Assembly: GCA_015232405.1 (NCBI GenBank)
Contig: JADFZS010000011.1
Coordinates: 1-64,000 of the forward strand
Direction of reading: 5' to 3'
DNA: 64,000 nt
From: Magnetococcales bacterium
Lineage (GTDB): Bacteria > Pseudomonadota > Magnetococcia > Magnetococcales > JADFYX01
This document shows, piece by piece, positions 1 through 64,000 of the stretch; within the stretch, counting starts at the first letter, position 1; each line of letters begins with the position of its first letter. The translations under genes and the position numbers were made by a program. The notes under the pieces were generated by a model. The model searched no databases and had not been told where the DNA came from. It saw nothing but the letters and a program-made list of their open reading frames with translations.

Positions 1-68
1 ATCAATTCTCAAAAACAATGGGGTTGTGAAAAATTGCATAGATTATCTTATATTATTTAGTAAAATAT

Positions 69-248
69 TTAAGAAGAGATAACAGTATTTCGTTGCCGAT
101 GTTTAACGGCTAAAAGGATTTCTCTCGAAAAGGAGGAGCTATTTAAAAAAATATTCCCCAATATTTTTTTAACACTTTCTTCGTCAAATTGATAAAGTAG
201 ATCGACAACTCTCTCTATAGTTCTAACCTGGGCATCTATTTTCATCAT
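69..248 (-). CDS. Possible small protein, 59 aa (MMKIDAQVRTIERVVDLLYQFDEESVKKILGNIFLNSSSFSREILLAVKHRQRNTVISS)
   Basis: Hand translation of the minus strand gives an open frame from tandem ATGATG to TAA, just below the 60-aa cutoff of the ORF track; amphipathic composition looks protein-like. No family recognised. Confidence 0.4.
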   Translation of the reverse strand: MMKIDAQVRTIERVVDLLYQFDEESVKKILGNIFLNSSSFSREILLAVKHRQRNTVISS

Positions 249-464
249 TAAGTTACTCTTTTGATTTTTATCTTTTGAATTATATTTAAATTTTTTTATT
301 AAAATCTTTGATCCGAATACAAAGATCTATTAATTGAATTATTAATACGTTTGGATATTATTTTCAATTATGCAGGTGGGGTAATCAATTTTGACTATTA
401 ACTTTTATAGTTAACCCATATGGGTTATGCTGAGGTGAGTTTCAATTAAAAATGCAGGGGATAA

Positions 465-1094
465 ATGAAAATTCTTTTGGCTGATGACCATCCACTTATA
501 TTAAACGCCATGCCTACTGTATTGAAGAGGCTGGCTGATGATGTGGAGATAATTAATTCTGTAGATTTTCCTTCTACATTCCAAATGTTACAACAAAACC
601 CTGATGCGGACCTGGTTCTATTGGACCTTTCTATGCCTGGTATGGAAAGTTTTGCAGCAGTTTCTGAAATATGTAGCCGTTATCCAGGGACACCGATTGT
701 GATTCTCTCCGGTTCAGAAGATCCCCAACATGTGCAAAAAGTTTTGGATCTGGGAGCGGCGGGATTTATTCCAAAAACACTACCACCAGACGCGCTTTTG
801 CAAGTCATACGGTTGATTTTGACTGGTGTGGTTTTTGCGCCAACAAATTTATCAAATATCTCTACCTCAGCAGCGCAAGATAAAGAAAAGTCTGTATCTC
901 AGAGAGGTTCGTCAACATTAACACCACGCCAGATTGATGTTCTAAAACTTATTAAAAGCGGAAAATCCAATAAACAAATTGCCATAACCCTATCTATGTC
1001 ACCAGAAACTGTGAAAGTTCATGTTGCTGCTATTTTCCGCGCCCTGAGGGTAAAAAATCGTACTCAGGCTGCAGTAGCTTCTTATACGTTATAA
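465..1094 (+). CDS. NarL/FixJ (LuxR-family) response regulator
   Basis: N-terminal receiver (LLADDHPLIL, DLVLLDLSMPG, K in GFIPKTLP) and C-terminal LuxR HTH (LTPRQIDVLKLIKSGKSNKQIAITLSMSPETVKVHVAAIFRALRVKNRTQA). Confidence 0.95.
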   Translation: MKILLADDHPLILNAMPTVLKRLADDVEIINSVDFPSTFQMLQQNPDADLVLLDLSMPGMESFAAVSEICSRYPGTPIVILSGSEDPQHVQKVLDLGAAGFIPKTLPPDALLQVIRLILTGVVFAPTNLSNISTSAAQDKEKSVSQRGSSTLTPRQIDVLKLIKSGKSNKQIAITLSMSPETVKVHVAAIFRALRVKNRTQAAVASYTL

Positions 1095-4000
1095 TCGGGC
1101 CGTTTTTGTCGTAATATATTACGCAGCAAGGTACGTAATTTTAGCGGTGATATGGGTTTGACCAATACAGAATAACCCTGTTGCTCGATTGCACTCAAAA
1201 CCTCCATTTTTGTCTCTCCTGTAATAATAATGCCAAGTGGAGGGTCCGGGTAGAAATTGCTAATATTTTTTAACACCTCTGTACCCAACTCACCACCATG
1301 CAGTCGATAATCACAGAGAATCAAATCAAAAGAAGGCTCTTTTTTTTCATTTATCCAAGCTATGGCTGCAGATCCTGATTCAAAAGCCACACATTGACAT
1401 CCCCAACCTGTTAATGTGGCTTGCAATCCTTCGCGGACAGATTCATCATCATCTACCAGTAAAAATGACTGTCCTGCCAGATTTACCGGTGGAGTTGTTG
1501 CAGAAGATAATGAGAGCTCATATTTGTCGGTTGCTAATACTGTTTTAGTATCAGCTGGTACTGTAACTGAAAATCGAGATCCGTGACCTGGATGGGAAAC
1601 AACATCAACCTTGTGTTTCAGCAGGGAACATAAGCCATGCACAATGGCTAAACCAAGCCCCAGTCCAATTTCTTGATGCTTATCCCGGTTGTCCAGTTGG
1701 TGGAATTCGTGAAAAATTTCTTTTTGATCTTCTGTAGAGATGCCAACTCCGGTATCCCACACTTCTATTCTTATTTTATCACTCTGTTTTCTAACTCCAA
1801 GGACTACACCGCCTGTTTTTGTGTAGCGTATGGCATTGGTTAGCAGGTTACGTATAACACGTTCCAGTAGGGTTGGGTCACTCTGGACTATGGCATTTGT
1901 ATTGATGACACGGAACTGTAGATTACGGGCTTTGGCCAAGACAGAAAATTCAATCTTCAACCGCTTAAACAGTGGCCCAAGAGCGATAGAAGAGAGGTGG
2001 GCTGTTATGACGCCAGCATCCAGTTTGGAGTAATCCATCAAAGTATCGAACATTTTTCCAAAAGACTGGTTGGCAGTTTTAAGGTTTTCCACCACATCAG
2101 TTACATCAGAACTTTTGGACATATTATCTAGTGCATTTATTAACAGACCTTCAGCCATCAATGGTTGGCGCAAGTCGTGACTGACGGTAGCTAAAAACCT
2201 TGATTTAGCTTTGTTGGCCATTTCTGCTACATTTTTAGCTTCACGAAGCGCATTTGTCTCTTTTTTTAAAAACTCCTGTTCCATACGCAAACGTTGTCGC
2301 TCCTCACGCAAGGCCACAGCGCGAGAATTGGTAATGGATATGGCCGCTTGAGCTCCCAACAACTGCACAAGTTCCAATCGTTCTTTAGGGAAAGCCCCGG
2401 TACTAAGATTGTTTTCCAGGTAAATGGCCCCAAAAATCTGACCTTGATGGATGAGCGGTGCGCACAAGATAGATTTGGGGCGTTGTAAACGTATATATGG
2501 AGTAGCAGCAAAACGGTTGTCTGTTACTGCATCATCAATAATACAAGCCTCACGGCTGCGAATCACAAGATTTGTAATCTCCACAGCCAAGGGAACAACG
2601 TTTTTATCAGCCTCTTGTAAAGGAAGGGAGTCAAGGAGACGGATAGAGTCTTGCTCCGTGGAGCCAGTAGCCGCCAAGTACGGGACACCCTCTTTAATCA
2701 AAACCAAACTCCCTTGCTCTGCTCCGGCATTTTTTAGAAGTATAGACATCAAGCTTGTGAGCAATTTTTTAAAGTCAATCTCACCAGATATAGCTTGGGA
2801 GGCTTTGAGAACAGTTGGTAAATCTAAAAATTGAGCTGCCGAACCACCATCTATGCTATTGCTGGTTGTGCAATCAATTGTTCGATTGATTGCTTGCTTG
2901 GTTTTTGCTAGATATTCTGGATAGCGCACTTCCAAATCTGCTACTTTAGCCCATGCTTGCCAACGGCTATATGCATGGTGGGCATCCTGTAAATAGTGGC
3001 GGGCTAAACGATCAGATTTTTGCTTATGATAGAAAGCACCTGCCAACTCCAGAGCCAAAGCCTCCTCATTTAAAAAACCATGTTCATGGGCTAATTGAAT
3101 AGCCAGTTCATAATGGTCTCTGGCAGCACTGAAATTACCAGCAACTCTTTCTCTTTCTGCCTCGACAAGGTGAAATTTATTTAAAAAATTCATGGGGGCA
3201 TGTTCGGCAAATCCCTTCATGATTTTTTGGTTGGCAGCAACCCGTTCTAAATGGATCTGACGGCTCTCTTCATCTTTCAATGTGAAGTCGGTCAGTCTTA
3301 TCAGGGAATCATAGAGATGAAAAAGTGGTATTCCGTAGGTGCTGGGAGAAGCATCCTGATATTTATCAGTCAGTATAGCCTGTTTTGTTGCTTGTGTGTA
3401 GTTGCCGAACAGATAGGAGAGAATCATTATATTTTTGTGAATTATAAATACAGTTTGCAGATTGTTCTGTTCCAAACTTCTCTGCAAAGCTGTTTCATAC
3501 TCCCATGTTTGATCAACAGAAGAGTGTGGCTTTTTGGATGGCCCAATTAGGTAAGAAATAAACTGTTGAACAGAGCGTTGAGCCTCAATTACATGTAATC
3601 GTTGCGTTCTGAAGATAGAAGCCGAAAAAACCGCAACTTGACTTTGGGTTTCTTCAAGAGGGTCTCCTACATAGGCTGCATACCATGACCAGCCAATTGC
3701 GGCATGACCAACTATATCAAACTCACCTGAATCCAGACCGATTTCAAGACCATCTGCCATCAATCTCAGTGATTTTCTTAAATGCTCCTTCCAAAATGTT
3801 ACAAGGCCTCCAGTATAGTGTATTGCTCTTGCTTTATATTGGTTGGTATCCGACTTATTTGCTAAACGTAATGCCAAATAACCAAAACGAGAGCCAGTTT
3901 CAAAATCTTGGGCAATTCCGCACATGATGATTCCGAATGAGGCAAAGGAGGAGGCTGAACTTGGTGCGATACCGTATTTCAACGAAAGTTGAAATGACAT

Positions 4001-6763
4001 TCCTCCTATTAATGGCATTAAAATTGGTGACGTGAGATAGGCAGGAGAGTATAAAATTGTGAGAAGCTTCATAACCATCAATTTTTCAGGATTACTCATC
4101 TCAGGTAAATTGATAATGTCATCATCTTCAATTTCAGAAAAAAGCTGCCTTGAATGATTAATGATTTCATCAATATCATTAGAGGTAGGATTGTCAGGAA
4201 AAGTAAATCCAAGCAAACTCAATGCTAACAAGCCCTGTTCAATACTCTCCATAAGCCTGTTCTGTCCAAGGTATGCGAGTATTATGATCTCCATAGCACG
4301 TACTCGGTCCAAAGGGACTATGGCATTTTCTTCTACAATTGCTGAAAGTTTTTCCATGGCTTTGTAGTCAGTAACCAGTGAGGAAAACTCCATTGTAGTA
4401 AGATGAAGCTCTAATGTAAGATCATAATGACTTTTCCAGTTGGACGGTTCCAACAAGTCTAGGCCAGCCTGGAAGTATATTAAAGCCGTTTCAAAAGCTG
4501 TAGAACGTTTGGCTTTGTGGCCAGCGGTAAGATTGTATTTGGCCAACTCAATTATTGCTTTTTGATCAGTGATTAAATGTCTTCCAAGGTTGAGATGACC
4601 GACAATATCAAATATTTTTTCTTCCCACTCTTTAGGAGGAGTACCAGCTACGAGCAAATTACCAATCTCAAGATGTTTTTTTTCTTTTTGTTCTTCACCG
4701 ATCAAACCATATGCAGCCTGTTGTACCCGGTCATGAATAAAACGGAATGCAGGATTGGCCTCTTCCATATAACGGGCCAGTTGATATCCTTCATCCAATG
4801 GCAGAATTAACCCTTCCTGCATAGCCTTCCACAATATAACCATGGTCTCTTTATTGTTTTTTCCATTAACCAAGGCTAAAGTGTTTAGGTCAAAGACATT
4901 ACCAATACAGGCCGCCAACTGTACAAGTTGACTGGTCTCTTCAGGCAAGTTACTAATTTTTGTCGCCATCAAATCCACAACATTATCTGTTATGCCACTG
5001 TTTTGTATGGCCTGCATATCCCAATGCCAATGGTTGTCACTAAACAGGATATGCTTCCTTTCATACAGAGAGTGTAAAAATTGATTGAGGAAAAATGGGT
5101 TGCCATGTGTTTTAAAAAAACAGAGTTCGGCAAAAGGTTCACTTTTATCAGGATGGCAAATCAATGTATCCGAGACCAATGTAACCACATTCTCCTTATT
5201 GAGTGGTGATAAGGTCAGGGTATGGATTATTGATCCGTTTTTTTCTATTGCTTCTATGGTTCGCATCAAGGGATGATCAATTGCTACCTCATTATCACGG
5301 TAAGCACCTACCAAGAAAAGATAGCCGTTTTCCTGATCAGTCATAATCTGTTGAATCAACTCCCTGGATGGTCCATCAGACCACTGTAGATCATCTAAAA
5401 ACATGGTTAGTGGATGAGTTTCATCCACACATGCGGTGACAAAATTGCGAAAGACCAAGTTAAAACGGTTGGAAGCTTCAGTTGGTGGCAGGTCAGGCAA
5501 AGGGGGCTGGGAGCCAACTATGGCTTCCAGTTCAGGAATAACATCAATAATCACTCCAGCATTTTTACCCATTCCTTTGAGGAATCTCTCTTTCCAATTA
5601 GCTAACTTCAGTTCGCTTTCACTCAATAGCTGTTGAACCAACTCACTAAAAGCCTGAATCAAAGCGGCGTACGGGATGTCTCGTTGATATTGATCATATT
5701 TACCAGAGATGAAATATCCCCGTCTGGCGGTTATTGGTTTGTGCAACTCATGAATAAGCGCCGATTTTCCCACCCCGGAATATCCGGCCACTAACATCAT
5801 CTCCCTTGCGCCATCTATAACTCGTTCAAAGGTATCAAGGAGCGTCTGCACCTCTTGGTCACGTCCATAGAGCTTTTGCGGAATTTGAAAGCGGTCAGAG
5901 TGATCGTTTCGGACCAAAGTAAATAGTGACGTATCCCCTTTTTGCCACTGGTGTTGACATTGGATTAAATCTGACTGCAAGCCAACAGCAGATTGGTAGC
6001 GGGATTCTGCATCTTTTGCCATTAGTTTCTCTATAATAGCAGAGAGCATAAGCGGAACACCTGATTGCCTTTCATGAACTTTTTGAGCTGTTCGGGCTAT
6101 ATGGCTATGGACCAATTCCAATGGATCTTGTGAATTAAAAGGTGGCTGGCCAGTTAACAGGTGATAAAAAGTAATTCCAAGAGAGTAAAAGTCGGCACGA
6201 TAATCTATGTTTCGGTTCATGCGTCCGGTCTGTTCTGGAGCTATATAGGGCAAGGTTCCCGCCAGACGGTTGGCTTCCCGAGCTTCTGGAGCTTCCTGGC
6301 TTAATGTAGTAGAAAGACCAAAATCAATTATTTTGATCACACCTGTTTGTGGGTTCCAAACAATATTGCTTGGGTTGATATCCTTATGTATAACCCGCTG
6401 GGAATGGATATTTCCTAATGTATTGCTAAGAGATATGGCTATAGTAAAAAATTGTTCCAGATCAAGCGGCCCCTCTTTGAGAAACCTGTCCAAGGATTCA
6501 CCACCAAAATCTTCTAGGACAATAGCCAAGCTGTTGCCAAAACGTTTTAGATCAGAAACTTTTATAACCCCTGCCAAATCAAGTTGTTGGGTAATATCAA
6601 ATTCCTGTTCAAAACGTGCCAAAGCCTCTGGTTCTGGTCGGTCATGGTTCAAGACTTTTAAGATGCAAGCCTCGCTGTCAGATAGGCGTTGACCGCGATG
6701 GATTGCAGAATTTGTGCTTTTATAAATGCAATCAAATAATTCATAATCAGAAAGGATAGCCAT
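1082..6763 (-). CDS. Multidomain sensor: Ser/Thr protein kinase - AAA/NACHT-like ATPase - GAF - hybrid histidine kinase - receiver
   Basis: Kinase motifs (VIHKDINPSNIVWN, IIDFGLS), Walker A (VAGYSGVGKSALIHE), Walker B-like (LTMFLDDLQWSD), GAF region (SILCAPLIHQGQIFGAIYLEN), H-box (FLATVSHDLRQPL), G-boxes (VWDTGVGI, GLGLGLAIV), C-terminal receiver (FLLVDDDESVREG, LILCDYRL). Confidence 0.93.
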   Translation of the reverse strand: MAILSDYELFDCIYKSTNSAIHRGQRLSDSEACILKVLNHDRPEPEALARFEQEFDITQQLDLAGVIKVSDLKRFGNSLAIVLEDFGGESLDRFLKEGPLDLEQFFTIAISLSNTLGNIHSQRVIHKDINPSNIVWNPQTGVIKIIDFGLSTTLSQEAPEAREANRLAGTLPYIAPEQTGRMNRNIDYRADFYSLGITFYHLLTGQPPFNSQDPLELVHSHIARTAQKVHERQSGVPLMLSAIIEKLMAKDAESRYQSAVGLQSDLIQCQHQWQKGDTSLFTLVRNDHSDRFQIPQKLYGRDQEVQTLLDTFERVIDGAREMMLVAGYSGVGKSALIHELHKPITARRGYFISGKYDQYQRDIPYAALIQAFSELVQQLLSESELKLANWKERFLKGMGKNAGVIIDVIPELEAIVGSQPPLPDLPPTEASNRFNLVFRNFVTACVDETHPLTMFLDDLQWSDGPSRELIQQIMTDQENGYLFLVGAYRDNEVAIDHPLMRTIEAIEKNGSIIHTLTLSPLNKENVVTLVSDTLICHPDKSEPFAELCFFKTHGNPFFLNQFLHSLYERKHILFSDNHWHWDMQAIQNSGITDNVVDLMATKISNLPEETSQLVQLAACIGNVFDLNTLALVNGKNNKETMVILWKAMQEGLILPLDEGYQLARYMEEANPAFRFIHDRVQQAAYGLIGEEQKEKKHLEIGNLLVAGTPPKEWEEKIFDIVGHLNLGRHLITDQKAIIELAKYNLTAGHKAKRSTAFETALIYFQAGLDLLEPSNWKSHYDLTLELHLTTMEFSSLVTDYKAMEKLSAIVEENAIVPLDRVRAMEIIILAYLGQNRLMESIEQGLLALSLLGFTFPDNPTSNDIDEIINHSRQLFSEIEDDDIINLPEMSNPEKLMVMKLLTILYSPAYLTSPILMPLIGGMSFQLSLKYGIAPSSASSFASFGIIMCGIAQDFETGSRFGYLALRLANKSDTNQYKARAIHYTGGLVTFWKEHLRKSLRLMADGLEIGLDSGEFDIVGHAAIGWSWYAAYVGDPLEETQSQVAVFSASIFRTQRLHVIEAQRSVQQFISYLIGPSKKPHSSVDQTWEYETALQRSLEQNNLQTVFIIHKNIMILSYLFGNYTQATKQAILTDKYQDASPSTYGIPLFHLYDSLIRLTDFTLKDEESRQIHLERVAANQKIMKGFAEHAPMNFLNKFHLVEAERERVAGNFSAARDHYELAIQLAHEHGFLNEEALALELAGAFYHKQKSDRLARHYLQDAHHAYSRWQAWAKVADLEVRYPEYLAKTKQAINRTIDCTTSNSIDGGSAAQFLDLPTVLKASQAISGEIDFKKLLTSLMSILLKNAGAEQGSLVLIKEGVPYLAATGSTEQDSIRLLDSLPLQEADKNVVPLAVEITNLVIRSREACIIDDAVTDNRFAATPYIRLQRPKSILCAPLIHQGQIFGAIYLENNLSTGAFPKERLELVQLLGAQAAISITNSRAVALREERQRLRMEQEFLKKETNALREAKNVAEMANKAKSRFLATVSHDLRQPLMAEGLLINALDNMSKSSDVTDVVENLKTANQSFGKMFDTLMDYSKLDAGVITAHLSSIALGPLFKRLKIEFSVLAKARNLQFRVINTNAIVQSDPTLLERVIRNLLTNAIRYTKTGGVVLGVRKQSDKIRIEVWDTGVGISTEDQKEIFHEFHQLDNRDKHQEIGLGLGLAIVHGLCSLLKHKVDVVSHPGHGSRFSVTVPADTKTVLATDKYELSLSSATTPPVNLAGQSFLLVDDDESVREGLQATLTGWGCQCVAFESGSAAIAWINEKKEPSFDLILCDYRLHGGELGTEVLKNISNFYPDPPLGIIITGETKMEVLSAIEQQGYSVLVKPISPLKLRTLLRNILRQKRPDYNV

Positions 6764-7523
6764 AATAATGAAATTGTCTTAGGTTAGAGTTATTTGCTTT
6801 TTGTAATAACAGTTATTTTATGTAGTAAAAAATTGAATCTGGATTCAGAAATGTCAAAAGCCATAGCATAAGGTATGTGGTATGTTTTCATCTGTTTAAA
6901 TACAATATCTTGAACCTAGATTTGTTCGACTTGAGCATAAGACGATAAAGAGAGAATCAATTATTGCCTTAAAAGAACATACGCATATAATGCTTAAACC
7001 ATTGGCAAAAAAACACTTCCTCATCAAACTATAATTTGTAATTAATTTAACTGGCAATCCTATTGATATGCTTGATAATTAAATATAAATCAGGAGAAAA
7101 GTCTCGCAAACGAGAAAAATCAAGATAATATAATCAAAATAAAATCAAATAAATTCCAGCACAACAACCATTTCAGTTGCTGTAACATCAATGGGATATG
7201 AGAGGTTATTAAACATTAATTTATTTGTTAATGCAAATTTATACTGTACTATCTGAGAAATTTATACTTTATTATATTGTGGTAGTGTGTAGTGAATCAA
7301 TCTTGAATATACTGTTTGTTTTTATTGTAAAAATTCCATAATAACAGATTGTTGCTAAATTATTTATTTAAATTTAATCAACATGTTAAAGTTAAAAAAA
7401 TAGATAAAAAATAGTTAGTATAAGAAGTAAAAATTTAAAAATTAGTTAAAGCAGAAAATTATTTAAAAAATTTGAAAAAAAAGCTAATAGAAATGATCTT
7501 AAGTAAAAGATCTCTGTGGAATG

Positions 7524-7546
7524 ATGGGGGATATGATACCCCCCAT
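7524..7546 (-). terminator. Possible hairpin downstream of the DUF5610-like gene
   Basis: ATGGGGGATAT-G-ATACCCCCCAT inverted repeat just 3' of the minus-strand gene; the single non-Watson-Crick position is G.U only on the minus strand. No strong T-run, so terminator role is tentative. Confidence 0.4.
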
Positions 7547-7593
7547 TTTGGAGTAAATAAGAGATAGTTGGAGGTTAAATATAAAAAGCTGTT

Positions 7594-8205
7594 TTATGCA
7601 GCATCAGCAAGCTCATCCTCTTTAGGTGATGATAGATCTACTTGTTTTTCTTCATAATATTTATTCAACTTCTCCCAAATCAGTGAGTCGGTTTTTGCAA
7701 TACCCTCCTCCACCTGCCCATTTAGAACATCCAACCCTTCGAGTATATCTTTGGCCTCTTCCAAGCCGCGTTTAATGCCCCCTGAGATCAACTCTATAAA
7801 GCCATCTAATACTCCCTGTTGCTCTAACTCAGGATGGTTAACAGCATATCTATCAAAAAAACCTGTGGAGACAGAAACTATATAATCAGCCGTTTTTTCT
7901 GGAGTATGCTCTTTTGGATCTAGCTCTTCTACATCTTTTGCCTCAGGGTCAAACTCTTTTAGCATACGGTTTATCTCTGTTAATGCTTTTTCCCTTAAAG
8001 CTTGGTTGGCATAAGCTGTAACTCCATCACTGGAAAATGAGAAATAATCAGAGCTTGGCCGTATAACTTCACCTTCAACTAAGGAGCTTATCTCAGGGGA
8101 TTTCTCTTGACCTGTAACACCACGTTTAGCCAATTTTGCCCCGTTTGCGGAGCTATTTGCTATTACACTGTAAGATTGTAATGCACTAACTGATTGAATC
8201 ATCAT
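7594..8205 (-). CDS. DUF5610-like domain protein
   Basis: Open frame; C-terminal pattern (TPEKTADYIVSVSTGFF...GGIKRGLEEAKDILEGLDVLNGQVEEGIAKTDSLIWEKL) resembles DUF5610 from memory. Confidence 0.6.
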   Translation of the reverse strand: MMIQSVSALQSYSVIANSSANGAKLAKRGVTGQEKSPEISSLVEGEVIRPSSDYFSFSSDGVTAYANQALREKALTEINRMLKEFDPEAKDVEELDPKEHTPEKTADYIVSVSTGFFDRYAVNHPELEQQGVLDGFIELISGGIKRGLEEAKDILEGLDVLNGQVEEGIAKTDSLIWEKLNKYYEEKQVDLSSPKEDELADAA

Positions 8206-8588
8206 GATAATTAAACTCCAAAATGGGATATCAATTTTATCTGTAGTCTCTTACCATTCCTAGTTTGCAATAAGCGTGCAAAAAATGTGAAAGCATAAAT
8301 AATGTCAAATATATCAAATTGTTATTTGCTATATAACTAACTCACATTTATAAAATATTTTGTAAGTTGGAAAAAATATCCCCATAATTTAATGCCAGAT
8401 AAGGCAATATTTTCTTGAAACATCTTTGCCTGAACAATACCACAAAACTATTATTGGTTGCTATAATTTAGCTTACGTTAATTAGGTTGAATTAACCGCT
8501 GTTTACTAACTTCCATTGCTAATTGATCAAATAGAAACGATACTGAGCCGCGTTTAGTATGTTTGTACTCATAGAAGGGGAAGTATAA

Positions 8589-8921
8589 ATGGTTGAGTTA
8601 GAGATGCTGTATTGCACTGTGTGTAATCCAGAAAAACAGCATCAAGAAGACAGAAGGAGAGCAGAATCTTCCTCTAATATTGTGAATTTTCCTAATGATA
8701 GACGGGTTAATAAAGTCAACCGACGGCAATGCCTTGATCGTAGGATGCGGGAAGATGCTCCCCTGAACAAAACCAGTTTGAGAAGATCTATTGGTCGTCG
8801 CCCCTTTGATGGTAAGTCGTGGTTTGTTGGTACCATTGAAAGTGCCATTAAAGAACATTGGGTGAAGGATGAATCAAAAAACAGAGTGATCTGCCCTCGC
8901 TGTTATCGAAAATTTAATTAA
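8589..8921 (+). CDS. Small Arg-rich protein with terminal Cys pairs (putative zinc-binding), unknown function
   Basis: Ribosome-binding-like agaagggg before ATG; CTVC near N-terminus and CPRC near C-terminus; DRR/NRR/RRM repeats. Confidence 0.65.
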   Translation: MVELEMLYCTVCNPEKQHQEDRRRAESSSNIVNFPNDRRVNKVNRRQCLDRRMREDAPLNKTSLRRSIGRRPFDGKSWFVGTIESAIKEHWVKDESKNRVICPRCYRKFN

Positions 8922-8941
8922 CTATTTTTTAGTTTACAAGC

Positions 8942-10072
8942 TTATGGCATCAATAAACTAAATTTTGCTTCAGCAAAGCTAACACCGTTCACAATTATTT
9001 CCACTCGGTGTTCTCCTTGATAATATTTTCGCGTTGTTATTTTTTTTATGGCGTGCTTTTTTGTTGCAACCAGCTTTTTATTTGCCAAAAGGGTTGTTAG
9101 CTTCCACTTAAATACTTTTGGCGAAGTTTGCCCGGATTTTTTTTTGTGGTGAATAATATAGTCAATTATCAAAGGTTGGTCTTGGTTGCTGTCTGAAATT
9201 GCACTAAAAGTAAACTCCAAATAATCGCCAAAATTTACTGTTGGGGTATTAAGTTCAATAGAGGGTTTTTTGATTTTGGCTCTATTGAACCCCAGAGTAG
9301 ACAATATTTTTTTATCCCCTTTTTTTACCAAGGTTCGACAAGCGTGTTTAACAAGTTTGATTCTCTGTTTACTTGCATTTTTCATCCATTGTCCTGCAAT
9401 TTCTGCCACTAAATCTGGGTGGTCTTTTGATATATCATTGAGATTGTTGGCTACGGATCGGCGAACATATTCACTGGGGTCATCCTTAAGTATTTCAAGA
9501 AGCTCCAAAATGGGGGAAGGGTCACTAATAAACATGGGTAATCTCATAGCCCAAGGAAGCCTTGGGCGACTACCCTCTGAGACCAATCGTCTGACATGTT
9601 GATTATCATCTGTCGACCAACCTCTTAATGTAGACAATGTTTTAGTTGTTGATTTTAAAATAAAATACCTGATCGCCAACTCAGAAGTAAAACGTTTGGT
9701 CATCTCTTTGAGCAGTTCCATGGATAGATCAAAATGATCCTGACCTTTTAGTGCAACATAGTGGGCCATGGGCATTATTGCCCATCCAGCAATACCATTT
9801 TCATCAATTCCTGCATTTGAAATACCTTCATCTATGTTAGTACCCAAGGAGTCCAATAGAATTTTACTACTCTTGGTAAAATCAGCAGGAAGATATTCAA
9901 CCATGGTCTGGGTAATTAACTCTGAACGGGCCTTTAATTCCAGAGAGTCCATATTTGTTGTGGCATCTGTAACAAAGCTATGGGAATCAAAGTTATGATA
10001 CTGTTTTAAAAAATGCCCAGCCATAGCTGAAACTAGCGATTTGTTAAAACAATTTTTAAACGGTTCAGGCAT
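8942..10072 (-). CDS. DNA alkylation repair (AlkD-like, HEAT-repeat) protein
   Basis: HEAT-like pattern (GWAIMPMAHYVALKGQDHFDLSMELLKEMTKRFTSELAIRYFI; DDPSEYVRRSVANNLNDISKDHPDLV) typical of AlkD-type proteins. Confidence 0.85.
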   Translation of the reverse strand: MPEPFKNCFNKSLVSAMAGHFLKQYHNFDSHSFVTDATTNMDSLELKARSELITQTMVEYLPADFTKSSKILLDSLGTNIDEGISNAGIDENGIAGWAIMPMAHYVALKGQDHFDLSMELLKEMTKRFTSELAIRYFILKSTTKTLSTLRGWSTDDNQHVRRLVSEGSRPRLPWAMRLPMFISDPSPILELLEILKDDPSEYVRRSVANNLNDISKDHPDLVAEIAGQWMKNASKQRIKLVKHACRTLVKKGDKKILSTLGFNRAKIKKPSIELNTPTVNFGDYLEFTFSAISDSNQDQPLIIDYIIHHKKKSGQTSPKVFKWKLTTLLANKKLVATKKHAIKKITTRKYYQGEHRVEIIVNGVSFAEAKFSLLMP

Positions 10073-10196
10073 ACAACACTCTCAAGCTCAATTGGTTATT
10101 ATTGATGTAACATTGTCTTTTATGTGGTTGTGATAATACAATGTATACGTTGATCTGGAATATTTTTTTTAATACAGCTATTTAGTTTATGACAAT

Positions 10197-10775
10197 ATGC
10201 AAGATATTATAACCCAGCTGACCCTATGGCTGAAAAAAGATCATATATCTTCTCAAATTGAAGAGATCTCTCTCTCAACAGATTGGTATAGGGGGGGCAG
10301 AAAAATTGGCAAACTCAGAAGAGAGTATAAACTTATAGATACTATTGATGCAAAAGATGAACAGCTATTTTCAGACCGTATTACAGCTGCTCACCAAACC
10401 TATATGGACCGCCTTGCCCTACATAAATTAAAGGGACCATCCAACCAACAAGCATTAAGAGATGCAGAAATTAGTCGCAATAAACTTTTTACAGATCTTC
10501 TCAATGCTACAGTTTTACGTGCAAAAATTGTGATTTCTGAGATAAACAATAAGATCGCAACTTATAACGACCAGAATGACAAATATAAACCAGACCTTGC
10601 TACCATAGCAGGACTGATAAAAAAATTGGAAATTGAAAACAACAATAAAAACAATAAAATAAAGTATAACGAAGCTCTATTGGAGACCCTTAACTCCGGT
10701 AGTGGCTTTGTTGGTTGCTCTGCTGAAATAAAAATAATTGATATAAATAACAGCCAATCTTCAGATCATGCCTGA
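10197..10775 (+). CDS. Hypothetical protein with coiled-coil character
   Basis: Open frame, C-terminal charged helical region; overlaps the following gene start. Confidence 0.6.
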   Translation: MQDIITQLTLWLKKDHISSQIEEISLSTDWYRGGRKIGKLRREYKLIDTIDAKDEQLFSDRITAAHQTYMDRLALHKLKGPSNQQALRDAEISRNKLFTDLLNATVLRAKIVISEINNKIATYNDQNDKYKPDLATIAGLIKKLEIENNNKNNKIKYNEALLETLNSGSGFVGCSAEIKIIDINNSQSSDHA

Positions 10776-11331
10776 CATAATAATCCAACATATAGATGAA
10801 CTACCTGATAATAGGCTCTACCTGATTATTTTGGTGCTGCTTATCATAAGATTAATGAGAATAGCCTCTGGTAGCCGTTTTTCCATCAGCTTTATCAATC
10901 TATTTGGAACATTTTGCCATGAGTTAGCTCATTTTCTGGTTGGTTTTCTGTTATGGGCTAAACCTGTTGGTTTTTCACTATGGCCAAAACGTCAATCGGG
11001 GGGAGGTTTTGTATTGGGTAGTGTCTCTTTTAATAATATCACTTTTTTCAATGCTATCCCTACGGCTCTGGCCCCTCTACTACTGATAGTTTTAGCCTAC
11101 TACATTGAGCTAAATTTTTTCACGCTATTTTATGAAACAACCCTTACATTTATTCTCTACGTTTTTATCATTGTGGTTATTCTAGAAAATGCCATCCCTT
11201 CTGCTACCGACTTCAAGGTAGCCTTTAACAATATCCCCGGGGTGGTTTTCTATGTTGGTGGAACATTGATTTATCTCTACTACGATCAGGTTAGATCTTT
11301 TCTTGCTCCCTGGATAACCATTCCTGGATAA
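10768..11331 (+). CDS. M50-like membrane zinc metalloprotease
   Basis: HELAH (10918-10932) in a transmembrane segment, downstream NAIPSATDF segment with Asp, multiple TM segments. ATG overlaps the upstream gene by 8 nt. Confidence 0.75.
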   Translation: MPDIIIQHIDELPDNRLYLIILVLLIIRLMRIASGSRFSISFINLFGTFCHELAHFLVGFLLWAKPVGFSLWPKRQSGGGFVLGSVSFNNITFFNAIPTALAPLLLIVLAYYIELNFFTLFYETTLTFILYVFIIVVILENAIPSATDFKVAFNNIPGVVFYVGGTLIYLYYDQVRSFLAPWITIPG

Positions 11332-11394
11332 CCAGCTAAAATACCAACATTATCATTAAATAAATAATTCCAGATAAAATCCAAAAATATATGA

Positions 11395-13854
11395 TCAATA
11401 AAAGCTTCTCATTGTTATTATTAGCACTAATAACAAAATAACAGGCCAATACAGTAGTTTAGGAGCGAGATTATCACGCCATTGGATGAATTTGAGTTGT
11501 TGGTTATCACTAAAAAGGTAGGCGTTTATTGATACTAGTAACAGTGCGCCATACATGATTAAAAAGAAGTTTTCTATATAGGCCATTCCTGAAAACTCCA
11601 ACTGGGTACGTAACTGGGAATGACCTATTAAAACACCAAAAAACAGCCCGGCATTTGCACCTAATAAATTTGCCGTATTAAAGCCAAAAACTGATTTTTC
11701 CTTCTTATTGGTAATGGTAAGTAAAAGAGCAAACAGAATAACCGCCACAACTATTACCGGCATCAAGGTGCTGATAAATGGCCCAAGGAAGTTTCTTTTT
11801 AGCAATATGTTAAAATGTAGTTCAGGAAAATTTTCTTCACCAGAATAGCTTGGTAGCCCGAAATTTGTTGTGTAACTGTGGTTGCGATAGCCAAAGTAGG
11901 ATGCCTCAATCTCCCAACCTGGCAAAACAAAATCCTCTTCCAGCCCGGGTTTGGTAATTGGTGTTAAAACTGGGTAAGCTGAAAGGTCTGGGGTTAATAC
12001 CACCGTTGAACCTATCTCTGAATGCCAGATCCTTAACCAGACATTCTCAACATCAAATGGATACTGTGCATAACTGAATGGTTCTCGCAGAGTTATATCA
12101 AAATACCAACCTACAGTATAACTGCCATCCACATGTTTGTGGCGATATGCTTCATTAAAAGAGCTGCTCTCTGCCTCAGGAAAAATAACTCCAGCTTTTA
12201 TGTCGTTACATTTTCCTGATTTTCCCATCTTACGAAACATTAATGGATCATTTTCATCTTTACAGGTTGTGTCTGAAGCTGGAAGCTGCTGCCAGATATA
12301 TCCTGTTACTTGGATGTTGCTTGCTCCAATAAATTTGGCTGATTGAACAAACAACCCCGTCGGCAGGAAAACAACATCCCAATCTTTTAAATTGCCAACT
12401 TGCGAAACCTCACTTTTATAACTTTTTTCAAAAGATTTAAGCTGTCCGAAGCTCAAAATTTTGTTAGGCCAATATCTCTTTTTTACATCCCTCACCTTTG
12501 CTATATTAACAACAGCTTGATTTGAATCACTATCAAGCCAAGCTAAAATACTCGTTAAATTTGACTCATACTTAAACCTTGATTTAGAGACATCTTTATA
12601 GTCGGGTAATTTGATAGCCAGATTCCAAATAAAGCTTATCATCAAGGCTAAAGATATTGCTATTATACCTACCCCCCTCCAGTAGTCAGTATCTTTTTTA
12701 CCCGGTTTTATACCTAAAATTAATAGTAGTCCTGCTATTAGAGTTATCATAGCGGATAAAGCAATCTCTATAAGCTGACGACGACGGTCTAAAGGGTTTC
12801 CTAGTAACTCATCTTTTACAAATACAGCCCCCAGTATCCACCCCGCTTTTACCGATGGTTCAAATACCCACCAAGCATATTTTTTTGATATGGGGTCAAT
12901 CTGTTCGCCAATCTGAGTACCGCTCTTTTTTGCTAAGTTGAAAAGTAAATCAAGGTTTGTTCCTTTTAGATGTGAAGTGTCCTGTTTTAAGGTGATAGCA
13001 CCTTGGGTTTTAGAGCCTAGAGGATGTGCAATATAGACACCCTTTGGAGAGAGTATAAAACTGTATCCTGCCCCCCCTAGCTTTAGAGATGCGAGTAGTT
13101 CAGTAAAATCATCGAGGGTCATGTTTGCCCAAACTACACCTATGGGTTTTTCACCCCGCTCTTTACCTCCAGGTTCATAAAAAGGGACACTAAACTCTGC
13201 AACCATACGCTGGCTTGCTTCACCAAAGTATGGTTCTAGCCACATAGCACCCAAAGATTGCTTTGGGCACTCTTTTATAGAGATTCCTAAAGGGCAGCTA
13301 TACCAAAGTTTGGATTTGCAGGTATAGTCGTAAATTTTGTTTAATAAAACGGTTTTTCGTTTTTTACTACCTTGGTCTTCTCGTTTTAAATAGGTGGCAA
13401 AAAGGTTGTCAGCTAAATCTTGCTCTACACATAGTTTTGCTGGTTGCAAAACTCCACCATCACTCATATGAGGTTCAGGGCGACCCTTGCCAGCAATGTT
13501 TTTTGCATTTTCTTTTATCCATTGAGGTTGAAAGGCGACTCCAAGACCAAAAATGTTAGGATACTTTTTGCTTATCTCCCGTTGTCTCTCTTCTAAATTT
13601 TGCAAAGTCGCTTTTCCGCTATTAAGCTCTTTAACCAAAGCAATGGCAGATTGCTCTACCATGTCGAGAGCAGACTCTATTGTTGGTATTGTTTTTATGA
13701 CCTCATTTCTAGCCTGTTCAAGAGAGGCACTTTCGCTCTTTTTTACCCATTCATTATACTGCATGTAATCTTTAATTAGCCATACAAGGGCAATAACCAT
13801 CAATAACAAGAGGCCCGCGAACGTTTTTTTATTCATTTTATAATAACCATGCAA
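11395..13854 (-). CDS. Cache-domain protein fused to a pentameric ligand-gated ion channel (pLGIC)-like module
   Basis: N-terminal TM, Cache-like sensor region (GLGVAFQPQWI..., WLEPYF...MVAEFSVPFY, GVVWANMTLDDF, LSPKGVYIAHP), two-TM hairpin, then REPFSYAQYPFDVENVWLRIW (YPFD at 12052-12063), LHFNILLKRNFLGPFISTLMPVIVV (M1-like) and three further TM segments ending at the C-terminus. Confidence 0.75.
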   Translation of the reverse strand: MHGYYKMNKKTFAGLLLLMVIALVWLIKDYMQYNEWVKKSESASLEQARNEVIKTIPTIESALDMVEQSAIALVKELNSGKATLQNLEERQREISKKYPNIFGLGVAFQPQWIKENAKNIAGKGRPEPHMSDGGVLQPAKLCVEQDLADNLFATYLKREDQGSKKRKTVLLNKIYDYTCKSKLWYSCPLGISIKECPKQSLGAMWLEPYFGEASQRMVAEFSVPFYEPGGKERGEKPIGVVWANMTLDDFTELLASLKLGGAGYSFILSPKGVYIAHPLGSKTQGAITLKQDTSHLKGTNLDLLFNLAKKSGTQIGEQIDPISKKYAWWVFEPSVKAGWILGAVFVKDELLGNPLDRRRQLIEIALSAMITLIAGLLLILGIKPGKKDTDYWRGVGIIAISLALMISFIWNLAIKLPDYKDVSKSRFKYESNLTSILAWLDSDSNQAVVNIAKVRDVKKRYWPNKILSFGQLKSFEKSYKSEVSQVGNLKDWDVVFLPTGLFVQSAKFIGASNIQVTGYIWQQLPASDTTCKDENDPLMFRKMGKSGKCNDIKAGVIFPEAESSSFNEAYRHKHVDGSYTVGWYFDITLREPFSYAQYPFDVENVWLRIWHSEIGSTVVLTPDLSAYPVLTPITKPGLEEDFVLPGWEIEASYFGYRNHSYTTNFGLPSYSGEENFPELHFNILLKRNFLGPFISTLMPVIVVAVILFALLLTITNKKEKSVFGFNTANLLGANAGLFFGVLIGHSQLRTQLEFSGMAYIENFFLIMYGALLLVSINAYLFSDNQQLKFIQWRDNLAPKLLYWPVILLLVLIITMRSFY

Positions 13855-13999
13855 ATTATTAAGTTGTTTAGACGGATTGCAACACTAAATATTGACTCTA
13901 TCTATCTATGATATATAACTATATACAAATATAATATGATAAATATATTGTTTTGTAAAAAGTTATATATTGTATAGCATATGATATTTATGAATGATT

Positions 14000-14900
14000 A
14001 AGTGCAGTATCAGCTTCATTGGCAAAAAAAGCTTTAAATTTATCAGTTTATTGGTAAAAATTTGGTTGTGATCTATCTGCTGTATAAACTATTGCTGCAG
14101 TTATTAACAAGGAATAATTAAGATGGGGCATAAAATAGCAACTATCAGATAGATTGGACCGGACATCAGAACGATGCCAGTTGGATGATCCATGAATTAG
14201 CCATGGATAAAAAATGGGCAATTGGGCCATTAAAAAAAATGCATCACACCCAATTAGCACAAAATGCCATTGCAGCCTTAAATGCTAAAAAATAATTGGA
14301 TCAATTATTTGTGGTGTGCAAAGATTTGTTAAAACAGGGATATTGGAAAAAACTATCAATGGGTAAGCACTGATCTACTGCAATTAAGTGCAATTTTTTG
14401 TAGTTCAACTGTCAGCAACCTTATATCCTTATCACTTCTGTATTGATTAAGTGATAGTTTAACGAGTTCGTTAGTCAATTCATTATTGCCTTTTGGATGG
14501 CGTTTGATAATGAAATCATCGTTGGAAGTTGCTGCTTGACCCATAATAGTTGCCCCATTTAATTTTCAAGATTGTGTTGCCATCAACAATTTGACGAAAA
14601 CATGGTTTGGCCTGATATAAAGCAACAAACAAGCCAAACTACTGCAAACGAAATAAAACAACTGACTAACCATTAAAAAATGTAAATGCTTGGTTACACA
14701 ATCCCAACATTATCAGCCTTTCTTATAAGAAATACTTAAAACTGTTACTTTCAAATATTCAACCCATAAGCTGCCAAACCATCCTAAAAGAAGAGTGCTA
14801 TATAAGGCAATAAATAGTCATGATTTGTCAATTTAAAAGATTCATTGTCCCTCTTGACCTCATGACAAAAAACAGTGAGACTGTTAGGTTATAGAAACTT
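14000..14900. pseudogene. Gene-poor interval with possible degenerate coding fragments
   Basis: About 1.1 kb between flanking genes with only short interrupted frames, e.g. + strand NYQIDWTGHQNDASWMIHELAMDKKWAIGPLKKMHHTQLAQNAIAALNAKK*. Family not identified. Confidence 0.3.
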
Positions 14901-14947
14901 AGATCAACCTCTTTTAACTATGCCTATTTTTTTTAGGATGAGGTGGA

Positions 14948-15682
14948 ATGACAAAAACAGGCACCAACCCTACTCCTTATGAAGCAGTTATCCTGGCTGG
15001 TGGTCTTGGTAAACGGCTCAGGCAATCCGTACCTGATATTCCAAAGCCAATGGCCCCAATAGGTGATAGACCTTTTTTGGCTCATCTATTGGAAACACTT
15101 GTCAGCCAAGGTATCAGAAGAGTTATTCTTTCGGTTGGCTATAAAAGCAACTATTTTATAGATTATTTTACCGATAGCTATATGGGTATGGAGATTGTTT
15201 ATGCTATTGAGGAGAGACCATTGGGGACTGCTGGGGGTATCCAACTTGCTCTAAACATGGTCAAAGGAGATAGGGCTTATATTCTTAATGGTGACACCTT
15301 TTTTAATGTCCCTTTGTTACAGTTGGAAAAAGCCTATAATAATAACGATTCCAAGCTTGTTATGGCTGTAAAATCCATGGAGAGTTGTGCACGTTATGGT
15401 GCAGTACAAGTTTCTAATGATGGCAGAATTATCGGATTTAGGGAAAAGGGCCAAGTTGCAGGAGGTTTGATCAATGGTGGTGTTTTTCTCTTAGCCACAG
15501 AATTACGTAACAACCTTGATGGCTGCTTTTCGTTTGAAACAGATTTTTTACAGCCAAATGTAAATAAAATTGTCATGTCTACTGTTGAGAACGACGGTTA
15601 TTTTATAGATATTGGAATACCGGAAGATTATTTTGCTGCGCAGAAATATTTGGTTAAACACTCACAACAGGTTAATGTGTGA
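14948..15682 (+). CDS. Sugar nucleotidyltransferase (HddC-like, D-glycero-D-manno-heptose 1-phosphate guanylyltransferase type)
   Basis: AVILAGGLGKRLRQSVPDIPKPMAPIGDRPFL signature; ERPLGTAGGIQLAL; NGDTFFNV. Confidence 0.9.
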   Translation: MTKTGTNPTPYEAVILAGGLGKRLRQSVPDIPKPMAPIGDRPFLAHLLETLVSQGIRRVILSVGYKSNYFIDYFTDSYMGMEIVYAIEERPLGTAGGIQLALNMVKGDRAYILNGDTFFNVPLLQLEKAYNNNDSKLVMAVKSMESCARYGAVQVSNDGRIIGFREKGQVAGGLINGGVFLLATELRNNLDGCFSFETDFLQPNVNKIVMSTVENDGYFIDIGIPEDYFAAQKYLVKHSQQVNV

Positions 15683-17145
15683 ATATTCTTTTTCTCAACC
15701 CGCCTTATTTGGGCCGTTTTTCTCGTACATCACGTAGTCCAGCGGTTACCAAGGGGGGGACATTCTACTACCCTATTTGGCTTGCCTATGCAGCTGGTTT
15801 TGCCGAAAAAGCAGGTAATGATATTCGTCTGTTTGATGCCCCTGCTACGTTGTCAGGCATGGATGAACTTTACACTTTTTTGGGTTCATGGCAGCCAAAA
15901 CTGGTGGTAATAGATACAAGCACACCTAGCATTAACAGTGATGCTTTGGTTGCTGCCAATATTAAAGCCCAATATCCCCAAGCATTTATAATACTGGTTG
16001 GTACTCACCCTTCTGCACTACCAAGAGATTGTATCACCCTTGACAAAGCCATTGATGGGGCAGCGGTGGGCGAGTATGATGCAACCATAGTAGAGCTAGC
16101 AGCTGCTTTAGAAAAAGGTACACCACTTACAGAAGTTTCAGGTCTGGTATTTCGTAAAGAAGATGAAATTGTTGCAGCCAATGCAAGAGAGTTGATCCAA
16201 GATCTGGACTCCCTACCATTTGTATCTGAAACTTATAATAAATATCTGAATGTTTCAGACTATTTTTTTGCTGCTGCCAACTATCCAATGGTAATGGTTA
16301 TCACTGGACGTGGCTGTCCTCATCGCTGTTTTTTTTGTGTCTATCCACAAACATTCCACTCCCATAAATACAGGGTTAGAAGTGCGGATAACGTAGTTGA
16401 TGAGTTTGAATATATCACAAAAAACCTACCCCATGTGAAAGAGATAGGTATTGAAGATGACTGTTTTACTGCCAGTCCCAGCCATGTACGAGAAATTTGT
16501 GAGGGGATTATCAAACGCAATATTAATATTAAATGGTACTGCAACGTCAGGGGTGATGTAAAACTAGATCTGTTGAAATTGATGAAAAAGGCAGGATGCC
16601 GACTTGTAACTGTGGGATTTGAAAGTGGTGATCAAGCCATTCTGGATGCCATGAAAAAAGGTATCAAGCTGGAAAAATATCTACAATTTGTCAAAGATGT
16701 TAAAAAGGCTGGAATGATGGTCCATGGCTGTATGATGGTTGGTAATCCTGGCGACACAAGAGAGTCGCTTTTAGCAAGTTATGAATTTGCAGTAAAAGCC
16801 AACTGTGACAGTATGCAGTTCTACCCTCTATATGTTTATCCTGGTACACAAGCATATGATTGGGCTGTGGATAAAAACTATCTTAGAACCACCAACTTCA
16901 CCGATTGGCTTACTGAAGATGGGTTACACAACTGTGTGCTTGATACACCAGAGTTATCATCACAAGAGATGGTTGAACTTTGTGACTATTATTTAAAAAA
17001 ATATCATCTCAGACCACGTTATATTATGATGAAACTTTGGCAAGGGCTGTTTAACCCAAGCGAAGGTTATCGTACCCTACTCTCGGCCAAGGTATTTTTT
17101 AGTAAATTTTTTGGTGGTCAACTGGGTAAGCAAAACCATGATTGA
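15679..17145 (+). CDS. B12-binding-domain radical SAM protein
   Basis: GTG start overlapping the previous stop; N-terminal cobalamin-binding-type domain, radical SAM motif CPHRCFFC. Confidence 0.92.
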   Translation: MNILFLNPPYLGRFSRTSRSPAVTKGGTFYYPIWLAYAAGFAEKAGNDIRLFDAPATLSGMDELYTFLGSWQPKLVVIDTSTPSINSDALVAANIKAQYPQAFIILVGTHPSALPRDCITLDKAIDGAAVGEYDATIVELAAALEKGTPLTEVSGLVFRKEDEIVAANARELIQDLDSLPFVSETYNKYLNVSDYFFAAANYPMVMVITGRGCPHRCFFCVYPQTFHSHKYRVRSADNVVDEFEYITKNLPHVKEIGIEDDCFTASPSHVREICEGIIKRNINIKWYCNVRGDVKLDLLKLMKKAGCRLVTVGFESGDQAILDAMKKGIKLEKYLQFVKDVKKAGMMVHGCMMVGNPGDTRESLLASYEFAVKANCDSMQFYPLYVYPGTQAYDWAVDKNYLRTTNFTDWLTEDGLHNCVLDTPELSSQEMVELCDYYLKKYHLRPRYIMMKLWQGLFNPSEGYRTLLSAKVFFSKFFGGQLGKQNHD

Positions 17146-18130
17146 TATTTCAGTTATTGTTGTCTGTTTTAACGAGGAAGATAACATCTGGGCATGTCTG
17201 GAATCCCTAACACTCCAGAGCTATCCTGTACATAACTTTGAAATTGTTGTTGTAGATGGTGGCTCCCAAGATCTTACGCAGTCGATCATTGCAGATTTTG
17301 TAAAAGAGTATAGCCACATAAGACTAGTTGTAGAACCCAGAAAAGGGACTGCAATAGGTAGGAATGCTGGGGTGTGGGCAGCCAAACATCAATTTGTTGC
17401 TTTTATCGATGCCGATTGTGAGGCCCCACCTGATTGGTTGCAAAATTTAGCTGATCATTTTTTACACCACAATGAAGTTGACTCCCAAGTGGTTGCAGTG
17501 GGAGGAGGCAACATTCCACCACCAGATAGCAACCCCTTCGTTCAAGCAGTGGGGGTAGCCATGGACTCATTTGTAGGTAGTTTCAACAGTGCCCAGGGCC
17601 GTCAGTTTGCAGAAGCTAAATATGTTTCCAGTTTAGCCACACTAAATGTGCTCTACAAAAAACAGGAAATTGTCGATATTGGAGGGTTTGATATATCCTT
17701 GGGTAGTGAGGCAGAAGATGCGGAACTTAATTTTCGTCTGTTTAGCCTAGGAAAACAGTTTGTTTTTATTCCCGAACTTAATGTTCTGCATAAATTTCGT
17801 CCCACTCCTGCAGTTTGGTTTAAAAATATGGTTCGCTACGGTCGGGGTCGCGCCCGGCTTCTCAAAAGATATCGGGAAATGTGGTCCATCTCTTATATTC
17901 TGCCACCTATTTTTCTTGCTGCATTTTGTCTATTGTCACTCATGTTTGTTCACCCCATATTTTCACTGCCACTGTTATATTTTCCCGTGATAATTGTTTA
18001 TGGGGTATTTCTCTCTGCTAAAAAAAACCAATTGGGTCTTTCCCTGCATGTTGCAATGGTTTTTATTGTGCAGCATTTTGCTTATGCAATAGGAGAGGTC
18101 TCAGGTCTACTTAATCCGCGAGTTAAATAG
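17111..18130 (+). CDS. Family 2 glycosyltransferase (membrane-anchored); true start probably the ATG at 17138
   Basis: ISVIVVCFNEEDNIWACLESLTLQSYP, IVVVDGGSQDLT, FIDADCEAP; C-terminal TM segments. Confidence 0.92.
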   Translation: MVVNWVSKTMIDISVIVVCFNEEDNIWACLESLTLQSYPVHNFEIVVVDGGSQDLTQSIIADFVKEYSHIRLVVEPRKGTAIGRNAGVWAAKHQFVAFIDADCEAPPDWLQNLADHFLHHNEVDSQVVAVGGGNIPPPDSNPFVQAVGVAMDSFVGSFNSAQGRQFAEAKYVSSLATLNVLYKKQEIVDIGGFDISLGSEAEDAELNFRLFSLGKQFVFIPELNVLHKFRPTPAVWFKNMVRYGRGRARLLKRYREMWSISYILPPIFLAAFCLLSLMFVHPIFSLPLLYFPVIIVYGVFLSAKKNQLGLSLHVAMVFIVQHFAYAIGEVSGLLNPRVK

Positions 18131-18206
18131 TTAAACCACCATTATCAAATATTGTTTTAAGGCTGCATTTTTTCGGGTTTTACAAAATATGGGAAAAAAC
18201 TAAAAA

Positions 18207-19178
18207 ATGATAATCACCAGGACACCTTTTAGGGTTAGTTTTGCCGGTGGTGGCAGCGATTTACGGGATTATTATAATCAAAGGCCATACGGGGCTGTAG
18301 TTAGTGCAGCGATCCAAAGCTATATGTATATAATTATCCACCCCTATTTTCATGACAAAATCCGTATAAAATATTCCAAGACTGAAGATGCTGAATCTGT
18401 AGAAGAGATAAAACATCCTATTGTGCGGGAAGTTTTACGCAAAGTAGCCGTAGATAAAGGTATTGAGATTGCTTCTTTTGCTGATGTACCAGCTGGAACT
18501 GGCCTTGGTTCTTCAAGTTCATTTACCGTCGGCTTGCTCCATGCACTATATGCTTACAAGGGAGAGAAGGTCGATAAGGAAAAGTTGGCCCAAGAGGCAT
18601 GTGACATCGAAATTGAGATATTAAAAGAGCCTATCGGCAAACAGGATCAATATGCAGCAGCTTTTGGTGGTCTAAACTATATCCGTTTTAACCAGGATGA
18701 GTCAGTTAAAATTGCTCCAATTTCTTTGGAACAGGGTGGTTTAGCAAAACTATCAGAGAAGTTAAAGCTCTATTATGTGGGTGGCAACCGTTCAGCCAGC
18801 AACATTCTATCGCAACAAAAGTCTAACTTAAAAGATAAGAACAAACTTGCACAACTTGATAAAATGGTCTCTCTTGCTGATGATCTAAGGGGAAGCTTTC
18901 ATGAATGGAAGGTAGAACATCTGGCTAAAAACCTCCATAAGGGCTGGCAATATAAACAGGAGTTAGCAACAGGTATTGGTAATAAACATGTTGAGGAATT
19001 GATGGAGAAAGCTGTACAACTTGGAGCCAAAGGGGGAAAGCTCCTTGGTGCTGGAGGAACTGGGTTTTTGTTGATATATGCTGATAACCATGAAGAGATA
19101 ACTGCAAAACTAGGTTGCCGTAGCCTTCCTTTTTCAATTGATAAAGATGGCTCTAAAGTTATATCGAGCCTCAGATAA
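18207..19178 (+). CDS. GHMP kinase (D,D-heptose 7-phosphate kinase/HddA-like)
   Basis: TPFRVSFAGGGSDL N-terminus, PAGTGLGSSSSFTVGLL GHMP motif, GAKGGKLLGAGGTGFLL. Confidence 0.9.
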   Translation: MIITRTPFRVSFAGGGSDLRDYYNQRPYGAVVSAAIQSYMYIIIHPYFHDKIRIKYSKTEDAESVEEIKHPIVREVLRKVAVDKGIEIASFADVPAGTGLGSSSSFTVGLLHALYAYKGEKVDKEKLAQEACDIEIEILKEPIGKQDQYAAAFGGLNYIRFNQDESVKIAPISLEQGGLAKLSEKLKLYYVGGNRSASNILSQQKSNLKDKNKLAQLDKMVSLADDLRGSFHEWKVEHLAKNLHKGWQYKQELATGIGNKHVEELMEKAVQLGAKGGKLLGAGGTGFLLIYADNHEEITAKLGCRSLPFSIDKDGSKVISSLR

Positions 19179-19255
19179 CTCTACTATTTTGCCTTTGACT
19201 TTTTGCTATTTCGCCATCATTCTAGATGCTTTTATAACAAGCTTCTTAAAAGAGG

Positions 19256-20002
19256 TTGATAGTGGCAAACAGCAACAGTGATGCAGATACCAAGGGTCAT
19301 TTGGTTATTATTCCTGCTTATAATGAAGCCCAAAATATCGGTGAGGTACTAACAGAACTACAAAAATATGGTTATGATGTTGTTGTAGTTGATGATAATT
19401 CAGATGACAACACTGCTAAAATAGTGGAACAACATGGTGCAACACTATTAAGCCACTGTTCAAATATGGGGTATGGGGTTGCTCTGCAAACGGGCTACCA
19501 TTACGCCATTCAAAAAAGATATGATTATGTTGTTCAAATGGATGGTGATGGTCAGCACTCACCTGAATTTGTCAAGTTGCTTTTTGATACATTAGAAGAA
19601 AAACAGGTGGACTTGGTAATTGGTAACCGTCACACCATGGTTGGCAGCTACAAAGTACCAAAACATCGCCGAGCTGGACAAAAGCTATTCAGCTCTCTAT
19701 TAAGAATATTCTCAGGTCTAAAAATTGAGGACCCTACTAGCGGGTTTCAGGCTCTACGCCGTAATGTGCTTAAGTTTTATGTAAGCGATCTTTTTCCCGA
19801 TGATTTCCCTGATGCCAACATATTACTGTTATGCCACCGAATGGGCTTTAAAGTTGTAGAAATACCTGTTGTTATGCATGAATCCAGCGGAGTTTCAATG
19901 CACAGAGGTTTCTGGCGACCAATTTTTTATGTAACCCTGGTAATTTTTTCCATCTTGGTAGGGCTGTTTACCAAGCTACCAAAAAGAGAGGATGAAAATT
20001 AA
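19256..20002 (+). CDS. Family 2 glycosyltransferase, dolichol-phosphate mannosyltransferase-like
   Basis: IIPAYNEAQNIGEVL, VVVDDNSDDNT, QMDGDGQHSPE. Confidence 0.92.
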   Translation: MIVANSNSDADTKGHLVIIPAYNEAQNIGEVLTELQKYGYDVVVVDDNSDDNTAKIVEQHGATLLSHCSNMGYGVALQTGYHYAIQKRYDYVVQMDGDGQHSPEFVKLLFDTLEEKQVDLVIGNRHTMVGSYKVPKHRRAGQKLFSSLLRIFSGLKIEDPTSGFQALRRNVLKFYVSDLFPDDFPDANILLLCHRMGFKVVEIPVVMHESSGVSMHRGFWRPIFYVTLVIFSILVGLFTKLPKREDEN

Positions 20003-20006
20003 ATAA

Positions 20007-20372
20007 ATGACTCCTAAACAGTATGCTCTTCTAATTATACTTGGTCTTCTCTCTTTGGTTTTGGTGACCACACTTATCCAAAAAAATCGTATTCGTATCC
20101 GTTACAGCATACTCTGGGTTGCTATCAGTTTGTTTTTCTTGACAATCCCTCTTTTTGTAAATTTTTATACCGCATTTGGAGAGCTAATAGGTATTATCAA
20201 TCCCATATCCCTGTTTTTCTTTGGTGCAACCATAGGGCTTTTTCTCCTAAGTCTACAGTTCACCTTGGCATTAAGTGTCGCTTTTAACCAACGCAAAGCC
20301 ACAGTTCAACAAACGGCACTTTTGGAAGAAAGAATAGAAAAACTGGAGAAATTGTTAGCAAGTAAACAGTAG
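20007..20372 (+). CDS. DUF2304-like small membrane protein
   Basis: Two/three TM segments with RIRIRYSILW pattern, adjacent to a GT2 gene as commonly seen. Confidence 0.75.
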   Translation: MTPKQYALLIILGLLSLVLVTTLIQKNRIRIRYSILWVAISLFFLTIPLFVNFYTAFGELIGIINPISLFFFGATIGLFLLSLQFTLALSVAFNQRKATVQQTALLEERIEKLEKLLASKQ

Positions 20373-20380
20373 GAACAAAG

Positions 20381-22543
20381 TCAGTAAGTTCCCAATATTG
20401 TCCAATAAACCGATTTAAGGTTTAAATAAAGCTGGGTCAGTCGGTCTGTTGCTAAAAAAGGAAATACTGAATAAAAACCACACAATATTCCTACTACTGA
20501 CTTCATTTTATTGGAGCCGTAATAGGCAATTATTATCAAACATACAAAGTTTAAAAGATAAACCGGGGCTTCGATAAAACGAGATTTGGCATGATCGGCA
20601 TGGGCTATGGTTGATGAATCGACAAAGCTCATAAAAAACAAGAATATAGGAACAGCCGCAACCAACATTATAAAATTATCAGTCAAAAACCCCTTCCGAC
20701 CTTTTCTGGGTTTGCCAAAATTTTGCCCCAATATCAGTAGTTGATAACTAAACAACCACAAAATAATATATTTTCCATAGTAAGCGATAAAATATATACC
20801 TCCCCGTTCATACTCAAACTGATGAGCATAACCTGCATGATCCCAGGATAGTTTACCCTCAGTTGGATCATCACTCATGCCTCTATGAACCCGTCGATCA
20901 GCAAATATTTTCTCGATTTTATCAATAAAACTCTCACCCTCAACGGCAAGATCCATTTTGATATGGTGAGCTTTATTAACCACCAACAGCCGTGAGGAAA
21001 AAGGTGTGGTACGTTCCAAGGCACGATTTTCATCTTTATAGTAGTACATATTTTGCTCAACATGGTCATAAACACCGTTATATAACCTCTGGGCAATTGG
21101 GTTGTTGACAAATATATTGCCAAACAGAACAAGTCCTAGCACCACAGAAACATTAAACAAAACAATATTGGTCAGAAGTTTGCCTCCCCCATCAGAAAGT
21201 CGTAAACACGCCAACGATCTACCAAGACGAGGTAAAGCCCAAATTAGGGATAGCAATAAAACCCCAACAATAATTAACAATCTAAGCCATACCGATAGGG
21301 TTCCAGCAAATGGGATAAAAAAGAGTAGAATAGCCCCAGCTATAGCTCCAAGTACCAAGGAATGTTCCAAATAACTTCGCAATGGTTGCGGATTGTTAAA
21401 TGATAAAAGACCAATTCCGGCAAAAGTAACTACAACCATGCCCCATAGAGGAGCAGCGATAGATGAAGTTGATAGCCCTAAACCAGCTAAAACATAAAAC
21501 AGTGGTGAGAGATGGTTACGACGGTCTTGATAATTGAGAAATGAGGCAATTAAAAACAGTAAAAAAGCGATACCAGCAATTCGGGAGTTTATAATAAAGA
21601 AAAATGGGTTGATAGAGGTAAAAAGTACATAATATTTATGGGGTAACAGGGTAGAGTTACCAAGCATTAAAAACATGGCAAACAAAAATGATAGCTTCAA
21701 GCTAACCTTGAACCGTTTAAAAGCCAGCACCAAAAAAGTCCAAAGAGAAATTTTTATCAAACCCAATGTTACCCACCAGGAGAGAATTGGCTGAAAAGAG
21801 TTTTTTAAATAAGATGTGAGAAAAAAATCAAACAGCCATTTATCATAATGTTGCGATATAAAAGGAAAATAGCGTACCCCCTGCTCTTTCCAATAAGTAA
21901 GAAGATTTGCATAAGTTACAACTGGCCCATGACTTACATACCTAAACCAACCCAGAGTTACTTGTGACAGTAATATAGCTATTAAACCCAAGATAAACAG
22001 AGCTATAAAGAGCCTCTGCTTTTTAAAAACAGCAGCCACCCCCTTTAGGTCAATAAAGCCAGCCATACCTGAAGAAAAGTAGCTTTTTAATGGTTTTAGT
22101 TGAAAATAGATGGTAATTATCAGGATAACAGCTGCAGTTACCATATAGCTGTTTTTATAGGGTATTATAAGAGACACTATGCGAATGATGCCCAGTGATA
22201 ATATATAACCGATAAAAAATGAGGCAACAAGTTTAGCAAGCAGTCCTGTATTTTTTAATGGGTTGAAAAATTGCTTGGTAAGTGAATATCCAAAAACCGC
22301 AATCAAACTATAATTGATAGCCATAAACAGTATGGCAAATGGGGTGAAGTTTTTATAGACGATCTCTTTATCGAAGGGGGCCGTTACTTCAAATACAGTT
22401 GAGGTCTCTGGGTTGGCATATATGGAGACAAGCAAGAATATTATGGTCAAACCACCTAAAGCCAACAGAGATCTTTTAAGAATGCTGTTTTTGTTCAACC
22501 CATCATTAACGGAATAAATTTCCACTTGTGTTGTATTATTCAC
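20381..22543 (-). CDS. Polytopic membrane protein, unknown function
   Basis: 720 aa with many hydrophobic segments; start overlaps the rnhB stop by 8 nt. Confidence 0.8.
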   Translation of the reverse strand: MNNTTQVEIYSVNDGLNKNSILKRSLLALGGLTIIFLLVSIYANPETSTVFEVTAPFDKEIVYKNFTPFAILFMAINYSLIAVFGYSLTKQFFNPLKNTGLLAKLVASFFIGYILSLGIIRIVSLIIPYKNSYMVTAAVILIITIYFQLKPLKSYFSSGMAGFIDLKGVAAVFKKQRLFIALFILGLIAILLSQVTLGWFRYVSHGPVVTYANLLTYWKEQGVRYFPFISQHYDKWLFDFFLTSYLKNSFQPILSWWVTLGLIKISLWTFLVLAFKRFKVSLKLSFLFAMFLMLGNSTLLPHKYYVLFTSINPFFFIINSRIAGIAFLLFLIASFLNYQDRRNHLSPLFYVLAGLGLSTSSIAAPLWGMVVVTFAGIGLLSFNNPQPLRSYLEHSLVLGAIAGAILLFFIPFAGTLSVWLRLLIIVGVLLLSLIWALPRLGRSLACLRLSDGGGKLLTNIVLFNVSVVLGLVLFGNIFVNNPIAQRLYNGVYDHVEQNMYYYKDENRALERTTPFSSRLLVVNKAHHIKMDLAVEGESFIDKIEKIFADRRVHRGMSDDPTEGKLSWDHAGYAHQFEYERGGIYFIAYYGKYIILWLFSYQLLILGQNFGKPRKGRKGFLTDNFIMLVAAVPIFLFFMSFVDSSTIAHADHAKSRFIEAPVYLLNFVCLIIIAYYGSNKMKSVVGILCGFYSVFPFLATDRLTQLYLNLKSVYWTILGTY

Positions 22544-23192
22544 CCTCTACCACCTCCTTCTCAGCAGCCATAGCTAGCTTTACAGGTGTAAAAGAGTATC
22601 TGTGGTGCTCAGTTACTCCATGGTTTTTTAAAGCTTCTCTATGCTCTTTGGTGGGATAACCTTGATTACGCTGCCAACCATAATCTGGAAAATGTCGAGC
22701 CAATTCCGCCATGATTTTATCTCGATTAACTTTGGCAACTACTGATGCAGCAGCAATGGTAGAGGATATTGCATCACCAGAGATAACCGCGCTACTTTTT
22801 ATTTTAAGATCATAGGGAATATCCCGACCATCAACCAGAACATAGTCAGGGGAACTAGATAGATCTTTTATAGCCAACTCCATAGCCAACAGTGATGCCA
22901 TACGTATATTTATTTCATCAATTTGACGTGGTGAAACAGTGCCAACTCCCACGGTAATTGCTTTTTTGTGTATTATTGGGAGCAGTTTTTCACGTTTGGC
23001 AGGTGTGAGTTTTTTGGAGTCGTTTAGACTTTCAAGCCCTTGGGAATTTAAATCTATGTAGGGGGGGAAAATAACAGCAGCAGCAACGACAGGACCAGCC
23101 AGTGGTCCCCTGCCCGCCTCATCAACACCACAGACTAAATGATAATCTTCTGCCCATAGAGCAGATTCAAGGTGTAGATCCGGATACAGCAT
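22536..23192 (-). CDS. rnhB: Ribonuclease HII
   Basis: VCGVDEAGRGPLAGPVVAAAVI, LNDSKKL, AAASVVAKVNRD. Confidence 0.97.
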   Translation of the reverse strand: MLYPDLHLESALWAEDYHLVCGVDEAGRGPLAGPVVAAAVIFPPYIDLNSQGLESLNDSKKLTPAKREKLLPIIHKKAITVGVGTVSPRQIDEINIRMASLLAMELAIKDLSSSPDYVLVDGRDIPYDLKIKSSAVISGDAISSTIAAASVVAKVNRDKIMAELARHFPDYGWQRNQGYPTKEHREALKNHGVTEHHRYSFTPVKLAMAAEKEVVEGE

Positions 23193-23241
23193 GTGATCAC
23201 ACTGTGCTTGATATTAGTGATGAAATTTTGATTGTGTTACT

Positions 23242-23290
23242 AAAAAAACTATAGCCAACCAGCCAAAAAAAATCATATGGCTAGTTGGCT
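23242..23290 (-). terminator. Rho-independent terminator after rplS
   Basis: 13-nt arms AGCCAACCAGCCA (23253-23265) / TGGCTAGTTGGCT (23278-23290), 12 of 13 pairing, followed on the minus strand by a 7-T run (23242-23248). Confidence 0.85.
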
Positions 23291-23311
23291 AATAATAGAT
23301 TCAAGACTTTC

Positions 23312-23686
23312 CTACCAGTCTCTTTTCTCACGGATACGAGCTGATTTACCAGTACGCTCACGGAGATAATAAAGTTTAGCCCGACGGACATCACCACGGC
23401 GAGTCACCTCAATTTTATCAATTTTGGGAGAGTAGAGTGGAAACACCCTCTCAACACCTTCGCCAAAGGAGATTTTACGTACACGGAATGTTGAGCGAAA
23501 GCCAGCATTACGACGGGCAATACAGATACCCTCGAAAACCTGGACTCTCTCCCGGTCACCCTCGATAACTTTAACGTGGACTTTAAGAGTATCTCCAGAA
23601 CTAAATTCAGGAGCCTCTTTATCTTTAATTAACTGTGCTTCAAAGTTCATCAACTCGTTCATGAAATGTCTTCCTTGCCACCGCAA
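23312..23686 (-). CDS. rplS: 50S ribosomal protein L19; start probably the ATG of MNELMNFE
   Basis: [33 protein letters not shown]...[52 protein letters not shown]. Confidence 0.98.
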
Positions 23687-23775
23687 ACAACTAAAAAATT
23701 ATTATAAATACAAGATTTTTTTAAATATATCCAACCAACAAGCAAAATCCAGAGTAAAGGATGATATATACTCTC

Positions 23776-24606
23776 TTACTCTTTTGCCATTTTTTTATGC
23801 AACTGTTCTAAATCTTCACTCAACGCATCCTGTAATTTACCAAGAAGACGTTTTTCCGCCCTACTCAACCCAGCATATTCCAACAGATCTGGGCGACGTA
23901 TCAAAGTGCGTAAAAGTGATTGCCGTCTCCGCCATTCATCCACTGCTGCATGGTTACCAGATAACAGGATAGATGGCGGCGATACAACCCTGTTTTTCAT
24001 ACCGTTTTGACTATCACCACCAGGAATCCAATCAGCCGGGCGGGTGTAGTGTGGATGGTCAAGCAATGAGTCATAAAAGGAGTCGGCCTTGAAACTATCG
24101 GCATCTCCAATCACCCCTGGTAGCAACCTGGCAACAGCATCTACAACTGCCATGGCGGGAATTTCTCCACCAGTTACTACAAAGTCACCCAAGGACAACT
24201 CCTCATCCACGTAGGAGTCTATGAATCTTTCGTCTACCCCCTCATAATGACCACAGACTAGAACTAAATGGTCAAGTTGAGCAAACCGCAAAGCAGTTTT
24301 TTGTGAAAACTGCTCCCCTTGAGGTGATAGATAAACCACATGGGGTGGTTTTTGTTCTCTATTTTCTTGTTTAACTACCAAACTCAAACTATTCAAGGCC
24401 CGTTCCAACACATCCACTTTCATGACCATCCCCGGTCCACCACCAAAGGAGGAATCATCTACTGTTTTGTGTCTATCGTGAGCAAAATCACGAATTTGAA
24501 CCAGCTCAACCTCGATATGGTTCTGTTTTTGCGCCCTTCCTAGTATGGAGCTTTGCAAAAGTCCATCAAACATCTCTGGGAACAGGGAAAGGATGGAAAA
24601 CTTCAT
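23776..24606 (-). CDS. trmD: tRNA (guanine-N1)-methyltransferase
   Basis: FSILSLFPEMF, VDDSSFGGGPGMV, LVCGHYEGVDERF, LSLGDFVVTGGEIPAMAVVDAVARLLPGV. Confidence 0.98.
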   Translation of the reverse strand: MKFSILSLFPEMFDGLLQSSILGRAQKQNHIEVELVQIRDFAHDRHKTVDDSSFGGGPGMVMKVDVLERALNSLSLVVKQENREQKPPHVVYLSPQGEQFSQKTALRFAQLDHLVLVCGHYEGVDERFIDSYVDEELSLGDFVVTGGEIPAMAVVDAVARLLPGVIGDADSFKADSFYDSLLDHPHYTRPADWIPGGDSQNGMKNRVVSPPSILLSGNHAAVDEWRRRQSLLRTLIRRPDLLEYAGLSRAEKRLLGKLQDALSEDLEQLHKKMAKE

Positions 24607-24607
24607 C

Positions 24608-25126
24608 CTACATTCCAGGTAATAAGCGAACCATAACTACTTTGTTTGCAACATCAACATTCAAGACAATCTCTTGGGTAAATGGGATAAGCCTCTCCTC
24701 ACCTTGAGAATCTACCGACATCACATCATTTGCCCCTGTCTCAAAAAGATGTTGTAACCTCCCTAACTCCTCTCCATCTTCGCTTACGACCATCATACCG
24801 ATGAGATCATTCCAGTAGTATTGATCATCATCAAGATCCGGTAGTTGTGACCTTGGAACCCAGATATCATTACCTGAAAGAGCTTGGGCTGTTTCTCTAT
24901 CATCTACCCCTGAAAGGCGTACTATCAAACCCTTGGCGTTACCTCTTCCAGAGACCAAAGTGTAGCTTTTATAGGGACCCCCTTTAAGCCCCAATATCCA
25001 GTCAGGGAAATTAAGCAGATCCTCTTTTTGCTCGGTAAAGGAGTTGACTTTTAGCTCCCCTCGGACCCCGTGTGATCCCACTAGACGACCAACAACCAAC
25101 AAATCAATATTTTCAGATTCTGTCAT
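24608..25126 (-). CDS. rimM: 16S rRNA processing protein RimM
   Basis: VGRLVGSHGVRGELKV, YYWNDLIGM, position between rpsP and trmD. Confidence 0.96.
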   Translation of the reverse strand: MTESENIDLLVVGRLVGSHGVRGELKVNSFTEQKEDLLNFPDWILGLKGGPYKSYTLVSGRGNAKGLIVRLSGVDDRETAQALSGNDIWVPRSQLPDLDDDQYYWNDLIGMMVVSEDGEELGRLQHLFETGANDVMSVDSQGEERLIPFTQEIVLNVDVANKVVMVRLLPGM

Positions 25127-25176
25127 ATGAGGGGTTAGAACTATCGCCTTACTAGTTCATGCTTAAAAAAAGAGGT

Positions 25177-25425
25177 CTAAGCGACAGCTTCTACCTTCTT
25201 GATAAGACCAGCAACCGTTTTGGATGGCAATGCACCAACACCGATCCAGTGCTGTACGCGCTCCATGTTTAAATTGATCCCGTTTTCTTCAACACGTGGA
25301 TCGTAAGTCCCTAATTTTTCTAAAAAACGTCCATCTCTTGGTGAACGAGAATCTGCTGCAACCACAGCATAAAATGGGCGTTTTTTCGACCCCCTACGTT
25401 GCATACGAATACTAACTGCCATCAA
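25177..25425 (-). CDS. rpsP: 30S ribosomal protein S16
   Basis: [40 protein letters not shown]. Confidence 0.98.
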
Positions 25426-25560
25426 CCATTTCCTTGTTATAACAAACCCATTAATAAAAAATTCTTTATAGCTTAACTATTTAATTTAATTTATCACCTA
25501 AATAGTTAACCTTACAATAACCGGAACATTGTACTGATTTAATTTACCGTGTCAAGAATA

Positions 25561-26976
25561 TCATTTTGGCTTAAACCCTGGAAATCCTTGTGGCATCATA
25601 CCACCAAGACCTCCCATACCTCCACCACCACCCAAACCAGGTATATTGGGCATACCTCCACCAAACATACCCTTTGGTCCCATTTTTCCCATTTTTTTCA
25701 TCATCTTCTGTGTTTGAACAAACTGTTTAAGCATCCTGTTTACCTCCTGTACTGAGGTTCCAGAACCAGCAGCAATACGCCGCTTTCTTGAGGCGTTTAA
25801 AATTTGATGTTTTTTTCTCTCAGCAACAGTCATGGAGAGAATAATCGCCTCAATACGCTTTAGTTTGCTATCATCAAGCTGACTCTCACGGCCTTTGATG
25901 GCATTTTTCATCCCGGGAATCATACCAACCAGATCCTTCATTGATCCCATTTTTTGCACCTGTTGCATCTGGCTTAAAAAGTCTTCCAGGTTAAAAGATG
26001 CCTTTGCCAGTTTTTTCTGAAGCTTGGTGGCCTCTTCAATATCCACCTTCTCCATGGCTGTCTCAACCAGGGTAAGAACATCACCCATACCAAGGATACG
26101 TGATGCTATACGTTCTGGGTGAAAAGGTTCGATACCTGTTAAAGCTTCACTTGTACCGATAAATTTTATCGGTTTTCCTGTAACATGACGAATGGAAAGT
26201 GCAGCACCACCACGGGCATCACCATCAGTTTTGGTAAGCACTACTCCAGTTAAACCGAGTTTTTCATCAAAACTCTGGGCAACGGTAATTGCATCTTGCC
26301 CGGTCATTGAGTCGGCAACCAGGAGTGATTCAGTAGGATTTACTATGTTGCGTATGTCACGCAGCTCATCCATCAACTCATCATCGATATGGAGTCTGCC
26401 TGCCGTATCAAAAAAGAGTATGTCATAGTTACCGTTACGGGCGGCATCTAGTGCTCTTTTGGCGATATCACGTGGGTTTTCAGTTGGCTTTGTTGGCATG
26501 ACATCAACACCAGCAGAACCACCTACTGTAACCAACTGATCCATAGCAGCAGGACGATAAACGTCTAAAGATACCATCAAGGATCGTTTACGGTTTTTTT
26601 CCAACAGCCGTTTTGCCAACTTACCTGTTGAGGTGGTTTTACCAGAACCTTGCAAACCTACCATCATCACAACTACTGGAGGTTGCGCTGCAAGATTAAG
26701 TTCAGAGTTGACATCACCCATTAAATGGACCAACTCCTCATGGACCACCTTGATAACCTGTTGTCCAGGAGTAAGAGAACCCAACACTTCTTGACCGATG
26801 GCTTTTTGTTGAACCGATTCGATGAACGATTTTACAACAGACAGACTGACATCTGCTTCCAACAAAGCCCTGCGAACTTCGCGTAAGGAGTCCTGAATAT
26901 TCTTCTCATTCAGTGAACCCCTGCCCTTAAGCTTTTTGAATACACTATCTAAACGGTCTGATAGGGAATTAAACAT
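25561..26976 (-). CDS. ffh: Signal recognition particle protein Ffh
   Basis: GLQGSGKTTSTGKLAKRL, DTAGRLHID, Met-rich C-terminal M domain. Confidence 0.98.
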   Translation of the reverse strand: MFNSLSDRLDSVFKKLKGRGSLNEKNIQDSLREVRRALLEADVSLSVVKSFIESVQQKAIGQEVLGSLTPGQQVIKVVHEELVHLMGDVNSELNLAAQPPVVVMMVGLQGSGKTTSTGKLAKRLLEKNRKRSLMVSLDVYRPAAMDQLVTVGGSAGVDVMPTKPTENPRDIAKRALDAARNGNYDILFFDTAGRLHIDDELMDELRDIRNIVNPTESLLVADSMTGQDAITVAQSFDEKLGLTGVVLTKTDGDARGGAALSIRHVTGKPIKFIGTSEALTGIEPFHPERIASRILGMGDVLTLVETAMEKVDIEEATKLQKKLAKASFNLEDFLSQMQQVQKMGSMKDLVGMIPGMKNAIKGRESQLDDSKLKRIEAIILSMTVAERKKHQILNASRKRRIAAGSGTSVQEVNRMLKQFVQTQKMMKKMGKMGPKGMFGGGMPNIPGLGGGGGMGGLGGMMPQGFPGFKPK

Positions 26977-27026
26977 AGCCCTCTATCTCTCTTTATTTGA
27001 AAAAATTAACAGATATTTAAAGGTAA

Positions 27027-27917
27027 TTATGATGGATTCACACCTGGGACTACCGGTAGTCCCATAGATCGCCACTGAGAAATTGAACCAGCAAACAGTC
27101 GTACTTTTTTAAACCCAAGGTGACGCAGCAACACCCAACTTTGTGAGGCTCGGTGACCTGATTCGCAGTAGACTATTATCTCCTGTTCACTATTTTCAAC
27201 CCCAACTTTTTTTAACATTTCTCTTATCTGATCAATGTCCAACAGTCGTGAATCACTCTTGCTGCGCAGGGTTTGGGTCCACTCAAAATGATAGGCTCCA
27301 TTAATGTGACCCCGTGGAGATGATATGGTTTTACCAGTATACTCTTTGGATGTTCTAACATCAATTATCACTCCATCCCAATCACTTTGGGATAGTTCAT
27401 CTACCTCTTCAGCACTCACATCCCAACTATTATCAGGCCGTGAGATAAATTTAACAGGATTGATTTCTGTAATTTTTTGTTCCATGGGCCGTTTTTCTTC
27501 ATACCAACGACCAAGTCCCCCATCAAGAATCATCCCTCCACCTGTATGGCCCATGGTGGCAAGGGTCCAGATCAATCTACCACTATCTGCTCCACCAGCT
27601 AAATCATAAGCCAATACTTGAGTTTGTGGACCTATGCCCAGCTGACTAAAAATCTCAATCAACTTCTCTTCTGTTGCTCTGGCTCCCAAAGCACCATTAC
27701 TCTTTTGAACAATTGTGTTGTAAGGGAGTAGAACTGCACCAGGTATATGGAAATCATAAAAATATTTCTCGCCACTAACCTGAATAATCCTTAAATTTGG
27801 ATTTTGTAGATTGGCCTCTAGCCAATCTTGGCTAACTATAAAACTGTTTGGGTTTGAATCGTCCAAAGAGTTGGAGGTTTTGGGGAGAGCTTCAGCAATA
27901 GACATGATAAATACCAA
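27027..27917 (-). CDS. Sulfurtransferase with two rhodanese domains
   Basis: IPGAVLLPYNTI, VIIDVRTSKEYTG, active-site-like VYCESGHRASQSW. Confidence 0.92.
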   Translation of the reverse strand: MVFIMSIAEALPKTSNSLDDSNPNSFIVSQDWLEANLQNPNLRIIQVSGEKYFYDFHIPGAVLLPYNTIVQKSNGALGARATEEKLIEIFSQLGIGPQTQVLAYDLAGGADSGRLIWTLATMGHTGGGMILDGGLGRWYEEKRPMEQKITEINPVKFISRPDNSWDVSAEEVDELSQSDWDGVIIDVRTSKEYTGKTISSPRGHINGAYHFEWTQTLRSKSDSRLLDIDQIREMLKKVGVENSEQEIIVYCESGHRASQSWVLLRHLGFKKVRLFAGSISQWRSMGLPVVPGVNPS

Positions 27918-28000
27918 TAATAAGTGAAATAAAACTGATTAAGCGCGGAATTATCACGCTTTTTTATTTAAATGTCTACCAAGCTTATGTTCCAGATGAA

Positions 28001-28753
28001 TTATTCAACCCAATAGATATAGGAGACATGCCCCACAGTTTTTAGGTTGAAACGATCAAGAATTTTATAAAAAAAGGTGGTTATCTTCTGTAGAGTTTTA
28101 TAAAGCAATATTCTTGTTTTTGTTGGTTTAAGCACTTTTCTGGATTTTTCCATTGCCGAGCCATAATCCAAATATGAGAATGGTATGGAAAAAAGAAAAA
28201 ACTCCAAAGCTTCAAAAAAGTTTATACCACAATCTTTTTCAACTGCGACCACTTTATAACCACAAGATTCTAATAACTTTTCCCAATCTTTACTATACTG
28301 AACACACTCATGACCAAAACCACCAATACCAAAGTGTACCCAGCTTTTGCCCATTTTTTTTAAAATCCAGTTTACCGGATCATAGATAAAAGGAAACTCG
28401 TCAAGAACAGGAACTGAAATTATCCCTCCCTTACTGCATACCCTGCGCAGCTCTTGTAGAGAAACTTCTGGGTTTGGTACATGTTCTAGAATTGAATAAG
28501 CGATAAAATGGTCAAAGACCCCATCGGCAAATGGTAGAGACAACACATTACCCTGAACAAATAGATTTTTTGTCTTGGCAGAGTTACGGTCTAAATCCAT
28601 GGTAACATAGGTACTTTTTGGATATTGTTCGGCAAAATTCTCCAGACCTGCACCCACCTCTAAAACCCGTCCATCTTGCCACCCTTTCATTGATGGCAAA
28701 CGAGACTGTTTGCGTCGTATATAATATGTGTAGGTTAGATCACGTATATCCAC
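28001..28753 (-). CDS. SAM-dependent class I methyltransferase
   Basis: VLEVGAGLENFAEQYP, LPFADGVFDHFIAYSILEHVPNP. Confidence 0.9.
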   Translation of the reverse strand: MDIRDLTYTYYIRRKQSRLPSMKGWQDGRVLEVGAGLENFAEQYPKSTYVTMDLDRNSAKTKNLFVQGNVLSLPFADGVFDHFIAYSILEHVPNPEVSLQELRRVCSKGGIISVPVLDEFPFIYDPVNWILKKMGKSWVHFGIGGFGHECVQYSKDWEKLLESCGYKVVAVEKDCGINFFEALEFFLFSIPFSYLDYGSAMEKSRKVLKPTKTRILLYKTLQKITTFFYKILDRFNLKTVGHVSYIYWVE

Positions 28754-28792
28754 AATTTATCCTGTAATTATCATGGCTAACTCTGGTTAAAT

Positions 28793-29986
28793 TCAACTAT
28801 CCCTCTTCTCACTTAGTGAGTAACTATAAGAGGCATAAGCCACCCCCAAGATGGTAAACTGTAAATTACCAAAAAAAGAGGCATAAAGTACTATATTGTC
28901 AGTGAACATAAATAACATAAAAAGCGGAAAAGAGGAGGCTCCAGCATAAAATAGTAGCCTGGTTCTGCCATAACTCTGCTTTGCCAGATTTAGGGCATGC
29001 CTCATCTGTAATAAAATGGTAATCGCAAATATTATGGTCCCTACCCTCCCATAATCATATAAAAATCGCAGCCAATCATTATGTGGGTGACGTAATTTGG
29101 TATAGGTTGCAACTAGCATTTCAGAGGCATTTGCACCAAACCCGAACCATGGCCTTTTGGCCATTCCCTCCTCAAAAAGTGACCAGATGTAAGAGCGTCC
29201 ACTTGTGGTAAAATCGGGGTTGGAAAAACTCATATCTGTTATGGTTCCACTACCAGAGAAAAACATTTTTTTTTGCATTCGATCTGAATTAAATACAGCA
29301 AGACCAAAAGCGATAATTATTAAAAATGCCCCTATGCGCTGCCAACGTTTAAGCGGGGCAAATGTCAAGACAAGGGAGAGACTGGTAACAACCATGCCGG
29401 TTCTGGTAAGGGCAATAACTGGGATAATTGCCAACATCGCCCAGTTAAATATAGCTTTAACATTGCCCAAAGCATAACTTGCCGCAAACAGACAACATAA
29501 CAGAGTTCCGGTCATCACCTCTGCGGCTAATGTACCATAGACAGGCAGTTGTAATGTGAGCAAAACCCCTGTTTTCAAAAAGACCACAAATAAAAAAGCC
29601 ACCCCCATAAAAGTGTATTGTTCCTCAAATTTCACAAGGTGGTCTTTGTTGATTAAAAGTATAGAAACAGCAAACCCCACCACCAATGGGGTTAACATCA
29701 TGAAACTTCTTTGCAGGGCATTTGGCTCTTGTGATAAAAGCAGAGATAACAGAACATACCCAACCCATGGTAACCAGATATAAACAGGAAAGTAAGTTTG
29801 TTTACCAAAGTTTGCCAACAATACTATTGCGGAAAAAAATAGTGGTAGCACCCAGGCAATACCGGAAATATTAAATCCCAATATTTGCACACCACCAATA
29901 ACAGCAATGAGAGTCGAGATCATCACAACACGAATTAGAATAGGAAATTCTATTACTTCTGAATATTTGCGCCTATCGACAATCAC
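28793..29986 (-). CDS. O-antigen ligase/polymerase-like membrane protein
   Basis: Multi-TM with ALTRTGMVVTSLSLVL and PWFGFGANASEML...HPHNDWLRFLYDYG. Confidence 0.85.
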   Translation of the reverse strand: MIVDRRKYSEVIEFPILIRVVMISTLIAVIGGVQILGFNISGIAWVLPLFFSAIVLLANFGKQTYFPVYIWLPWVGYVLLSLLLSQEPNALQRSFMMLTPLVVGFAVSILLINKDHLVKFEEQYTFMGVAFLFVVFLKTGVLLTLQLPVYGTLAAEVMTGTLLCCLFAASYALGNVKAIFNWAMLAIIPVIALTRTGMVVTSLSLVLTFAPLKRWQRIGAFLIIIAFGLAVFNSDRMQKKMFFSGSGTITDMSFSNPDFTTSGRSYIWSLFEEGMAKRPWFGFGANASEMLVATYTKLRHPHNDWLRFLYDYGRVGTIIFAITILLQMRHALNLAKQSYGRTRLLFYAGASSFPLFMLFMFTDNIVLYASFFGNLQFTILGVAYASYSYSLSEKRDS

Positions 29987-30006
29987 ATCTTATCTCTTGC
30001 AAGTTT

Positions 30007-31188
30007 TTAAAAAAAAGTATCGTAGACCGTTAATATCTTGTTTTGATAAATCTCTAACGAGAACCTCTCTTCAACCTGTTTATGCCCGAGTCTACCAACA
30101 TCACTACGTTTTTTTGCATCTTTCATCAATGCAACTATTTTTCTCGCCAACTCACCATCATCTCCAGGGGCAACCAGCCAACCATTTTCACCATCTTTGA
30201 TAATCTCTATAAGGCCATCAACTGAAGATGCCAATACAGGGGTGGAACAGGCCATGGCTTCCACAGCTACAAGACCAAAACCCTCTGACAATGATGGTAC
30301 GACAAGAAGATCCAACAGGGAAATAATTGCAACTGTTTCGTTATGTTCTTTTTTTCCCAACCATCTTATATTTTTGCTTAAGTTTAGAGAGTCCGCTTTT
30401 TTTAACAGTGACTCTTTTTCGCTACCTTCACCAACCAGCAAAAGCTGTATATCAGGAATTTGTTTAATAATTTCAGCCATGGCACGAATAAGAACCATAT
30501 GGCCTTTTTCTCTGCTCAACCTACCAACCACACCAATTGTCAGATGGTTATCATTTAGTCGTAACAGCTTTTTTTGTGAGCTACTATCTTTAATACCCTG
30601 TTTTATAACTGCCATATCCACCTGATTATAGATTGTAAAATGTTTTCGCCCTCTTTTTGCCAATTGGGGGTCAAACATAGCACTATCACCAAACCAGGAT
30701 ATTTCAACAGCTTTGGATACAGCAAAAAAACCCTTACAAAAAAACGCCCCACAACGCAACAACAGTTTAGCCTTTAACCCCTGTTGTCGAGCACTGTAGT
30801 GCACAGTTGCCAAAATATTTTCTACCCCAGCCAAATAGGTTGCAACTATCGAAATAAAACCCGGTGTAACATATTGAACATGTACTATATCCGGCTGTAT
30901 CTCTTTTATGGTTTTTATCAACTGTTGCAACAAAATATATATATCAGCAAACAGACCGCTATGTGACGAACGTTGCAGCCCAAGATGTTTTACTAAAGCA
31001 CCACTGTTTTCAAACTGTACCAACATACTGCTGTCTACCTCATAATAACAGCAGACTGAGACTTGATAACCAGCATTAATCAAAGTTTGCGCCATTTTTA
31101 AGGTCTGTTGCTCTGTACCACCAATCAACAGCATGGGCATGAGTATGAGAATTTTCTTTTTTTTAGCAGTTTCAGCCACGGGTTTCAC
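30007..31188 (-). CDS. Family 1/4 glycosyltransferase (GT-B)
   Basis: IGVVGRLSREKGH, VPSLSEGFGLVAVEAMACSTPVLAS. Confidence 0.93.
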   Translation of the reverse strand: MKPVAETAKKKKILILMPMLLIGGTEQQTLKMAQTLINAGYQVSVCCYYEVDSSMLVQFENSGALVKHLGLQRSSHSGLFADIYILLQQLIKTIKEIQPDIVHVQYVTPGFISIVATYLAGVENILATVHYSARQQGLKAKLLLRCGAFFCKGFFAVSKAVEISWFGDSAMFDPQLAKRGRKHFTIYNQVDMAVIKQGIKDSSSQKKLLRLNDNHLTIGVVGRLSREKGHMVLIRAMAEIIKQIPDIQLLLVGEGSEKESLLKKADSLNLSKNIRWLGKKEHNETVAIISLLDLLVVPSLSEGFGLVAVEAMACSTPVLASSVDGLIEIIKDGENGWLVAPGDDGELARKIVALMKDAKKRSDVGRLGHKQVEERFSLEIYQNKILTVYDTFF

Positions 31189-32620
31189 CCTGTAATATCC
31201 AGGGAAATGCCAGCAATATCATAAATATTGCTGCGTTGGCTGGTATATGAAGGTTGAAATCGGTCAAAGCGTGAATCAACATGGCGATAACGCCCATTAT
31301 TGAAGCAAAGGAGAAACCCTTGAATAAGGGGTCTTTGCTATTTAAAAGTACCTTAAACCCCATAAAAAGAGAGATTAAAGCCGGAACCCCCAAAAACAGC
31401 AATCCTAACACTCCTGTCTCGGCCATTATCTCTATATAGTCATTATCTGCATGGCTGAATGAAACGGCAACTTCAAATGATTTATAGCGAGGAAATAGTG
31501 TGGGAAATGATCCCATGCCAGCACCAAACAACCAGTGGTCACCCACCATTTTCAGGCTATCTTGAAAAATTGGCAAGCGCATAGTTTGGGTTATCTGTGT
31601 CTGTTCAATACGCTCAACAACTTTTTCCAACCCCACCCATTTACCAATAAAAAACAGGTCAACAACCAAAAAACTGATCAACAACAGAGCCATGGTTCGA
31701 CGTTTTACCTTAAACGAATACAAGGCAAACATTCCTGCAATTGATAGACTCAACAACAAAGAGGTGTTACCCATACGAGACCGACTTAATATCACGCCTA
31801 TTACAATGATAACCAACAATATGCGTAAAGGGGCTTTATAGCTAAAAAATAGTTTGAGAAAGGAGGTTAAAAGAGCTTTGAAAGATAGCTTACGATGCTC
31901 ATCTTTTACCCCAGATATTAGCAGCCCGGTTCCAACAGCTAAGTTCATAACCAAAAAGTTGGCAAAATGGTTGCGGTTTATAAAAGTACCAGATGCCGCC
32001 CCCGGTGGTGAGTGGGGTGAAGAGAACAGTTGCCCAAATATGGTGTCTGAAAAAAGAAATAAGATACCAATAACAGCTTGAAGAGATGCCGTTATTACCA
32101 TTGCCCAAGCCAATTTACGCAGACGATTTCTGCTCTCAACCAACAAAAGAGTCATAATAAAAATCAACAGGTACGACAACCCCTTAAGCCACTCAACACG
32201 GGAGGCATATGGAGTTACACTTAGAGGGAAAGATGTAACCTCCCCCCACGCTTCACTACTTTGATAAATTGCAGCAATGTTGGGAGAGAGAAACGCCACA
32301 AGTTCAGATGGAAGTTGGATAAACTGTATAGTGCTAACCACAAACCATATAGACCATATGATGATTATCGGTAGGCACTTTTTAAAAGCAGGTGAAACAG
32401 GGAGTTTTTTTGCTATATGAAGATAGAGCCAAATAAGGCAGATGGCAAAAATCCATATCTCCATAATACTCCATGCCCAGGCTCGGTTACTGCCAAGGGG
32501 AATGGGTAGCCAGAATATCAGAGACAGGTATATTTTAAAAAGATAACGGGGGGATTTAGAATGGAGGTCTAAAGGTCTGGCAAACATTATTACAGAACTC
32601 CATTTCAACTTTTTGATCAA
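31172..32620 (-). CDS. O-antigen ligase-like membrane protein
   Basis: Multi-TM; FINRNHFANFLVMNLA, ILSRSRMGN, HADNDYIEIMAETG. Confidence 0.9.
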   Translation of the reverse strand: MIKKLKWSSVIMFARPLDLHSKSPRYLFKIYLSLIFWLPIPLGSNRAWAWSIMEIWIFAICLIWLYLHIAKKLPVSPAFKKCLPIIIIWSIWFVVSTIQFIQLPSELVAFLSPNIAAIYQSSEAWGEVTSFPLSVTPYASRVEWLKGLSYLLIFIMTLLLVESRNRLRKLAWAMVITASLQAVIGILFLFSDTIFGQLFSSPHSPPGAASGTFINRNHFANFLVMNLAVGTGLLISGVKDEHRKLSFKALLTSFLKLFFSYKAPLRILLVIIVIGVILSRSRMGNTSLLLSLSIAGMFALYSFKVKRRTMALLLISFLVVDLFFIGKWVGLEKVVERIEQTQITQTMRLPIFQDSLKMVGDHWLFGAGMGSFPTLFPRYKSFEVAVSFSHADNDYIEIMAETGVLGLLFLGVPALISLFMGFKVLLNSKDPLFKGFSFASIMGVIAMLIHALTDFNLHIPANAAIFMILLAFPWILQGETRG

Positions 32621-32672
32621 ATTACATTGTAAAAGATCTAAGAAGCAACAATTATTCTGGCTGGTAAATATT

Positions 32673-34058
32673 TTAAACTATAGCAACTTTATTTTTGTGC
32701 TCTACATACAACCAAGCTAAAGAAGCTACAATTGCGGCTTCTAACAGTGGAACCGTAGTTAAAATATAACGGGTCAGTATAAGAGGCATCATACCATAGA
32801 ATATAGTATATAAAACAACAAAGAGTGCGACCCCACCAGTTAGGAACTTTAATTCAATCGGGGCTTTTTTGCGAAAAATCAAATAGGTCAATAAAAATAG
32901 AATGGGGGTAAGGGCCATCCGGTAGATATCATAAGATAAATAGACCAGTTTCCTTAAAAAATGTAGATTTTCCTGATATTTTCCAACTGCCCAATGGTAA
33001 TAGCCAAAGTTAAACCAATAGTTGCGCATTCTCACAAGCTTTAATACCACAACTGTATCAAACCAACTAGCCTCTTTTCGCATTTGAGTCAAATCACGAA
33101 AATCTCTGTTTAATTCTTGAGGTATAAAATTGCCATCAGCTTTTTTTAACTTACTCCACAAATCAGCTGTTTTGTTTCGCTCGGTATCACTGTAGAAGAT
33201 ATCTTGCCTGACTTGAAGCTCGGAATAGTTTTTGGCATGAAACATAGCCAACATAAAATATGTATCTGCTCTATCTTTTATCCAGGTATTAAACCAAGCT
33301 GAGACATCCAAGGTATCCACCGGAAAGTTGGCTGGGGGAAAAACAGGAAGACCATTTGCCACACTTCTCATCCACCAACCACCCATAGGTATGGAGCAGA
33401 TGACCATTCCTAAAAGTAATTTTTTAAGCGCCATTTGAGGTTTGTAGATGATAAATGCTGCAATAATAATTGGTATACCTAATAAAATATTGTCATATCT
33501 TACAAACATTGCAGCGGTATAAGTAAAAGCAGAACCTAATATCAACAATCTGTTTATAGTTATGGATCTAATTAATATAGCTATCAGGAGTATCCGCAGA
33601 GCTATTGTTAATATTTCTGTTTCTGGTACTCGGGAAAAAACAAGTACAAGAGGAGAAATTATAAGTAGAGAGGCAACAGCAAAAGGTATGATTTTGTGCT
33701 GTTTAGTAAAACGGATGGTCAAGACATAAAACAGGTAGGTTATTGCCAAAGACAAAAGAGTTGATTGCACTATGAGAATAGCTAAATTTGAATGGTTGAA
33801 CATTTTCCAAACAACTGCAATAAACAGAGGATAGCCCGGCAACTGATTACCACCCCAATGGGGTTTACACTCACCCACTATTATAGATTGTGATACACAG
33901 CCTGATTGATAGATATTTTCGGCAACAATTTTATAGCTCCAGATAAAATCAGAGCTATCAAACAGTGGCGCATAGTAGGCTGACAACAGTCTGGGAGCCA
34001 ATGACAACAGAAAGATTGCCAACAGGTATAATGGTAATCTATTTTTATTTTCAAACAT
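32673..34058 (-). CDS. GT-C/ArnT-like (GT39-type) membrane glycosyltransferase
   Basis: Polytopic; GGNQLPGYPLFIAVVWKMF, VFSRVPETEILTIALRI. Confidence 0.7.
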   Translation of the reverse strand: MFENKNRLPLYLLAIFLLSLAPRLLSAYYAPLFDSSDFIWSYKIVAENIYQSGCVSQSIIVGECKPHWGGNQLPGYPLFIAVVWKMFNHSNLAILIVQSTLLSLAITYLFYVLTIRFTKQHKIIPFAVASLLIISPLVLVFSRVPETEILTIALRILLIAILIRSITINRLLILGSAFTYTAAMFVRYDNILLGIPIIIAAFIIYKPQMALKKLLLGMVICSIPMGGWWMRSVANGLPVFPPANFPVDTLDVSAWFNTWIKDRADTYFMLAMFHAKNYSELQVRQDIFYSDTERNKTADLWSKLKKADGNFIPQELNRDFRDLTQMRKEASWFDTVVVLKLVRMRNYWFNFGYYHWAVGKYQENLHFLRKLVYLSYDIYRMALTPILFLLTYLIFRKKAPIELKFLTGGVALFVVLYTIFYGMMPLILTRYILTTVPLLEAAIVASLAWLYVEHKNKVAIV

Positions 34059-34084
34059 TTATCAAAAAAACCTTAAAATATCTC

Positions 34085-34876
34085 TCAAGCTTGTTGGTTA
34101 TTGTAACGAGATGCCAATACCCGTAAAATAAAACGGGGATTTGAGACCATATTACGTTGCCAAAGACGACGGGGTTCTTTAACAAATCGTGTTAGCCACT
34201 CTAAACCCAGACGTTGGAAAAATATTCCTGGACGTTTAACAGTTCCACTATAAAAGTCAAATACCGCTCCTATTGGCCCAACCACAGATACATTTAACTT
34301 CTCTTTATTTTGAAAAATCCATTTTTCCTGTTTAGGAGCCGTCATGCCCACCCAAAGTACATCCGGGTTTGCTCTATTGATGGCCTCAACCATTTGATGG
34401 TTATCTTCATTTGTGAATTTATCTTTAAAAGGTGGTGAATATGTGCCAACGACAGGTATATTTGGATAGTCTTGGGACATCAAGCTTTTTAGTTTAGCCA
34501 ACACGTGATTGCTGGACCCTAAAAAGAAATAGCTCTTACCACTGTTTTGTCTGTTTAACTGGGCTGATAACTGATAAAACATGTCGCTGCCAGTTATACG
34601 ACCTCGTATCTGCCCACCAGATATTTTAGAGGCGATGGAGATACCAATACCATCTGGAATTATGAGTGATGCCCCTTTTATTGCTTGATCAAATGCTAAG
34701 TCAGCATGGGCCAACTCCAATGAGTGAGGGTTGGCACAGACAAAATAGCTGCATTTTTTTTGTGAGGTTTCAAGCCAGCTACAGGTAATGCTAACAGCAT
34801 CAGCAACATTGGCAATTATCACAGGGTAGCCCAAGATGTTTTCAGTTATTATCTGTTTGTCACTACCCATAACCAA
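34085..34876 (-). CDS. WecG/TagA/CpsF-family glycosyltransferase
   Basis: IIPDGIGISIASKISG, YFFLGSSNHVLAKL, VLWVGMTAPKQEKWI, GAVFDFYSGTVKRPG. Confidence 0.95.
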   Translation of the reverse strand: MVMGSDKQIITENILGYPVIIANVADAVSITCSWLETSQKKCSYFVCANPHSLELAHADLAFDQAIKGASLIIPDGIGISIASKISGGQIRGRITGSDMFYQLSAQLNRQNSGKSYFFLGSSNHVLAKLKSLMSQDYPNIPVVGTYSPPFKDKFTNEDNHQMVEAINRANPDVLWVGMTAPKQEKWIFQNKEKLNVSVVGPIGAVFDFYSGTVKRPGIFFQRLGLEWLTRFVKEPRRLWQRNMVSNPRFILRVLASRYNNQQA

Positions 34877-34979
34877 TTAACCTACTATTCTGGTACTATT
34901 GATCCCCGACTATTCTATACAATAATTTATAATATCCCAACTATTCTGTTTTACAGTGTAAAAACAGGAAGATTAATTT

Positions 34980-36200
34980 ATGAAAATATTGTTTGTACAT
35001 AATTTTTATGGATCTTCAGCACCAAGTGGGGAGAACTCTGTATATAAATCAGAAGTGGCTTTGTTGCGCAAAAATGGTCATGAGGTGCTTGAATATACCA
35101 GGAGTAGTGATGAAATCCGCAAACAAGGGGTTTGGGGATTGATAAAAGGTGGTTTTGCCACCCCGTGGAATTATTTTTCATATAGAGAGGTAAAACAGTT
35201 AATTCTAGCAGAAAACCCAGATGTAATGCACGTACACAACACCTTTCCCTTGATATCCCCAGCAATTTTTTGGGCCGCAGCCAAAACCAGAACAGCAACG
35301 GTTTTTACCCTGCATAATTATCGGATCTACTGTGGCGAGGCCTCTTTGTCAAGAGGTGGTAAACCCTGCCATAAATGTTTAGATGGCAGATCTGTTTTTA
35401 TGTCTTTGTTACACCGCTGCTATCGCCAAGGTTTTTTGGCTACCATACCCATGGCTATTAAAATTGCTAGCCATCGCATGTTAAACACCTGGAACAACCA
35501 TATAGACAGCCTGATAACACTAAGCAGCTTTCAGGCTGAACTGATGGAAAAAGCTGGAATAAAAAAAGAGTTGATCACAATTAAACCCAACTTTTTACCT
35601 GATGCAGCAAACCCTGTTACATGGAATTTTCGAGAAAACAAAATTGTATTTGTTGGAAGACTAAGCCAACAAAAAGGTGTTCATCTATTGGTTAAAGCTT
35701 GGGAATTATGGGGAGAATCAGCCCCTAAATTAGAGCTAATTGGTGATGGACCGGACCGCTATACACTTGAAAATATGGTTAAAAAGGTAAACTTGACCAA
35801 CAAAATCCATTTTTCAGGGCATATTGCCAATAGCGATGCTCTTAATAGATTGGCCAAGGTAAAAATGATGATTTTACCTTCAATATGTTATGAGGGTTTC
35901 CCTCTGGTTATCTGTGAAGCTTTCGCCATGGGTGTACCGGTGGCAGCCTCTGACCATGGGGCAATGGGCAGTATGATTACAGATGGAGTTAACGGTAAGC
36001 TGTTTCTAGCTGATAATGCTAAAATGTTGTTGTCAGTTGTCCAATCAGTTTGGGGTGATGATAAACTCTTATCCGCCATGGCAGAAAATGCCAGATCACA
36101 GTTTGAAAGACAATATACCAGTAAAGTAAACTATGCCAAGCTCATGGATATCTATAACAGTGCCTGTGAAAAACGAAAGAAAAAACTACTAACACCCTAA
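34980..36200 (+). CDS. Family 4 glycosyltransferase
   Basis: VFVGRLSQQKGVHLLVKAW, LPSICYEGFPLVICEAFAMGVPVAAS. Confidence 0.95.
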   Translation: MKILFVHNFYGSSAPSGENSVYKSEVALLRKNGHEVLEYTRSSDEIRKQGVWGLIKGGFATPWNYFSYREVKQLILAENPDVMHVHNTFPLISPAIFWAAAKTRTATVFTLHNYRIYCGEASLSRGGKPCHKCLDGRSVFMSLLHRCYRQGFLATIPMAIKIASHRMLNTWNNHIDSLITLSSFQAELMEKAGIKKELITIKPNFLPDAANPVTWNFRENKIVFVGRLSQQKGVHLLVKAWELWGESAPKLELIGDGPDRYTLENMVKKVNLTNKIHFSGHIANSDALNRLAKVKMMILPSICYEGFPLVICEAFAMGVPVAASDHGAMGSMITDGVNGKLFLADNAKMLLSVVQSVWGDDKLLSAMAENARSQFERQYTSKVNYAKLMDIYNSACEKRKKKLLTP

Positions 36201-36212
36201 ATAGACCACCAC

Positions 36213-37040
36213 TTATCCCCCATTTTTTCTTTTCATTACCAGCCACTGCTGGGTATAACCACGTAGATGGGCCTGAGCTACAACTTGCCCAAAACGGTTT
36301 ATGTAACCAAACTCACTATCTAACTTATCAATAATACCTGTTTTTTGCTCTTCATATAGGGTTTTTATGGTGTGGGTTTTTACATATCTATCACAGATAA
36401 TATTTGCCACCTCATCACAACCAAGGTCGCCAACCATATGGATTTCAACGATTATATCACATAAAAGAGTGGCAGGATTGTTTTGAGGGTCTAACAGTGA
36501 TAGCTCACCACCTTCAATATCAACAATCAACATATCCCCAGATTGCAAGATGTCATCATAGATAAACTCCTTGCTCACAAGCTTATGGGTGACATTTTGC
36601 AAGTTGTTTAGCTCTTTTATCTGGTTGGCAACATTAATTTCACCGTTGTCAATATCATAACCAACCACTGCCATATTTGGATTAAGCTGTGCCAAGCCGT
36701 TGCTAAAATATCCACTGGCACAACCGATATTGAGGAGCCTTGCCCTATTCTCAGCCAAAGCTCGAATATCATCGTTTAACCAAGCCTCATAGCTACCCAA
36801 TATATGTTTTAAATTAAAGTTACCACTGTCAATCCCCCCATAAAGCCGCAAACCAGCAAAAAGCCCTCCTTGAACAATAAGTTTGCCACTATTATTGAGG
36901 TTTGCAATTACAAATTTTTCATAATGATCATAGGCCAACAAAAGGCCAAACTGTGACCGTTCAAAGCTGTTGAACACTGTTTTATAAAAAGCAGCAGCCA
37001 ATCTTTTTTTTATTGTATTTGTCATATTACATGAAGCCAA
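36213..37040 (-). CDS. SAM-dependent methyltransferase-like protein
   Basis: LLNIGCASGYFSNGLAQLNPNMAVVGYDID; MLIVDIEGGELSLL. Confidence 0.8.
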   Translation of the reverse strand: MASCNMTNTIKKRLAAAFYKTVFNSFERSQFGLLLAYDHYEKFVIANLNNSGKLIVQGGLFAGLRLYGGIDSGNFNLKHILGSYEAWLNDDIRALAENRARLLNIGCASGYFSNGLAQLNPNMAVVGYDIDNGEINVANQIKELNNLQNVTHKLVSKEFIYDDILQSGDMLIVDIEGGELSLLDPQNNPATLLCDIIVEIHMVGDLGCDEVANIICDRYVKTHTIKTLYEEQKTGIIDKLDSEFGYINRFGQVVAQAHLRGYTQQWLVMKRKNGG

Positions 37041-37052
37041 AAAATAAATTAT

Positions 37053-39338
37053 TTAGCTAGGGCTACCTTTCTCCTCTGTTTCAACTATATCGAGAGTTTC
37101 AATAATATCTCCTGTATCTTCAGGAGGAGGAACTACCTCCAATACTTCCTGCACTGTTACCTGTACTGTAGCTGCTGATTGCTCCGCAACATTTGCTGCA
37201 TTGTTTGCTGTCTCTCCAGCTTGATCAGCTGTTTTTCCAGCTTGATCAGCTGTTTTAGCAGCTGCGGAAGATGTTTGTATAGCAGCTTGAATTTCCCTGG
37301 TTGCAGCAGCAGATGCAGCTGCAACTGTTGCTACATCTAATCCAGCTGCATTGGCTACAGCACCTTGAATGTTTAAATTTGCAGCTACTTCTTGACCAAC
37401 AGTAGCTGATATAGCACCAGATATTGCCCCAGCTGCCGAGGCTCCGGCAACACTTGTAACAGAAGCAGCTATAGCAGTTGCTGAATCAGCACCAGCAATG
37501 CTAGTAACAGAAGCAGCAATACCAGCAGCAGAATCAGGTCCAGCCTCTTGGGTAACAGAAGCAGCAATACCAGCAGCAGAACTCGGCCCAGCTATTAAGG
37601 TGACTGAAGCAGCTATGCCAGCAGCAGACTCTGCTCCTGCCTCTTTGGTTACTGAACCAGCTATTGCAGCAGCAGAATCTACCCCAGCAATTTTAGTAAC
37701 CGATGCTGCAATACCAGCAGCAGACTCTGCCCCAGCCTCTTTGGTTACCGACCCAGCAATTCCTGCTGATGATTCTGCACCTGCCACTTTGGTAACAGAA
37801 GCAGCTATACCAGCAGCGGAATCTGCTCCGGCCTCTTTGGTTACTGCACCAGCAATATCAGCTGCACTTTCACCGACAACTTGGGTAACTGAAGCCGCAA
37901 TATTAGCTGCAGATCCAGCCTCTCCTGCTACTTTGGTAACTGAGGCAGCCACATCCGCAGCAGCTTGGGGTGCAACTGAGGCTGTAGCTGTTGCTACCAA
38001 TGTGGTTGCAGCTGTTTTTTCGGTCTCCGGCATGGTCTCAACTGCTGTAGCAGCAGCATCTGCTGCCTCGTTGGGAGCAGCTTGGGCAACTGCAGCAGAT
38101 ATCATTGATGCACTTCCAGCATTGTCGGTTTTACCAGGGGCAGAGAGTGCTCCTTGAATGGCCACTGTTGCTACATCATTGCTAGCTCCAACTGTTGCAC
38201 CAACAATCTGTGCCATCTCTTTATTGGATTCAGACACCTTGGCAGAACCTGTAACAACACTTTTTGTACTAGTCTGTCTGTTGGCTGTTGTTATTGTTTT
38301 CTGGGCATTGCTATGGGTTTTTAGGGTTGTTTCAGCATTTGGAAATCTGGCTTTTGCCTGGGATATAAAACTGCTTACAGCTGGAGTGGCAGCAACCTGT
38401 TTATCAAACATGTTTAGCTCATTTGCTTGAACCAGCATAGAGAGGGAATCTTTGGCCGCAGCATAGGCGCTGTTGATAATAAAGCTCTGGTTTTTCAACC
38501 ATTTTTTACTATCTGTCAAGTATAGCTTTATCTTGTCCATAAACAGTGATGCACCATCTTTGTTACCACTGTTTGTCGGGGGTGAACCTCCTTGTTGCTG
38601 TTCTAAAATGGGCTTTCTGTTGGCTAGGGCATCCTCGTTTGCCTGCTCTTCACTAAGAGGGGTCGGTTTAAACTCCTCTTCCCCTATCTCTTTTTTGATA
38701 TAATCCAAACCCTGTACAGAGAGAGCCGCTGGAAATTGCTCTGGATCAGGTGGCAAGGCTTTATCATTACCAAAGGCGATGGCCTCTCCCTCTTTTATCT
38801 GTAGCTCACCAGCTTTATTGGTAAGAGAGCCTTTGCCATCGGACAGATTTAAAAAGACCGGGACATTTTTAGCCACAACCCCTTCAAAAGCTGTACCTCT
38901 GATACCTAGTGATGCTAAAGGGGTTCTCATAACAAAAGATTGGCTTTTAACGGCAAATCCTGAGTTATACTGAAAAGCACCTTGTACTACGTTGATATTG
39001 TTAACTGTTTTACTCTCAGCGGGGTTGAATAAAAACTCGTCCAACTCAACTTCTGAATTAGGACCAACAACAAACTTTGCTCCATCACGAAAAGTAATCT
39101 CTGCTCTGGAGGCATCTGCTGTTAAAAGGGTCTGGCCTACAAAAACCTTGTCGTTGACCACCGGAGTGGTTTTTTCACCAGATTTAAGGAGCTGAACATC
39201 TTTTTTAATTACCGATAACCTGCCAACATATTGAGAATCTGGTGGTTCAGCAGCCATAACTGAGCCATCAATTAACAGCAGTGCAGTTAACAGCAACCCT
39301 GTAAAGATATTTAATATAGAAGCTAAAGAATTTTTCAT
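37053..39338 (-). CDS. FecR-domain protein with Ala-rich 16-aa tandem repeats
   Basis: Signal peptide, FecR-like region (VGQTLLTADASRAEITFRDGAKFVVGPNSEVELDEFLFNP, TPLASLGIRGTAFEG), then repeats SVTKxAGxxSAAxIAx. Confidence 0.85.
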   Translation of the reverse strand: MKNSLASILNIFTGLLLTALLLIDGSVMAAEPPDSQYVGRLSVIKKDVQLLKSGEKTTPVVNDKVFVGQTLLTADASRAEITFRDGAKFVVGPNSEVELDEFLFNPAESKTVNNINVVQGAFQYNSGFAVKSQSFVMRTPLASLGIRGTAFEGVVAKNVPVFLNLSDGKGSLTNKAGELQIKEGEAIAFGNDKALPPDPEQFPAALSVQGLDYIKKEIGEEEFKPTPLSEEQANEDALANRKPILEQQQGGSPPTNSGNKDGASLFMDKIKLYLTDSKKWLKNQSFIINSAYAAAKDSLSMLVQANELNMFDKQVAATPAVSSFISQAKARFPNAETTLKTHSNAQKTITTANRQTSTKSVVTGSAKVSESNKEMAQIVGATVGASNDVATVAIQGALSAPGKTDNAGSASMISAAVAQAAPNEAADAAATAVETMPETEKTAATTLVATATASVAPQAAADVAASVTKVAGEAGSAANIAASVTQVVGESAADIAGAVTKEAGADSAAGIAASVTKVAGAESSAGIAGSVTKEAGAESAAGIAASVTKIAGVDSAAAIAGSVTKEAGAESAAGIAASVTLIAGPSSAAGIAASVTQEAGPDSAAGIAASVTSIAGADSATAIAASVTSVAGASAAGAISGAISATVGQEVAANLNIQGAVANAAGLDVATVAAASAAATREIQAAIQTSSAAAKTADQAGKTADQAGETANNAANVAEQSAATVQVTVQEVLEVVPPPEDTGDIIETLDIVETEEKGSPS
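37430..37965 (-). repeat. ~48-bp tandem repeats encoding a 16-aa unit (consensus SVTKxAGxxSAAGIAa), about ten copies
   Basis: Protein reads SVTKVAGAESSAGIAG-SVTKEAGAESAAGIAA-SVTKIAGVDSAAAIAG-SVTKEAGAESAAGIAA-SVTLIAGPSSAAGIAA-SVTQEAGPDSAAGIAA etc. Confidence 0.9.
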
Positions 39339-39465
39339 AATATTGAAATTCAGTCCCTACCAAAACCAAATGTCTAGTTGCAAAATTCCCTATAACAGTA
39401 ACACTATAACAAAATATAAGATTTTAGGTTATCTAATTTTTTCTTAAAAAAAATTGCACATACTG

Positions 39466-40131
39466 TTATTTCGGCAACTGCAAGACATCACAACCTCTAC
39501 AGAGGTGGTTTGCAAGTTTTAGCTTATTGTTGAGTTTGGCAAAACGGATGATATCAGGACGAGTCTTACCTTTTAAAGATTTTTGCAGGCTGCTTTGCAT
39601 GGGTCCACGCCATCTGTTTGGTATCCAGGGCCAGGTGATAAGGGATAATTTTCCAATGGCAAGTTGAATTGGATAATCGTTGGGAGCGGCAACTATTGCA
39701 CTTCTCATAGCCTGCCATGTCTGTTCATCCATCTGTTTAGCAGCAATTTTTGCTCGCGCCAATCTTGCCCATAGATATGCTGATGCTGGTTTTAATGGGA
39801 TAATAGAGCGTAGATACTCCAGCGATTTTTCATCTCTTTCAATTATTTTAGCTGTTGATTTAAAACTCTTAAACTTGAATAACCTTGCCATATCCTCCTT
39901 ATGGTCAGGATTATCAGGATCTAAATCCATGGCTGTTTGCAAACTTTGCTGGCTTTTTTGCCATTCCTCATAACTGGGAAACTTAGCTGTTTTATTCCAA
40001 CTCTCAAGACGTAAAACAGCTCCAACCCTATGAAGATCAGCAACTCCAAGGTGCAATGCTTCTATAATAAGCAGCAATAGTCCCATAATAGCGATAATAG
40101 GAGCAATTTTACCCATGTAATTAGATCCCAT
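39466..40131 (-). CDS. Hypothetical membrane-anchored protein, possibly TPR-like
   Basis: N-terminal TM, then helical segment SLQTAMDLDPDNPDHKEDMARLF. Confidence 0.65.
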   Translation of the reverse strand: MGSNYMGKIAPIIAIMGLLLLIIEALHLGVADLHRVGAVLRLESWNKTAKFPSYEEWQKSQQSLQTAMDLDPDNPDHKEDMARLFKFKSFKSTAKIIERDEKSLEYLRSIIPLKPASAYLWARLARAKIAAKQMDEQTWQAMRSAIVAAPNDYPIQLAIGKLSLITWPWIPNRWRGPMQSSLQKSLKGKTRPDIIRFAKLNNKLKLANHLCRGCDVLQLPK

Positions 40132-40214
40132 TTGTTTATCTTGACAAAAAATGTAAGAATAAAAGGTACATGTTTATTGATGTAGCAACTTTAAAAAAAA
40201 ATTACAATCCTAGG

Positions 40215-40286
40215 GAGCTAAGACAACGGTCTTATTAGCTCTGTTTTTAAGGTGAAATAATAAAACCAAACCCAGATAGCTGGGTT
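40215..40286 (+). promoter_or_regulatory. Two hairpins in the leader of the PEGA gene
   Basis: GAGC-TAAGAC-aacg-GTCTTA-tta-GCTC followed by tgTTTTT (40215-40247), and AACCCAG-atag-CTGGGTT (40269-40286). Confidence 0.5.
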
Positions 40287-40299
40287 AATATAGCACTAT

Positions 40300-41304
40300 A
40301 TGTGTTGGTGTGAAATTTGCAACCTAATAAGGATCTGTTATTTAAACAATTATTGGGGCAAAAGTGCATTGTATATTAACTTATTAAAAATAGGTTTTGT
40401 TGTAATAGCTATATTTTTGCTACCCGTGCAAATTGTTGTTGCTGACTCGACCATTAGTGCTGATACAACAGAAAATCAACCTCTATACAACATAACAATT
40501 GTGACAGAGCCAGAAGAGGCAAATGTTGAGATAGAGGTTTTTGATATGGTTGCAAAATATGTTCATGGTGTCAAATTGCCAGCGGGACGTTACAGCATAA
40601 CCGTATCTCACCCCTGCTACACAACCCAAAACGGTTATATTGATATCTCCGACAAAGATTGGGCCGGGAAAATTATTCTAGAGCCAAAATTTGCCAGCCA
40701 AGTATCAACAAAAGAGCTTAAAGAAGAGTGGCAAAAGCTAGAAGAAGAGAGAGAGGCGTTTAATGCCGAAAAGCTGGCTTGGGAGAAGATGCGTCTGCAA
40801 CATGAGAAAGAAAACAGGGATAAAAGCCTTTTACAAAAACAGACTATCGAACAATCTGATGAGTCTAGCTCGATAAACCTAAACTCAGATACAAAGGTTG
40901 CAAAATTAATTGCCGAAATAATGGTTGAACTAAAAAGCAACCATTTGGGCAAAATTTCTGACAAACAAGAAAATACACTACAAAAAAATATTGCACATCT
41001 AGTTGAGATTGCCCCAAACAATCCAGATGTTAAACGGGTATTACAGCTTTATAAAAAACGCTATTTAATTGTTTTGGGAGTTTTTGGTAACTATAACACC
41101 ATGGCACGGATGGAAGATTATCTTGAAAAAAATGAACTTCCCTGGTTTGTCAGCCCAATAAAAAACAAAAATAGAGATATGAAACGGGTTATTATTGGTT
41201 TTTTTACTAACAGGCCAGAGGTAGAGGAAACTAGGAGAAAGTTACATAAAGATTTAAATATCGATGATACAATAGTGAACATTTTCTACTCAGAAAAAAG
41301 CTAA
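40300..41304 (+). CDS. PEGA-domain protein with SPOR-like C-terminus; exact start uncertain
   Basis: ITIVTEPEEANVEIEVFD...LPAGRYSITVSHPCY...ISDKDWAGKIILEP; C-terminal YLIVLGVFGNYNTMARMEDYLEKNELPWFV. Confidence 0.8.
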   Translation: MCWCEICNLIRICYLNNYWGKSALYINLLKIGFVVIAIFLLPVQIVVADSTISADTTENQPLYNITIVTEPEEANVEIEVFDMVAKYVHGVKLPAGRYSITVSHPCYTTQNGYIDISDKDWAGKIILEPKFASQVSTKELKEEWQKLEEEREAFNAEKLAWEKMRLQHEKENRDKSLLQKQTIEQSDESSSINLNSDTKVAKLIAEIMVELKSNHLGKISDKQENTLQKNIAHLVEIAPNNPDVKRVLQLYKKRYLIVLGVFGNYNTMARMEDYLEKNELPWFVSPIKNKNRDMKRVIIGFFTNRPEVEETRRKLHKDLNIDDTIVNIFYSEKS

Positions 41305-41313
41305 GGGGAAGTT

Positions 41314-43176
41314 GTGACTCAACTCAAAAAAACAGTTGCGGTGAGTCGCAAAGCAACAGCCGTTGTGAATTTACTCAAAATCTCCCACACCGCCCCAATA
41401 TCTATTATAACCAGCCAATATATCACTAGCTGTAATCTTAATAAGCTGTTCTCAGGCAAAGTGTTGAACATGGCAATTTTGTTTGTTGCCAGCTCTCTAA
41501 AATCTGCCCATGGATTAGAACCCCCCCTACAAGCTATACCTATTTCTCCAGATACTGTGGAAGAGTTAACAGCCCAAAGCAAGGTATTGGCCCCGGTTTT
41601 AAATGAGATTAAACAAAACGAGCAAACGGCTTTAAAATTTATCCCAATTAATGGAGATAAATTGGATATAATTAAAAAGAGAGAGAGCAAACAAACAAAA
41701 ACCAGGCAAAAAAACTATGCAAAAAAATTGGTTTTTAGCACCGTTAGTCAACAACAGATCAAAACAATAAATTCTAATTTAAAGCAAACATCCATTGCAA
41801 AAAACAATCTTAAACCCCTTCGGTTTATCCCCTATAATTATGCTGAATCAACACCAAACAATTCTGATAAACTCCCCATTCAGATAGCCTCAGAAAATCT
41901 ATCAATAGGCCGACCAGAAGAGATTACACTTACCAATAACAAAAAAAATCAATCTGTCTTAGATTTAAACAATAATGAAAATCAACCAGACAAAGATGAT
42001 TATCCCTGGTTAGCCGATGATGTGATAACAGATGTTGCTGACTTAGGACCGGGTACTGATGAGGAATACCCATTTCAAGATCTAATGGCCAATGTGGATG
42101 GTATAACACTGTCCATTAAAAGTGCTACCCACCATAATGACAATTTTTTCACCACCAAAGATAATCGTACCACCTACATTTATGAGGTTTTATCCCCTGC
42201 TCTCTCCCTTGAGGGTGACAATGAGAGGTTCAAGTTTAGTGGTGGAATTAGCAGTGAAATTGGCCTTTTTGAAAAAGACACCGCAGACAATTATGTCGAC
42301 TACAACCTAAACGCCAAGGTATCAACTCGTATAAACGAACAAGTAGCAGTCACTTTAACCAGCTCAGCAGCTTGGGGTCATGATGCTCGAGGGAGCAACG
42401 ATGATGTTGCGGACTCTGATTCTCCCAACAGGTATTTTAAACCGTCTGTGGGGGTAAAATTCAACCTTGGTATAGAAGGTGGAATTGTGGGTCTGACTAT
42501 TGATGGCGATATTACAAACACAACATATCTAAACCACAGTTCAACCACAGGTGAATTAGAAAAAGAGGTGTTAGGGCTAGATGTTGCAGTCTCCATAGCC
42601 CGCGGCCCCGAACTATCTTTTTTATCTGGAATCGATTTTCAATATAACAATTATGAGCATCTAACAGGTAAAAGCAGCCAAGATCTATATTATTATATAG
42701 GTGTAGGATGGAATCCCAATGATCTGTTCAACTTTGACGGTAAAATTGGTGGTCGTGAGAAATTCTTTATCAAGGATGAGACCATCCCCTCTTATGCAAG
42801 TGTCGCATGGGGTCTGAGTATGAATTGGATTCCACTGGAATATTCAACCTACTCCTTGGGAACCAGTATGACCACCAGTGACTCAACTGGCAGTGCTGAT
42901 CTTTTTTCTACCAGGGATGTTGATATATCCTGGTCTCATAAATGGGCTGACTTTATTGGGACGGATTTAAACTCGGCATATTCCTGGAAAACAGCAGAAG
43001 GGGTTGGTCAAACAAAAGTCGACAAAACGTGGCGTTATGGTGCTAAAGTAGGTTTAAGTATTGATGATTGGTTAAAGATAGCTTTAAAATATGACCACAC
43101 CTCTTTGATGTCCAATAGCAGTGGCAGCAGTTATGATCAAAACAAATTTCTGCTTTCCATAGATGCTGAAATATAG
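41314..43176 (+). CDS. Outer-membrane beta-barrel protein (polysaccharide-cluster type)
   Basis: C-terminal alternating strands (INEQVAVTLTSSAAWGHDARG, LKIALKYDHTSLMSNSSGSSYDQNKFLLSIDAEI); located directly before a Wza-like gene. Confidence 0.8.
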   Translation: MTQLKKTVAVSRKATAVVNLLKISHTAPISIITSQYITSCNLNKLFSGKVLNMAILFVASSLKSAHGLEPPLQAIPISPDTVEELTAQSKVLAPVLNEIKQNEQTALKFIPINGDKLDIIKKRESKQTKTRQKNYAKKLVFSTVSQQQIKTINSNLKQTSIAKNNLKPLRFIPYNYAESTPNNSDKLPIQIASENLSIGRPEEITLTNNKKNQSVLDLNNNENQPDKDDYPWLADDVITDVADLGPGTDEEYPFQDLMANVDGITLSIKSATHHNDNFFTTKDNRTTYIYEVLSPALSLEGDNERFKFSGGISSEIGLFEKDTADNYVDYNLNAKVSTRINEQVAVTLTSSAAWGHDARGSNDDVADSDSPNRYFKPSVGVKFNLGIEGGIVGLTIDGDITNTTYLNHSSTTGELEKEVLGLDVAVSIARGPELSFLSGIDFQYNNYEHLTGKSSQDLYYYIGVGWNPNDLFNFDGKIGGREKFFIKDETIPSYASVAWGLSMNWIPLEYSTYSLGTSMTTSDSTGSADLFSTRDVDISWSHKWADFIGTDLNSAYSWKTAEGVGQTKVDKTWRYGAKVGLSIDDWLKIALKYDHTSLMSNSSGSSYDQNKFLLSIDAEI

Positions 43177-43766
43177 TGGTTATTATGTTTAAACAAACAA
43201 CTACCTACAAAAATAGATCCCACTTAAAGACTGTTATTGGCCTATTCTCTCTTTTTTGTTTAATGGCTATCTCTGTTTTGCAGCCCTCTACAGGGTTCTG
43301 TGGACAGAATGACTACCGTTTAGGTGTAGGTGATACAATTTCCATCAAGGTTTTTGATGAGCCAGACTTGAGCGTCAAGGTACTTCTAGGAGATACAGCT
43401 TCGTTCTCTTTCCCTCTTTTGGGAGAGATTCAGGTAGAAGGCATGACGGTAAAACAGGTTGAGTCTCTAATAACAATGCGTTTAAAAGGCTCCTACCTGA
43501 TAAAGCCCAAGGTTAGTGTCTTGGTTGTTGCCTACCGCAAGTTCTATGTTAAAGGGGAGGTAAAGTCTCCTGGTGAATATTCCTACTCCCCACAACTAAC
43601 CATGGATAAGGTGATTAGTCTGGCTGGAGGGTTTACCAATCGGGCCAATAAAAAGAAAATTTATATCCAATCGGAAAAAAACAGTAAAAAGAGAACTCGC
43701 CGTGCCAACCTCAATACCATCATCCAACCTGGTGATGTGATAACTGTAGAGAGGCGTTTTTTTTAA
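43176..43766 (+). CDS. Polysaccharide export protein (Wza/SLBB type)
   Basis: DYRLGVGDTISIKVFDEPDLSVKV...FSFPLLGEIQVEGMTVKQVESLI; FYVKGEVKSPGEYSYSPQLTMDKVISLAGGFTNRANKKKI. Confidence 0.95.
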   Translation: MVIMFKQTTTYKNRSHLKTVIGLFSLFCLMAISVLQPSTGFCGQNDYRLGVGDTISIKVFDEPDLSVKVLLGDTASFSFPLLGEIQVEGMTVKQVESLITMRLKGSYLIKPKVSVLVVAYRKFYVKGEVKSPGEYSYSPQLTMDKVISLAGGFTNRANKKKIYIQSEKNSKKRTRRANLNTIIQPGDVITVERRFF

Positions 43767-43834
43767 TTTAACAACTTAGCTAAAAAATGATCTGTATTTT
43801 TTGTGAGTTACTATCATAAACCAAACAAATCAAC

Positions 43835-44971
43835 TCAATGTTTCTCAAGAGGTCTATTGTTATAATAATTGTGTTGATCCCCTTGTTGTTCCCTGTTTTG
43901 CCAAAACATATGCGCAAATATGCAATATACAGCGTAGATACCCAATAGACTTACAAAAAATATGCTATCAGCAATCAATGCTGTAAATGCAACTGTTGCA
44001 ACTATAGCCATAATAGTTGCTATACCCAAAATAATCATAAGAGTATGGTTTACGCTAAACCCAGCCCTTAACAATAGGTGGTGCATATGTTGTAAATCTG
44101 GTTTGAAAGGATTTCGCCCCTTAAGCAATCTACGCAATATAGAACTAAACAGCTCTATCAATGGTATTGCCAGAAGCCAAAGCGCACCAGCTGCAGGAAA
44201 AGCTGGTTCTGCTTGTTCTATATTGTGGGGTGTGTAAGATTGGGAGAGTGAGATGGTAAACCAAGCCAAAAACAGCCCCATCAACTTACTACCCCCATCT
44301 CCCATAAATATTCGAGCAGTCTGTTGACCTAATAGCCGTGAGTTAAATATAAAAACTGGTATCAAGGCAGATATGATAATTAAAATTATCTCTGCCTCCC
44401 CATATCTCCCCACAATAGTGGCTAAATATATCATGGCTGTAAGAGAGACAATGGTCAAACCAACAAGCAGACCATCAATGCCATCTACCATGTTAAGGGC
44501 ATTGATAACACCTACAATACATATAACCGTAAATGGAACAGCAAAAACACCCAGTTCTACCTCACCAAAGCCGATTAAATTACCCAATGTTTTAACAGTT
44601 AAACCGCCACCTACCGTAATAATTGTGGCTATAATGAATTCTAAAAAAAATCTCTTGTAAATTGATAACCCTGTTATGTCATCCCACACACCAACTGCTA
44701 ATATAAGAAAGGATGCCCACCATAACCGCTCGTTGTATGGAGATATGATTTCAAACAAAAAAAAGGCAGGCATAAGCCCTAAAAACAAGGCAATACCACC
44801 TACCAAAGGGGTGTTGTTTTTATGTTTCTTGTGTCCCCAAGGTTTATCTACCAAACCAAGATTTGGAGCCAGAACAACACCTACAAACAACCAAAAAAGT
44901 GTGCCCCCTGCAACGATAGCCATTTCATAAAAAGGTAGACTAAACATGGAGGTATCTAAAGTTTCAGTCAT
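43835..44971 (-). CDS. MraY/WecA-family phosphosugar transferase
   Basis: NTPLVGGIALFLG, WDDITGLSIYKRFFLE, NALNMVDGIDGL, FMGDGGSKLMG, HMHHLLLRAG. Confidence 0.95.
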   Translation of the reverse strand: MTETLDTSMFSLPFYEMAIVAGGTLFWLFVGVVLAPNLGLVDKPWGHKKHKNNTPLVGGIALFLGLMPAFFLFEIISPYNERLWWASFLILAVGVWDDITGLSIYKRFFLEFIIATIITVGGGLTVKTLGNLIGFGEVELGVFAVPFTVICIVGVINALNMVDGIDGLLVGLTIVSLTAMIYLATIVGRYGEAEIILIIISALIPVFIFNSRLLGQQTARIFMGDGGSKLMGLFLAWFTISLSQSYTPHNIEQAEPAFPAAGALWLLAIPLIELFSSILRRLLKGRNPFKPDLQHMHHLLLRAGFSVNHTLMIILGIATIMAIVATVAFTALIADSIFFVSLLGIYAVYCIFAHMFWQNREQQGDQHNYYNNRPLEKH

Positions 44972-45175
44972 AACATTTTTTCATTAAAAAATATGGCTAC
45001 ATGATATAAACATCAGCTTTATTTCAACAAATAACTGTTAAAATGTCTATTGATTGCGAGCTACTTACATGTTAGTAAGTGACCCAACATAAGAGCTACG
45101 ATATACTAACAAAATTTATGGTTTATTGAAGGTTAAAATACATAAACCAAGCTCTAACTTATTTTGAGTATCTAA

Positions 45176-47458
45176 ATGGCTAACAGACAGACACAACAAT
45201 CTGAAAATAAACCACAATCAACAGTTGATACAACATTATCCCAAGCAGTGGAGCTATTTAAAGCAGAAAAATACATTGAGGCCGACAAACTGTGCACAAC
45301 CATCATTCAATCAGATCCCAACCATATTGATGCCATTAATTTATTGGGGGTTATAGCGCAAAAAGTAAATCGTCACGATTTAGCAATTGGTCTGTTTCAA
45401 CGAGCCATAAATATCAATAATAACATTGCCATTCTATATTTTAACCTTGGGTTGTCCCTATATCATATAAACCAAGGGGAAGAAGCTGCAAAAGCATTAG
45501 ATATTGCCCATAATAAAGACCCTGGGAACAAACAGATATCTGATTTTTTAAATAATATCACCAAAAAACATTTAGGCAATAATACAGACAATATACCGTT
45601 TGATAGAGCAGATGATATTTTACAAAAAGGGATAGCCCTCCATCAATCTGGTCAGGTTGATAGAGCTATAGCCTGTTATCAACAGGCCATAAAAAACCAG
45701 CCTGATAACTCTTCAGCTCTTTGTAACCTGGGATCGGCTCTAAAACATCAAGGTAAAATTAAAGAGGCAATTATTGCTTATGAAAAAGCCATAACTATCA
45801 AGCCGGATTTAATTGAGGCCCATAATAACCTTGGTAATACAATGGTTGAGAGTGGCAGACTTGATGAAGCAGCTATCTGTTTTGACAAAGCAATATCTAT
45901 AAACCCTGAATATGCAACTGCTCATAATAACCTAGGCAAGGTAAAACAAGAGCAGAACAGATTTGCAGAGGCCCAAGCCAGTTATCAAAAAGCCCTTACT
46001 ATAGATCCAAATTTTGCCCATGCATATTATAATATGGGAACTCTACTTGCTAAACTACGCAAAGATGAAGATGCCATTGCCAGTTATAAAAAGGCCATAT
46101 CAATAAACCCAGATTTTGCTGAGAGCCACTACAATATTGGGTCTTGTCTCTACAAACAGAGCAAGCTTCATGAGGCTGTTTACCACTTTAAAAAAGCTAT
46201 TTCAATAAATCCTGATTATATTGAGGCACATAGCAATCTAATATTTTGCCTGGACTATATTCCTGATTCAGATTCAGAACTGCCAAAAATTCAACGAAAA
46301 AAATGGGCTAAACAACATACTGAACATCTCCAATCTTCTTGGTTACCTTTTAAAAACAGCCCGGAACGTAAGCGAAAATTGCGGATTGGTTATGTGGCAG
46401 CAGAATTCTGGAAACACCCAAATGCAGAAGTTTTCGGCCCCTTACTGCTAAATCATGATGCTGAAAATTTTGAGATATGTTGCTATGCAGCTAGCGACAA
46501 CGAAGATGAGCTTACCGCTAAATTTAAAAAAATTTCTACATTATGGACAAAAACCGATGGGCTGGATGATGAGACATTGGCTACAAAAATACGCCAAGAT
46601 GGAATAGATATCCTTGTTGATCTTAGTGGTCACTCACCCTTTAATCGTCTTATGACCTTTGCCAGAAAACCAGCACCTATTCAAATTCATGCTTTTGGCT
46701 ACCCCCTTGGTACTAATATGAAAGCCATGGATTATATATTTTTAGATCCGGTATTAATACCTGAAAACGATCGGAGCAAATTCACCGAAGAGATCATTGA
46801 TCTAAGTTGTGTAATACATATGAATTCAGACACACTTTTTCCTGCATTAAAAGATCCACCTGTTATGGAAAATGGCTATATCACATTTGGTGCTTTTAAC
46901 CGTCTGGAAAAATATACCGACACAACCTACTCTTTGTGGGCCAAAATCCTCCACAAAATCTCAACAGCAAAACTATTAATGAAAACAGAAAAATTGAGCA
47001 ACCAAAACCAACAAACCAAGATCTACTCAAAATTTGAAAAACTGGGGATACCTGCAGATAGACTTATATTACTTGGCAAAACATCAAAATATGAACATCT
47101 TCAAGCTAACGGTGACATAGACATCATGCTGGACTCTTTTCCTTTAAATGGCGGAATAACCACGTTGGCATCGTTAAGAATGGGTGTTCCTGTTTTAACT
47201 TGCGAAAAGTTGACCCGTTTTCTCTTTACCTCTTCGGTATTAAATGTATTAAAGCTGGATGAGTGGCGGGCAAAAGATGAAGATGAATATGTAAATCTGG
47301 CAGTTAGGTTTTCTAAAAATATTCCATATTTAAAAGAGTTACGTTATGATCTGCGCAGCCGTTTTGATAAGTCGGTACTTGGTGATTCCAAACTATATAC
47401 CCAAGAGGTAGAATCTGTATATCGGAAGCTCTGGATAAAATGGTGTGACAATCAATAA
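45176..47458 (+). CDS. TPR-repeat O-GlcNAc transferase-like (SPINDLY-type OGT) protein
   Basis: Many TPRs (YNMGTLLAKLRKDEDAIASYKKAISINPDFAESHYNIG) then OGT catalytic region (LRIGYVAAEFWKHP, DILVDLSGHSPFNRLMTFARKPAPIQIHAFGYP, DIMLDSFPLNGGITTLASLRMGVPVLT). Confidence 0.95.
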   Translation: MANRQTQQSENKPQSTVDTTLSQAVELFKAEKYIEADKLCTTIIQSDPNHIDAINLLGVIAQKVNRHDLAIGLFQRAININNNIAILYFNLGLSLYHINQGEEAAKALDIAHNKDPGNKQISDFLNNITKKHLGNNTDNIPFDRADDILQKGIALHQSGQVDRAIACYQQAIKNQPDNSSALCNLGSALKHQGKIKEAIIAYEKAITIKPDLIEAHNNLGNTMVESGRLDEAAICFDKAISINPEYATAHNNLGKVKQEQNRFAEAQASYQKALTIDPNFAHAYYNMGTLLAKLRKDEDAIASYKKAISINPDFAESHYNIGSCLYKQSKLHEAVYHFKKAISINPDYIEAHSNLIFCLDYIPDSDSELPKIQRKKWAKQHTEHLQSSWLPFKNSPERKRKLRIGYVAAEFWKHPNAEVFGPLLLNHDAENFEICCYAASDNEDELTAKFKKISTLWTKTDGLDDETLATKIRQDGIDILVDLSGHSPFNRLMTFARKPAPIQIHAFGYPLGTNMKAMDYIFLDPVLIPENDRSKFTEEIIDLSCVIHMNSDTLFPALKDPPVMENGYITFGAFNRLEKYTDTTYSLWAKILHKISTAKLLMKTEKLSNQNQQTKIYSKFEKLGIPADRLILLGKTSKYEHLQANGDIDIMLDSFPLNGGITTLASLRMGVPVLTCEKLTRFLFTSSVLNVLKLDEWRAKDEDEYVNLAVRFSKNIPYLKELRYDLRSRFDKSVLGDSKLYTQEVESVYRKLWIKWCDNQ

Positions 47459-47510
47459 TTTCTGCTATATGTATCAAACGTAAGGATATCAAACCCCTTT
47501 TATCAAATAA

Positions 47511-49016
47511 TCAATCCAACCAAAAAGAGACAAATGTTTTGCGGTTAGGATTGTTGAGAATCTCGGGGTCACTGTAATAGGAGTCGTCTTGTGAATGGTT
47601 GGAAGATATCTCTTCTAACACTACCCCATCTTGGCAACCAAAAGCGTGACGTACTCCTCTCTCGATGGTTATAACATCACCAGGATAACACTTTTTACTG
47701 ACTCCATCTAAAGCCAGGTCTAGTGTTCCATAGAGAACATGAAAGGTCTCTTCTTTAACTTTATGGTACTGTTCGGGATGATTTTGCCCAGGTAGAACAA
47801 CGATCAATTTTTTGCAATATTCCCGATTAACCACTGTGATCATACTTATCCCTGTTTTGGCAAAATTCTTCAAACCGTAATGATGGGATATCTCAAGTTT
47901 GGACTCTTGGGGAATCACAATATTACCAGCTTTTAGAAGCTCGGTAACACTACCTACAATATCTTCAATCTGTTTTCTAATTATCTCAATTCTTGAGTTG
48001 GACTCCAGTACTGGCTCACCTTTTTTAATGGTTTTGGTTGCATAATAGTGGTCATACTTTGACCAGTCATTTGCGGTTATATGACCAGGTTTTGTTGGTA
48101 TAGCCATAAAGACATCGGAATCTTTAATACGCTCCCCTGCTACAATATCATTATTGGCGTAAATACCCCGACGCAGTGAAACAAGGCTATCAAGCTCTTT
48201 TTGTGTTGGTTCTATACGTCTATTGGATACACCACATATGGTAAAGGCTCTTTTTGCAGCGGTTAACCAGTTAAACACCTGTTGCGGGGTTGCTGAATAG
48301 GCGTTGATACTATATTCAGAAGTAGGCACACCAACATGTTTTTCAAATACATTACATCCTTTAGCTATGGCAAGAGCTATAATATCGCTTTGTGATGGTT
48401 CTTCGTGGGTAGAGTAGCCAATGGGAATATCTGGATAACGCTCCATGAGAAAATCTATTTGGTTTAATTGTAGATTTTCTGTTGCTGTTGGATACTCAGC
48501 AACACAGTGCATCAGGGTAAACCGAATATCCCTATGTTTCATAAAACTTACTACATTATCAATATCTTCAGTCTTAATGCCTGCTGTTGAACCTATAACT
48601 GGTAATTGACATTCGCCAATACGTTCCAGAAGTGGCCAATCGGTAAATGAACAGCTTGCAATTTTAAGTACATCAAAACCATCTTCTATAATAAGATCAA
48701 CGGATTCTGGATCAAATGGGGTGCAGATAGATAGAAAGCCTTGGTTTTTAATCTCTTGAACCAACTTGCGGGTATCATCTCGGCTTAAACTGGTTTCTGA
48801 AAAACGTTTTACATATTTTATATCCATCCTATCCTTAAAATCAGGATGTATAAAAGTATCCAATTGCCGATATTGCATTTTAAAAGCAAAATTAAAATCA
48901 AAACCTTTGCAAACCTTGGCAAATTCACGGATCACATGTAGACCATGCTCAACACTACCCATGTGGTTGTTAGCCATCTCTAGAATAAAAAGTCGATCTA
49001 GATTTAACTCACTCAT
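47511..49016 (-). CDS. NeuB-family sialic/pseudaminic-type acid synthase with SAF and C-terminal cupin domain
   Basis: NeuB region (LEMANNHMGSVEHG, FKMQYR, CTPFDPESVDLI, HCVAEYPT, GYSTHE, EKHVG), SAF-like (RRGIYANNDIVAGERIKDSDVFMAIPT), cupin-like (PEQYHKVKEETFHVLYGTLDLALDG...PGDVITIERGVRHAFG). Confidence 0.93.
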   Translation of the reverse strand: MSELNLDRLFILEMANNHMGSVEHGLHVIREFAKVCKGFDFNFAFKMQYRQLDTFIHPDFKDRMDIKYVKRFSETSLSRDDTRKLVQEIKNQGFLSICTPFDPESVDLIIEDGFDVLKIASCSFTDWPLLERIGECQLPVIGSTAGIKTEDIDNVVSFMKHRDIRFTLMHCVAEYPTATENLQLNQIDFLMERYPDIPIGYSTHEEPSQSDIIALAIAKGCNVFEKHVGVPTSEYSINAYSATPQQVFNWLTAAKRAFTICGVSNRRIEPTQKELDSLVSLRRGIYANNDIVAGERIKDSDVFMAIPTKPGHITANDWSKYDHYYATKTIKKGEPVLESNSRIEIIRKQIEDIVGSVTELLKAGNIVIPQESKLEISHHYGLKNFAKTGISMITVVNREYCKKLIVVLPGQNHPEQYHKVKEETFHVLYGTLDLALDGVSKKCYPGDVITIERGVRHAFGCQDGVVLEEISSNHSQDDSYYSDPEILNNPNRKTFVSFWLD

Positions 49017-49105
49017 AATTTATTTGCCTTTGTTTACCGTTAATTTAGTAATTTATAGTTTTTCTTAACTTAAGATACCTGTCCATTCTGGCACATTTAC
49101 CCATC

Positions 49106-50116
49106 CTATGACATAATTTTTTTTGCTGTCATAAGAGATGGATTTTCAAAACAGTCAATAAACTCAACCACACCAAAGCCTGCATCAACTAGCCACCCTT
49201 TAATTTCATTAAATGAGTAGCTATTGCCACGCTGGGTATTTACCAACATGTTAACTGCAAAAAAGGTGCGGTCTAGAGGAGATGTATGGTCCTCAGATAT
49301 TATAGTTTCGTGAATTATCAACAGCCCATCAGGCTCCATGGTGTTGTAGAGCTTTTTTATAAGCTTACGATTTTGAACTTCACCCTCCATGTGTAACACA
49401 TTTGATATCAGTACTACATCATAGTTGGAACCTAACTCCACATTTGGATCGTTATAAAAATCTGCTGCTATAAAGCTTATCCGCTCGGCGAAACCACCTT
49501 TTTCAACATATGGACGAGCAGACTCAATTGTTATTGGCAGATCAGCAATTACCCCAAACATTTGTGGGTTGACTCGTAATATCTCCTCACAATAAGCTCC
49601 AGGTCCACCACCTACATCCAATAATTTATTATAGCTAGCAAGGTTGAGGTTCTCGGCTATAATACGACCATTGGGGCGACCCAGCTCCGCCATAGCACCG
49701 ATAAACGATCTGTTGACCTCTGAATTTTCTGAAAACTGTAAATCCAACTTTTTATTGGTATGCCCGCTCAATACAGATTCTGGCAATCTTCGCCAACTCT
49801 CCATCAACTCATTAATATGGTTCATCGAGTTGATAATGGTATCATCCCCATCACTACAGAGAGTTTTTAAACCAACAGGAGTGTTTTGATACCGCTCTTT
49901 ATTTTTTAACAGTAGTCCCAATGCCACCAAGGCATCAAGAAGTATTGTACAACCCCTGACACTAGCTTCAATTTTATGGGAAATATCTATTGCACTTAAG
50001 CTTTTTTTACCAATTGCATCAAAAAGAGATAATTTATGGGCTGCCATAACCACCTCAGGTCCCTGGAAAGTACGCATCAAGTCCAGAATTTCCTGTTTTT
50101 CCATAGGTTTGGTCAT
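49106..50116 (-). CDS. O-methyltransferase family 2-like protein
   Basis: LLDVGGGPGAYCEEILRVNP, VLISNVLHMEGEVQNRKLIKKLYNTMEPDGLLIIHE. Confidence 0.92.
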   Translation of the reverse strand: MTKPMEKQEILDLMRTFQGPEVVMAAHKLSLFDAIGKKSLSAIDISHKIEASVRGCTILLDALVALGLLLKNKERYQNTPVGLKTLCSDGDDTIINSMNHINELMESWRRLPESVLSGHTNKKLDLQFSENSEVNRSFIGAMAELGRPNGRIIAENLNLASYNKLLDVGGGPGAYCEEILRVNPQMFGVIADLPITIESARPYVEKGGFAERISFIAADFYNDPNVELGSNYDVVLISNVLHMEGEVQNRKLIKKLYNTMEPDGLLIIHETIISEDHTSPLDRTFFAVNMLVNTQRGNSYSFNEIKGWLVDAGFGVVEFIDCFENPSLMTAKKIMS

Positions 50117-50315
50117 TTGATTTAATCCAGATACTTTGGCAGATAGTTAGAAACAAATTATCTCTAACTTACCTTATTTTATCAATTATCACAATCTATA
50201 GAGTACTATGAAAAAAGATATTTTGTTATTTTTGCTTGGAAAAAATTGAGAAGGGATTTGCTGCTAGCCAACAATATATTAATTAAAACGGAGTGCTTTA
50301 AAAAAGTTCAAACTA

Positions 50316-52037
50316 TTAATGACGGTCGGTAATTATAATACCTTCACGTCTGGGGTCTGTTCCCCCGTGCATACCTTTTTTGTCTATGGTTATTACATTT
50401 AAACCACTTTCCATTTTTTTACTTACCACCTCATGGCCCATAGCCTCAAGTGGCTCCTTTAAAGTCTCTATTGGAGTTCCTGCCTCTAAGGTTGTCACAC
50501 CATTGGTATTGCCAAAATTTGGAGCAGCTACAACTGTTTTAGGGTCTAGGTTCCACTCTAATATGCTCCAGATAGTGCGTGCAACATAGCCAATTATTTT
50601 ACTACCTCCTGGAGAGCCAGCAACAACTTTCAAAGCACCATTTGCATCAAATACCATCGCTGGTGTCATGGAGCTTCTAGGTCTTTTTCCCGGTTCTACT
50701 CGGTTGGCAATCAAATCTCCTTTAGCTTTATCTTTGTTTTTGGTTGTTGGCAGAAAGCTAAAATCTGTAAGTTGGTTGTTTAATAAAAAACCATCAACCA
50801 TCAACCTGGAGCCAAAACCGTTCTCAACAGAGGTGGTCATGGAGACCGCATTACCCCAACCATCTACAATCGAAATATGTGAGGTAGATGGTAATGAATA
50901 ATCTTTACTTTCTTCACTATCAAGCTCTGGTTGTCCCAACGGTTTTCCCGGTTGGGCGTTGCCCATATCCTTGTCTAGCTGAATAAGCTCAGCGCGCTTT
51001 TGTAGATACTCTTTTTCTAATAGCTCAGCTACTGGAACTGTAACAAAATCAGCATCTGCAACATATTGGTTACGATCAGCAAAAGCCAATCTTTGGGCTT
51101 GAGTAAAGAGATGGACCATCTTTGCCGAGTCTGGTTTTTCTTCTTTTACAGAAAAATTTTCCAGTATTCCCAGCATCTGTAATAGAGCAATCCCTCCAGA
51201 TGTGGGTGGTGGCATGGAACAGACTGTGTCAGATCTATAGGTACTACATATAGGTTCTCTTTTAATCGATTCATATGATTTTAAATCATCAAGGGTGAGA
51301 TCCCCGGAAGGGGTAGCATTTTTAACTGTATCAACAATAGCTTTTGCCAACTCACCTTCATAAAAAACTCTACTGCCACCATTGGCCACATCATTGAGAG
51401 TTTTGGCCAATGGCAGATTAACCAAGCGGCTTTTTGGTTTTCCTTTATCATCATAAAAATAGTTACCAGCTTTTGGATTATGCCTTAAAAAACGGTCTTT
51501 TTCCAACATATCCCTAAGACGGGGAGAGACAACAAAACCTCTTTTGGCTAATTTTATGGCAGGGGAAAACAGAGAGGGCCAAGGGGCTAGGCCGTGGGCT
51601 TGATGAGATTTTTCCAACATGGCAAGAACACCAGGAACTCCTACAGATAGCCCACCCACAACAGCTTGATAAAAATCTTGAGGATGTCCGTTGGGAAGCA
51701 AAAAACGGTCTGCTCTTGCTGTAGCAGGAGCTGTCTCACGTCCATCATAAGCGTGAAGCTTTTTTGTTTTATTATCCCAATAAAGAAGAAATGCACCCCC
51801 CCCAATACCAGAGGATTGCGGTTCTACCAGAGTCAAAAGCATCTGCACAGCGATAGCTGCATCCAAGGCGTTACCACCATTTTGCAATACTTGATATCCG
51901 GCTTTAACTGCTTTTGGGTTGGCAGCCACAACCATAATACCACTTTTTTCAGCCGAGACATTTTGACATAGGGCAACATCGGTAGAGAATAGTAGCATCA
52001 GGGCAACAAAGGTTGCCAGGCACTGTTTTTTCAACAT
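50316..52037 (-). CDS. ggt: Gamma-glutamyltransferase
   Basis: MVVAANPKAVKAGYQVLQNGGNALDAAIAVQMLLTLVEPQSSGIGGGAFLLYWD; STSHISIVDGWGNAVSMTTSVENGFGSRLMVDGFLLNNQLTDFSF. Confidence 0.97.
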   Translation of the reverse strand: MLKKQCLATFVALMLLFSTDVALCQNVSAEKSGIMVVAANPKAVKAGYQVLQNGGNALDAAIAVQMLLTLVEPQSSGIGGGAFLLYWDNKTKKLHAYDGRETAPATARADRFLLPNGHPQDFYQAVVGGLSVGVPGVLAMLEKSHQAHGLAPWPSLFSPAIKLAKRGFVVSPRLRDMLEKDRFLRHNPKAGNYFYDDKGKPKSRLVNLPLAKTLNDVANGGSRVFYEGELAKAIVDTVKNATPSGDLTLDDLKSYESIKREPICSTYRSDTVCSMPPPTSGGIALLQMLGILENFSVKEEKPDSAKMVHLFTQAQRLAFADRNQYVADADFVTVPVAELLEKEYLQKRAELIQLDKDMGNAQPGKPLGQPELDSEESKDYSLPSTSHISIVDGWGNAVSMTTSVENGFGSRLMVDGFLLNNQLTDFSFLPTTKNKDKAKGDLIANRVEPGKRPRSSMTPAMVFDANGALKVVAGSPGGSKIIGYVARTIWSILEWNLDPKTVVAAPNFGNTNGVTTLEAGTPIETLKEPLEAMGHEVVSKKMESGLNVITIDKKGMHGGTDPRREGIIITDRH

Positions 52038-52080
52038 AACATGCTACTCCAATTAATCATTATGACAAAAAGTGGTATTT

Positions 52081-52848
52081 CTACTCTTTAATTCTCCACC
52101 CCTGCTCTACCAAACTAACAGACAGGAAGAATAAAGCAAGCACTGCGCCAATAGCAGCAGAAGATGATATATATACCGCAGTTTGCCCACTATCGATCAT
52201 GGCATAGCGAAATAAATCAACTACATAGAAAATTGGATTAAACAGTGCAGCTGTACGCCAACCATCTGGTAACATGGAAATTGAAAAAAACACCCCTCCA
52301 AAATAGACCATAGGGGTTAATATAAAATTGCTAATAACAGAAATATTGTCAAAACTTCTGGCCCACATTCCTGAAATAAAACCAATCAAGCCAAATATGG
52401 CAGTGATAACAACAGATGCCGTAGCAAAGAGTAGAGGGTGAGATATGGTGTAGGGGAAGAAAAACCATGAGACAGCCAAAATCACACTGCCAACCAAAAT
52501 ACCACGGACAATAGCAGCAGCCATGAATGCCAGCACGATCTGTATTGATGTAAGTGGTAGAGCCAGCAAATCAGCATCTAACATCCCGATATATCGCATC
52601 TGAATAAGTGAAGAGCTGGTATTTTGATATGAGTGTTGAATCATCCCCATGGCTGCTAAACCAGGAATGAGATACAAAATATAGGGAACACCATCTGTTT
52701 GGCCAATTTTTGAACCCAATGCTCCACCAAATACTATAAAATATAGCATTGCTGAAATTAATGGTGCTCCTACTGTCTGGCCCCAGACTCGTAAAAACCT
52801 GTGACTTTCTCTTTTAAATAAAGCCCAACAACCGTACCAATTTATCAT
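52081..52848 (-). CDS. ABC-2 type transporter permease
   Basis: Six TM; YILYLIPGLAAMGMIQHSYQNTSSSLIQMRYIG; overlaps ATPase gene. Confidence 0.94.
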   Translation of the reverse strand: MINWYGCWALFKRESHRFLRVWGQTVGAPLISAMLYFIVFGGALGSKIGQTDGVPYILYLIPGLAAMGMIQHSYQNTSSSLIQMRYIGMLDADLLALPLTSIQIVLAFMAAAIVRGILVGSVILAVSWFFFPYTISHPLLFATASVVITAIFGLIGFISGMWARSFDNISVISNFILTPMVYFGGVFFSISMLPDGWRTAALFNPIFYVVDLFRYAMIDSGQTAVYISSSAAIGAVLALFFLSVSLVEQGWRIKE

Positions 52849-53747
52849 GATTTTTCAGTTAGTTTGAGGAACACATCTTCAAGCCGTTCCGGTTCAATAC
52901 GTATATCCACAACATCTTCAGAGTTATCAGTCAACCATGCAAAAAGCTCCTTGGCAGATTCAGATCGATATTCACCAGCAACAAACAGACGATCTTCACT
53001 GTAGGTCAAAGGGGCGAAATTATCAGGTAACAGCAGCTGTTTTGCCAGATTTATTTCAAAACGTCGAGAGCCAAAGGAGTCGAGAAGTTTTTGAGTGCTT
53101 TCACATGCGACTATATTACCATCTCTGATGATGGCTACCCTATCTGCCAACATTTGTGCCTCTTCAATATAGTGTGTCGTCAAGATAATCGTTGTTCCAC
53201 TCTTGTGTAGTTCACGGATAAATTTCCATAACGAGTGGCGCAAAGAGACATCAACACCTGCTGTTGGTTCATCCAAGATAAGTAGTTTTGGTCTGTGAAC
53301 AAGGGCTTTGGCTATGGTTAACCGCCGCTTCATCCCCCCGGAGAGATCTTTTGAGTTTCTGTCTTTATATTGAGAAAGATGGAGTTGATCAAGAAGATGA
53401 TCTATCCATTCACCATTGTTGCCTATACCATAATAACCGGAATGGTTGATTAGAACCTCTTTAACTGTAAAAAAGGAGTCCAAAGCAATTTCTTGGGGAG
53501 TGTAACCCAACAACAGTTTAGCCTGTTGTGAAAAATCATCAATATTGTTGCCAAACACCTCGACTAAACCAGAGCTTTTTTTGACAACTTGGGCAGCTAT
53601 GTTGATAAGGGTGGATTTTCCCGCACCATTAGGCCCTAGAATTGAGAAAAACTCACCGGACTCAACTTGGAGATCAATACTCTTCAACGCATGGACGTTA
53701 TTGGCAAAGTATTTATTTAAACTTGAAATTTTAAGAGCAGGAGTCAT
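52845..53747 (-). CDS. ABC transporter ATP-binding protein
   Basis: LGPNGAGKSTLI, DLSGGMKRRLTIAKAL, LLILDEPTAGVD. Confidence 0.97.
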   Translation of the reverse strand: MTPALKISSLNKYFANNVHALKSIDLQVESGEFFSILGPNGAGKSTLINIAAQVVKKSSGLVEVFGNNIDDFSQQAKLLLGYTPQEIALDSFFTVKEVLINHSGYYGIGNNGEWIDHLLDQLHLSQYKDRNSKDLSGGMKRRLTIAKALVHRPKLLILDEPTAGVDVSLRHSLWKFIRELHKSGTTIILTTHYIEEAQMLADRVAIIRDGNIVACESTQKLLDSFGSRRFEINLAKQLLLPDNFAPLTYSEDRLFVAGEYRSESAKELFAWLTDNSEDVVDIRIEPERLEDVFLKLTEKS

Positions 53748-53809
53748 AAAAGCAATAGTATCTATTTTTGTTAACCCAGTTAAATGGGAGTTTTTTGTAA
53801 TATGAGTGG

Positions 53810-54008
53810 TTTGACTGAACTTTTTAACCTAGAAACGGCGGTTGGCGGTGCGTACATGGCGTAACATATTGGTTTAGCTGGTGTAACAGAGCAAATCGAA
53901 GTCACCTTGTTGGTGATGAGACTTTGCTCTGTTATGCCAGATGAATCAATAGGTTGCGTCAGGTGCGTGCTGACAACTGCTGTTTCTAGGTTTAAAGGTA
54001 ACGTTGAA
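53810..54008 (+). repeat. Long gapless imperfect palindrome (97-nt arms, 5-nt loop); candidate structured RNA or MITE-like element
   Basis: Centre at 53909. Hand pairing of 53810-53906 with 53912-54008: about 68 Watson-Crick, 16 G.U (on + strand RNA), 13 other. Core arm TAACAGAGCAAA/TTTGCTCTGTTA and distal AACCTAGAAAC/GTTTCTAGGTT are perfect. Confidence 0.9.
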
Positions 54009-54070
54009 AGTGATAATGGTCAATTCGTTGTGTCAGAAAATCTGGAGATTATTTGGATATTGGGTGTAAC

Positions 54071-55435
54071 TCATCTTTTTTTGGGTTTGTACAGTGAGGC
54101 TCTATAGCGTCGTAGAACTATCTCTTTCGCACCAAGGTTAGCCAGCATCATATCACGGGCTGCTACTGCCTGTTTACGGCTGTTATATAGTCCACCACAG
54201 ACTCTAAAATATGGCTGACCCTTAACTGTGGTTGGCAGTAAAAATGCGGGAAGGTCAAGCGCCTCTATTAAACCAACATATCGCAAGGCCTTTTTCTTTT
54301 CTGCAATTGGAAAAATCCGTACATAGGTCAAATAGCCAGACTTCACCAACCCCTCTACTTCTTGCAATTTTTTTCGTGCCAAAGCATTATCCGGCTCTTG
54401 GGCTAAAATCTTAAGCAATTTATCTTTTGCATTATTACCAACCGGAGAAAGAAGGCGACCATTTTTAATATCATCTGTGGCTCTAGATAATAAACCAGAG
54501 AGTGAAATATTATTATTTGATCTGATGTTACCTTGTTTGGCTACTGTAGTATCATCTGCGTTTGCCTTTTGTGGTGCTTTTTGATTTAAAGCAGCAGATT
54601 TTTTAGTCGATTGTGTTGACTGTTGAACGGTTTTTTTGTTTTTAGGTCGGCTTTGACTTGTGGTTTTTACAGGTTTTTTTAGGCGAACAAGACCAACCCA
54701 ATCACGGTCTTTAAGTGTAACCCGGCCTTTTTTTTGTTCATATCCTGGAGCAGAAATCCAAAAAACATACTGTCCAGGCTTCATCAACATGCCGTCATAA
54801 TAGCTCCTATCATCATCTAAAAATTCAACTGTGGCATGTTTTGGTTCGGTTAAAATCGTTAATTTATACTCTTTTGGTCGTAATTTGACCTTCAATATGG
54901 TCAATTCACCATTTTTTGCCGTAAACCCTCCTGTCCAATTATGATAGCCCGGCTTTTTGACTGTAATTTGATGTTGACCAGCGGGAATTTTATCTAAAAA
55001 CTGTGGTGTCACCCCTTTTATTCTACCATCAATTGACCACTCTGCTTCGTCTGGTTCACTGCGAATATCAAGTACAGCAGGAATACTATCCACCATGGTA
55101 AGGTGTAGCTTAAACTCTTGGTCGGGTTGTATTTCAATGGTTTTATGGCGAATGGGATAACCGGTTTTTTTTAAACTGATTTTATGGCTGCCTGTTACAA
55201 TATTTTTCAAGCGGACAGGGGTTGTACCAAATTCTCTTCCATCAATAAAAACCTTTGCTCCTTTGGGATAGGTGGCAACCCAGAGCGTACCAGTCTGGGT
55301 TGTTTTTTCATTTTTACCAAAAAATGGAGTCGCTTTTGCTTCTGAAACTGTTTGCACAGTTGAAAACAATCCAACCACAAAAACAAAGGCAGCAAAATAT
55401 ATGTATTTGACCATTATGCTTTTATTAAATCGCAT
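54071..55435 (-). CDS. PEGA-domain protein with SPOR-like C-terminus
   Basis: Repeated PEGA units (GTLWVATYPKGAKVFIDGREFGTTPVRLKNIVTGSHKISLKKTGY; LDIRSEPDEAEWSIDGRIKGVTPQFLDKIPAGQHQITVKKPGY), C-terminal YFRVCGGLYNSRKQAVAARDMMLANLGAKEIVLR. Confidence 0.88.
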   Translation of the reverse strand: MRFNKSIMVKYIYFAAFVFVVGLFSTVQTVSEAKATPFFGKNEKTTQTGTLWVATYPKGAKVFIDGREFGTTPVRLKNIVTGSHKISLKKTGYPIRHKTIEIQPDQEFKLHLTMVDSIPAVLDIRSEPDEAEWSIDGRIKGVTPQFLDKIPAGQHQITVKKPGYHNWTGGFTAKNGELTILKVKLRPKEYKLTILTEPKHATVEFLDDDRSYYDGMLMKPGQYVFWISAPGYEQKKGRVTLKDRDWVGLVRLKKPVKTTSQSRPKNKKTVQQSTQSTKKSAALNQKAPQKANADDTTVAKQGNIRSNNNISLSGLLSRATDDIKNGRLLSPVGNNAKDKLLKILAQEPDNALARKKLQEVEGLVKSGYLTYVRIFPIAEKKKALRYVGLIEALDLPAFLLPTTVKGQPYFRVCGGLYNSRKQAVAARDMMLANLGAKEIVLRRYRASLYKPKKR

Positions 55436-55515
55436 TTTTTTTGTCCAAAACTACATATGTAGCTCTACTTGGTTACCGTAGTATAAATCATATAGTCAAC
55501 TACTTATTACCAAGT

Positions 55516-56823
55516 TTACCTCTCAGTTAACGCCGGATCTATATAACTAACAAAGGGTGAGAAAAGATACTCCAACACAGTACGACTTCCAGTATGAATT
55601 GCAGCTTGTACCACCATTCCAGGGAATAGACGGTATTCCAAATCACCCTTTTTAAATTTTGCCTCACCAGTAACTATACGTACTTTATAATAAGGTATTC
55701 CATCTTCTGTCACCAGGGTATCTGGGCTAATTTGCGACACAATGCCTTCTAATTTTCCAAACCTAGAAGCATCACTAGAGGTAAGGCTAACTTTAGCTTT
55801 TTGACCCTCTTTAACATAACCGATATCCTGAATGGGTAGTTTAGATTCAATAACCAACTTATCACCCCCAGGTACAATCTCAAGAACAGTTCCTCCTGGT
55901 TGCAACACACCACCTTCTGTAAACACCAAAAGTGTCTTAACCACTCCATCAACAGGTGAAGAGATAATTCTTCGCAATAGACTATCAGAATATTTCCGCA
56001 AACGGGCATCTAACTCTGAGACCTGACCACGAATTTCAGATAACTTACCTTGAGCCTGCTCTTGGAACTCAAAGCTGGCTCTCGCCAAAGTTGAACGGGA
56101 CTCTTTTAAAGCTGCTCCAGCCCTTAACAGAGCCATACCATCCTCTTCAATGGAGCTACTTATTATGTTGGACTCTTTTAGAAGATCCAAATGGGTAAAG
56201 CGGTTGGTAATGTCACGGCTAAGAAGTTCGTCACTGATCCCCACCTGTTCTTGCACCAATTTTAACCTTTTTTTGTTGTTTCTAATCCTGGTATTAATTT
56301 CACGAACCTGCTGCTGCTGTTGAACTATCTGCTCTTTTAAACCAGCTATATCCTCAAAGTGACCTTTTTTACGGCTGTTAAAATATCTTATTGTACGCTC
56401 TACTTTTTTAGGAAAACCTTCTATTAAATCTGCATCAAATTTGGGGGCATTCATACCTCTTGCCTCTGCTTCCAAACGTGCTAGCTCCAGACGCAATGTT
56501 ATGAACCGTGCTTGAATCTCCTCCACATCAGCTCCACTTGATACACTCTCCAACTCAACCAATGGCTGCCCTTTTATTACTTTGTCACCCTCTTTCACCA
56601 AAATATGGCGAACTATTCCTCCTTCTAAATGCTGCACCTGTTTAACTTGAGTTGATGGAATTACCTCACCTTGGGTTAAACTGACAATATCCAATGTACC
56701 CCAATATGCCCAAAACCAAAAACCAACTGAAGCAAACACAGTCAACAACGCCATTAAATGGTGTCCTATCCCCACCCCATCCTCTATGGAGTCCTCATTC
56801 CATCTTTCGTTTAATTCACTCAT
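55516..56823 (-). CDS. Type I secretion periplasmic adaptor (HlyD family)
   Basis: GEVIPSTQVKQVQHLEGGIVRHILVKEGDKVIKGQPLVELES; SPVDGVVKTLLVFTEGGVLQPGGTVLEIVPGGDKLVIESKL. Confidence 0.96.
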   Translation of the reverse strand: MSELNERWNEDSIEDGVGIGHHLMALLTVFASVGFWFWAYWGTLDIVSLTQGEVIPSTQVKQVQHLEGGIVRHILVKEGDKVIKGQPLVELESVSSGADVEEIQARFITLRLELARLEAEARGMNAPKFDADLIEGFPKKVERTIRYFNSRKKGHFEDIAGLKEQIVQQQQQVREINTRIRNNKKRLKLVQEQVGISDELLSRDITNRFTHLDLLKESNIISSSIEEDGMALLRAGAALKESRSTLARASFEFQEQAQGKLSEIRGQVSELDARLRKYSDSLLRRIISSPVDGVVKTLLVFTEGGVLQPGGTVLEIVPGGDKLVIESKLPIQDIGYVKEGQKAKVSLTSSDASRFGKLEGIVSQISPDTLVTEDGIPYYKVRIVTGEAKFKKGDLEYRLFPGMVVQAAIHTGSRTVLEYLFSPFVSYIDPALTER

Positions 56824-58489
56824 TATCGACTCTCATTTTAGGAGTACGATAAGTCAACTTTGGCACCGGTTTTTGGTCTAGATCCAAAACCATATCTGTA
56901 CCACTCACCAGACCAGCATCGTGAGAAAAAATAATCACACTTTTTTTGTTGCGAATAAATGAGGCTAAAACATTGGATACTGCCGAACGACCACTTGCAT
57001 CCATACCTTCCATTGGCTCATCAAAAACTGCTATTTGATTTGCCGAGGTTAGGGCGCGTGCCAAAGCGAGACGTTTTCTTACTCCAGCAGCCAGATTTGC
57101 CCCATCATTAATTACCATAGCATCCAACCCTTTGGGATGGTTATGTAAAAATTTATTTAATCCTGCCTCTGTTGTTACTGCTAAAAGTTGCTCCTCGGTT
57201 ATGGAGCTATTTAGTGTCATCAGGTTTTCCCGGATGGTACCATCAAAAAAATCAGGCTCCTGTGGTAGATAGGCCACCTGTCTGCGCCACCATGATAGGC
57301 TTAACTGACCCATTGCTATATCATTGATTGAAATCTGTCCACGGGTTGTCTCCAACAGACCCATGATAATACGTGCCAAAGTTGTTTTACCAGTTCCATT
57401 GCCACCGATAACCAATAGAGATTGTCCTGGTAGAAGTTTTACTGATAGAGACTCAAAAACAGGGTTTTTATCATTAATATGAGAGAATGAGACATTCTCT
57501 ATTGTCAATCCTCCATCAAGAGCAGACAGCTCCCTGCCCTTTTGGTGCTCATGCTTAAACTTGGAAAAACCGGATAGAAGCTCAATGGCCCGTTTCGCCT
57601 CTGTTAAGGCAGGACCTAGTTGTGCAAAAGCGATAATAGGGGCCATGGCACGAGCAGCAAGAATATTAGCACCAATCATCATGCCCATGTCCATTTCACC
57701 AGCAACAGTCAGCTTTGCACCAACACCAATAACCGCCACCCCCATCAATGCCCCAATAGTTTTTGTTAAAGATTGCCAAAAGGTTCGCCGTGACTCTACT
57801 TTGCGCCCTGCAGCTATTGCAGCACTCTGTTTTTTTTGCCAACTATCAAGTAAAAAAGTCTGGGCATTAAATCCGCGAGCCACATCAGGACAGCGCATAC
57901 TTGCAACAGCCAATGCTCCTGCCTCATTGGAAGACTGTGCCTGTTTTTGCAGAGGGTTTTTTAATGGTATATGGCTTATGGCAGCAACAAAAAAAGCGGT
58001 AACAAGAAATATTGAGGCCACTAGTGCAACTTGAGCCTGTAACAAATACAGTACCCCAACAAACATGATGGCAAAAGGTAGATCTAAGATGGTGGAAAGG
58101 GTATTAGGGCCGTAAATTCTAGCTACGGTTGCAGGTGATGTGGCTATCTCTCGTCGTTGCCCAGAGTTTAAATGGTTTAATAAAGCTGATCTGGTGACTA
58201 CTATCTGGGTAAAAACCATCATCAACAATTTATAAGCTGGTTTTACTGTTACACCCTGAGCCAACTTCAACCTTAATTGCCGAAAAAAAAATTCTAGAAC
58301 TATCGCAATAAGTACACCAACCGTCAACGTCAGGAGTGTGGCATCTATACCATGGGAGACATAGCGGTTTAAAACCTGGATAACATAGATTGAGGTAGCT
58401 AAACCAAGAAAGTTGATAAAAAAAGATATTGCTAGCAACTCAAAAGAATAAAGAGGTCGATTAAACAGTTGCCGTAAAAGTGCTAACAC
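56816..58489 (-). CDS. Type I secretion ABC permease/ATPase (diverged signature motif)
   Basis: N-terminal TM domain, Walker A VIGGNGTGKTTLARI, YLPQEPDFFDGTIRENL, Walker B IAVFDEPMEGMD, H-loop VIIFSHD; no N-terminal C39 peptidase. Confidence 0.92.
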   Translation of the reverse strand: MLALLRQLFNRPLYSFELLAISFFINFLGLATSIYVIQVLNRYVSHGIDATLLTLTVGVLIAIVLEFFFRQLRLKLAQGVTVKPAYKLLMMVFTQIVVTRSALLNHLNSGQRREIATSPATVARIYGPNTLSTILDLPFAIMFVGVLYLLQAQVALVASIFLVTAFFVAAISHIPLKNPLQKQAQSSNEAGALAVASMRCPDVARGFNAQTFLLDSWQKKQSAAIAAGRKVESRRTFWQSLTKTIGALMGVAVIGVGAKLTVAGEMDMGMMIGANILAARAMAPIIAFAQLGPALTEAKRAIELLSGFSKFKHEHQKGRELSALDGGLTIENVSFSHINDKNPVFESLSVKLLPGQSLLVIGGNGTGKTTLARIIMGLLETTRGQISINDIAMGQLSLSWWRRQVAYLPQEPDFFDGTIRENLMTLNSSITEEQLLAVTTEAGLNKFLHNHPKGLDAMVINDGANLAAGVRKRLALARALTSANQIAVFDEPMEGMDASGRSAVSNVLASFIRNKKSVIIFSHDAGLVSGTDMVLDLDQKPVPKLTYRTPKMRVDNE

Positions 58490-58558
58490 GCATTAAACCT
58501 CGAAAAAAGAGTGGTATTACTCCATTTTAGTTTGCCATATAACGAAACAAATAGCTGG

Positions 58559-59896
58559 TTATTCTTTTATATTGACAAAACCGTCGCTTAGGAGGTCTGT
58601 GGACAAAACGCCCATGGACATCATGAGGGTGTAAAAGGCAATTTTAACATCTGTTTCAGCGGAATAAGCATCACTTCGTGCATTTATTAGAGCTGTTTCA
58701 CCATTGAGAACATCTAATAGGGTACGTTTGTCTAATTTGCGCTCTTCACGGGCCAAATCAAGAAACTTTGCTGCCAGATTTGCTTGATTATTTAACAGAG
58801 CAGCATTGGAACGAGCAGTATGGAGATTGCTCCAAGCACTACGGGCCTGTTCTTCAATGACCAATAGCACATCTCCATGACGACGACTGGCGGCATCTCT
58901 GTCCCTTCTCGCAGCTCTTACTGTATCAACACCACTCAGACCCAAGTTAAAGGGAAAGGTGATCTCCAATTTCCCCAAACTATCATATACATATTCTCTT
59001 GTTCCAGAAACACCACGCTTCATTTTGTAATCATATACAGCATTAAGGGTTGGAAAAAATGTGGTGCGGAAGATACTTTTACTCTGAGATTTAAGCATTT
59101 TGGTTAAAAATGCCAACTGTCTGGCCTGAGGGTTGGCAACAACAGCTCGTTGAACAACCTCATCAACGGTTTTTGGTAACATGTTATAATCAGGTATTGG
59201 AACTTCAAGGTTCGCTACTTCGTCAGCTGGGCGCATATAAACTGCTTTGATATGATTTTCTGCAAGCAGCATTGCTCCTTTGGACTGAACCAGACGGGCT
59301 TCAGCTCCAGCCAACTGGGTTTTTACCTGTAACACATCGGCAGAGTACCCCTTACCAAGAGATACTCGAATATCCTCAACCTCGCCCTGACGTTTAATAT
59401 TTTCAACTGATTTTTGGGCGAAAACCACCATTTTCTTGGTGCGATCCAGGTTATAATATGAGGTTATGGCATCCAATATCAAGGTCTGTCTTGCCAGATC
59501 CAACGCCTCTTCCATCTGATGTTTTTGTTGCAGGGTCACATCAATGGTGGCTGCAGCTTGCCCCCAATCCAACAACCGTTGAGTAATGGATATGTCAAAC
59601 TCCCTGGATTCCATATCTGTATCAGTTCCAGGAGCTTTTTTCATAAGCATTTCGTGGCCATAATGGGTTGTTAAAGTGAGTGCTGGAGCCCAACTGTTGG
59701 CTTTACTCTCCTTAACTCGGCTTTTACTCGCCTTTAAGTCAGCTTTTGCAGCTAAAATTTTGTCATGACTATCCAGCACTTTGTCAATAGCTTCTTGCAA
59801 AGTCTCAGCATGAAGCACAGAAACAGAAGTAAACACAACCGCTAACTGAATGACTATCGCCAAAGGGATAAGAAATTTGTTTCTCATTGATTCCAT
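58559..59896 (-). CDS. TolC-family outer-membrane efflux protein
   Basis: Signal peptide; TLQEAIDKVLDSHDKILAAKADLKASKSRVKESKANSWAPALTLTTHYGHE; duplicated helical repeats. Confidence 0.93.
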   Translation of the reverse strand: MESMRNKFLIPLAIVIQLAVVFTSVSVLHAETLQEAIDKVLDSHDKILAAKADLKASKSRVKESKANSWAPALTLTTHYGHEMLMKKAPGTDTDMESREFDISITQRLLDWGQAAATIDVTLQQKHQMEEALDLARQTLILDAITSYYNLDRTKKMVVFAQKSVENIKRQGEVEDIRVSLGKGYSADVLQVKTQLAGAEARLVQSKGAMLLAENHIKAVYMRPADEVANLEVPIPDYNMLPKTVDEVVQRAVVANPQARQLAFLTKMLKSQSKSIFRTTFFPTLNAVYDYKMKRGVSGTREYVYDSLGKLEITFPFNLGLSGVDTVRAARRDRDAASRRHGDVLLVIEEQARSAWSNLHTARSNAALLNNQANLAAKFLDLAREERKLDKRTLLDVLNGETALINARSDAYSAETDVKIAFYTLMMSMGVLSTDLLSDGFVNIKE

Positions 59897-60053
59897 TTTT
59901 TATGATTTGGCTAATACCGCAAACATATTAAAAAGGTACACTACAGTCACTCATTGTAACAACAAATCACAGGAAAAACAAACAAGAAAAACATAAGCTG
60001 ATGAATGTTAATGTATCGATAAGCAAGTGATTTACGTTAACATTTTAACAAAT

Positions 60054-63000
60054 TTATTTTCCTACCAACATAAAGGCTGACCATACATATGGATAACTCC
60101 ACTGACCAGAATCCATCATCTCCATACGGGCCTCTCTAAGTGCAACATGGGGAGTTTTTCCCTCATTCAATTTACTATACAATCGCGTCATTAAAGCTTG
60201 AGTACCAGCGTCACTAACCTCCCACAATGAGGCAATAACCGACTCCACCCCCGCCTCTTGAAAAGAGCGTCTCAGACCATAGACACCCTCACCTTCATGG
60301 ATTTCACCCAAACCTGTTTCGCAAGCTGACAGAACTGCAAGTTGGGTTCCAGAGAGATCTAATGCCAACACCTCAAGAGCTGTGAGAACCCCATCATTAT
60401 CGGTATCGATTTCACCTAAAAACTGGGCCTTGCCATTAATGCCAGCAAAGGCAAGTCCTGAACGTAATAGTGGGTTATCACCTGGTGGTGGCATTTGTAG
60501 TGCAGCACCACGGGCTAGCTTAAGAAGACGTTTACGTAGGCTATCATCCGGCTTCAGAAAAAACCCATGGGTTGCAATATGGAGAATCTCTGGTGGCTCT
60601 TTTACATTTTGAACTACAAGCTCTTGGGCATCCATTTTGATAAATATCTGGTTTTTCTTGTTTTTGTTTGCAACCTGTTTCATTATCAGTTTACCCTCTT
60701 TTTCTGCACCGGGCAGAGGGTCAAACTTAAGTCCCCGCATACCAGAAAATGAGCGTAGACCATTGGAAACTGACGAGGCTCTTTTACCTTTGATTTTTTG
60801 AATTGTCTGCTGATCACCAACTTTATCTGTATCATAGTCTGGGCCTGCCAATATCATCAGACCACCGTCAGCTTTTGGAACATCAATGGGTATAAGATCC
60901 CGGCTTGATGTTAAAATGTGCAGATCCAAGCTTTTTGCCAGATACTCCTCATCTTCATTTACCAAGGCATTAAAAGGAAGAATATTCAACATACCATCAG
61001 GAACAAGATACACTACATTTCTTTCGCCTAGTGCATCATTCAATGGTTTCCAAACCATGTCGTAAGCCTGCATACCTACCTCTAGGAGTTCATCATCATC
61101 GGCATCTTCATCTTGAATTATGGTTCGGTAATCTCTAATAGCTAGGTGGATTGCCTCCATGTTATCTTCAAATGCAACCAAAGAGTAGTTCGGCTCTCCA
61201 TCATCAATGGTCACGACAGCTGCCATTAATCGGCTCTCTCCTTCTACTTTGTAAACTAGATAATCAACTAAAGCTGCCTCTTCAGGTAGGTTGGCAACAA
61301 TCTCATTGGTGGTTAATTTGCTAACAGAACGGCGAAACCGTTTACTGGCGTCACCAAGTTTCAACTGCAACATATCCACTTTATTTTCAAGCTCATGGAG
61401 AACCTCAAGATGGCGACCTTTGGTTTCCTCCCGGGGACCGGATAGGGTCAATGATGCCAGCTCTTTACGAGTTGCAGTCAACTGTTTTCCAATTTCATCA
61501 AGCTGGGGATTTTTCGCCATTTTAGCAATTTGGCGTATCTCCGAGGTGATTTTGAGCATTAAACCTTTACGTTGCAGCCCCACCTCAAGCACCTGTTTTC
61601 CACCCTCTGCGGTATCTTCAATTTTAGCTAAAAGAGCCAGATAGTTAACAAGTTCTGGTCGGTGCAGTCTTATGTACCCTTCTCTAGCATTATCACCTGT
61701 AGCCCAGAGCATACGATTTAAAAATTTAGTGCGTCTTTCAAAGCCCATTTTGCTTATTTCATAGGCTTGTTCTGTTTCTCCCTTATCTTCATAAACACCA
61801 GCAAGTGTGTTGACTGTCTCAAAGGTATATGGATGTTGGGGGCCCAACACTTCATCATCTAGTTTTAAAGCCTCCAACAGTAGTTTTTCTGCTTCGTCAT
61901 AGCGTTTCATCTCCCTATATAGCGCACCCAGATCGTGCATGGAGCGCAGAACATCCATATGTTTTACCCCCAAAAGCTTTGTACGCAGGTCTAACGCTTT
62001 TAAAAATAGCTTTTCTGCTTCCTCAAAACGCCCCTGGTGATGCCTCACCCTAGCGAGATTGTTCATACCTTTTAAGGTTTTTTGGTGTGACTCACCCAAA
62101 GTTTTAACCCAACTTTGTAAAACTTTTTCAAATAATGGAGATGCTTTGTCATAGTCTCTTTGCAAAAGGGCTAAATAGGCCAGGTTATTAACAAACGCAA
62201 TAACATCTGGATGATCTTCCCCCAAAGTTTCTGTAGCACTCTCTATGGCCTGATTATAAAGAGGTTCTGCTTTATCAAAAATTCCCTGACTCTCATAGAG
62301 CAGTGCAAGGTTGTTCATAAATGCCAGTGTGGTGGGATGGTTGTCCCCCATTTTTTTTCTGGTTACTCCAACAGTTAAACGCAAAAGGGGTTCTGCTTCA
62401 TCGTATAGACCAGCATTTTCAAGGGTTAAACCAAGGTTGTTCATCACATTTAAAGTGGCCTGATTATCCTCACCAAATATTTTTCTATAGCCAGACAGAG
62501 ATGCTTTGTAAAGCTCTTCAGCCTCACCAAAATCACCGTTACGACGCAGAATGCTGGCTAGTTTATCCTGTGCTGAGAGAACATTTGGATGGGTATCGTT
62601 ATAGCTTTTTTTCTCAAATGCCAACACTTCACGAATCAATTTTTCCGCCTGATCATTTTTACCAATATCTTCCAAAACTCGCACTAAGCGCTCTTTTGCA
62701 TCGACCATGACTCGCTGGTTCTCATCAACACCAGAGGCCAAAACAGCATCCAATATTTCATTAGCTTCCTTATATTTCCCTAATCGTCGCAGTAGTTCAG
62801 CTCTCTCTACCCTGGTACTTAAAATAGCCGGGTCATTTGCCGCCATGCTTAGTTTTTGCACCATCTCCACACGTTTGTAAGTTGCTATACCAATATCGAG
62901 GTTACCCATACGATCTTGAACAGTCGCTAGAAGAGTCAAGCACTCTGCAAGTTCGTTGGCATACGCCCCCATTGTACTTTTTATTTTATGGCAAAATCCT

Positions 63001-63959
63001 GATAGCAAACTCTGCGCTTCTTTGTCGCGGCTCAAGTTGATATAACTACGTGCTAGATTTAATCCAGCCTTGATACTATGTAGATGCTTTTTACCTATCC
63101 CTTTTTTATCTATATATTTATTATATATATCTTTTCTAACATCTAGCCCTTCTGCTATTTTAGACTGGGAATCCAATATGTCAGCTTGCAGAGATAGAAT
63201 CGCCAGTACATCTGGGTGTAATGGACTTAAAATTTTACTTCCCAGCTCTTCAGCCTTTTTTAGATCGGTGAGGGCCTCATCAGCCTTGCCAGATTGATAT
63301 TTGATTATTGCCAAATCTCGCTGATTGACCATGGTTATGTAGTGGTCAGCCCCCAGATTATCCTCCGCAGTTTTTAGGGCGCGGGTAGATAGTTTTATGG
63401 CTTGTGCAACATCTCCCTTTGCCATGGCCTGCCCTGCTCCTTGCATCATCCGGGACCACATACCTACCACCCTTTTTTTCTTGGGTGAGTAATAGGCTGC
63501 TTTACCAGTCTGAGCATTCACCCAAGGAGGGTTTACACTGCGCAATGTGGCAATTTCTTTGTTGTAAAGGGTTATATCTTTCCTGTTTTTGGCTTTTGCA
63601 GCCAATGATACCGCTTTAAGAAAATACTCTAATGCATCATCATGTTTTTGCAGGGCTTTGCTGATCATTGCTGCAGAGTGGAGATAGTTTTGATTTTTAG
63701 GGTCAAGCTTATGGGCTTTTTCAAAATGTAGCAAAGCACCAGCCAAATCATTCTTTTTCACTGCATCCTTGGCCTGTTGGGCTAAAACAGATGCTTGAGC
63801 TTTGTTGTCATCATTTGCATATGCTAGCTGTGATTCACCCAAGGGCAAAAAACCCGCAAGTATATATGACAATAACACTAACGAGAAAAAACCGACTTTC
63901 CCAATAGGCAATAAACTATGTTTCATTTTAGTTCTCTCCCAAAGATCAAACCCGTACAA
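60054..63959 (-). CDS. Secreted TPR-CHAT protein (caspase-like); start probably MKHSLLP at ~63926
   Basis: Signal peptide ([37 protein letters not shown]), kinesin-light-chain-like TPRs ([33 protein letters not shown]), CHAT motifs ([57 protein letters not shown]). Confidence 0.95.
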   Translation of the reverse strand: [1301 protein letters not shown]

Positions 63960-64000
63960 CCATCAGTTAAAACAGAGTAGGCATTTAATTTATCATCAAT

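What the first reader, a model, noticed from the sequence alone, without database searches (positions are those of the whole stretch)
53810..54008. 199-nt gapless palindrome whose divergence is G.U-compatible on one strand only
Between the ABC exporter genes and a PEGA gene lies an inverted repeat with 97-nt arms, a TTGTT loop and no indels (every pair sums to coordinate 107818). Outside Watson-Crick pairs, my hand alignment finds about 16 positions that become G.U pairs if the + strand is transcribed and only one transition in the opposite (A.C) sense, inside an internal loop. Neutral decay of a DNA palindrome should give both directions about equally, so the pattern points to selection on an RNA helix, or to strand-specific deamination-like change. 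No ORF is convincing here, and on the + strand it runs antisense to both neighbours. It could be a structured ncRNA, a palindromic MITE, or a remnant of one.
Basis: seen in the sequence. Interest (0 to 1): 0.85.

Follow-up and report, generated by a model that had tools for sequence, protein, structure and literature searches.

The report
One-strand hairpin MITE of IS1380 type
The palindrome is one of dozens of copies of a 163-base parasitic DNA element that has no genes of its own and is probably moved by another element's enzyme, and comparison of many copies shows that its lineages were selected to fold into a long hairpin in one strand only, which suggests that RNA takes part in spreading a DNA transposon.

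Summary
The palindrome is real (70 of 81 pairs; z -12.4), but its true limits are 53828-53990: a 163-bp MITE with 17-bp inverted repeats and TTTAA target duplications. About 40 or more full-length copies lie in this genome, and hundreds in related Magnetococcales. Elements with the same ends and a similar length occur in many bacterial phyla; 70 of 103 carry CACC-N5-GGTG, nearly always at the centre. IS1380-family insertion sequences with the same ends carry that motif 78-101 bases from the transposase end, usually with the start codon in its loop. So the MITE looks like two inverted copies of that IS end joined at the start-codon hairpin. Fresh mutations in resident copies ignore pairing (WC to G.U 20, to A.C 17). 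Changes along older lineages preserve it: G.U 62, A.C 16, compensatory 50. A-to-G and C-to-T both contribute, on both arms, which excludes one-strand deamination. Orientation to genes is random. Selection therefore acts on copies that spread, for pairing of one strand (RNA, or less likely ssDNA), not on a host ncRNA. Which step needs the hairpin is unknown. Novel: architecture, spread, and evidence that one-strand pairing was selected. Ordinary: it is a MITE.

The parts
53828..53990 (+). 163-bp palindromic MITE; + is the strand that pairs with G.U
   Evidence: Limits from about 40 own-genome copies that differ outside; covariance-model hit 53828-53990, 176 bits on +, 99 on -
53823..53827 (.). 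left target-site duplication TTTAA
   Evidence: matches 53991-53995; other copies carry ATTAT/ATTAT, ATGAT/ATGAT, TTCAA/TTCAA and so on
53991..53995 (.). right target-site duplication TTTAA
53828..53844 (+). left terminal inverted repeat CCTAGAAACGGCGGTTG
   Evidence: same type of ends on IS1380-family elements of other genomes
53974..53990 (-). right terminal inverted repeat (CAACTGCTGTTTCTAGG on +)
53845..53895 (+). left arm of the stem
   Evidence: covariation with the right arm
53923..53973 (+). right arm of the stem
53903..53915 (+). central motif CACC-TTGTT-GGTG
   Evidence: in 70 of 103 elements from many phyla against 0.9% of shuffles; in IS1380 relatives 78-101 bases from the transposase-proximal end, with the start codon in its loop in most
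53847..53853 (+). direct repeat GGTGCGT, copy 1
   Evidence: 115 bases from copy 2; deletion between them gives exactly the 48-bp mini elements
53962..53968 (+). direct repeat GGTGCGT, copy 2

Best explanation
The feature is a non-autonomous transposable element (MITE). SHOWN: fixed ends, 5-bp target duplications, dozens of near-identical copies at unrelated sites, and IS1380-family insertion sequences elsewhere with the same ends. INFERRED: an IS1380-type transposase moves it in trans, and it arose as two inverted copies of the transposase-proximal IS end (inverted repeat, leader, start-codon hairpin CACC-NN-(A/G)TG-GGTG), possibly by a template switch at that hairpin. SHOWN by comparison: along spreading lineages the pairing of one strand is kept through G.U and compensatory changes, whereas fresh mutations in resident copies ignore it. 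INFERRED: an RNA of the + strand, probably from an internal start, folds into the stem of about 68 bp and helps the element to spread (for example by affecting transposase expression or access, or by sparing the host). Which step is unknown.
For: About 40 near-full-length matches in the genome and at least 60 covariance-model hits, the cap; limits and duplications. Same ends in Magnetococcales, Nitrospirae, Nitrospinota, Verrucomicrobia, Chlamydiae, Legionella, Tibeticola and others. IS1380-like IS of 1634-1706 bp with these ends: Tibeticola, two Nitrospirae genomes, two other proteobacterial genomes, one with clean ATTTA duplications (L290); a Polaromonas plasmid IS and a Magnetococcales remnant. 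The motif is central in the MITE and 78-101 bases in from the IS end. Covariation: 33 pairs with double changes against 17.9 in shuffles, 92% of cells paired, 0 of 500 shuffles as good. Tree of 138 elements: internal branches G.U 62, A.C 16, mismatch 46, compensatory 50; short terminal branches 43, 28, 46, 3; kept versus broken P = 2e-5. Routes to G.U on internal branches: C>T 35, A>G 28, spread over both arms. Consensus versus private changes in two genomes: G.U:A.C 24:1 against 20:17, P = 4e-4.
Against: No closely matching transposase was found in drafts of the own genus; an ordinary IS1380 element there has other ends. The MITE arms do not align with the IS leader above chance (z about 1), so descent from the IS end rests on ends, motif and spacing. 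No sigma-70-like promoter in the element. A ssDNA hairpin would also favour G.T over A.C. Compensatory changes alone could come from arm-to-arm template correction. The 48-bp mini elements without arms have intact duplications, though deletion in place would also leave them.
Confidence: 0.7

Rival explanations
1. Arm-to-arm correction: the palindrome extrudes or templates itself, so one arm overwrites the other and the arms co-vary without any RNA.
For: Long quasi-palindromes are known to be corrected this way (own knowledge); nearly perfect palindromic members exist (L194, L233); compensatory changes are common.
Against: It restores Watson-Crick pairs and cannot make G.U four times commoner than A.C on one strand (62:16), nor keep the same wobble pairs across lineages (45:119, 48:116, 56:108).
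Confidence: 0.12
2. The hairpin acts as single-stranded DNA (a strand-specific step of replication or transposition), not as RNA.
For: G.T is better tolerated than A.C in DNA too; small hairpins are recognised as ssDNA in other IS families (own knowledge).
Against: The likely mobiliser is a DDE transposase (PF13701), which acts on duplex ends (own knowledge); copies sit in both orientations.
Confidence: 0.15
3. A structured ncRNA serving the host at this locus.
For: Very stable fold; intergenic in 38 of 43 own-genome copies examined.
Against: Many copies at unrelated sites; private mutations neutral to pairing; random orientation (11 co-directional, 11 opposed); no Rfam family at its threshold, only weak miRNA-hairpin hits.
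Confidence: 0.03
4. Strand-specific deamination made the one-sided pattern.
For: Would give G.U in one sense only.
Against: A>G is nearly as frequent as C>T among changes to G.U on internal branches, on both arms; recent mutations in the own genome show C>T 6 against G>A 10.
Confidence: 0.02
5. The sequence is kept as an in-frame protein insert, like Rickettsia palindromic elements: 163 + 5 = 168 = 3 x 56, with frame 2 of the minus strand mostly open.
For: Frame -2 has no stop in 77% of own-genome elements; in-frame insertions in a nitrite/sulfite reductase gene (L002) and a glutamyl-tRNA synthetase-like gene (L227).
Against: Across 51 lineages frame 2 is not clearly better than the others (P 0.06 and 0.20); lengths elsewhere are not all 1 modulo 3; only 2 of 47 own-genome elements read through; it would not cause G.U over A.C.
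Confidence: 0.1

Closest known systems
Correia elements / NEMIS (Neisseria), ERIC and similar RNA-folding bacterial MITEs
   Same: Small repeats with inverted ends; transcripts fold; RNase III or RNase E processing reported (review PMC10969869, PMC2649163)
   Different: Other taxa; here IS1380-type ends with 5-bp duplications, a start-codon-like motif at the centre, spread over phyla, and comparative evidence for one-strand pairing
IS1380-family insertion sequences (e.g. IS1247: 1672 bp, 5-bp direct repeats, PMC3281130)
   Same: Same 17-bp ends on a divergent subgroup; 5-bp duplications; DDE_Tnp_1_4 transposase
   Different: No transposase in the MITE; the subgroup falls below NCBI's IS1380 cut-off (157 against 180 bits)
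MITEPye1 (Paracoccus yeei; PMC11578231)
   Same: MITE predicted to fold into a long RNA stem-loop
   Different: Attributed to IS1182; 1-3 chromosomal copies; no covariation analysis in the passages read
Rickettsia palindromic elements
   Same: Palindromic repeats of about 150 bp that can sit in frame inside genes (PMC10969869)
   Different: Here mostly intergenic; in-frame reading is occasional

Membership tests
MITE (non-autonomous DNA transposon) | short, terminal inverted repeats, no transposase gene | tested here: met
   163 bp, 17-bp ends, no convincing ORF
MITE (non-autonomous DNA transposon) | target-site duplications at most copies | tested here: met
   5-bp exact in 83 of 129 element calls, others decayed or mis-paired
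MITE (non-autonomous DNA transposon) | multiple dispersed copies | tested here: met
MITE (non-autonomous DNA transposon) | mobilised in trans by a related transposase | not testable with these tools
   needs a mobility assay
IS1380-derived | ends shared with an IS1380-family IS | tested here: met
   L279, L280, L281, L289, L290, L358
IS1380-derived | 5-bp duplications | tested here: met
   family value from PMC3281130
IS1380-derived | matching autonomous copy in the same genome | tested here: not met
   none in own-genus drafts; present together with the MITE in Nitrospirae and Tibeticola genomes
Structured RNA | covariation beyond shuffles and beyond the neutral pattern of recent mutations | tested here: met
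   internal against terminal branches
Structured RNA | transcript of the + strand | not testable with these tools
   no expression data
Rickettsia-type in-frame palindromic element | open frame kept across independent lineages | tested here: inconclusive
   P = 0.06

The most novel reading that the evidence does not exclude
A small DNA transposon family spread across bacterial phyla depends on an RNA hairpin of its own: selection during spread, not at the resident site, keeps one strand paired, so RNA folding is part of how this DNA-only element propagates.
Probability: 0.35. Interest if true: 0.8.

Novelty: new variant of a known kind. Interest (0 to 1): 0.62.

Why it matters
Bacterial MITE transcripts are known to fold, but it is usually unclear whether the fold is selected or is a by-product of a palindrome. 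Here fresh mutations in resident copies serve as the neutral control, and the answer is that one strand's pairing was selected while elements spread. That makes a specific question testable: does a non-autonomous DNA transposon need its own RNA? The family is also widespread and recognisable (17-bp ends, start-codon-like centre, about 163 bp).

Tried and rejected
Rfam: only weak miRNA-hairpin hits far below their thresholds. An ordinary IS1380 copy in the own genome (L069) as parent: its inverted repeats are TAACCCGGATATTTCATGAA, not the MITE ends. A 1398-bp element as a full-length parent: it is an IS110-family IS inserted in the central loop of a MITE copy. Alignment of the MITE arms to IS leaders: not above chance. 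Coding selection as cause: plus codon-phase counts (internal P 0.03, terminal 0.5), weak and unable to cause the G.U asymmetry. Purine loading: G left/T right 97 against T left/G right 86, none. Viral contigs: no match. Papers: no MITE with these ends found among the open papers searched.

Full report
OBSERVATION. Its 97 gapless pairs are 68 Watson-Crick, 16 G.U, 1 A.C and 12 mismatches. The + strand folds at -120.8 kcal/mol (z -12.4) and the - strand at -65.7. The true unit is shorter: 53828-53990, 163 bp, with 57 WC, 13 G.U, 1 A.C, 10 mismatches; the outer pairs belong to the TTTAA target duplication and flank.

WHAT IT IS. A search of the own genome found about 40 near-full-length copies, most 94-99% identical, in unrelated places. 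Their alignment defines the ends CCTAGAAACGGCGGTTG...CAACTGCTGTTTCTAGG and 5-bp duplications that differ from copy to copy (TTTAA, ATTAT, ATGAT, TTCAA). In an end-motif search of the fetched loci that allowed any length of 36 to 260 bases, 163 was by far the commonest (91 distinct sequences; next 48, with 11). A covariance model finds it in 12 of 48 genomes of the order, with at least 60 (the cap) in the own genome and 55 in a member of another family.

WIDE FAMILY. Many are metagenome bins, so single assignments may be wrong, and the length range was set partly by the pattern. The centre was not part of the pattern, yet 70 of 103 elements carry CACC-N3-7-GGTG, nearly all at the centre, against 0.9% of shuffles. 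Arms are fully paired in some lineages and not in others; the G.U bias is clear in the lineage shared by Magnetococcales and some Nitrospirae/Nitrospinota bins, not in all.

THE PARENT. IS1380-family hits in genomes that carry the MITE include insertion sequences of 1634-1706 bp whose ends match the MITE ends (L279 Tibeticola, L280, L281, L289, L290). L290 has clean ATTTA duplications; in the others they are decayed or differ. The transposases are 50-60% identical to each other where compared; that of L289 matches Pfam DDE_Tnp_1_4 and scores below NCBI's IS1380 cut-off. All five IS carry the motif at 78-101 bases from the transposase-proximal end. In several the start codon lies in the loop: CACCCGATGGGTGAAGC, CACCCTGTGGGTGAGGC, and in a Polaromonas plasmid GGAGGTCACCAAATGGGTGAAGCC, where the annotated gene starts at that ATG. 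A Magnetococcales remnant reads CCTAAATCCTGCAGTTG...GGAGTCACCAAATGGGTGAGGC with the motif at base 79; the MITE motif is at 76, and one MITE subfamily reads GAAGTCACCCAATGGGTGATGAG. The MITE therefore looks like two inverted copies of that IS end joined at the start-codon hairpin. The intervening arms do not align above chance, so this step is inferred.

IS THE HELIX SELECTED? Three tests. (a) Covariation on 16 representatives, gapless over 163 columns: 92% of cells paired, 33 pairs and 108 cells with double changes against 17.9 and 39.2 in shuffles, 0 of 500 shuffles as good. (b) A tree of 138 elements with parsimony reconstruction: on internal branches WC pairs changed to G.U 62 times, to A.C 16, to a mismatch 46, with 50 compensatory double changes; on short terminal branches 43, 28, 46 and 3. 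Kept against broken differs at P = 2e-5; G.U against A.C at P = 0.013, and the internal 62:16 departs from equality at P = 2e-7. (c) Within a genome: consensus G.U:A.C is 13:1 in the own genome and 11:0 in G015, but private mutations give 10:6 and 10:11 (pooled P = 4e-4). G.U arises by A>G and C>T in similar numbers and on both arms, so it is not deamination. Caveats: orientation was first set by folding energy, then found to agree with sequence identity for all 91 tested; elements are short; reconstruction is by parsimony; shuffles do not remove relatedness; counts are events on an estimated tree, so the P values are approximate.

MECHANISM. Selection is visible on lineages that spread and absent in resident copies, and orientation relative to neighbouring genes is random (11 co-directional, 11 opposed, of 38 intergenic). 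A function for the host at each site is thus unlikely. The strand sense points to RNA of one strand. Read-through from outside would serve both strands equally, so an internal start is implied, but none was recognised. Arm-to-arm correction can explain compensatory changes, not the one-sided wobble. A ssDNA hairpin remains possible.

FUNCTION LEFT OPEN. Whether the hairpin helps by regulating transposase, by resisting or inviting RNase III, or by softening the damage of insertion is not decided. The single mismatches at 18, 29, 39 and 50, about one helical turn apart and mostly conserved, may matter.

NOVELTY. MITEs and their folding transcripts are known (PMC10969869; MITEPye1 in PMC11578231). 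I found no description of this family in the open papers searched; subscription papers and ISfinder were not available. I call it a new variant of a known kind.

Noticed in passing
L130:522-1919 (own genome C277): A full-length copy is interrupted by an IS110-family element inserted in the central loop of the MITE hairpin (CACCTTG/TTGGTG); the composite keeps TTGAA duplications.
   Followed up: partly
L133, L134, L135, L143, L146 (own genome): 48-bp mini elements with intact duplications equal the 163-bp element minus the 115 bases between its two GGTGCGT repeats, as expected from slippage across a hairpin.
   Followed up: partly
L002:1506-1668 and L227:5838-6000: In-frame MITE insertions add about 55 codons to a nitrite/sulfite reductase gene and to a glutamyl-tRNA synthetase-like gene; 163 + 5 is a multiple of three.
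   Followed up: partly
window 53845, 53856, 53866, 53877 and their partners: Single mismatches at element positions 18, 29, 39 and 50 recur every 10-11 pairs; the first three are unpaired in most lineages.
   Followed up: partly
L358:880-3150 (Polaromonas sp. P1-6 plasmid CP087967): An IS1380-like IS with MITE-type ends sits about 360 bp from a 234-bp element that also carries these ends and the CACC-GGTG motif.
   Followed up: no
L194, L233: Nearly perfect palindromic members in other proteobacteria (70 Watson-Crick pairs), perhaps young palindromes before divergence.
   Followed up: no
own genome contigs C43, C49, C133, C296, C52: Several contigs of the draft end inside or next to MITE copies, so the copy count is a lower bound and the autonomous partner may be lost in assembly gaps.
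   Followed up: no
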